Below are positions 1-33,144 of a stretch of 33,144 bases of DNA, one piece after another. The translations under genes were made by a program, and so were the position numbers. Position 1 is the stretch's first letter, and every line of letters begins with the position of its first letter. The notes under the pieces are model-generated. The model was not told where the DNA came from. It saw nothing but the letters and a program-made list of their open reading frames with translations, and made no database searches. The stretch is from positions 1-33,144 of the forward strand of contig RECV01000164.1 in assembly GCA_007693845.1 (NCBI GenBank), read 5' to 3'. Origin of the DNA: Phycisphaerales bacterium (GTDB taxonomy: Bacteria; Planctomycetota; Phycisphaerae; Phycisphaerales; SM1A02).

Positions 1-157
1 TTCGGCGCAGGGCGGACTTGATCCGCCGCACGACCTCATCGCCCGCATCGATATCAACGCCGGAGGCGGCGTAGGTCATCCCCTCGCCCGCAGCGGATGC
101 GGCCGCATCAGGATTCGCCCCCGCGCCCGTTTTCGACTTGTCAGCAGTGCTCGGCAT
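1..157 (-). CDS. purM: Phosphoribosylformylglycinamidine cyclo-ligase (AIR synthetase), N-terminal part
   Basis: Only the first 52 codons lie in the window; the rest is beyond position 1. The reverse strand starts at ATG 155-157, runs through a 26-residue low-complexity leader rich in Ala, Gly and Ser, and then reads MTYAASGVDIDAGDEVVRRI. This matches the conserved N-terminus of PurM (typically MTYKDAGVDIDAG). PurM is the cytoplasmic ATP-dependent enzyme that closes the imidazole ring to give aminoimidazole ribonucleotide in purine synthesis. The ATG before the leader was chosen because a -10-like TACACT sits 6 nt upstream; the internal ATG at the start of the conserved block is the alternative. 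The first 19 or so codons and the promoter are duplicated about 2.2 kb to the right, next to a foreign-looking gene. Identification is from the start motif alone but that motif is distinctive. Confidence 0.85.
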   Translation of the reverse strand, partial: MPSTADKSKTGAGANPDAAASAAGEGMTYAASGVDIDAGDEVVRRIKSALRR

Positions 158-176
158 GTGGGCAGTGTAGCGGAGA
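102..176. repeat. 75-bp direct repeat, copy 1 (purM 5' end and promoter)
   Basis: This stretch matches 2292-2366 with an offset of 2190 bp and 5 mismatches. The 45 bp at 132-176 are identical to 2322-2366. It covers the first 19 codons of purM plus the upstream -10 box. Together the copies bracket the tssB-tssC fusion gene. This could be an att-like duplication left by an integrated element or a partial tandem duplication. Confidence 0.9.
164..169 (-). promoter_or_regulatory. Putative -10 box of purM (leaderless arrangement)
   Basis: On the minus strand TACACT is followed by exactly 6 nt and then the purM ATG, so transcription would start at or next to the start codon. The same hexamer is preserved in the second copy of the direct repeat (2354-2359). 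No convincing -35 box is seen. Inference from spacing. Confidence 0.45.
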
Positions 177-274
177 GAGTGCCGACGCGTAGGCATCCGC
201 TACTTCGTTCTTCTCGACAATATCAAGGCTTTACCAACATCACTATAATGACGATTTCAGGGTTGCAATGTCGC

Positions 275-2092
275 TCAGCGACTCGCTACATCAACGTCGA
301 TCTCGATCTGTACCGGCTCCGCTAACTCGGTGATGCCCAACAATGGCTTGAGCGTTGCAACCACACGACACTTACGAGCACGTGCTGACGTTTTATGGAT
401 TTGAATGTGTGCGTAGGTCAGTATCCAGCCGGATTTTCTCATGTATTGATCCTTATTGATCGCTTGTTCATCACAGAACACGTGATTAGCCACCCAGTTG
501 TTCAGGTACTCCTCAGTATCTTCGGTATTCATCCCTTCCCACAACTTGTCTTGGCAGATTGCCCTGATGTATTGAGCGCACCTTGATATTGCCATGATAT
601 AAGGGAGTGTTATCTTGATATGATCATCCGATGGTGATGTTGTACCTGTTTTGTGAACTACATTGCCAACATTGCGAGCCGAGCACGGCGGCTGACACAG
701 GGCGGAGTTGCCGACATCTAGTTCAAACAAAGGCGACAGTCCCATACTTCTTAGCTTATCGCCCAGTTGTTCTGCATTCATCGTAGCTGCCGGGGGCTGC
801 ATCGGTCCGCTTGCGGCATAGCCACTGGCTTCAACACCCAATAGGCCACCCGTTTCACAACCGCGCGCTTCTTCAACAAAGTGCGTACACCATCCGGTCT
901 TGCAGTATGCCGTAGCAACCGCAGATGCAATCACGTAGGCACCGTTCATCCATGAGTATTGGCCCAACGGCTTGCGGCGGCTATTCAAACCCCTCTCCTC
1001 ATTCAATTCTTCACTCGTACATAACCTTTGTTCGCTTTGTGATTTGCAGCGACCCGAGATACGATTCGATACGCGAGGCAGCGTCACTACGCAGAAACGT
1101 GAGCTTTCGCGCTGGCGAAATGACTTCCATTGCTGGATTCGCGGGCTAGCACGATCACTCATACAGCCTGAGTGCCCCTCTGTGAAATGTTGTAATGACG
1201 CAAACAAATCCCATTGTTGGTTCAGTAATTTCGCCGATGCGCCGGCCAGCACAGGGCAATACAATGATTTCCCTACCTCAGATATCTTTTCGAGCATTGC
1301 AATATCATCACATGCGCCCCCAAACTCAAAGTCTACAACGATCATACTGCATGCGCCATTGCCTTTCCACCGCCTGCCACCTGTTCCTTGCTGCCGCCAT
1401 TCGCCGTCATTTTGCGCCCTTTTGTAGAATGACGTATCCTCAACTCGCAAGCTCTGCAAAACATCATTCGACAATTCTTCCTTGCTGCATGGAAGGATGA
1501 GGCAGCGTGGCCTTGGCAATCCTGCGAACCGATTCGTGATCGATTTCATTAGATATTGTAACCCGCGCCAGCAAGATTCGAGTCGGCAAAAATCCTCATG
1601 TTTTTTAATCGATTCGACCTGCCTCCATATATCAACATCTGTCCGATGTGTTGCGGACCGGTCACTTTCGTTACGGATCGAGGCAGGAGTTGCTGCGCCG
1701 GGCAAAGGCGCCTTCCCGATAGAGTTCGGCGAGGAGTGCAGATAGCCAAGTTGTTCGGCGAGTCTTTCTGGCTGGAAGTCATCGCATGAGCAAAAAGATA
1801 AGTGTACTTGTAGCGAGGACCCGTCATTGGCGAATTCGTTTGGCACGGAGATTAGCAACTCCGGCTGCACAGCCTGCACAGCGATGTCAAAATTGTCCGG
1901 GTCTACATCAATCCATCCACGGTCTTGAAATGGCTGTGCGCCTGAGCGCCGAGTACCGCATACGTCACTCAGAACTCCGATGGTAAAAGGTAACTCTTGC
2001 TTAATGATCGCGTCGCCTACACAAACATCCCATGTAACTGGATCATATGCCGATCTCACTCGACCAAGAACGTGTCGTTGGCTTTTGCTCAT
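275..2092 (-). CDS. Fused type VI secretion contractile sheath protein (TssB-TssC)
   Basis: The 605-residue protein carries both sheath subunits in one chain. Residues about 20-120 match TssB/VipA: ELPFTIGVLSDVCG, then WIDVDPDNFDIAVQAVQPEL, then DDFQPERLAEQL. From about 150 it follows TssC/VipB: CWRGLQYLMKSI, FYKRAQND, LYCPVLAGASAKLL, the pair WKSFRQRESSRF and VVTLPRV, WMNGAYVIASA, TGWCTHF, and near the C-terminus a block with AQYIRAICQDKLW and EEYLNNWV. The family normally has separate proteins of about 165 and 495 residues that form the contractile tail sheath. The total here is a little short. The ATG at 2090-2092 was chosen because GAAAGG lies 9 nt upstream; a TTG 9 nt earlier would touch that RBS. 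No other T6SS or phage-tail gene is visible. G+C is clearly lower than in neighbours, suggesting transfer. The fusion is seen directly; function as a working sheath is inference. Confidence 0.82.
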   Translation of the reverse strand: MSKSQRHVLGRVRSAYDPVTWDVCVGDAIIKQELPFTIGVLSDVCGTRRSGAQPFQDRGWIDVDPDNFDIAVQAVQPELLISVPNEFANDGSSLQVHLSFCSCDDFQPERLAEQLGYLHSSPNSIGKAPLPGAATPASIRNESDRSATHRTDVDIWRQVESIKKHEDFCRLESCWRGLQYLMKSITNRFAGLPRPRCLILPCSKEELSNDVLQSLRVEDTSFYKRAQNDGEWRQQGTGGRRWKGNGACSMIVVDFEFGGACDDIAMLEKISEVGKSLYCPVLAGASAKLLNQQWDLFASLQHFTEGHSGCMSDRASPRIQQWKSFRQRESSRFCVVTLPRVSNRISGRCKSQSEQRLCTSEELNEERGLNSRRKPLGQYSWMNGAYVIASAVATAYCKTGWCTHFVEEARGCETGGLLGVEASGYAASGPMQPPAATMNAEQLGDKLRSMGLSPLFELDVGNSALCQPPCSARNVGNVVHKTGTTSPSDDHIKITLPYIMAISRCAQYIRAICQDKLWEGMNTEDTEEYLNNWVANHVFCDEQAINKDQYMRKSGWILTYAHIQIHKTSARARKCRVVATLKPLLGITELAEPVQIEIDVDVASR

Positions 2093-2173
2093 AGTAGACA
2101 ACCTTTCTCACACAGATTTCTACCCACGCATGTGCTCGACACCGCAGATGAAGAGCAGCTGGCATTACCCGGC

Positions 2174-2272
2174 TCATATCTCGCTCAGTGTCGTCCGCAA
2201 CTCCACTTCAGTGACGGTGCGCGGCTGACCGTCTTCATCCTCTATGATATCCAATTCACCGAACCGGGCGTG
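2174..2272 (-). pseudogene. Remnant reading frame of unknown origin upstream of the sheath gene
   Basis: This 32-codon open stretch has no good start and ends in TGA. It reads as ordinary protein: RFGELDIIEDEDGQPRTVTE followed by VELRTTLSEI. It looks like the C-terminus of a lost gene. It lies in the same frame as the truncated second purM start, separated from it only by a TAA at 2273-2275. I do not recognise the family. It may belong to the former neighbour of the sheath gene. Confidence 0.3.
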
Positions 2273-2347
2273 TTACCACATCGGTCCGCGCGCCGCATCA
2301 GGACTCGCCCTCTCACCCGTCTTCGACTTGTCAGCAGTGCTCGGCAT
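2273..2347 (-). pseudogene. Duplicated purM 5' fragment
   Basis: The second copy of the purM start (ATG at 2345-2347) encodes MPSTADKSKTG like the real gene, with several substitutions, for about 19 codons. It then diverges and stops at TAA after 24 codons. None of the conserved PurM core is present, so it cannot be an enzyme. It keeps its own -10 box (TACACT, 2354-2359) and lies next to what may be the original upstream DNA of purM. It is most simply the leftover of an insertion or duplication that placed the sheath gene here. Confidence 0.7.
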
Positions 2348-2366
2348 GTGGGCAGTGTAGCGGAGA
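2292..2366. repeat. 75-bp direct repeat, copy 2
   Basis: This is the partner of 102-176. All 5 mismatches lie at 2303-2321, and the 45 bp at 2322-2366 are identical between copies. The match breaks abruptly on both sides, so this is a bounded duplication rather than diffuse similarity. Confidence 0.9.
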
Positions 2367-2388
2367 TTCTCGCGGCCATACGAGACGC

Positions 2389-2988
2389 ATGTTGCAGCTT
2401 GTGCACGCTATGATGGCCCGGATGGATGATGATCGCCATATCCCCGGATTGGAATTGCCACGGACGCTACTCCACCTCGTCGGTGTTTCAACCTACACCC
2501 TTATCGGCGTGGCATTTTTGCATTCGGCTTGGAGCGTCGCCAGGGTTGCCGTCGCTTCACCGTTTGATGGGCGGACACCGTATGCAATGCACTTTTTCGT
2601 TCTGTACATCAGTCTTGTGCTGGTCATTTTATTCTGCCTGCTCTTTTGCGCCCATCAATTGATTCAACTTCGCACCAATGTGCGACACACTCTGCTCATC
2701 GTCTCGATCACGAGCATTGTCGTGTACCTCGCTCCCAGCTTTTTCCCCTGGCGTTCGACCAATCAGCTTGTCGCAATGAGCGCTTTGAGTGTGACCAGCA
2801 TCGGCCTCGGTGGATTGGGACTGTTTCTTGTGACGTTGCACCCGCTCTGGGCACCGACGATCGTGTATTGGGCACACCGGCGGCTGAACGCAAAGAGAGC
2901 TGAACGCCACCAAGCGGGCCTCTGCATCCATTGCGGTTACGACCTGCGCGGCGCCAAGGGCAGATGTCCCGAATGTGGTCTGGATTGA
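2389..2988 (+). CDS. Multi-spanning membrane protein with C-terminal zinc ribbon
   Basis: The protein has 199 residues if started at 2389. It has about four hydrophobic segments (near residues 30-50, 68-90, 100-118 and 128-155) and a basic stretch. It ends in CIHCGYDLRG, then CPECGLD, a CxxC...CxxC zinc ribbon. This terminal motif is frequent on planctomycete membrane proteins of unknown function. The cytoplasmic ribbon probably binds zinc; no enzyme motif is visible. The start is undecided. ATG codons at 2389, 2410, 2413 and 2422 are in frame and none has a Shine-Dalgarno site. A TATGAT box 7 nt before 2422 would fit a leaderless start there, giving 188 residues. It is divergent from the duplicated purM start. 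Function unknown. Confidence 0.75.
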   Translation: MLQLVHAMMARMDDDRHIPGLELPRTLLHLVGVSTYTLIGVAFLHSAWSVARVAVASPFDGRTPYAMHFFVLYISLVLVILFCLLFCAHQLIQLRTNVRHTLLIVSITSIVVYLAPSFFPWRSTNQLVAMSALSVTSIGLGGLGLFLVTLHPLWAPTIVYWAHRRLNAKRAERHQAGLCIHCGYDLRGAKGRCPECGLD

Positions 2989-3014
2989 TCACGGTGCCTT
3001 GCTGGGGCGCGTGA

Positions 3015-3020
3015 TAGAAT
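3015..3020 (+). promoter_or_regulatory. Putative -10 box of the small membrane ORF
   Basis: TAGAAT is followed by 6 nt and ATG at 3027, the same spacing as at purM and ligA. It supports a leaderless small ORF. No clear -35 element is seen. Confidence 0.35.
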
Positions 3021-3026
3021 GTTGCG

Positions 3027-3155
3027 ATGACCGAGAAGAGATCACCGTTTGACCGAGTCTGCCGAGCGATCGTCATTGGCTTTGTCGCCCTGATCGGCGG
3101 GGCCTTTTTGCTGGGCCTGCTCTATGGCTTGATCATTGTGCCATTGCTGCGGTGA
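3027..3155 (+). CDS. Small single-pass membrane protein (42 residues)
   Basis: The 42-codon frame begins MTEKRSPFDRV, continues with one hydrophobic segment rich in Gly, Leu and Ile (about residues 13-38), and ends at TGA 3153-3155. A basic N-terminus followed by one membrane helix is typical of small bacterial membrane proteins. It starts 38 nt after the stop of the zinc-ribbon membrane protein. Support comes from the good -10 box and coherent composition; I recognise no family. It could still be a chance frame. Confidence 0.45.
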   Translation: MTEKRSPFDRVCRAIVIGFVALIGGAFLLGLLYGLIIVPLLR

Positions 3156-3277
3156 TTCTTTCGGGATCGCGCTCCGCCCCGTTCGTCATGCCCAAACGCT
3201 TCGCCTCCCTCATCCATCGTGGCATATCACGATTTTATCGGAGCGGCGATGGGCGCAGTCGCATCGTCACGATGCGT

Positions 3278-3521
3278 ACTCGCGATTTCAGCGCCTCAAC
3301 TCGCTGTTTCAACGGTTGAACTCGCGATTTCAATGGCTGAACTCGCTAGATCAACGGCTCAACTCGCTAGTTCAATCCCTGAACTCGCGATCTCAACGAC
3401 TGAACTCGCTAGCGCAACGACTGAACTTGCTATCTCAACGGCTGAACTCGCTAGCCCAACCATTGAACTCGCTATCTCAACCCCTGAACTCGCTAGCTCA
3501 ACGCCTGAACTTGTGATTTCC
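3278..3521 (+). repeat. 21-bp tandem repeat array, 11 full units plus a partial
   Basis: Units start at 3278 and recur every 21 bp to 3508, followed by a decayed partial unit. The consensus is ACTCGCTAG then CTCAACGGCTGA. Units differ from one another at a few positions, so the array is not freshly expanded. Because 21 is a multiple of 3, several frames stay open. One plus frame (from 3136) reads a heptad of QRLNSLA type with Leu at spacing 3-4, as in coiled coils. Another plus frame (from 3219) reads ELASSTP-type heptads, and one minus frame is open too. None has a convincing start or RBS, so I do not call a gene. The flank from 3156 to 3277 holds nothing else I can identify. Confidence 0.9.
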
Positions 3522-3588
3522 CGGCCGGCCCGCCCGTCATGACCGCCCGTCACGGCAGATTCGGCGAATCTCCCGGTATGCCAACGGT

Positions 3589-3843
3589 CTAAGCGGCATC
3601 GACATCCACCTCGATGCTGGTGATGCGCGGCACGATCGTCGCAGTCGGCGGCTCGAAGTACAACTCCAGCGCCTCGCGCAGATTTGCCAATGCTTCGTCT
3701 TCAGTCTTGCCGTGGCTGGCGACATCGGCCTCAGCGCACTGGGCGATAAACCACTCATCCTCCTGCCAGACTCTCGCAGTGAATTGTCGTTCATAGCGCG
3801 GCTCCTTGAACGCAAGCACATCCGCTCGGCTCACGCCGCACAA
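3589..3843 (-). CDS. HicB-like antitoxin-family protein, apparently without HicA
   Basis: The 84-residue frame contains the HicB/UPF0150 fold pattern: FTARVWQEDEWFIAQCAEAD, then HGKTEDEALANLREALELY. In HicAB systems HicB binds and inhibits the RNA-targeting toxin HicA and often represses its own operon. There is no HicA frame (short basic protein with a GSH motif) on either side. No C-terminal DNA-binding domain is present. The start is uncertain: TTG at 3843, or GTG at 3834 or 3819, all without clear RBS. It sits between a repeat array and a dead transposase, so it is probably a solitary or orphaned member. Family assignment is fairly safe; activity is doubtful. Confidence 0.65.
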   Translation of the reverse strand: MCGVSRADVLAFKEPRYERQFTARVWQEDEWFIAQCAEADVASHGKTEDEALANLREALELYFEPPTATIVPRITSIEVDVDAA

Positions 3844-3899
3844 TCGCTCCCACCTTCGGCACCGTGCATCTGCTCGCGCAACTGCTTCTGGATCGCGCT

Positions 3900-4172
3900 T
3901 CAGTCCGGTTCGTCATATCCACACGCTTCACACAGCCGAATCTCAGAAGGAATCGAGAACAACGCCCGCAGCAGAAGCGCCTTGATCAGACACTCCGGCG
4001 GGATGCCCACGCGGGCGGTCTTGCCGTAGGCCTTGTTGAAGTCGCGGTTCATCTTCGCCAGCACGCGATCGCACTATTGCTTGATCGGGCGAAGGGGATG
4101 AACTTCGGGAACGCGTTTTTTGATATTGAACGCGACGAACATGGGCTGCTGACGATCGACGTTGCCACGCAT
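3900..4172 (-). pseudogene. Broken IS5/IS4-type transposase, N-terminal remnant
   Basis: From ATG 4170-4172 the frame reads MRGNVDRQQPMFVAFN, then VPEVHPLRPIK, a TAG stop at codon 33, then CDRVLAKMNRDFNKAYGK, GIPPECLIKALLLRALFSI and PSEIRLCE, before ending at TGA 3900-3902. This order (basic start, HPLR motif, GRP-like region, PPE.LLKALLLQ.LFS.RSE.QL) is the N-terminal domain of a common DDE transposase group. The catalytic domain is missing and the internal stop disables the rest. No terminal inverted repeats are recognisable. It is a fossil of a mobile element. Confidence 0.75.
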
Positions 4173-4269
4173 GCTGGCCTCCATGCCTTCAATGGACGGG
4201 AACGAACAACATACCATGTACCGACACGTCCCACGCGAGTGGCTTGGTGACCAGCTGGAGCCGGGGGGA

Positions 4270-6903
4270 TCAACCGGGCGACTTGTCGAACTTTGCCAGG
4301 AGGGCCGGCAGGATGAGCAGTGAGGCAATCAGGCAGGAGAAACTGCCGAGCGCCATGACCATGCCGAGACTCTGCAGGCCGCGGTGAGCAGCGATGACCA
4401 GGCAGCCGAAGCCGATCATGCTGGTGACGGCGGTCATGAAGACCGCGCGCCGCGTGGCGCCGAGGTGCAATCGATCGGAGCCGTCCTCACGGTAGCGCCG
4501 AATGATATGAATCCCGCTGTCGACGCCGATGCCGATCAGGATCGGAACCGCGAAGAAATTCGCCAGGTTGAACTGCACGCCGAGCAGTCCCATCAACTCC
4601 ACCAGCCAGAGGAGACTGACGAGCAGCGGCACGATCGCAAAGATCGCGTACTTGAAACTCTTCTGATCGATCAGCAGCAGCACAAAGACCGCGAGGAACG
4701 CAAGCAGCGCTGCCTTCTGAAAGCCGGCGCGCATTTCGTTCAGCGATTCAAACTGCGTGATCGGCACGCCGGTCACCTCCGGATCGACCTGCCGAATCTC
4801 CTCGACGAACGCCTGCATGGGTTCGTACTCCCACACGTTTTCGCGCGGATGGAGTGTGACAAGGTACCGGCCCCGGTCGGAGATGAACCGGTCACGAACC
4901 GCGCGCGGCAGGGCTTCGCGCAGTTCGAGTTGGTCCCCCATCAGCATCTGTCGAACGGATGAGGCGATGGCGGTGACGTTCTGCTGCATCGCATCGCTGA
5001 TCGCTTCGATCCGCTCGAGGTCATCGCCTTCGAGGATCGCGCGCAGTTGTTCGAGGTCCTCGACGAGCGCATCGAGCCGATCGGCTTCCGCTTCATCGTT
5101 TTGGCGCGCCATGCCGGCGATCAGCCGCACGCGGCGGGTGACATTCTCCAGCCGCTGGTTCATCCAGTCGGCATGTCCGGTGTCCGGCTCGGCCGGGGGG
5201 TATTCGTGCAGCATCTCGCGCCAGCGGGCGCGCGATTCGGTGTCCGGATGCACGAGATCGTCGATACTCTGGACCGGGCCGATGGTTTCCTTGTCCGCAG
5301 CGCGTTCCTTGATGCGTGGGATCTCATCGCGGTCTTCCACGATCACCGCGCCGAACCACGTTTCCGCGGAGTCATCGAGAATGCGGTGTTCCCAATCGAC
5401 GGATTCGAGTCCCGTGGCCTGCAGTTCGAGCAAGTTGTTCTGAAAGCTGAGCCGCATGAGCGCGGGCGAGAGCAGCAGTGTGGCTACAGCGCACACGAGC
5501 AGGATCGTGCCCGGCCGCTGAATGAGCGAGGTCCAGAGGCGATCGCCGAACTTTGGAACGTGTTCAAACGCGCGGATCGGCGCGGCGATGTGCCCTTTGC
5601 CCCATTTGCGATCGTAGATCACCAGCAGCGAGGGCAGGATGAACGTCATCGCCACCAGGCAGAGCAGCAGGCCGGTCCCGGCAATGAAGCCAAGCTCGCG
5701 CAATCCCTGGAAGTCGGTGAAGATCGCCATGAAAAATGCGAGACTCGACGTGAGTGCGCCGGTCATGTTCGCGCGGTTGGCTGTGCGCAGGGTGGAAACG
5801 ATCGCGTCTTCCGAACTCATTCGGCGGAGGTCCTCGCGGTAGCGCGCGACCAGGTGAATGCCGAAGTCGATCCCCACGCCGACGAGCACGAGCGTGAAGA
5901 CGATGCTGAGCAGGTTGAGTTGGCCGATGATGAGCGTGGTCAGGCCGAACGTCCAGGCGATGCCGAACCCGAGCGCGAGGACGGCGAGCAGCGGCCGCCA
6001 AACGCCGCCGATGACGATCATGAAGAGCAGCGAGACGAGGATGACCGCGATCGTGGCGGCGCGGGTCATATCGCGTTCGGTGGTGATGAGTTCATCGGCC
6101 TGCAGGACGGGCTTGCCGGTCAGCCCCATGTTGACGTCCGGGTAAGACGCGCGCGTCTCGTCGATCACCGCGCGTATCCGCCGCAACGGCTCTTCGATGA
6201 CGGAGAGCGTGCCGTAGTCTTTCTCCGGCATGATCATGACGAAGTACAGCTCTTCTGAATCAGAGCGCAAGTATGTTCGCTCCCCTCCGCCCTCGATCAG
6301 CGGCGTGAGGTCCTCGCGGGCATCGGAATCGGGAAAGACGGCGGTGAACGTTTCGAGCAGGAAGATGCCCGAGGCGGCGGCTCGCTCCTGCTCGGTTTCA
6401 TCCATCTCACCGCCCCGCTGCACGAGTTCATCGAGCAGGTCATTGGCGCGGCTGAGCACGTGGCCGGCCGTGACGCGTTCGTCAAGTGCACCGAAGGAAC
6501 GTGAGGTCATCGCCAGTTCGCGCAGCTCTTCATCGGGCATGGCGCGGGTGGCGATCCGAAGTTGTTCGGCCGGCTCGATAACGTAGAAGACGGCCTTGAG
6601 GTCTTCGATCGCGCTGATGTCCCGGCCGAGCGTTTCCACGGCCTGCTTGGCCCGTTCGGGATCATCGCCGGCCTCGATGACGACGTAGAGATACTCGAGG
6701 TCGCCGAACTCATCGAGGAACGCGCGGTAATTGTCCATGAACGGCCGATCCGATGCGATCAGATCGTCCGTGTCGGCGTTCATTTCCAGTTTGAGCGCGG
6801 CGTAGCCCGCAGCGATGGCGGCAAGGATCGCGCCGACGATCAGAATCGTGCCCGGCGCGCGGCAGCAGAGGTGAGCAATGGCGATCAGCAGTCGATCTAG
6901 CAT
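4270..6903 (-). CDS. MMPL/RND-superfamily transporter, HpnN-like
   Basis: An 877-residue inner-membrane protein has the duplicated RND plan: one N-terminal helix, a large periplasmic domain, then five or so helices, and the same again. The first half has GVGIDFGIHLVARYRED after a helix pair. The second half has the matching GIGVDSGIHIIRRYRED. These are the conserved helix-4 motifs whose Asp residues serve proton coupling in this superfamily. The closest resemblance is to HpnN-type exporters that move hopanoids or other lipids to the outer membrane, but no hopanoid gene is adjacent, so the substrate is unknown. The ATG at 6903 was chosen (MLDRLLIAIAHLCC, directly ahead of the first helix). Upstream in-frame sequence is not conserved-looking. 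The gene diverges from the ABC exporter operon across 188 bp. Confidence 0.85.
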   Translation of the reverse strand: MLDRLLIAIAHLCCRAPGTILIVGAILAAIAAGYAALKLEMNADTDDLIASDRPFMDNYRAFLDEFGDLEYLYVVIEAGDDPERAKQAVETLGRDISAIEDLKAVFYVIEPAEQLRIATRAMPDEELRELAMTSRSFGALDERVTAGHVLSRANDLLDELVQRGGEMDETEQERAAASGIFLLETFTAVFPDSDAREDLTPLIEGGGERTYLRSDSEELYFVMIMPEKDYGTLSVIEEPLRRIRAVIDETRASYPDVNMGLTGKPVLQADELITTERDMTRAATIAVILVSLLFMIVIGGVWRPLLAVLALGFGIAWTFGLTTLIIGQLNLLSIVFTLVLVGVGIDFGIHLVARYREDLRRMSSEDAIVSTLRTANRANMTGALTSSLAFFMAIFTDFQGLRELGFIAGTGLLLCLVAMTFILPSLLVIYDRKWGKGHIAAPIRAFEHVPKFGDRLWTSLIQRPGTILLVCAVATLLLSPALMRLSFQNNLLELQATGLESVDWEHRILDDSAETWFGAVIVEDRDEIPRIKERAADKETIGPVQSIDDLVHPDTESRARWREMLHEYPPAEPDTGHADWMNQRLENVTRRVRLIAGMARQNDEAEADRLDALVEDLEQLRAILEGDDLERIEAISDAMQQNVTAIASSVRQMLMGDQLELREALPRAVRDRFISDRGRYLVTLHPRENVWEYEPMQAFVEEIRQVDPEVTGVPITQFESLNEMRAGFQKAALLAFLAVFVLLLIDQKSFKYAIFAIVPLLVSLLWLVELMGLLGVQFNLANFFAVPILIGIGVDSGIHIIRRYREDGSDRLHLGATRRAVFMTAVTSMIGFGCLVIAAHRGLQSLGMVMALGSFSCLIASLLILPALLAKFDKSPG

Positions 6904-7091
6904 GTCGGTCCGTGGGCATTCAGAAGGTGGCGGAAAGACGAATATCGTACCGGAGAAATTTGCCGCAAAGAGCCGCGCGAAGTGAAAACACGAACCGGGA
7001 AATCCGTATAAACTGCGACCCCGCATCCGCGATGATGTCGGCCAGTTGATCCGGTTCGTGGAACACAGTCAGCGACGGGAGCGGCACCTCT

Positions 7092-8135
7092 ATGGTCAAA
7101 GCCGAAACGAACACGGCAAGAGTTATCGATCTCAGTGATGTCCGGAAGACGTATCGCGGCAAGGTGCAGGCGCTGCGCGGCATTCGCATGCAGGTCGATC
7201 CGGGCGAAATCTTCGGCCTGCTCGGGCCGAACGGCGCGGGCAAATCGACGCTCGTCAAGATCATGATGACCGTCGTCAGACCGTCCCACGTGGAGGGCAC
7301 CATGCTCGGCCAGCCGATCGGCCACAAGCCGACACTCAAGCGCGTCGGCTACCTGCCCGAACACCACCGCATGCCCCCCTACCTGACCGGCCGGCAGATC
7401 ATTGAATTTTTCGGCGCGCTGGCCGACGTCGATCGGCGCACCCGCAAACAACGGGCCGATGAACTTCTGGAACTGGTCAGCATGACCGAGTGGGCGGGGA
7501 AGAAAATCTCGACCTACTCCAAAGGCATGCAGCAGCGGATCGGGCTCGCCCAAGCGCTCGTCAATGATCCGGAACTGGTGGTGCTCGATGAACCCACGGA
7601 CGGAGTCGACCCCGTCGGCCGGCGTGACATTCGCGATGTGCTCGTTCGTCTTCGTGAACAGGGCAAGACGGTATTCCTGAACAGCCACCTGCTCAGTGAA
7701 CTGGAGATGGTCTGTGGCCGCGTGGCCATTCTCGTGCAGGGGGATGTGGTCATGCAGGGCACGATTGACGACTTGACGGCCGACAGCCGCCGGTACGAGA
7801 TCGTTTTCGCCGGCCGATCGCCCCAGTGGGTGGAGAGCGATGCCACCATTCGAACCGAAGTCCTTCCCGATAAGCGCACGAAGCTGACGCTGAAGGGGGC
7901 GGAACCGCAGGCGGTCCAGCCGATTCTGGATCGCTTGCGTCAGGATGAAGTCACGATTATCTCGCTGCGACCGGTGCGGGAAACGCTGGAGGATCTCTTC
8001 ATGCGGGCGGTGGTGGACCCCGTGACGGGGCAGACGCTCAAGCCCGGTGCGTCGAAGGCGCAAGGTCAGCGTGCCGCAACACCGACTTCAGCGAGCTTTT
8101 CCGATGAAACGCATGCAAAGGGGCCGAAGGCATGA
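7092..8135 (+). CDS. ABC transporter ATP-binding protein (ABC-2 exporter type)
   Basis: The 347-residue cytoplasmic ATPase shows all nucleotide-binding motifs in order. These are Walker A GPNGAGKST at 45-53, the YLPE equivalent of the Q-loop near 87-90, signature YSKGMQQR at 142-149, Walker B LVVLDEP with catalytic Glu167, and the switch His197 in NSHLLSE. The C-terminal third is the extra domain common in CcmA/NatA/GldA-like exporter ATPases. A GGGAG ribosome site lies about 10 nt before the ATG. The stop overlaps the permease start by 4 bp (ATGA), so the two subunits are translationally coupled. The cargo is not evident from the sequence. Confidence 0.92.
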   Translation: MVKAETNTARVIDLSDVRKTYRGKVQALRGIRMQVDPGEIFGLLGPNGAGKSTLVKIMMTVVRPSHVEGTMLGQPIGHKPTLKRVGYLPEHHRMPPYLTGRQIIEFFGALADVDRRTRKQRADELLELVSMTEWAGKKISTYSKGMQQRIGLAQALVNDPELVVLDEPTDGVDPVGRRDIRDVLVRLREQGKTVFLNSHLLSELEMVCGRVAILVQGDVVMQGTIDDLTADSRRYEIVFAGRSPQWVESDATIRTEVLPDKRTKLTLKGAEPQAVQPILDRLRQDEVTIISLRPVRETLEDLFMRAVVDPVTGQTLKPGASKAQGQRAATPTSASFSDETHAKGPKA

Positions 8136-9271
8136 GAGCAGTCGCCGCGATTCTGTTGGACGCCTACCGCGAGTTGAGTTCGAGAAAGATCTTCTGGATC
8201 ACGCTGCTTCTCTCGCTCTCCCTGGTCATCGGGTATGCCTGTATCGGATTCACCGAAACGGGTATGTCATTCCTTTTCGGGCTCTACACCGTTGAAAGCG
8301 AGTTTTTCAACATCGACTCGCCGCTGTCGAGCGTGCTCTACCGCGGCCTGTTTGTTTCGCTCATCGTGGGCATCTGGCTGGCATGGGCCGCAACGATTCT
8401 TGCGTTGATTTCGACCGCCAGTATTTTCCCGGATCTGGTGGCGCGCGGCTCGATTGATATGATCCTGTCGAAGCCGGTCAGTCGTTTCACGATCTTCTTC
8501 GCGAAGTACGCCGCCGGCCTTCTGTTCGCGCTGCTTCAGGTCAGCATCGTCTGCGTCGGCGTGTTTCTCGCCATGGGCTGGCGACTCGGGGAGTGGGAGT
8601 GGATGATCTTCCTCGCCATCCCCGTTGTGGTGATCTTCTTCAGCTATCTCTTCTGCATCAGCGCGGTGATGGGCATCATCACGCGATCTGCGATGACCGC
8701 GCTGCTGGTGGCCATCCTCTTCTGGTTCATGCTGTTCAGTATTCAGACCACCGAGAGCATGTTGCTCAGTTTCAAACTGGACAGCCAGGTCGCGATGGAG
8801 CGACAGGAAGAAGCCGCCGAACGGACGCGTGCCGCGATCGATTCCATCATGGCCGACGAGGAAGCCGCTGAAAATCAGGCGACGCGGCTTGCACGCCTCA
8901 ACGTTGATCTTGAGATCGAAGAGGAAGCGGCGGCGGAGAATCGTCGAGCCGTTGAAGCCATCGCCCCTTGGCACCGACGCATTGAATTGCTGCTGACACC
9001 GCTGCCGAAAACCGGTCAAACCATCGGCTTGCTCGACCGCTGGCTCGTGCGTGAAGGCGATATGGGCATGCAGGACGTCATGTCCGGAAACTTCCGCCGC
9101 GATCAGGAAGGCAACATTGTTCCACGCTACGAGGAAGAAACCGAAGCCATGCGGCGGCTGACCGAGAAGTACGACTCCAAGTCACTCTGGTCCGTGATCG
9201 GTTCATCGCTGCTGTTCGAGATGTTCATCCTCGGCATCGGCGCGTGGATCTTCCTGAGACGTGACTTCTGA
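8132..9271 (+). CDS. ABC-2 type transporter permease
   Basis: The 379-residue partner of the preceding ATPase has six predicted membrane segments near residues 22-41, 72-95, 121-147, 160-178, 186-203 and 352-375. The loop between segments 5 and 6 is about 148 residues long. It is strongly charged and looks coiled-coil-forming (runs of Glu and Ala such as ADEEAAENQATRLARL). The N-terminal half matches permeases of the NosY/GldF type, with DLVARGSIDMILSKPVSR in the cytoplasmic coupling region. It ends 37 bp from the convergent gene on the other strand. Substrate unknown; the large extracytoplasmic loop may contact a partner protein. Confidence 0.85.
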   Translation: MRAVAAILLDAYRELSSRKIFWITLLLSLSLVIGYACIGFTETGMSFLFGLYTVESEFFNIDSPLSSVLYRGLFVSLIVGIWLAWAATILALISTASIFPDLVARGSIDMILSKPVSRFTIFFAKYAAGLLFALLQVSIVCVGVFLAMGWRLGEWEWMIFLAIPVVVIFFSYLFCISAVMGIITRSAMTALLVAILFWFMLFSIQTTESMLLSFKLDSQVAMERQEEAAERTRAAIDSIMADEEAAENQATRLARLNVDLEIEEEAAAENRRAVEAIAPWHRRIELLLTPLPKTGQTIGLLDRWLVREGDMGMQDVMSGNFRRDQEGNIVPRYEEETEAMRRLTEKYDSKSLWSVIGSSLLFEMFILGIGAWIFLRRDF

Positions 9272-9308
9272 GTGATCACTTCTCCAAAAGATCGTTCGCC
9301 CGGACGCG

Positions 9309-10997
9309 CTACTTCTTCTTCGGCGAGCCGCATTCGTCTTCGGCGGTGACGGGTGGCGAGAGCGTCAGCTCCAACTCAAGCAGCATGTCCTGACGGCTGG
9401 GTCGTTTCATCTGCCACTTGATGCGATCCAATCCGACGGCCAGATCCGCCAGCATCGACGCGGCCTCGGCGACCTGTTCGGCCTGCCCCGGGGCGGCGAT
9501 CAACTCCGCCTGCTCCGCCCAACTGCGAATGTGGTGGCTCATCCGGACCCCGCGCACAAACCCCGCGCTCTGCAACTTCTGCATCACTTCGCTTGGCTGA
9601 ATCCCCTCGCGCTCCAGCGCGGAAACCGTCCCGCGCAACTTGTTCGGATGCGTTGCGATCACGTAATACGAACCGTGCGGGCCGTCCGCAATCGACCAGT
9701 TCAGCGAGACCGAACGCATCAGCGGCAAATCGTCCGTCAACCAGATCGTCGCCGGTGACAGATCGATCGACCGCGGCATCTGATCCCGCAACTCCCGCGC
9801 TTCGGGCGTCTCCAGCGCGAAGGCACCCCGGCCCAACGAATGAAGCCGATTGACAAACCGCACCATCTGCTGATCGAACGGCCCCATCGCGTTCTCGCGG
9901 GACTTCATCTCGAAACACATCACCAGCGTCGGAACCTGCAGGTCGGCCGGTGGGTCTTCCTGCCGGCCCTCCACTTCGCCGATCACCAGCATTCGTCGAT
10001 CCTTGAGATTGCGCCGCATCTCAGGACTCAGCAGCCCTTCGCCGAGCTGGGCCAGCGCGAAGACCTCCAGCCGGGTTTCCCCAATGTCGAGCGGCTCAAT
10101 CATGGCGAGCAGGGCGTCGCGTTCGAACGCGGACAACGGCGCGGCATCGATCTCCAGCGCGGTGACCGCCCGCGCAAACGGCGGGCGTTCGTAGTGCGAC
10201 CGCTGGGTGAGGCGAATCCGGACGCCGTCCAACTCGGCGGTGGCGATCGACCATCCGCCAAGGAACGAGCCGTGCTGCAGAAACACGGACACATCGCCGG
10301 CCGGCAACTCGTCGCGATGGGTGAACGCATCATGACTCTGAAGCGTTCGGTCAGCGCGGCGGGAAAGATTGTGCAATGTCTCATCCAACAGACCGACCTG
10401 ATCCAACGGTGCGACGAAGAGTTGCTCACCCCGTCGCGCGAGATGAAGCTGATGATCCTCAAGTTCGTACCGAGCTGCGTCATGGCGGGGCGCTCGAACC
10501 GTCGGGCGCAGCGCGCGCAACAGGCGGTTCAGTTCGCGTTTCTCGATGGTCAGCACGATCATGCGTTCTGTGCGGCCCTCTGGGTTCTGCCGCTGGGCGA
10601 AGGTCGTCCGGCCGCCGAAGCAAACGCGAAAAAGCTGCTCCGGTGAGATTTCGGCCGTGCGGGCCAGTTCCTTCCAGACGGGGCCGACCGCCTCGGCGCT
10701 GAGATGCGACTCGGCCCATTGCACGAGGGGCATCGATCGCATCACATCCACATGAGCGGTCGGGCGTTCAATCTGCACGAATACGGAGACATCCGCCGGC
10801 AAAGCATCGGCGAGGGCAAAGTGCTCTGACGTCGCGCCGGCATGGACGCGCTCGGGCCACGCGGTTTTCTCCCCTTCTGCGGATAATGGCGCTGATGCAA
10901 CCGAGACGGCCGACAACGCCGGGGTGCCGGCGGCAGGTGATCCGACCAGCAGAATCGTCAGCCACATCATCGACCTGATGAAAGCGTGTCGCATCAT
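9309..10997 (-). CDS. Secreted protein of unknown function, last gene of the ECF sigma operon
   Basis: Starting at ATG 10997 the protein has 562 residues and begins MMRHAFIRSMMWLTILLVG, a signal peptide with an Ala-rich cleavage region. An upstream in-frame start (11075) was rejected because it would overlap the previous gene and put the signal sequence inside. After the signal it contains ALADALPADVSVFVQIERP, a phrase shared in style with DUF3352-like secreted planctomycete proteins, and many charged beta-type segments. No catalytic motif was found. It follows the membrane protein gene by 31 bp and is probably co-transcribed with it and the sigma factor. It may be a sensor or target of that sigma system; this is inference from order. 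Confidence 0.75.
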   Translation of the reverse strand: MMRHAFIRSMMWLTILLVGSPAAGTPALSAVSVASAPLSAEGEKTAWPERVHAGATSEHFALADALPADVSVFVQIERPTAHVDVMRSMPLVQWAESHLSAEAVGPVWKELARTAEISPEQLFRVCFGGRTTFAQRQNPEGRTERMIVLTIEKRELNRLLRALRPTVRAPRHDAARYELEDHQLHLARRGEQLFVAPLDQVGLLDETLHNLSRRADRTLQSHDAFTHRDELPAGDVSVFLQHGSFLGGWSIATAELDGVRIRLTQRSHYERPPFARAVTALEIDAAPLSAFERDALLAMIEPLDIGETRLEVFALAQLGEGLLSPEMRRNLKDRRMLVIGEVEGRQEDPPADLQVPTLVMCFEMKSRENAMGPFDQQMVRFVNRLHSLGRGAFALETPEARELRDQMPRSIDLSPATIWLTDDLPLMRSVSLNWSIADGPHGSYYVIATHPNKLRGTVSALEREGIQPSEVMQKLQSAGFVRGVRMSHHIRSWAEQAELIAAPGQAEQVAEAASMLADLAVGLDRIKWQMKRPSRQDMLLELELTLSPPVTAEDECGSPKKK

Positions 10998-11028
10998 TAG
11001 CTCGTTCGAGGAAAGAAAATCGGGGCGA

Positions 11029-11520
11029 TCACACCCAACGCATCGGGGCAATAGCGGATCGATTGATGGCATCATCCATCAATTCCATACCGCCATCCTG
11101 CGATGGGGATTCAATCGGCCGATGGAAAGAATCAGGTTGCGTGTCCGCCGGCGGATCAAGCGAGGGCGTCAACAGCCGCAGTGACCGAAACATCTCGCCC
11201 ATCCGCTGCTGGCTTGACTCCAGATCCTGCCCCACCGCGGCCGGCAGGGTCATTTCCAGCGGCCTTCGCGCATCGGGCGAGCTGTTATGCATGACGATGC
11301 CGATCCCGACCGCCAGAAACCCGGCAATAACAATGCCGCTGCGCGCAAAATGGCACTGACGTCGATGGCGTTGGGCCACATCGGGCTTGACCGCCATGTA
11401 GCCGAGCCGCCCCATGACCTTTCGGGTCAGGTCGGGCGCGGATTCGGGTCGCTTCAGTTGCACATCCAGCAACTGATCGAACGGGTCTGCCGGAGATTGT
11501 TTCGCATCACGACGCTTCAC
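11029..11520 (-). CDS. Single-pass membrane protein, putative anti-sigma factor
   Basis: The 163-residue protein has a hydrophilic N-terminal region of about 60 residues, one membrane helix (FARSGIVIAGFLAVGIGIVM) and an outer region of about 80 residues. Its start codon overlaps the stop of the ECF sigma gene by 4 bp (ATGA). This position and topology are those of anti-sigma factors that hold an ECF sigma at the membrane. However, the zinc anti-sigma HxxxCxxC motif is absent and I see no clear family match. The role is inferred from context. Confidence 0.7.
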   Translation of the reverse strand: MKRRDAKQSPADPFDQLLDVQLKRPESAPDLTRKVMGRLGYMAVKPDVAQRHRRQCHFARSGIVIAGFLAVGIGIVMHNSSPDARRPLEMTLPAAVGQDLESSQQRMGEMFRSLRLLTPSLDPPADTQPDSFHRPIESPSQDGGMELMDDAINRSAIAPMRWV

Positions 11521-12110
11521 TGCCAGACCTCGACAACGGATTGATTCAAAGCAGCATCTTCTTGAATGAACTGTTTCATCCGCCGGCGCGCGCGGAACAG
11601 GTGGCTCTTGATCGTGCCTTCCGGCATGTCCAGATAGACCGCGATCTCCGTGATCGGCCAGGACTGCTGGTGGAACAACAGAATGATTTCTTTCTGCAGC
11701 GGCGAAAGCGTGCTCATCGCCTGATCGAGGGTGTCGCGCACGTTCGACATGGATTCTGCACGTTCGGAAACACCGCCGGGCGTGACATCGGGCCCCTGCC
11801 GCGCATCCACCGTGTCGTTGTCGTACACCGGTTTGTGCTTCTGAACGGCGTTCATATGCAGCCGCTTGGCGATGGTGAACACCCAGGTACTGAAACGAAA
11901 GCGGGAGTCAAAGCGATCCAGATTCTTGAGCACGCGCACGAATGCTTCCTGCGTGACGTCTTCCGCAGCTTCCGGCCGTCCGGTCATGCGGAGCATGAAG
12001 GCGTACAGCGGTTCCTGATGTATGCGGATCAGTTTCTCGATCGCGGCACCGTCTCCGGTGCGCGCTTTGCGAATCAGGCGATTCTCTTCTGAGCGGGGCA
12101 ACATGGCCAT
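11517..12110 (-). CDS. ECF-type RNA polymerase sigma factor (sigma-70 family)
   Basis: The 197-residue protein has sigma region 2 at about 20-90 (EAAEDVTQEAFVRVLKNLDR, then FSTWVFTIAKR) and region 4 at about 130-185 (LSPLQKEIILLFHQQSW, then DMPEGTIKSHLFRARRRM as helix-turn-helix). No region 1.1 or 3 is present, as expected for ECF sigmas. It directs RNA polymerase to a small regulon, probably including its own operon with the following membrane and secreted proteins. Two ATG codons compete (12110 and 12104). TACAAT lies 2 nt before the first and 8 nt before the second, so if that is the -10 box the second is the likely leaderless start. Confidence 0.9.
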   Translation of the reverse strand: MAMLPRSEENRLIRKARTGDGAAIEKLIRIHQEPLYAFMLRMTGRPEAAEDVTQEAFVRVLKNLDRFDSRFRFSTWVFTIAKRLHMNAVQKHKPVYDNDTVDARQGPDVTPGGVSERAESMSNVRDTLDQAMSTLSPLQKEIILLFHQQSWPITEIAVYLDMPEGTIKSHLFRARRRMKQFIQEDAALNQSVVEVWQ

Positions 12111-12112
12111 CG

Positions 12113-12118
12113 ATTGTA
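12113..12118 (-). promoter_or_regulatory. Putative -10 box of the ECF sigma operon
   Basis: TACAAT on the minus strand lies 8 nt before the ATG at 12104. A TTGACG further upstream (12167-12172) is too far away to pair with it. Suggested only by sequence and spacing. Confidence 0.35.
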
Positions 12119-12206
12119 GTACCTGCTGCCCTCCAACGCGTTGCAGAATCCCGGCAACCCGCCTTGCGTCAATCTGATCCCATTCTGTACGGGTCGGCGG
12201 TACGAG

Positions 12207-12725
12207 TCAGGTCGAACTGGCCGGATCAAGTGCCATCAGGTCGCTGTAGCTCGCGCTCACCGGCTCGCCGAGAATCGGCATGAATGTTTTCCGGAGGACC
12301 GCGATTTCCTCGTGACAACGCTCAACCGACCGGGTCTTCGAGACCGGGGCCTCAAACTCAATGAAGGTGCCGAGTCGATTGACCAGGTCCAGATGTATCC
12401 GCACGGAATCGAGCATCCACAACTCGCGGGTCTTGGTCACCCGCAGCCATTCGGTCAGACTGTGCGTGCCCCACCGGCGGCGGGCTTCCTCATCGCTGAG
12501 AATGCTGAAATTGCTCATGCGCGGTCGCGCTCGATCGGGACGGTGATAGAAGATCCACTGCGTCGGCTCCCCGGTTGACTCACGACGCTTGAGTCGGCCA
12601 TCGGTCAATCGGAAGTAGGTGTCGACCTGCTCGAATCGCCCGGCCTCGACCGCCCCGAGGGTCTGGCACTGCTGACGGGCGGCGGGCAGGTCGCGCAATT
12701 CCGCCTTGAACTCGATGTTTTGCAT
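12207..12725 (-). CDS. CYTH-domain protein (class IV adenylate cyclase / thiamine triphosphatase-like)
   Basis: The 172-residue cytoplasmic protein starts NIEFKAELRDL and continues with QVDTYFRLTDGRLKRRES, the strand and basic-residue pattern of the CYTH tunnel fold. A late block IEFEAPV supplies further acidic residues. CYTH enzymes bind triphosphates with divalent metals and act as adenylate cyclase, triphosphatase or polyphosphatase; the sequence does not say which. The ATG at 12725 was chosen because AAAGGAG lies 9 nt upstream, which an earlier in-frame start would place inside the gene. It lies 47 bp after the preceding minus-strand gene and may be co-transcribed with it. Confidence 0.82.
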   Translation of the reverse strand: MQNIEFKAELRDLPAARQQCQTLGAVEAGRFEQVDTYFRLTDGRLKRRESTGEPTQWIFYHRPDRARPRMSNFSILSDEEARRRWGTHSLTEWLRVTKTRELWMLDSVRIHLDLVNRLGTFIEFEAPVSKTRSVERCHEEIAVLRKTFMPILGEPVSASYSDLMALDPASST

Positions 12726-12772
12726 GGATGCGGACTCCTTTGCCGGGATTATCGGCAACCGGAGACGCGAAC

Positions 12773-13300
12773 TCAGTCCGAATCGGCGATTTCGCTGGCA
12801 GCCGGGTCCGTTTCGGGCCCGCCTGCCGACTGATGAAGCTCGCCGGAGCGAAAACCGGTCAACGCGAGTTCCACCGCCAGTCGATCATCCAGCGTTCCGG
12901 GAGCCCGGGTGATCTCGCCGTTCTCCGCGATCAGAAGAAGCCACTCGCCCTGATGCAGGCCAGCGAAGGCGACCATATCGCGCGAGGCAACGCGAACCGG
13001 GCCGGCGGTCTCCTCGAACTCCATCGGGTCCTCTGCACCACCGCCGGAGGACATGAACGCGCGCGCCGGCCGGCCCTCTTCACGCATCATCAGCCGCCAG
13101 CGCGGCTGGTCATAATCGTTGCCGCCGACCCGCATCTGCCACCAGTACTGATAGCCCGCCGCGGAGATCCGCTCACCATCGACCACATGCGGCCGGGGCC
13201 AGAGCGTCCCGCCGAGCGCCCACGCGAGCAGGGCGGCCATGACGACGAAGATCGCGGCCTTGATGATCAGACTTCGGAATCCCAGCAGCAGTTGACCCAT
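12773..13300 (-). CDS. N-terminally membrane-anchored protein, unknown function
   Basis: The 175-residue protein has one hydrophobic segment near residues 11-30 (IIKAAIFVVMAALLAWALGG) and a soluble, Trp- and Gly-rich remainder with an acidic tail. I recognise no family. A TACAAT box lies 9 nt before its ATG, suggesting a very short or absent leader. It follows ligA by 68 bp on the same strand. Confidence 0.65.
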   Translation of the reverse strand: MGQLLLGFRSLIIKAAIFVVMAALLAWALGGTLWPRPHVVDGERISAAGYQYWWQMRVGGNDYDQPRWRLMMREEGRPARAFMSSGGGAEDPMEFEETAGPVRVASRDMVAFAGLHQGEWLLLIAENGEITRAPGTLDDRLAVELALTGFRSGELHQSAGGPETDPAASEIADSD

Positions 13301-13309
13301 GTGCGGGCA

Positions 13310-13315
13310 ATTGTA
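13310..13315 (-). promoter_or_regulatory. Putative -10 box before the anchored protein
   Basis: TACAAT is followed by 9 nt and the ATG at 13300, so an mRNA from here would carry at most 2-3 untranslated bases. The -35 position shows no consensus. Confidence 0.35.
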
Positions 13316-13368
13316 GCCGCCCCGCCGATTCGCGCGTATCGCCCCGATTCCGAGGCATCGCCACGCCG

Positions 13369-15567
<2,199 letters not shown>

Positions 15568-15996
15568 TCAGAACGGCGCATCGAACGCGCCGGGCCAGTG
15601 TTGAATGCGCAGCTCACCGTCATCAGGCAACGTCACCGCCACGACGTCGAAGCGGATCGAAGCATTCCGGTGCGCCGGCTGTTGCAGCAGCCGCGCGGCA
15701 AGCCGCGCGAGACGGAACTGCTTCTTCGGCGAGACGTGTTCCGATGGATCGGACGCGTCAGATCGGCGCGTTTTGACTTCGACGATGACGAGGGCGCTGG
15801 AATTCGGATCGCGTGCGATGAGATCGGCTTCATCGTCCCCCAGGCGGTAGTTGCGGTGCAGAATCCGGTAGCCGCGTTTGCGCAGATAACGCTCAGCAAG
15901 CCGTTCGCCCTGCACGCCGAGCGCGAGATGGTCGGCGACCGACGGCGTCCCCGGCCGAAAGCGATTGATCCAGGCCCGGAAGCGCCCCCACTTCAT
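15568..15996 (-). CDS. YraN/UPF0102 family protein (predicted endonuclease fold)
   Basis: The 142-residue protein has the UPF0102 signature in order: GVQGERLAERYLRKRGYRIL, NYRLGDDEADLIARD and LVIVEVKTRR. The ExK pair and upstream Asp match the PD-(D/E)xK nuclease-like core. The family is widespread, usually encoded near rnhB or genes for envelope factors, and its biological role is not settled. Here its ATG is 3 bp from the stop of the parvulin-like lipoprotein gene, so the two are probably one transcript. Confidence 0.9.
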   Translation of the reverse strand: MKWGRFRAWINRFRPGTPSVADHLALGVQGERLAERYLRKRGYRILHRNYRLGDDEADLIARDPNSSALVIVEVKTRRSDASDPSEHVSPKKQFRLARLAARLLQQPAHRNASIRFDVVAVTLPDDGELRIQHWPGAFDAPF

Positions 15997-15999
15997 GCA

Positions 16000-17337
16000 T
16001 CAGAACCCCGACGGCGCGTATCTCCGCATCGCAATCTCGAGCAGTTTGCGCATCATGGTTTCGCGTTCGTCGAACACACCGCGCTCAAAGAGGTGCCGCG
16101 AGTACCGGTCCATCTCTTCGTTGTACCGCTGGTTCCGCAAGCGCGCGCGAAGGGACCGTTGTACGTCAGGATCGTAAATGTCCCGGCCCTCCGGCTGGTC
16201 GTAGTCAGCAATGTGCAGCCACCACGTGGAACTTCCGAGCGCGACCGGCTTCGTGGTTTCGCCGACCTCAAGCCCGACGAGATGCTGGCGAACCGACTCG
16301 GCGAGCGCAACGCCTTCAATCCCATCATCTTCGACCTCGAACGTCTGCCACGCCCCGCCATCTTCTTCTCCGACATCCGCGGCGATCTGCGCGAACGGCT
16401 CGCCCGCGTCGATTCGGCGCTGGACTTCCTCGATCAATGCCGCATCGCGTTCCGTATGGAGACGAATCCGCGAGATGGAGATCGTGGCGGGCGGATTGAA
16501 CTCATGGAATCGCCGCTGGTACTCTCGCTCGATGTCCCGCCAGGAGACGGCGATGCGCGGTTCGATCCGTTTTCGCTGAAGCTCCTGAAGCAGCGCGACA
16601 TCCCGGCGTGCTTCGAGAAACTCGCTGACGGTCATGCCTTCCATTTCCGCCAGCCGCCGTTCTGCCGCCGAACGCGTACCGCCGAACTCCGCGATCGTCT
16701 CTTCCTGCCAGTACCGCATCATGGCGAAGAGGCCCCGCCGTTGATCTTCGGTCAGTTGCGATTCGGCTTCGGCCAGGAAGAGTTCGTTGAGAAGCAGATT
16801 CTGCAAGTGCTGCCCGATGATCTGCGTCGCCTGTCGTTCGAAATCGCGCGGTGAGAGTTCATCCGCCATTGCCATCAGGCGGTCCTCAATCGGCACGAAA
16901 AATTCGTCGGCAAAGATCGGCCGCCCGTTGACCTGACCGACCAGACTGTCGACGACCACACGGCGGTTGTCGCGATCCGAATCACGTGCGGCGATCGCAT
17001 CCGCGACCGCGGCGTCACGACGGCGGGCATCTTCCTCCGGATCAGAGGCGGCTCCGAGCTCAATCGGCATCGATGTCGGCTGATCGGCATCCTCGCCCGG
17101 CCGCGACACGGTGGCCGCCGTTTCGTCCGTTGCTTCCGTCGGGGCGGTCTGCGCAGCGGCATCGGGCGCTTTCGCGGGAGCATCCGCCCGGGAGAACTCC
17201 GCGAGACTGACGCTCCGCGCGGAACCGGTGCCGCTGCTTTCGCATCCGGTGATAAGAAGCGAGATCGACAGGCCGGCCAAGGCCAGCGCCATGAGTGATC
17301 GGCGGTAGATTTCGCAAGCGACCATCCTGTGCTGCAT
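16000..17337 (-). CDS. Parvulin-like (SurA/PpiC-type) lipoprotein
   Basis: The 445-residue protein begins with a signal peptide ending in the lipobox LLITGC, so it is probably a lipoprotein. A Pro/Ala/Thr-rich linker follows. Residues around 135-260 resemble the SurA-N chaperone region (VNGRPIFADEF). The last third is a degenerate PpiC-type peptidyl-prolyl isomerase module (ISISRIRLHTERDAALIEEV, then RIDAGEPFAQIAADVGEEDGG cut short here, and LEVGETTKPV). Such proteins help fold envelope proteins. Classical parvulin catalytic residues are only partly recognisable, so isomerase activity is uncertain. The ATG at 17337 was chosen because GGAGG lies 8 nt upstream; a TTG 15 nt earlier would overlap that site. 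Confidence 0.78.
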   Translation of the reverse strand: MQHRMVACEIYRRSLMALALAGLSISLLITGCESSGTGSARSVSLAEFSRADAPAKAPDAAAQTAPTEATDETAATVSRPGEDADQPTSMPIELGAASDPEEDARRRDAAVADAIAARDSDRDNRRVVVDSLVGQVNGRPIFADEFFVPIEDRLMAMADELSPRDFERQATQIIGQHLQNLLLNELFLAEAESQLTEDQRRGLFAMMRYWQEETIAEFGGTRSAAERRLAEMEGMTVSEFLEARRDVALLQELQRKRIEPRIAVSWRDIEREYQRRFHEFNPPATISISRIRLHTERDAALIEEVQRRIDAGEPFAQIAADVGEEDGGAWQTFEVEDDGIEGVALAESVRQHLVGLEVGETTKPVALGSSTWWLHIADYDQPEGRDIYDPDVQRSLRARLRNQRYNEEMDRYSRHLFERGVFDERETMMRKLLEIAMRRYAPSGF

Positions 17338-17392
17338 GATGAAAACCTCCAAGCTTCGTGCTTCAGCACGCGATTGTAGCCCGATTCTGCCC

Positions 17393-17398
17393 TATACT
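17393..17398 (+). promoter_or_regulatory. Putative -10 box of the DUF1844 gene
   Basis: TATACT lies about 52 nt before the ATG at 17451, which also has AAGGAG 4 nt upstream. No good -35 element is seen. A 5-bp hairpin (CGTGC, TTCA, GCACG) at 17357-17370 lies just upstream. Confidence 0.4.
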
Positions 17399-17450
17399 GC
17401 TGACTATCGACCAATCAGAGCCAGAATGTCCGCAATCCGTAAGGAGCACC

Positions 17451-17948
17451 ATGTCACAAGACGCCGAGAAGCCCAAACTGCACATCGATTCCGACTGGAA
17501 GGCCGAGGCCCAGAAGGAGAAGGAACGCCTCGCTGAAAAGGAGAAGTCCCAGAGCCAGCCGTCGGGTCAGGGCGGCGAGCGCGGGCTGCCCGAGGCAAGC
17601 TTCCGCACACTGATGAGCATGCTCGCCTCTCAGGCGATCATGGGTCTCGGCGCGATGCCCGATGAGAAATCCGGCGGGGTCATGATCGACCTCGAGGGCT
17701 CCCGCTTCAGTATCGATCTGCTGGCCGTGCTTGAAGAGAAGACCGCGGGCAACCTCGCCGAGGAAGAAGCCAAGGAATTAAAGCAGTTGATTTCGGAACT
17801 GCGTTCGCGCTACGTGCAGATTGCGGAACTGGTCGCCAAACAGCAAGCCCAGGGCGGCGCGCAGCCCGGCGGCCAGCCGTTGGGTGGACAACCGGGAGGC
17901 GGTCAACCCGGGGGCGGCGACGAATCGATCCGCTTTCCCGGCACCTGA
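17451..17948 (+). CDS. DUF1844 domain protein
   Basis: The 165-residue soluble protein has a charged N-terminal third, then the DUF1844 core: FRTLMSMLASQAIMGLGAMP, FSIDLLAVLEEKTAGNLAEEE and ELRSRYVQI. The tail is Gly/Gln/Pro-rich (repeats of GGQPGG type). DUF1844 proteins are short, of unknown function, and common in planctomycetes, acidobacteria and related groups. The ATG at 17451 follows AAGGAG; an in-frame start at 17358 was rejected because it precedes the likely promoter. It is divergent from the lipoprotein gene and lies 78 bp ahead of sdhC. Confidence 0.88.
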   Translation: MSQDAEKPKLHIDSDWKAEAQKEKERLAEKEKSQSQPSGQGGERGLPEASFRTLMSMLASQAIMGLGAMPDEKSGGVMIDLEGSRFSIDLLAVLEEKTAGNLAEEEAKELKQLISELRSRYVQIAELVAKQQAQGGAQPGGQPLGGQPGGGQPGGGDESIRFPGT

Positions 17949-18026
17949 TCGGCGACCCCCCACCTTCCCTGACGCCACGCCTGCCGCTGCGTTTCCTTCG
18001 TTTCCTCTGCCTGACGAGAACCGACC

Positions 18027-18800
18027 GTGACCGACTCCAACGCTCGATTCATCGATCGACACTACTTTCTCCTCCGCCGCATCCATTCCTTTACCGGCAT
18101 CTTCCCGATCGGCGTGTTTCTCTTCCCCCACCTGACGACGAACTCCTCGATCATCTGGGGCGAGATGCTGACGGACAAGGGCGGCGTCAAAACCTTTCAG
18201 CACGAAGTGGACTTCATCCACAATCTCCCTGCGCTGATTCTCATCGAGTGGGGCGTGCTGTTCATCCCCATCATGATCCACGCCGGGCTGGGAATCTGGT
18301 TCGGGATGACCGGTAAATCCAACCTCAACCGCTACGCCTACCAGGACAACTGGCGGTACTCCATCCAGCGTTGGAGCGGTTATCTCGGTGTGCTCTTCAT
18401 CTTCATGCACATCACTTCTCTGCGTTTCGGCTGGGAATACGGCGGGCTGATGATTCCCTTTGATCCCGACGCGGCATCATCCTCGACCGCGGCGCACTTC
18501 CAGGAAAGCCCGCTCGGCCTGCTCGTGCCGCTCTTCTATCTGGTCGCCGTGCTTGCTTTGGTCTTCCACTTCGCCAACGGTTTATGGACCGCGGCGATCA
18601 CGTGGGGATTGACCATCTCCGCCGCGGCGCAGCGCCGATGGGGGTATGTGTGCGCGGTCATTGGCGTGGGGCTGGGCGCGGCGGCGATCACCGCCATCGC
18701 CGGCTTCACCTTCCTTGATATTGAGGAAGCCCGCGCGATCGAGAGCGGGATGGACCGGGATCAGGCGGCGCTCGTGATGCCGGCTGAGGAACAACTCTGA
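18027..18800 (+). CDS. sdhC: Succinate dehydrogenase cytochrome b subunit (b558 type)
   Basis: The 257-residue integral membrane protein has five hydrophobic segments. It contains RRIHSFTGIFPIGVFLFPHL, then IHNLPALILIEWGVLFIP, MIHAGLGIWFG and FIFMHITSLRF, with His residues placed to ligate two haems as in the single-subunit diheme anchors of the Bacillus/epsilonproteobacterial type. It anchors the dehydrogenase and passes electrons to quinone. The start is GTG at 18027 with a weak upstream GACGAG. A C-terminal extension of about 30 residues (ending PAEEQL) is hydrophilic. sdhA follows after 36 bp, clearly the same operon. Confidence 0.92.
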   Translation: MTDSNARFIDRHYFLLRRIHSFTGIFPIGVFLFPHLTTNSSIIWGEMLTDKGGVKTFQHEVDFIHNLPALILIEWGVLFIPIMIHAGLGIWFGMTGKSNLNRYAYQDNWRYSIQRWSGYLGVLFIFMHITSLRFGWEYGGLMIPFDPDAASSSTAAHFQESPLGLLVPLFYLVAVLALVFHFANGLWTAAITWGLTISAAAQRRWGYVCAVIGVGLGAAAITAIAGFTFLDIEEARAIESGMDRDQAALVMPAEEQL

Positions 18801-18836
18801 ACGAATCCGTCACCACTGAAAAGCGAAGGTCATGGT

Positions 18837-20798
18837 ATGAAAACTGAACGACGAGTCATCGTGGTCGGCGGCGGACTGGCGGGGCTGGCGGCTTCCGTTC
18901 GCATTGCTGAAAGCGGCGTTCCGGTCGATCTCTTCTCGCTCGTGCCGGTGAAACGCTCCCACAGCGTTTGCGCGCAGGGCGGCATCAACGCGTGCAACGA
19001 AGTTGCGCGCCAACAGGGCTACAGCGAATACCAGCACTTCGACGAGACACTTTATGGCGGCGATTTCCTCGCCCACCAGCCGCCGGTCTACGAAATGGCC
19101 CATTGGGCGCCGAAGGTCATCGACCTGCTCGACCGGATGGGCGTGCCGTTCAACCGCACGTTCGAAGGCCAGCGCGATCTGCGCCTCTTCGGCGGCTCAC
19201 TCTTCAAACGCACGCACTTCGCGGGGGCAACGACGGGCCAGCAGCTTCTCTACGCGTTGGATGAGCAGACCCGTCGCTGGGAGTCGGAAGGACGCGTCAA
19301 CAAATATGAGTTCTGGGATTTCCTCTGGCCGGTCGTGGACGATGACGGCGTCTGCCGGGGGATCGTCGCCCAGGATATGCGAACGATGCAGATCCGCGCG
19401 TTTCGCGCCGATGCGGTCGTCATGGCCACCGGCGGCTGCGGGCTGCTGTTCGGCAAGAGCACGAACTCCGTGATCTGCAACGGCGGCGCGGCGGCCCGCT
19501 GCTATCAGGCCGGCGCGTGGTATGCCAACGGTGAGTTCATTCAGGTCCACCCCACCGCCATCCCCGGCGCGGACAAACTGCGGCTGATGTCGGAATCCGC
19601 GCGCGGCGAAGGCGGACGTGTCTGGGTGCCCCGAAAGGCCGGCGACACGCGCGATCCGCGCCAGATTCCCGAAGAGGAACGCTACTACTTCCTCGAAGAG
19701 CGGTACCCGAGCTACGGCAACCTCGTGCCGCGCGACATCGCCACCCGGGAAATCTTCGACATCTGCGTCAACCAGCGGCTCGGAATCGGCGGCGGGAACA
19801 TGGTCTACCTCGACCTGACCCACATGGACCGTGATTACCTCGAAACCAAGCTCGGCGGGATCATCGAAATCTACCGCAAGTTCGTCGGCGATGATCCGTG
19901 CGAAGTGCCGATGAAAATCTTCCCCGGCATGCACTACTCCATGGGCGGCCTGTGGACCACCTACACGCCCGGCCCGGATCTCGAACGCGTCAAGAAGGGC
20001 GAGCTTGAATTCGGCAAGAAGGGCACGTGGAACCCCGACGCGCGCCCGCAGGTCGGCCTGGAGTTCGGAGCGCCGAACTCGATGATGACCAACATCAAGG
20101 GTCTCTACGCCTTCGGCGAGGTGAACTACCAGTACCACGGCGGCACGCGCCTCGGCGCGAACGCCCTGCTCTCCTGCATCTTTGACGGGCTCTTCTGCGG
20201 TGCGGGGGTGGCGAGTTATGTCCGCGATGAAGTCACCGAAGGTGCGGAATCCGTCAAGCAATCCGTTTACGACTCCGTCGTCAAGCAGGAAGAAGAAAAG
20301 ACCCACGCCATCATCAAGGGCAATGGCGAGGAAAATCCGTACACCATCGGAACCGAACTCGGCGTGGAGATGACCGAATCGTCCACCGTCGTGAAGACCG
20401 AAGACCGTATGAATCAGGCGCTCGAAAAGCTCGCCGAGCTCAAACAGCGCACCGAGAAGATGCGACTTTCCGACACCGGCATGTGGACGAACCAGAACCT
20501 GTCCTACGCCCGGGCGCTGCGTGACATGATCAAGCTCGCGGAAGTGCTGGTGAAGGGCGGCATCGAACGGAAGGAATCACGCGGCTCTCACTACCGCACA
20601 GACTACCCCGACCGCATTGATGAGAAGTTTCTCAAGACCACCGTCGTGGAATATCAGAAGGGTGATGGGAGTCATAAGCTCTGGTATGAGGATGTCGAAT
20701 CCTCATTGGTCAAGCCGCGGGCGCGAACGTACGGCAAGGTTGAAGCGACTGCGGAGTCGAAGTCCGAACAGAAAGAAACGGCGGGCGCGGCGAACTGA
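18837..20798 (+). CDS. sdhA: Succinate dehydrogenase flavoprotein subunit
   Basis: The 653-residue catalytic subunit oxidises succinate to fumarate at the inner membrane. The FAD dinucleotide fold is VIVVGGGLAGLAASVRIAE. His42 in RSHSVCAQGGI is the expected site of covalent FAD. The capping and active-site region has VHPTAIPGADKLRLMSESAR followed by GEGGRVW, and the later YGGTR-like loop is YQYHGGTRLGANALLSC. Length and domain order fit SdhA of the diheme b558 group. The gene ends in TGA sharing its A with an ATG of the next frame. The iron-sulfur subunit gene sdhB, normally next, is absent from the window. Confidence 0.96.
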   Translation: MKTERRVIVVGGGLAGLAASVRIAESGVPVDLFSLVPVKRSHSVCAQGGINACNEVARQQGYSEYQHFDETLYGGDFLAHQPPVYEMAHWAPKVIDLLDRMGVPFNRTFEGQRDLRLFGGSLFKRTHFAGATTGQQLLYALDEQTRRWESEGRVNKYEFWDFLWPVVDDDGVCRGIVAQDMRTMQIRAFRADAVVMATGGCGLLFGKSTNSVICNGGAAARCYQAGAWYANGEFIQVHPTAIPGADKLRLMSESARGEGGRVWVPRKAGDTRDPRQIPEEERYYFLEERYPSYGNLVPRDIATREIFDICVNQRLGIGGGNMVYLDLTHMDRDYLETKLGGIIEIYRKFVGDDPCEVPMKIFPGMHYSMGGLWTTYTPGPDLERVKKGELEFGKKGTWNPDARPQVGLEFGAPNSMMTNIKGLYAFGEVNYQYHGGTRLGANALLSCIFDGLFCGAGVASYVRDEVTEGAESVKQSVYDSVVKQEEEKTHAIIKGNGEENPYTIGTELGVEMTESSTVVKTEDRMNQALEKLAELKQRTEKMRLSDTGMWTNQNLSYARALRDMIKLAEVLVKGGIERKESRGSHYRTDYPDRIDEKFLKTTVVEYQKGDGSHKLWYEDVESSLVKPRARTYGKVEATAESKSEQKETAGAAN

Positions 20799-20851
20799 TG
20801 GACATGACGCGTCAAGCCCGGCTTCGGGAGCCCGCTTCGGGAGATTGCCGC

Positions 20852-21376
20852 ATGAATCATCGATTGCTTCGCCCCCTGTATCGATCCGCAGCCACTGCCT
20901 CTGCGCTCACAGTCCTGCTGTTCATGGTCTTCATCACGATTCCCGGTTGCGTTGCCGCGGAGCGACCCGAGACCAACACCATTGCGCCGAGTCCGATTGT
21001 GCCTCCGCAACTCGTTGGCAACTGGTCGCTGCGTGACATTCGCGGCGAATCCGTGATCGAACGGATCGGTGGTACCGAGGTCCGCGAGATGCCTTCAATG
21101 ACGATTGCCAAGGACGGGGCGCTGTCCGGCGCGGGCGGGGTGAACCGCTGGAACTCCTCACTGGACTGGTCCCGCAATGAAGAAAGCGCGTTCCGCGTGA
21201 ACGCCATTGCCGCCACCCGCATGGCCGGGCCACCCCGACTCATGGCCGTTGAGCGTGACTTTTTCGAAGCGCTGAACGAGGCGTCGTCTTTCGACGCGAG
21301 TCGTCTTGACGAAGGACTGCTGATCCTCAAAAACGCGGAGGGCGAACCGATTCTCAGGTTCGCCCGAACGGATTGA
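20852..21376 (+). CDS. META-domain lipoprotein (HslJ-like)
   Basis: The 174-residue protein starts MNHRLLRPLYRSAATASALT and has a hydrophobic stretch ending in the lipobox ITIPGC, so it is probably exported and lipidated. The mature part follows the META (DUF306) pattern: LVGNWSLRDIRGES, GALSGAGGVNRWNS, ATRMAGPPRLMAVERDFFEAL and LLILKNAEGEPILRF. META proteins such as HslJ are envelope-associated with poorly known roles. The ATG at 20852 has GGGAG 8 nt upstream. An alternative start at 20798 overlaps the sdhA stop (TGATG) and would lengthen the signal region, so coupling to sdhA is possible. It is convergent with the hemW-like gene. Confidence 0.72.
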   Translation: MNHRLLRPLYRSAATASALTVLLFMVFITIPGCVAAERPETNTIAPSPIVPPQLVGNWSLRDIRGESVIERIGGTEVREMPSMTIAKDGALSGAGGVNRWNSSLDWSRNEESAFRVNAIAATRMAGPPRLMAVERDFFEALNEASSFDASRLDEGLLILKNAEGEPILRFARTD

Positions 21377-21398
21377 TCTCGTCGCGCATCTTGCCAGG

Positions 21399-22664
21399 TC
21401 AGATCAACTCCACGAGCACGCTGTCCGCGATCAACAACCCGCGATCGGAGAGGCGAAGCGATCCATCACGCCACTCGAGACTTCCCTGCGCGACCAGCCG
21501 ATCGATGGCGGCTCGACGGGACGACGCCACGTTCGGCGCTTCGGTCAGAATTCGCTCAAGTCGTTCGCCCGGAATGCCATCACGAAGCCGCAGCCCCATC
21601 ATCAGCGCTTCACCCGACCTTGCTGCGGGATCAACGAACTCGACATCCTGAACGCGCGGCAACGGACCGTGGTCCAGGTACTCCGTCAACCGCGGCACGT
21701 TCTTCCAGCGCAGACCGTTCAAGTGACCCGAGGCGCTCGGACCGAACGGCCACCAGTCAGCATTGGTCCAGTAGAGCAGATTGTGCTGACAACGATGGCC
21801 GGGTCTGGCCCACGCGCTGATCTCGTAGTGTTCATACCCGGCCTCACTGAGACGCGCAATTGTGTGCTCATACATGTCCGCTTCGATGGAGTCATCGATC
21901 GGCGTCACGCGCCCCATCGTTTTGCGCCGCGTCAAAGCGGTGTTGGGTTCGTACGTCAGGCCGTAGCAACTCAGATGGGTCGGCTTGAGCGCGATCGCGG
22001 ATTCGAGGTCAGCCCGCCAATCTTCGAGCGACTGGCCCGGCACGCCGAAGATCAGGTCGAGATTGAGGTCATGAATGCCCGCGTGGCGAAAGCGATCCAT
22101 GGACCGGGCGACGTTGGCCGGCTCATGCTGACGTTCCAGCGTTTTGAGATGCGCGGGATCGAATGATTGCGCGCCGATGCTCACACGGTTCACGCCGCCG
22201 GCCGCCAGGACCCCGGCCAGCTCCGCCGTGACCGTTTCCGGGTTTGCTTCCACCGTGAACTCGAGCTGGGGCGCAAGCGGCAGTGAATCGGCCAGCGTCG
22301 TCAGCAGATTTCGCCAGAGATCCGCAGCCAGCAGGGTCGGCGTCCCGCCACCCACGAAGATCGTTTGAACCGGCTGGGCGAGCCACTCCCGTGCGGCTCG
22401 GATCTCCTGCTCCAGCCGCTCGGCGAAGGCCCGCTGGCGATCTTTCGTGTCCACGATGCTGTAGAAATCGCAATAGTGGCATTTATGGAAACAGAACGGG
22501 ATGTGCAGGTAAATGCCGAACTGCTGCGAAGGTGTGAGTTCGACGGCCCGGCGGTGCTTCAGATTGTGAAAAACCTCACGAATCGAATTTTGTCGATTTT
22601 CTTCTTGGATCGCCCCGTCCGTACTGATAAGCTGGGTAAGCGACGCAAGGGAGTTCTCAGGCAT
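21399..22664 (-). CDS. hemW: HemW-like radical SAM protein (coproporphyrinogen oxidase family)
   Basis: The 421-residue protein carries the radical SAM cluster motif CFHKCHYC within YLHIPFCFHKCHYCDFYS, then the GGGTPT motif (FVGGGTPTLL), followed by TVEANPETV and GVNRVSIGAQSFDP. These are characteristic of HemW, a haem chaperone long misannotated as HemN; true HemN has different extra cysteines. The C-terminal HemN domain is present. The start at 22664 was preferred: GGAAG lies 11 nt upstream, and an extended -10 sequence (TGCTACGAT, 22730-22738) would start transcription downstream of the alternative ATG at 22727. The protein is then about 20-40 residues longer at the N-terminus than usual. 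Confidence 0.88.
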   Translation of the reverse strand: MPENSLASLTQLISTDGAIQEENRQNSIREVFHNLKHRRAVELTPSQQFGIYLHIPFCFHKCHYCDFYSIVDTKDRQRAFAERLEQEIRAAREWLAQPVQTIFVGGGTPTLLAADLWRNLLTTLADSLPLAPQLEFTVEANPETVTAELAGVLAAGGVNRVSIGAQSFDPAHLKTLERQHEPANVARSMDRFRHAGIHDLNLDLIFGVPGQSLEDWRADLESAIALKPTHLSCYGLTYEPNTALTRRKTMGRVTPIDDSIEADMYEHTIARLSEAGYEHYEISAWARPGHRCQHNLLYWTNADWWPFGPSASGHLNGLRWKNVPRLTEYLDHGPLPRVQDVEFVDPAARSGEALMMGLRLRDGIPGERLERILTEAPNVASSRRAAIDRLVAQGSLEWRDGSLRLSDRGLLIADSVLVELI

Positions 22665-22729
22665 TTCGACCGTCACTTCCGTTTCATGCTCGGCTCGTCG
22701 CCGGATGTTCCGTACCGAATGGATCATTC

Positions 22730-22738
22730 ATCGTAGCA
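22730..22738 (-). promoter_or_regulatory. Extended -10 promoter of the hemW-like gene
   Basis: The minus strand reads TGCTACGAT, a TGn extended -10 with TACGAT. Transcription would begin near 22723, about 60 nt before the preferred ATG at 22664. It bears on the choice of start codon. Confidence 0.35.
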
Positions 22739-22939
22739 CGCGGGCCGATACAAGCCGGATTCGAAGGGCGGCAACGCAGGCCGGATCGACCTCTCTGGAT
22801 TTGGGCCGATCCTGAACAAGTCGATTCACTGGTGCATGGGAAGCTGAATCCGGGTCGGACCGTGTCGCCGGCATTGAAATGGGGTGTGGGAAGACGTTGT
22901 GGGTTTGCCTCGCACAAAACAGGAAACGGAGTACGTGTC

Positions 22940-23362
22940 ATGGATGCCTGGCTCATCATGAGAACCGAGCGGGGACGAGAAAGACCTTTTCAACTGGCCG
23001 AAGGACGAGCGACGATCGGACGCAGCACGCGGTGCGATATCCGCATCTCGCTGCCCAACGTCGCTGAACGGCAGTGCGAGATACATTTCGACGGCAAGGC
23101 GCTTCGATTGCGCGATCTGACGAATACGCAGGCCGCCCTCGTCAACGGTCAATCCGTGACCGAGGCGAATCTCAAATCCGATGACCACGTGCAAATCGGA
23201 CCGGTCGAGTTCGTCGTGCGGTGCTCCGCTGCATCTCGGGCAGATGAAGTGACAGGGCAGGACGCTGATTCGCACGGCTCGCATGCGATGAAAGCGATTG
23301 CCTCTGCCATTGACCAGAATCTGCCGGACGCCCTGCCGCCCCCACGATCTGCCGCGGGGTAG
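22940..23362 (+). CDS. FHA-domain protein
   Basis: The 140-residue cytoplasmic protein is essentially one forkhead-associated domain (about residues 4-95) plus a short tail. Visible elements are ATIGRSTRCDIRISLP, CEIHFDGKALRLRDL, TNTQAALVNGQSV and DDHVQIGPVEFVV. FHA domains bind phosphothreonine on partner proteins. The usual SxxH motif is replaced by a sequence reading ERQCEI, so binding strength is uncertain, although the GRS arginine is intact. The ATG at 22940 has CGGAG 8 nt upstream; an earlier frame opening at 22832 lacks one. It is convergent with the Ser/Thr kinase gene 84 bp away, a natural candidate phospho-donor. Confidence 0.85.
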   Translation: MDAWLIMRTERGRERPFQLAEGRATIGRSTRCDIRISLPNVAERQCEIHFDGKALRLRDLTNTQAALVNGQSVTEANLKSDDHVQIGPVEFVVRCSAASRADEVTGQDADSHGSHAMKAIASAIDQNLPDALPPPRSAAG

Positions 23363-23446
23363 TGGGCTATACATCGGCCGGGAGTGTGGTCAGGGGCGCA
23401 CCGCCGAGATTCTTTTGATTCGACGACGTTCGACCTGGCTGGTGAT

Positions 23447-25645
23447 TCATCTCCATTGCGACAGGGCGACTTGCGCTTCTTCGTAGCGTTCCGAATCATT
23501 GAGCCATTCGGGAGCCGTCAGACGTTCCACCGCTTCCAGATACATCACGGTGTAGGTAAACGACTCGCTCGTCTCAGGCCATCTTGACATCAATTCATCC
23601 AGCTGTTCCAGCAACGCTTCCATCTCCGCTCGATGGTCGGGCTCATCAAGCGCCCCTTCGGAGTCACCTTCCGTCAAGCGACTCGACGCGATCGCGAAGC
23701 GAACAAGGTCAACGGTGAGCAAGACCGGATCTGTCGGATGAAGCATGCGGCGGAGCTTCGGCTCGGCCAGCTCCAGCATTGACTCTGCTTCATCAATCTG
23801 GCCGCGTGCCGTGTTGTAGAAGGCAATCGCTTTCATCCACAGGAGCACCTCAATCGAGTCCAGACGATCTTCGGCAATGGCCTTCTCAATAAAGTGTCTC
23901 ATGACGAACTCTCGGAAGAAGGACTGGTCAAAATCCTCCTTCTCAAAGTCGAGGTGAACGCCGGTTCGCTCGAACAAAAGCTCCATCGACCAGACAACGG
24001 GCATCACGTCAGAGGCCGAGGTGCTTGCCGCTGCGATCTCAAGCAGTCCGTCGCGTAACTTGATGAGCGAGTCCACCGCACGATTCGTTCGTTCCCGCTG
24101 AAGAGCCGCGCGCGTCTCCATGAGTTCCGCTTGCTGTGCATTCAACATCGCCTCCTGAGCAGCAATCTCGGCCTGTTGTGCAGATTGCACGGCTCGCTGC
24201 GAGGAATGCACAGCGATGGCCCCGGCAACCGTGCCGCCGATCACGGTAAGCACGATCACCGAGGTCAGAGCCGCCTGGACCGGCTTCCTCCGGACCCAGA
24301 GCCCGAGTCGCCGTCGAATGCTCGGTCGAAGCCAAGGAATCGGTTCGCGCTGAAGCCAGCGTTCCAGATCTTCCGCCATGGCGCTGGCCGAGGCGTATCG
24401 CTCATCCGGGTCAATCGCCATCGCGCGGCGACAGATCCGATCGAGGTCCGAGTCAATGCGGGGGTTGATCTCGCGCACGCTGGGCGGCGACTGTCGTCCC
24501 TGCTCCGGATGATGATTCTTCCCGATCTCATCGCGATTTGAGCCGTTCGGCAACTCACCGGTCAGCATGTAATACAGAATGCCGCCGAGGGCATAGACAT
24601 CGGAAGGAATCGTGAGCGATCCTTCATCCATACGAAATTGTTCCGGCGAGATGAACGCGATGTTGCCAACCGGACGATTCGATTCGTGCTTATGCTGAAG
24701 GTCCGGCATGGATTCACCGGCCCGGATGGCAATGCCGAAATCCGCGACCTTTGGCGCGCCGTCGGTCGTCATCATGATGTTGCCCGGCTTCAGATCGCAG
24801 TGAACCAGACCGGCGTTGTGAGCTGCGGCGATACCCCGGCTGATTCGCCCGACCAGTCGCGCTGCGGCTGCCGGCTCGATCGGCACCGACTGCTCGCGGA
24901 GCCAGCGGCCGAGATCGCCGCCCTCAACCAGTTCGTAGACAATGAAGTCCTCATCATCTGATGAAACGCCGCGATCGAGGACGCGCACGACGTTGGGGTG
25001 ATCGATCCGCCTGGCTTTCGTGGCTTCTTCGATCAACTGCCGACGCATCCAATCCGACCGATCGGCGGATTGGAGAATCTTAATGGCGACGCGTGCATCG
25101 TATGCCTCTTCCGAGAGTTGTCGATCAATGGCAAGGTACACTTCGCCGAAGGCGCCGGCGCCCAGAAGCTCCTTGAGTTCATAGCGCAACTCCCCGCCGG
25201 GCATTCTCGGGCCGAAGTCTTCGGGAAGCAGGCGCGGCTTGCCCTCGACGCGGGCGCGCACACCGGTGGTGGACCACATGGCATTGTTCAACGCTGCGGC
25301 TTCTCGAATCAGTCGCTCCAATTCGGGATAGTTGCTGACCAGCGTATCCACCGATGACGCATCAAAACGTGACGATCGGGCCAGACTGCGCAACGTCACA
25401 TCGATGGCTGCATCAAGCGGGTCTCGTCGATCACGAAGATCTTTCACCGCTTCAAAATAGCGGTCGAGCGTCACCGGATATCCGCGCGCCACCCGGCAGC
25501 GCCCATCGTGCTCAATCAGTGCCGCCAGCAACTCATCCTGCAGCGGACCGATGTCCGCGAGAAACGCCTGAAAGTCGAGTTCGCGTCCCCGGCGACTGTA
25601 CTGCTGTTGCAAATCGTCAATCGGCGAATTCACCCGGCGGGACAT
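23447..25645 (-). CDS. Membrane-anchored serine/threonine protein kinase
   Basis: The 732-residue protein has an N-terminal region of about 150 residues, a kinase domain at 155-430, a membrane helix near 457-480, a Gln/Ala-rich coiled coil to about 520 and a C-terminal extracytoplasmic domain with TPR-like helices. The kinase core shows the glycine loop GAGAFGEVY, Lys189 in VAIKIL, the catalytic loop VHCDLKPGN with Asp284 and Asn289, ADFG at 301-304 and ISPEQF at the APE position. The HRD arginine is Cys283, so activation-loop control may differ (non-RD kinase). It overlaps the end of the ECF sigma gene by 16 bp, an arrangement typical of planctomycete kinase-linked sigma factors. Confidence 0.93.
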   Translation of the reverse strand: MSRRVNSPIDDLQQQYSRRGRELDFQAFLADIGPLQDELLAALIEHDGRCRVARGYPVTLDRYFEAVKDLRDRRDPLDAAIDVTLRSLARSSRFDASSVDTLVSNYPELERLIREAAALNNAMWSTTGVRARVEGKPRLLPEDFGPRMPGGELRYELKELLGAGAFGEVYLAIDRQLSEEAYDARVAIKILQSADRSDWMRRQLIEEATKARRIDHPNVVRVLDRGVSSDDEDFIVYELVEGGDLGRWLREQSVPIEPAAAARLVGRISRGIAAAHNAGLVHCDLKPGNIMMTTDGAPKVADFGIAIRAGESMPDLQHKHESNRPVGNIAFISPEQFRMDEGSLTIPSDVYALGGILYYMLTGELPNGSNRDEIGKNHHPEQGRQSPPSVREINPRIDSDLDRICRRAMAIDPDERYASASAMAEDLERWLQREPIPWLRPSIRRRLGLWVRRKPVQAALTSVIVLTVIGGTVAGAIAVHSSQRAVQSAQQAEIAAQEAMLNAQQAELMETRAALQRERTNRAVDSLIKLRDGLLEIAAASTSASDVMPVVWSMELLFERTGVHLDFEKEDFDQSFFREFVMRHFIEKAIAEDRLDSIEVLLWMKAIAFYNTARGQIDEAESMLELAEPKLRRMLHPTDPVLLTVDLVRFAIASSRLTEGDSEGALDEPDHRAEMEALLEQLDELMSRWPETSESFTYTVMYLEAVERLTAPEWLNDSERYEEAQVALSQWR

Positions 25646-26271
25646 GATTGTTCCGTTTCTCCTAAAAACTCATCACGCAATCGCCCCTTGATCTTCTGCC
25701 ATCGCTTTCGGACAGCTGTCGGCGCGATCCCCACGTGTTGTGCGATGGCGTTGTGTGAGTCACCGTTCAACCAGAGAGTCAGTATCTGCCGGTCAGTCAG
25801 GTCGTCCAGGCAACGTAGCGCCTGGTCAACTTCGATCTGCGCGCCGTCGGACTGTTGAGCTTCGGCATCTTCCAGCCGGCGCAGCATGTCGCGCGCGAAC
25901 GGGCCGTCACAGTCCTCCACACGTTGCAGCCGCTGAAAGATTCTCGATTTGTCCACCAGCGCGTTTTCGGCCATGCGAAACACGAGTGCCCAGAGCTGTT
26001 CTTCCCGAACGGCTTCGAGCTTGCCGCCACGCACGTAGTCATCGAGGCGTCGGCTCACCGTCGAAAGAATCTCCTGCGAGTCGAAAAGGCGACGCATCGG
26101 GCGTCCCAGTTTGCCGCGAACGCGTCGCCGGACCCGTGAGCCGTACACCTGGATGAACTGGGCGGCGGCCTCGCGATCGCCGGCGCGCATGCGCGTCAGA
26201 AGCACATCGATCTCAAGACCGGCATCGCCGGCATCCGGAGCGGCCACCTCTGTTCGGTCCAGTCGGCTCAT
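25630..26271 (-). CDS. ECF sigma factor linked to Ser/Thr kinase
   Basis: The 213-residue protein has a region-2-like segment (about 20-110: DREAAAQFIQVYGSRVRRRV, then LFDSQEILSTVSRRLDDYV and LWALVFRMAENALVDKSR) and a region 4 helix-turn-helix (about 155-205: DLTDRQILTLWLNGDSHNAI, then GIAPTAVRKRWQKIKGRLRD). This is the divergent ECF type found beside kinases in planctomycetes. Phosphorylation may replace an anti-sigma factor in its control; that is known for some such groups and only inferred here. The ATG at 26271 was chosen for GAGGA about 8 nt upstream. A longer frame from 26370 lacks a ribosome site. The 3' end overlaps the kinase start. Confidence 0.85.
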   Translation of the reverse strand: MSRLDRTEVAAPDAGDAGLEIDVLLTRMRAGDREAAAQFIQVYGSRVRRRVRGKLGRPMRRLFDSQEILSTVSRRLDDYVRGGKLEAVREEQLWALVFRMAENALVDKSRIFQRLQRVEDCDGPFARDMLRRLEDAEAQQSDGAQIEVDQALRCLDDLTDRQILTLWLNGDSHNAIAQHVGIAPTAVRKRWQKIKGRLRDEFLGETEQSCPAG

Positions 26272-26306
26272 ATGTCCGTCCTCGCATCCGACATCGTCAT
26301 GCGTCC

Positions 26307-26337
26307 TCGGCGTTTCGATCGGTGAGGCCAACGCCGA
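26307..26337. promoter_or_regulatory. 8-bp inverted repeat between the sigma and acidic-protein genes
   Basis: TCGGCGTT (26307-26314) and AACGCCGA (26330-26337) are perfect inverted copies separated by 15 nt, within the 163-bp divergent intergenic region. It could be an operator or a leader hairpin. Short inverted repeats also arise by chance. Confidence 0.3.
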
Positions 26338-26434
26338 AACACGGATCAAAAAATTCCGATTGCTGCTCACATCGGGCAGCCGAGCACCGCCTCCTCTTGT
26401 GACGGACCCAATTCCATCGCATCAGGAGGCAGCC

Positions 26435-27067
26435 ATGAGACAACGTCGTCGATACGTTGAAGTTACCACATTCCCTTACGAAAGTCGAGAGAAAATTGCT
26501 GCGGGTCGGAATCGATTGCTGGTTCGCCGCACGATTTTTCCCTTGTTTCTCATGTTGATTCTCGGGTTTCAAGCCCTTCATCACCACGCTGATGACGGCC
26601 GCCACCGCATCACCACTGTGATTACCGCCCATCCCGCTTCGGCCGCGGCGGCCCCCGCTTCTAACCTTGCGACGCCTGCTTTCCGAGCGAGCTGGATTGG
26701 TGAGTTGGCTGAAGAAATCGGCCGGATTATCAATGACATCATTGAGGACGATGCGGGTGGTGACGAAAACGATGAGGGCGATGAAGGCGAAGGGGACGAC
26801 GGTGAGGGCGAAGGTGAAGGTGAAGGTGAAGGTGAAGGTGGCGAGGGTGAGAGTGACGGCGGAGATGGTGGCGATGAGTCAGACGAAAGCCATGTCCAAA
26901 CCGCCATCTCGATCACTCAGGAAGTGACGGATGAATCACAGGATCGCGGCTACACACCACCCGTCTCGGCCGATGATTTGGACGATCACTTCACCATCAG
27001 TGAAATCGTTGACTTCCTTGAGACCTTACAAGACTGGTTGCTGTCCATTGAACTTGATGCGTCATGA
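26435..27067 (+). CDS. Exported or membrane-anchored acidic-repeat protein
   Basis: The 210-residue protein starts at ATG 26435, seven bases after a strong GGAGG. It has a basic N-terminal region of 33 residues, one hydrophobic segment (TIFPLFLMLILGFQAL, about 33-48), a His-rich spot, an Ala-rich stretch, and then a Glu/Gly/Asp-only tract at about 104-152 (GEGEGE runs). A 58-residue C-terminal segment follows, ending in predicted helix (FTISEIVDFLETLQDWLLSI). No family recognised. Such acidic tracts may bind calcium or other cations outside the cytoplasm. It diverges from the sigma-kinase pair, so it may be a regulon member; this is inference. A strong terminator follows. Confidence 0.75.
   Translation: MRQRRRYVEVTTFPYESREKIAAGRNRLLVRRTIFPLFLMLILGFQALHHHADDGRHRITTVITAHPASAAAAPASNLATPAFRASWIGELAEEIGRIINDIIEDDAGGDENDEGDEGEGDDGEGEGEGEGEGEGGEGESDGGDGGDESDESHVQTAISITQEVTDESQDRGYTPPVSADDLDDHFTISEIVDFLETLQDWLLSIELDAS
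26771..26856 (+). repeat. Hexanucleotide-type repeat encoding Gly-Glu/Asp tract
   Basis: Four perfect GGTGAA copies run from 26813 to 26836, flanked by degenerate relatives (GGCGAA, GGTGAG, GATGAG). The 6-bp period keeps the frame, so copy-number change would alter length but not frame. Confidence 0.85.
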
Positions 27068-27115
27068 CTGGGCGTGGCGGCTGGTTCAGCGCAGCAACCC
27101 TGCGCACGTCATTCC

Positions 27116-27154
27116 GTTGCGGTCGCTTCTCCGGTGGAGCGATCGCAACTTTTT
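27116..27154 (+). terminator. Intrinsic terminator after the acidic-protein gene
   Basis: A 12-bp stem pairs GTTGCGGTCGCT with AGCGATCGCAAC (one G-U pair) around a 10-nt loop, followed at once by TTTTT. It starts 48 bp after the stop codon. It is the clearest rho-independent terminator in the window. Confidence 0.85.
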
Positions 27155-27251
27155 GGTTGCACTTCATCGCGAGGACAACGAGAATCATGAACGGAGTGTG
27201 ATGAGGCCGGGTCGACCGTCGAACTGATTTGCCGGTGCGTGTCGCCTGCCC

Positions 27252-28526
27252 TCAACGCTTTGATTCTTCCATGGCCAGATACGACTCGACAAATGGCTCG
27301 CGCAGGAGGAAGTAGTACAGGCGTCCCTCCGCGTACTGCCCACCGGCGAGAATCTCCGCGCCGGGGCCGATGCCCTTGAAGATGTCCGCGCGGCCCGGTG
27401 CCTGAATCGCGCCGCCGGTGTCCTGATCAAGCATGAACCGGACGTAACTCCGGTGCCCTTCGGAGAACGTGACCGCGCGCGTGTCGACCATCACCAGCCC
27501 CCCGCGCGGGTAAATGCGCTTGTCCGTGGCGAGCGATGCCTCGGTCGTGACCGGCACGCCGAGCGATCCGGCCGGCCAGTTCGAGCCGCTGTATTCGGTG
27601 AAGAAGACGTAGACTTCATTGCGCAACATCAGGTCGCGCACCAGTTCCGGTTGTTGCTGATACAGCCGGCGAATCGCGGGCAGACTCAGTTGATCGGGCG
27701 AAAGAAGCCCTTCATCCATCACCGATTGCCCCAGCCCGGTGTAGGGCCGGTCGGTCTTTCCCGCGTAGCCGATGTACATGATCTCACCATCAGGCAGCCG
27801 CAACTTGGCGGAACCGTTGACCTGCACGATGAACGCGTCCAGTTCATTCTCCAGCCAGACGAGCTCGTTACCCGCAAACATGTTCCGCTCTTCGATTTCG
27901 CGGCGTGTTGGATACGGCACGATGACATCGCCATTCATCCGTCGTCCCTTCGGCTCGCCGGTGACTGGATCCGTGACGAGATCGTCCGGTCGCGTGTACA
28001 GCGGCGCGGTGAATTGACTCGTGCGTTCGCGACTGGCCTGAAAGATCGGCGCGTAATAACCGGTAAAGAGGACGACGCCCTCACCGTTGTAGCCGACGGA
28101 TTCGTACACCTTGAACATCTGCTCGACCTGCTGGCGGAACGATTCGGCATCGCGCGCTTCTTCAAGTAACGAGCGGAAGGCGTGCAATCCCGCCACCATT
28201 CGATCGTGGGTGAACTCCTCAAACGGAAAGAACTGCTGACTCGACGGAGCGCGGAACCAGCGCAAACTCTCATCGATCGCGTCCTCCAGGTACACGTTCC
28301 GATGCTCAAAAGCCTTCTCAATCGGCGGCATACGCTCGGGATCGGTGATCTTCCGCAACGCCGACTCTCCCGGCGGGAGTTGCCGGTTGTAGTCCGGGCG
28401 CACCTGGACCTCGTCCTCCACCACCTTCTGTTGCTGACAGCCGGTGAATACGCTCAACAGTACGCCGCACGCCAGAAGACCGGCGGCCAGCATGACGGTT
28501 CCATCCACGACACGAACTCGATTCAT
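27252..28526 (-). CDS. mltA: MltA-type membrane-bound lytic murein transglycosylase
   Basis: The 424-residue lipoprotein (signal ending in VFTGC) cleaves peptidoglycan between MurNAc and GlcNAc to form anhydro ends. It has the MltA domain (VLFTGYYAPIFQASRER, then FIVQVNGSAKLRLPDGEIMY and IGYAGKTDRPYTGLGQ) and the C-terminal 3D domain with MLDQDTGGAIQAPGRADIF and GIGPGAE. The conserved Asp residues of the 3D domain, including the catalytic one, are present. The ATG at 28526 has AGGA 8 nt upstream and directly precedes the signal peptide; a frame opening at 28604 adds an unlikely leader. It is divergent from tatA. Its presence fits a peptidoglycan-containing planctomycete. Confidence 0.92.
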   Translation of the reverse strand: MNRVRVVDGTVMLAAGLLACGVLLSVFTGCQQQKVVEDEVQVRPDYNRQLPPGESALRKITDPERMPPIEKAFEHRNVYLEDAIDESLRWFRAPSSQQFFPFEEFTHDRMVAGLHAFRSLLEEARDAESFRQQVEQMFKVYESVGYNGEGVVLFTGYYAPIFQASRERTSQFTAPLYTRPDDLVTDPVTGEPKGRRMNGDVIVPYPTRREIEERNMFAGNELVWLENELDAFIVQVNGSAKLRLPDGEIMYIGYAGKTDRPYTGLGQSVMDEGLLSPDQLSLPAIRRLYQQQPELVRDLMLRNEVYVFFTEYSGSNWPAGSLGVPVTTEASLATDKRIYPRGGLVMVDTRAVTFSEGHRSYVRFMLDQDTGGAIQAPGRADIFKGIGPGAEILAGGQYAEGRLYYFLLREPFVESYLAMEESKR

Positions 28527-28747
28527 CGTTTCATCCTGCAGAAGCGGAGTTGGGAAGACAGATCGCCCAGGGCCGACATCCCAGGATGCGGCTGCGACGA
28601 CCACCCGCCATGGTATCGGCTCAACCCGTCGTTTTTTTGCAGGATCGACCGGGCAGCAGTTGTCCCCGCCAGCACGGACGGGATTCGGAGGCAGCCACGT
28701 GGACCGAATCGGATGCCAAAGTTTCGACGCGGTCTGTTCGCGTCGGA

Positions 28748-28753
28748 TATACT
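28748..28753 (+). promoter_or_regulatory. Putative -10 box of tatA
   Basis: TATACT lies 33 nt before the tatA ATG. AAAGGA (28775-28780) 6 nt before the ATG serves as ribosome site. No strong -35 match is visible. Confidence 0.45.
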
Positions 28754-28786
28754 TCTGGCGTTCGAATCGACTGCAAAGGACGTCTC

Positions 28787-29074
28787 ATGGTTCTCGACCT
28801 GCTCTCCCCCGATCATTTTCTCGCCTTATGGATGCCCAGTGGCGGCGAATGGATCATTCTTCTGATCGTCGGCCTGCTGATCTTCGGCCGGCGGTTGCCC
28901 GAAGTCGGACGCTGGCTCGGCCAGGGAATCGTCGAGTTCAAGAAGGGCGTCAAGGGCCTGAGCGATGAGATCGAGGACGCCACCAACGACAAGTCAGGAG
29001 ATCGGCTCGCGGACCAGTCCTCGTACAAGGCGGAGTCCGCGCCGAAGCAAACCGTCGAGCGCGCCGAGTCCTGA
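28787..29074 (+). CDS. tatA: Sec-independent translocase subunit TatA
   Basis: The 95-residue protein has a single membrane helix (GGEWIILLIVGLLIFG), the FG hinge, and an amphipathic helix RRLPEVGRWLGQGIVEFKKG followed by a charged, disordered tail. This is the TatA/E layout; TatA oligomers form the variable pore for folded twin-arginine substrates together with TatC. Slight length and sequence differences from TatB, and the absence of a longer tail, favour TatA. AAAGGA precedes the ATG at a 6-nt gap. tatC is not in the window. The start at 28787 was chosen because upstream in-frame sequence lacks conserved features. Confidence 0.9.
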   Translation: MVLDLLSPDHFLALWMPSGGEWIILLIVGLLIFGRRLPEVGRWLGQGIVEFKKGVKGLSDEIEDATNDKSGDRLADQSSYKAESAPKQTVERAES

Positions 29075-29155
29075 TCCCCCGCTCTCTCCTGATCTTGCAA
29101 CTCCGACTTCAAGTGTTTCCCCGCCCCGCGCCCCGGAAACCCGGGTTGACGTACC

Positions 29156-31516
29156 ATGCCCGTCATGGCGACCGCCGCGCCCGCTGATTCCAAGATGTCA
29201 TCGACTGCCTCGCCACCTTCCGGCCCGGATGGCAACGACGACCGGACCCGGTTGACCTACCGCGATCGGTTCTCCGCCGAAGTGGTGCTCGAATGCGACC
29301 GTCTTGCGGAATCGCGGATTTCGCCCGAAGAACTTGACGATGCCCGCCGGACCGGTGGCCCGCTGGAGTCACGTCTGGTCGCGCTCGCCCGCCGCCGCGC
29401 GGCTTCGCTCCACACCGATGCCGGCATTCACCAGGTCCGCCGCGCGATGCTGCTGCTCCTGGTGATTGGACTTCTGCTGGCCGCACTTCTGGGGGCCGGC
29501 ACGGTCCGAACCTCGCTGATCGCGGCGGGTGAAGGACGCATCAATGTGTTCGTCGTTATCGGCGCGATCCTCGGCGTGCAGACCTTTCTGCTTCTTCTCT
29601 GGCTGTTGGCCATCATCGCCGCCGCCGTTCGCGCCCACCGAAGAGAGTCGCCCGGCAGCCCTGCGCATGATGATCCCCTGCCGCTCTCGCTCGGCCGGGC
29701 CTTGCTCGGACTTTCGCGTTTCATTCTGAAACGTCTCGGTTCCAGCCCAGCCTTGCACGCCGCGACGAACATCATGCTTCGCCACGCCAGTCACGGCGCG
29801 CTCGGCCGATGGTCGCTCAGCGCCGTCTCGCACGCCATCTGGTTTTCGTTCAACGTCGGCGTGCTCCTCACGCTCGTTGTGCTGTTGAGCACACGACAGT
29901 ACGTCTTCACGTGGGAAACCACGATTCTCTCCGAGCGAGAGTACGTCAACCTCACGCAGATGATCGGCGCGATTCCCGATGCGCTGGGCATTGCGGTGCC
30001 GGATGAGGAGTTGATCATTGCGTCACAGTGGACGGGCGATCGTACCGTCGGGCCGCAGGTCGCCGAAGCTGCGACGGCGTGGGCAGGGTTTCTGGCCGGC
30101 GCCATCGTCGTGTATGGTTTCGCTCCGCGCGTCCTGCTGCTCGGGCTGTCGCTCAGTCTGAGGCGAACCGCGCAGAATCGCTACCGCATCGATCTCAACG
30201 CCCCGGCTGTACAACGATTGAAGCGTGAACTCATGCCGCCGGAGCGCCCGCTCGGTGTTGTTGATCCCGCCGAAGCCGAGTCGCCCGTCCCCCCACGCCG
30301 GGCGATGTCTGAATCGACACCGCGCCCCGCCGGTCCGCCGGCCATTCTCGGCTTCGAACTCGCGCAGCCGCCGACGCCCTGGCCACCTGCCCTGCACGGC
30401 GTGAACTGGCAGGATCTTGGACTGGTTGACTCGCGCGATGACCAGCAGAGGGTGCTCGAGACGCTGGCGAGTTCCGAATCCACACCCAACCCCCTCTGCC
30501 TGGTCGTTGATCTGACGAACACGCCGGATCGCGGGATCGTGCGGTTCCTCACGCAACTGCAATCTGCCATCGGAGCGCAGCCGCATGTCATCTTCACCGG
30601 CGGGCAGCATCTGCGCGACCGCGCCAGCGACGCTGAGGCCGCTCTCCAGCGCCTTGAAGATTGGCATCACGTGGTACGCCAGGCCGGACTTGAAAAGCAA
30701 CAGATGCACGAGGCGGACCTCGCGCATCTGACCGAAGCCAGTCGGCGGAAGCTCGCCGCCGGCCTCCGGTCAGATCATCCTGACCAGAAAACCGCCACCT
30801 CCGATGACCGCCCGCGGCACATCGAAGATGCCTTTTCGACTATTGCTGAAACTGCCGCGCGCTGGATCGAATCCCAATCAGCCCCGGACACGCGTCAGGT
30901 CACCGAACTCCATCGCATGATCGCGGAGCGCTACGCAGTGCATCATAACTCCGGCAACGTGCTGCGGAATGTGATGTCAGGCGCGGGGTCAATTGATTCC
31001 ATCGATGAATTGAAAGACCGCATGCAGACGAGTGCGCAGCAGATGCTGACCCGCCTCCCCGCGCGACTTCAGCGGAACGCCAACTGGGCCGCCGCCGGTG
31101 CGGTCAGCGGCGCGTTGGGCTGCCTTGCCGCGTCACTGCTGATCAGCCCGGTTGCGATCGGCGCTCTGCCGATCTGGAGCACCCTCGGCGGCGGCGTGAG
31201 CGCGATCGCCGGCGAGTTCCTGCGCCGGGATTCTGAAACGACTCCGACTGCGGCACCGGATTCCGATGACTGGGCGCAGAACATCACCGCGGGGGTTCGT
31301 GCCGGCGTCTTGACCACGCTGACCTTCGAGTTGCAAAGCCGTGATGAGGCGGTCATCACCCGCGTGCTCGATCAAACCCTGCAGGATCTTCCCGAGCTGG
31401 ATTCAGAACACAACGAACTGAGCCGCACGACGGTTCGCCATTGGCTGGACACCGTACGCCATCGCTTTGATCTGGCGCTGGCCAGGCAACCGATCGATCC
31501 GGGAGACCGCGCATGA
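29156..31516 (+). CDS. DUF2868-family multi-spanning membrane protein
   Basis: The 786-residue protein has an N-terminal cytoplasmic region and then four main membrane helices in the first 330 residues (near 96-118, 127-150, 225-245 and 300-325), with FTWETTILSEREYVNLTQMI between two of them. A long soluble region follows, including a segment with a Rossmann-like strand (LCLVVDLTNTPDRGIVRFL, then PHVIFTGG), and late hydrophobic Gly/Ala stretches around 640-680. This pattern and its coupling to a DUF3482 GTPase match the DUF2868 family, whose function is not established. ATG codons at 29156 and 29165 are both possible, with only a weak GGAAA upstream. Its stop overlaps the next start by 4 bp. 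Confidence 0.82.
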   Translation: MPVMATAAPADSKMSSTASPPSGPDGNDDRTRLTYRDRFSAEVVLECDRLAESRISPEELDDARRTGGPLESRLVALARRRAASLHTDAGIHQVRRAMLLLLVIGLLLAALLGAGTVRTSLIAAGEGRINVFVVIGAILGVQTFLLLLWLLAIIAAAVRAHRRESPGSPAHDDPLPLSLGRALLGLSRFILKRLGSSPALHAATNIMLRHASHGALGRWSLSAVSHAIWFSFNVGVLLTLVVLLSTRQYVFTWETTILSEREYVNLTQMIGAIPDALGIAVPDEELIIASQWTGDRTVGPQVAEAATAWAGFLAGAIVVYGFAPRVLLLGLSLSLRRTAQNRYRIDLNAPAVQRLKRELMPPERPLGVVDPAEAESPVPPRRAMSESTPRPAGPPAILGFELAQPPTPWPPALHGVNWQDLGLVDSRDDQQRVLETLASSESTPNPLCLVVDLTNTPDRGIVRFLTQLQSAIGAQPHVIFTGGQHLRDRASDAEAALQRLEDWHHVVRQAGLEKQQMHEADLAHLTEASRRKLAAGLRSDHPDQKTATSDDRPRHIEDAFSTIAETAARWIESQSAPDTRQVTELHRMIAERYAVHHNSGNVLRNVMSGAGSIDSIDELKDRMQTSAQQMLTRLPARLQRNANWAAAGAVSGALGCLAASLLISPVAIGALPIWSTLGGGVSAIAGEFLRRDSETTPTAAPDSDDWAQNITAGVRAGVLTTLTFELQSRDEAVITRVLDQTLQDLPELDSEHNELSRTTVRHWLDTVRHRFDLALARQPIDPGDRA

Positions 31517-32988
31517 GTGATCGCCCGCTCATCATCGCGGTGGTCGGTCACACCAACACCGGCAAGACTTCGCTCATGCGCACCTTGACGCATGATGCCA
31601 GCTTTGGTGAAGTTTCCGACCGTCCCGCCGTGACGCGCGATGTGGCGGGAATCGCGCTGATGATCGAGGATCATCCCGTCGCGGAACTCTACGACACACC
31701 GGGCCTCGAAGACTCCATCGCTCTGCTCGACCATCTTCACAATCAGCGTGGCGACCATCGGCGTGACAACGTCGAGGTCATCCGTGATTTCCTCCAGACC
31801 AACGAAGCCGGCACCAGCTTCAGCCAGGAAGCCAAAGTGCTGCGGCAGGTCCTCAAATCAGACGTGGCGCTGTACGTCATCGATGCCCGTGACCGCGTGC
31901 TCGGCAAGCACCGGGATGAACTCGAAATCCTCCGCATGTGCGGGCGGCCGGTCGTGCCGGTCCTCAACTTTATCGCCTCGGCCGATGCGCAAACTTCGCT
32001 CTGGCGGGATCATCTCTCCCGCCTCGGTCTGCATGCGGTGGCGGAATTCGACACCGTGGTGGTCGATGAACTCAGTGAACAGCATCTCTTCGAGAAGATG
32101 CGCACGCTGCTCGATGAACATCGCAACACGATTGATCGCCTGATCGATGATCGACACGAACAGCGCCGAATGCTGATCGCCAGCTCCGCGCGCGTGATCG
32201 CGGAACTCCTGGTGGACATTGCCGCGCTGCGCCTGCTTGTTCCACGCGATGACAAAGCTCGACTGCGGGAAAGTGGCGAGCGACTGCGCGACCTTGTCCG
32301 CGAGCGTGAGCAGCGATGCGTACGCGATTTGCTCGAACTGCACCGCTTCCATCCGGATGACTGCACCGCCGACACTCTGCCGATCGAGGACGGTCGCTGG
32401 AAGTTCGATCCGTTCGATCCGGAAGTGCTGCAGCAGTTCGGCATTCGTGCCGGCTCCGGCGCCGCGGCGGGCGCGATGGCCGGCCTGGCGGTCGATCTTG
32501 CCGTGGGCGGAATGTCCCTCGGAGCCGCGGCCGCCACCGGTGCGGCCATCGGCGCGGTCCTCGGCGGCGGGCAATCACACGCCCGGCGCCTCTTCCACCG
32601 CATGCGCGGCCTGGCCGAACTGCGCGTGGATGATGGCCCTGTTCTCCTGCTTGCAGCGCGGCAGATCGATCTGGTTCGGGCGCTGCTTCGACGCGGCCAC
32701 GCCAGTCAGAGCCGCGTGACCCTCGAAACGCCGGAGATGAAAGTCCGCACCTTGCCCAAACCGCTCCGCCGCGCCCGCATGCAGACCAACTGGTGCAGCA
32801 TTGACACCGAAAGCAGTTCGAATTCCCCACGTCCGCTTTCATTCCGCAGCACTTCGCCCCGCGGCCGCGATGCGGCCCTCGACGAACTATCCGGCCTGAT
32901 CGAGCCGGATCTCCCCCGCTCCCGTTCGCAACCGATCACACTTGACGGTCACGTCAGCGACCGTCCATCCGGCAAGTCCTTCGGCTGA
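31513..32988 (+). CDS. DUF3482-family GTPase
   Basis: The 491-residue protein has an N-terminal G domain with P-loop GHTNTGKT (12-19), a switch I threonine near 41 (PAVTRDVAG), and G3 DTPGLED at 61-67. The usual NKxD is not evident: the equivalent strand ends PVVPVLNFIASAD, a known feature of this family. A helical middle part follows, then a Gly/Ala-rich membrane-active stretch near 315-355 (AGAMAGLAVDLAVGG, then GAAAATGAAIGAVLGGG). It is translationally coupled to the DUF2868 gene (ATGA overlap), so the two probably work as one membrane GTPase complex. The process served is unknown. Confidence 0.88.
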   Translation: MSDRPLIIAVVGHTNTGKTSLMRTLTHDASFGEVSDRPAVTRDVAGIALMIEDHPVAELYDTPGLEDSIALLDHLHNQRGDHRRDNVEVIRDFLQTNEAGTSFSQEAKVLRQVLKSDVALYVIDARDRVLGKHRDELEILRMCGRPVVPVLNFIASADAQTSLWRDHLSRLGLHAVAEFDTVVVDELSEQHLFEKMRTLLDEHRNTIDRLIDDRHEQRRMLIASSARVIAELLVDIAALRLLVPRDDKARLRESGERLRDLVREREQRCVRDLLELHRFHPDDCTADTLPIEDGRWKFDPFDPEVLQQFGIRAGSGAAAGAMAGLAVDLAVGGMSLGAAAATGAAIGAVLGGGQSHARRLFHRMRGLAELRVDDGPVLLLAARQIDLVRALLRRGHASQSRVTLETPEMKVRTLPKPLRRARMQTNWCSIDTESSSNSPRPLSFRSTSPRGRDAALDELSGLIEPDLPRSRSQPITLDGHVSDRPSGKSFG

Positions 32989-33029
32989 TTGCACCGGCGG
33001 CAGCCACTTTCCGTTCAGCGGAAGCAATA

Positions 33030-33059
33030 TTGTCCCACCGTACGGGAGTGTGCTATACT
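33030..33059 (+). promoter_or_regulatory. Sigma-70-type promoter of the tRNA gene
   Basis: TTGTCC (33030-33035) and TATACT (33054-33059) are separated by 18 nt and lie directly upstream of the tRNA. Extended -10 bases (TGC) precede TATACT. This is the best complete promoter in the window. Confidence 0.7.
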
Positions 33060-33070
33060 CCGCCGACCTC

Positions 33071-33144
33071 GGGCGATTAGCTCAGCTGGCTAGAGCGCAC
33101 GGATCACACCCGTGAGGTCACTGGTTCGAGTCCAGTATCGCCCA
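33071..33144 (+). tRNA. tRNA-Val (anticodon CAC)
   Basis: The 74-nt cloverleaf is complete up to the discriminator A at the window end. The acceptor stem pairs GGGCGAT with ATCGCCC. The D stem is GCTC/GAGC, the anticodon stem CACGG/CCGTG with loop ATCACAC, and the T arm ACTGG TTCGAGT CCAGT. The loop puts T33 before CAC, giving a valine GUG decoder. Whether CCA is encoded lies outside the window. Confidence 0.95.

What the first reader, a model, noticed from the sequence alone, without database searches (positions are those of the whole stretch)
275..2092. Orphan single-chain TssB-TssC sheath fusion
Both contractile sheath subunits of a type VI-like system are encoded as one polypeptide in the order TssB then TssC. 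No tube (Hcp), baseplate, ATPase (ClpV) or spike gene is visible nearby. The gene is lower in G+C than its neighbours. In normal T6SS the two proteins are separate and the interface is made by strand exchange; a covalent link would fix stoichiometry at 1:1. It could be a divergent secretion or tail-like machine with parts elsewhere, or a moron-like captured gene.
Basis: partly seen in the sequence, partly recalled or inferred. Interest (0 to 1): 0.7.

Follow-up and report, generated by a model that had tools for sequence, protein, structure and literature searches.

The report
Fused, diverged T6SS sheath-pair duplicate
A planctomycete genome that already has a normal type VI secretion system also carries, elsewhere, a fast-evolving copy of its two sheath genes fused into one gene without the part thought to serve sheath recycling; such fusions turn out to have arisen several times in this phylum, including one conserved family found here.

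Summary
The fusion is real, but on the MINUS strand (ATG 2092 to stop 275; 605 aa). TssB (PF05591), TssC N-domain (PF05943) and TssC C-domain (PF18945) all match above Pfam cut-offs in one frame; stricter NCBIfam equivalog cut-offs are missed. It is not a sheath gene without a machine: the same genome has a T6SS on other contigs (tssA-B-C1-C2-tagJ-E-F-G-clpV-hcp-vgrG, tssK). The gene is best read as a strongly diverged duplicate of that system's own tssB-tssC1, fused by loss of the junction: the TssB C-terminal helix and TssC N-terminal helices (domain 3, the ClpV/inter-subunit bundle) are gone while the strand-exchange arms remain, one chain as in pyocin sheaths. Own TssC1 is nearest in trees and alone shares a two-residue insertion. 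Frame and fold core were kept by selection (no neutral simulation stayed stop-free; second codon positions constrained, third saturated), but two thirds of invariant TssC residues are lost, so recent loss of function is possible. Fusions recur in Planctomycetota: inside T6SS loci (L055, L060, L135), as orphans (L134, perhaps L137), and as one conserved orphan clade in Phycisphaerales (about 21 genomes). Function unproven.

The parts
275..2092 (-). tssBC fusion gene, 605 codons (ATG at 2092; a TTG at 2101 would add 3 residues)
1730..2092 (-). TssB part, residues 1-121: N-terminal arm strand and core; breaks off inside the conserved C-terminal helix
   Evidence: Pfam PF05591 positions 11-110 of 155; alignment; PDB TssB chains match to about residue 116-118
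1649..1729 (-). linker, residues 122-148, no homology; stands where the rest of the TssB helix and the TssC N-terminal helices (domain 3) would be
   Evidence: low pLDDT at 124-141
719..1642 (-). TssC sheath N-terminal domain (VipB, PF05943); its last part (residues from about 402) is very divergent and not modelled with confidence
1193..1231 (-). KLLNQQWDLFASL (residues 288-300): two-residue insertion and N-x-x-W-x-x-F pattern shared only with the genome's own TssC1 (KLFNPDWESFEEL)
320..625 (-). TssC C-terminal gpW/gp25-like domain (VipB_2, PF18945), with the C-terminal exchange strand
2102..2109 (-). possible Shine-Dalgarno GAGAAAGG, 9 nt before the ATG
   Evidence: read from the sequence
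2292..2366 (-). upstream copy of the purM 5' end (75 bp, 93% to 102-176), followed by an early stop
102..176 (-). purM 5' end with start codon at 157; the other copy of the 75-bp repeat flanking the insert
   Evidence: homology to a purM (TIGR00878) protein
1..157 (-). purM N-terminus, cut by the contig end

Best explanation
Identity: a diverged duplicate of this genome's own T6SS tssB-tssC1 pair, now in front of purM and fused into one frame by loss of the junction (end of TssB, stop/start, start of TssC). The lost part is domain 3, the three-helix bundle that carries the ClpV-contact region, so the product is a single-chain, two-domain sheath protomer laid out like the sheath protein of R-type pyocins, with both strand-exchange arms kept. 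Selection kept the frame and hydrophobic core for most of its history while most residues that are invariant in working TssC changed. Proposed action (inference, not shown): an accessory protomer that docks on or caps the cell's own TssBC1 sheath through its arms but cannot be pulled off by ClpV, thus altering sheath length or turnover. It is not likely to be the main sheath of any machine.
For: Domain content in one frame. TssB beyond about position 115 and TssC before about position 78 are missing against 24-25 homologues each, which matches domain 3 as described for TssB1C1 (TssB1 117-133, TssC1 39-54 and 66-86) and absent from R2 pyocin (PMC5807055). Own T6SS present. TssC tree: own TssC1 is sister (84/78) within the well-supported clade that holds own TssC1 (99/94); again nearest with other fusions left out. 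Two-residue insertion shared with own TssC1 and with no other TssC segment listed. A parallel in G390: its orphan fusion L134 groups with G390's own TssC1. Selection: 0 of 160 neutral runs taken to 50% or 38% retained identity stayed stop-free, mean 12-16 stops; no compensated frameshifts; differences from the own TssC1 at codon positions 1/2/3 are 0.59/0.43/0.74 (5' part) where random pairing gives 0.74/0.74/0.75; 93/124 always-hydrophobic TssC columns stay hydrophobic. The AF2 model significantly matches only T6SS sheath proteins in the PDB (E 5e-14 to 7e-10).
Against: The end branch is extreme (3.4 changes per site; 6.0 without other fusions), so placement can suffer from long-branch effects, and the TssB tree does not resolve it. 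Only 43/114 invariant TssC columns are kept against 75-76 of about 115 in own TssC2 and L060; Cys is 4.0% against 1.2%; codon-position G+C is flattened. Residues 402-495 are not modelled. No close relative was found, so conservation of this particular gene cannot be shown. No evidence of expression; no promoter above chance. Docking and ClpV resistance are untested.
Confidence: 0.5

Rival explanations
1. A dying duplicate: the same origin, but function has recently been lost and the frame is open only because too little time has passed.
For: Most invariant residues lost, high Cys, codon usage drifted towards even base composition; it lies in a stretch of broken genes (truncated purM copy, transposase and HicB-like fragments); restricted to this genome. 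At 10% neutral divergence 6 of 80 runs were still stop-free.
Against: The bulk of the divergence cannot be neutral; no stop and no frameshift in 605 codons.
Confidence: 0.3
2. Sheath subunit of a separate, non-recycling T6SS-like or pyocin-like machine whose other parts lie elsewhere or in the missing 10% of the assembly.
For: Same domain-3-less layout as L135, which sits in an operon with tssE, tssF and tssG.
Against: Only one TssF and one TssK found in the genome; the gene groups with that T6SS's own TssC1; most invariant TssC residues are lost.
Confidence: 0.07
3. Cargo of a phage or mobile element (moron).
For: Flanked by a 75-bp direct repeat of the purM 5' end; the same site is variable in a congener, which lacks the gene; transposase remnants upstream.
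Against: No PHROG match, no IMG/VR relative, no viral fold match; phage records give only ordinary split pairs; no integrase in the insert; descent from own TssC1. A mobile element may still have moved it.
Confidence: 0.05
4. Assembly or binning error that joined two genes.
For: Metagenome-assembled genome with 303 contigs; the gene is close to a contig end and flanked by a repeat with 43 exact shared bases.
Against: The frame lies wholly inside the contig, the TssB/TssC junction is not at a repeat, about 100 residues are missing with the frame intact, and the sequence is far from the own tssB/tssC1 copies.
Confidence: 0.03

Closest known systems
TssB/VipA (PF05591) and TssC/VipB (PF05943, PF18945) of the ImpE/TagJ-bearing T6SS, in particular this genome's own tssB-tssC1
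   Same: Both proteins homologous; strand-exchange arms and core kept; shared two-residue insertion with own TssC1
   Different: One chain; domain 3 absent; 24-28% identity in TssC; outside the cluster
R-type pyocin sheath protein (and phage sheaths, single polypeptide)
   Same: Single chain of domains 1 and 2, no domain 3 (description in PMC5807055)
   Different: Derived from T6SS genes; no sequence match, and the fold search lists only a chance-level phage P1 hit (E 0.83)
Full-length TssB-TssC fusions in planctomycete T6SS loci: L055/G380 (721 aa), L060/G312 (649 aa)
   Same: TssB then TssC in one frame
   Different: Keep domain 3; sit near tssF/tssG or tssE/tssF; ordinary divergence
Domain-3-less fusion L135/G208 (506 aa) followed by tssE-tssF-tssG; L137/G219 (472 aa, runs off the contig)
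   Same: TssB core joined almost directly to TssC position about 78-82; C-terminal domain kept
   Different: Elsewhere in the tree; L135 is in a T6SS operon
Orphan fusion clade of Phycisphaerales found here (P0002/L091, L093-L112)
   Same: Single-chain TssB-TssC outside the T6SS cluster
   Different: Keeps a domain 3 region, lacks PF18945; well conserved; one clade (100/100) apart from the window gene

Membership tests
T6SS sheath pair TssB/TssC | Match to PF05591, PF05943 and PF18945 over cut-off | tested here: met
T6SS sheath pair TssB/TssC | NCBIfam equivalog cut-offs TIGR03355 (271.5) and TIGR03358 (97.25) | tested here: not met
   168.5 and 77.2 bits
T6SS sheath pair TssB/TssC | Two separate adjacent genes in a T6SS cluster | tested here: not met
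   one frame, no T6SS neighbours; 80 of 80 canonical loci have two genes
T6SS sheath pair TssB/TssC | TssB helix and TssC N-terminal helices (domain 3) for TssB-TssC binding and ClpV recycling | tested here: not met
   alignments; roles from PMC3840085, PMC4239648, PMC5807055
T6SS sheath pair TssB/TssC | Forms a contractile sheath around Hcp | not testable with these tools
   needs expression and microscopy
Single-chain pyocin/phage-type sheath | One polypeptide with domains 1 and 2 only | tested here: inconclusive
   layout by homology fits; model low-confidence at 402-495
Single-chain pyocin/phage-type sheath | Encoded with tube, baseplate and spike genes of a tail | tested here: not met
Phycisphaerales orphan fusion clade | Groups in the L091-L133 clade and lacks PF18945 | tested here: not met

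The most novel reading that the evidence does not exclude
Planctomycetota repeatedly turn duplicated T6SS sheath genes into single-chain proteins that act as dedicated non-recyclable accessory sheath parts (caps, anchors or length controls); the window gene is a young case (domains 1 and 2 only) and the conserved Phycisphaerales clade an established one (domains 2 and 3 only).
Probability: 0.2. Interest if true: 0.75.

Novelty: new variant of a known kind. Interest (0 to 1): 0.52.

Why it matters
T6SS sheaths differ from phage and pyocin sheaths in being made of two chains and in having a recycling domain. Natural single-chain fusions, some with just that domain removed and one in a T6SS operon without a recognised neighbouring clpV, are ready-made material for testing why the split exists and whether recycling needs domain 3. 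No report of a natural TssB-TssC fusion was found in the open-access library searched, and no family model covers the conserved orphan clade as such.

Tried and rejected
Compensated frameshifts as the cause of the garbled TssC segments: a frameshift-aware profile alignment found none even at a low penalty. Relatives of the exact protein: none in GTDB contigs or IMG/VR by peptide patterns; plasmid and phage records give two-piece matches at 20-30% identity, i.e. ordinary separate tssB/tssC. Defence system: no PADLOC match. Membership in the Phycisphaerales orphan clade: rejected by tree and domains. TssB tree: too short to place the gene. Mixed TssB/TssC alignments for the fold: a truncated version aligned worse, so the first was used and its N-terminal columns carry noise. 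Proteins from genome-search loci were not sent to the fold predictor because its rule does not list them. PF06761 (IcmF-related) gave no match in the own genome, so TssM is unproven.

Full report
OBSERVATION. The feature is real but on the minus strand. The plus strand of 275-2092 is broken by many stops; the minus strand is one frame of 605 codons from ATG 2092 (608 from a TTG at 2101) to a stop ending at 275. Pfam finds T6SS_VipA, VipB and VipB_2 in order, each over its cut-off; the NCBIfam equivalogs match below theirs. A possible ribosome site GAGAAAGG lies 9 nt before the ATG. A chance frame of that length has probability about 5e-14.

GENOME. The window is the whole contig C29 of a genome in 303 contigs, 90% complete, probably a metagenome assembly. 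A relative of the same order carries the record name Phycisphaeraceae (G933 contig C283 has the length and gene coordinates of L160), so this is taken as Phycisphaerales. The genome has a T6SS on C99 and C232: ImpA-type tssA, tssB, tssC1 (split by the contig ends), a second tssC (C2), ImpE/tagJ, gp25-like tssE, tssF, tssG, a clpV-like AAA+ gene, hcp, vgrG, and tssK on C138. TssM was not found with one model. The two congeners searched have no sheath gene but are incomplete.

LOCUS. The gene lies between purM (start codon at 157, contig ends inside it; homology to a TIGR00878 protein) and a stretch of broken genes. A 75-bp copy of the purM 5' end (93%) stands on each side of the insert (102-176, 2292-2366). 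In congener G002 the purM start is followed by different DNA and then by the same membrane-protein region (85%), without the fusion. The spot is thus variable and the fusion is an insertion seen in this lineage only. How it got there is not shown.

ANATOMY. Against 24 TssB and 25 TssC sequences, the protein keeps TssB to about position 115 and TssC from about position 78; the rest of the TssB C-terminal helix and the TssC N-terminal helices are missing, replaced by a linker of about 27 residues. In the P. aeruginosa sheath these helices form domain 3, which R2 pyocin lacks and which is thought to serve ClpV recycling; the arms that link subunits are the TssB N-terminal and TssC C-terminal strands (PMC5807055). 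Both arms are present here. The TssB helix and the TssC N-terminal region are required for TssB-TssC binding in E. coli (PMC3840085), a need that a covalent link could bypass (inference). In most other loci tssB and tssC overlap or nearly touch, so one in-frame deletion would suffice for fusion (inference). The AF2 model (mean pLDDT 66.8, pTM 0.60) is confident for most of 30-120, 150-230, 250-300, 380-400 and 500-540 and poor at 402-495; its nine significant PDB matches are all T6SS TssC-type proteins.

ORIGIN. In a 61-row TssC tree the fusion falls in the clade that holds the own TssC1 (99/94) and next to it (84/78), with an end branch of 3.38 against 0.24; without other fusions own TssC1 is still nearest. 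Independent of the tree, the fusion (KLLNQQWDLFASL) and own TssC1 (KLFNPDWESFEEL) share a two-residue insertion and N-x-x-W pattern seen in none of the other segments listed (36 planctomycete rows and at least 74 others; the pattern did not pick up every row). TssB alone does not resolve. The low G+C is shared with the own T6SS genes. The simplest reading is duplication of tssB-tssC1 followed by fusion and fast change.

SELECTION. Neutral mutation of two intact stand-ins to 50% and 38% retained identity gave 12-16 stops on average and no stop-free run in 160; at 10% change 6 of 80 were stop-free. No frameshift improved the alignment. Differences from the own genes are 0.52-0.59, 0.43-0.48 and 0.70-0.75 at codon positions 1, 2 and 3, where random pairing gives 0.74-0.75 at each: third positions are saturated, second are not. 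Always-hydrophobic columns stay hydrophobic in 30/35 (TssB) and 93/124 (TssC). So frame and fold were under selection for most of the divergence. Yet only 43/114 invariant TssC columns are kept (75-76 of about 115 in L060 and own TssC2), Cys is 4.0% (TssC family 1.2%) and codon usage has drifted. Recent decay cannot be excluded.

OTHER FUSIONS. None of 80 loci from GTDB contigs is fused (a sample biased to canonical sequences). In Planctomycetota I found full-length fusions in T6SS loci (L055/G380 721 aa; L056/G290 with a frameshift; L060/G312 649 aa); a domain-3-less fusion followed by tssE-tssF-tssG (L135/G208, 506 aa; its TssB half falls below the Pfam threshold) and another at a contig end (L137/G219); an orphan with a shortened junction and no C-domain (L134/G390) that groups with its own genome's TssC1; and one clade (100/100) of orphan fusions in about 21 Phycisphaerales genomes, up to 45% identical to P0002, lacking PF18945 in P0002 and in the family alignment. 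In 12 of 13 contexts read no separate tssB/tssC lies near; in G058 the T6SS is about 9 kb away. Of 11 such genomes tested 10 have TssF; the exception G033 is 79% complete. The supported branches force at least 4 changes between fused and split.

MECHANISM. Shown: fusion, loss of domain 3, retained arms and core, past selection; descent from the own sheath genes is well supported but not certain. Inferred: docking on the own sheath, resistance to ClpV, effect on length or turnover. I put the accessory reading ahead of decay, but not by much.

LITERATURE. Text searches for natural TssB-TssC or VipA-VipB fusions found none; most subscription papers and all preprints are outside the library.

Noticed in passing
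L091:8562-10226 (G033) and L093-L112, L122-L133: Conserved family of orphan single-chain TssB-TssC proteins (about 500-640 aa) in Phycisphaerales, lacking the gpW/gp25-like C-domain, mostly in genomes that also have a T6SS; no dedicated Pfam or NCBIfam model. Probably more interesting than the window gene.
   Followed up: partly
L135:2263-6672 (G208): Operon of domain-3-less single-chain sheath gene, weak gp25-like tssE, tssF and tssG; no clpV recognised in the 12 kb read: a possible non-recycling T6SS variant.
   Followed up: partly
L057:933-7955 (G427): TssC N-terminal half continues in frame into a repetitive adhesin-like protein of 2340 aa; the joint lies at a short similar motif and may be a misassembly.
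   Followed up: no
window 3236-3541: About fourteen 21-bp tandem repeats (GCGAGTTCAGCCGTTGAGATA-like) that would encode seven-residue repeats.
   Followed up: no
window 3600-4260: Remnants that look like a HicB-type antitoxin and a transposase N-terminus (named by eye); the transposase stretch recurs at the ends of contigs C193 and C34 (92-94%).
   Followed up: partly
L063:1-2314: The own T6SS has two tssC genes in tandem (tssC1, and tssC2 with a longer N-terminus), an arrangement shared with several other planctomycete families.
   Followed up: partly
L081:200-764 (G002): The same site before purM in a congener holds different DNA with a small open frame: a variable insertion spot.
   Followed up: partly
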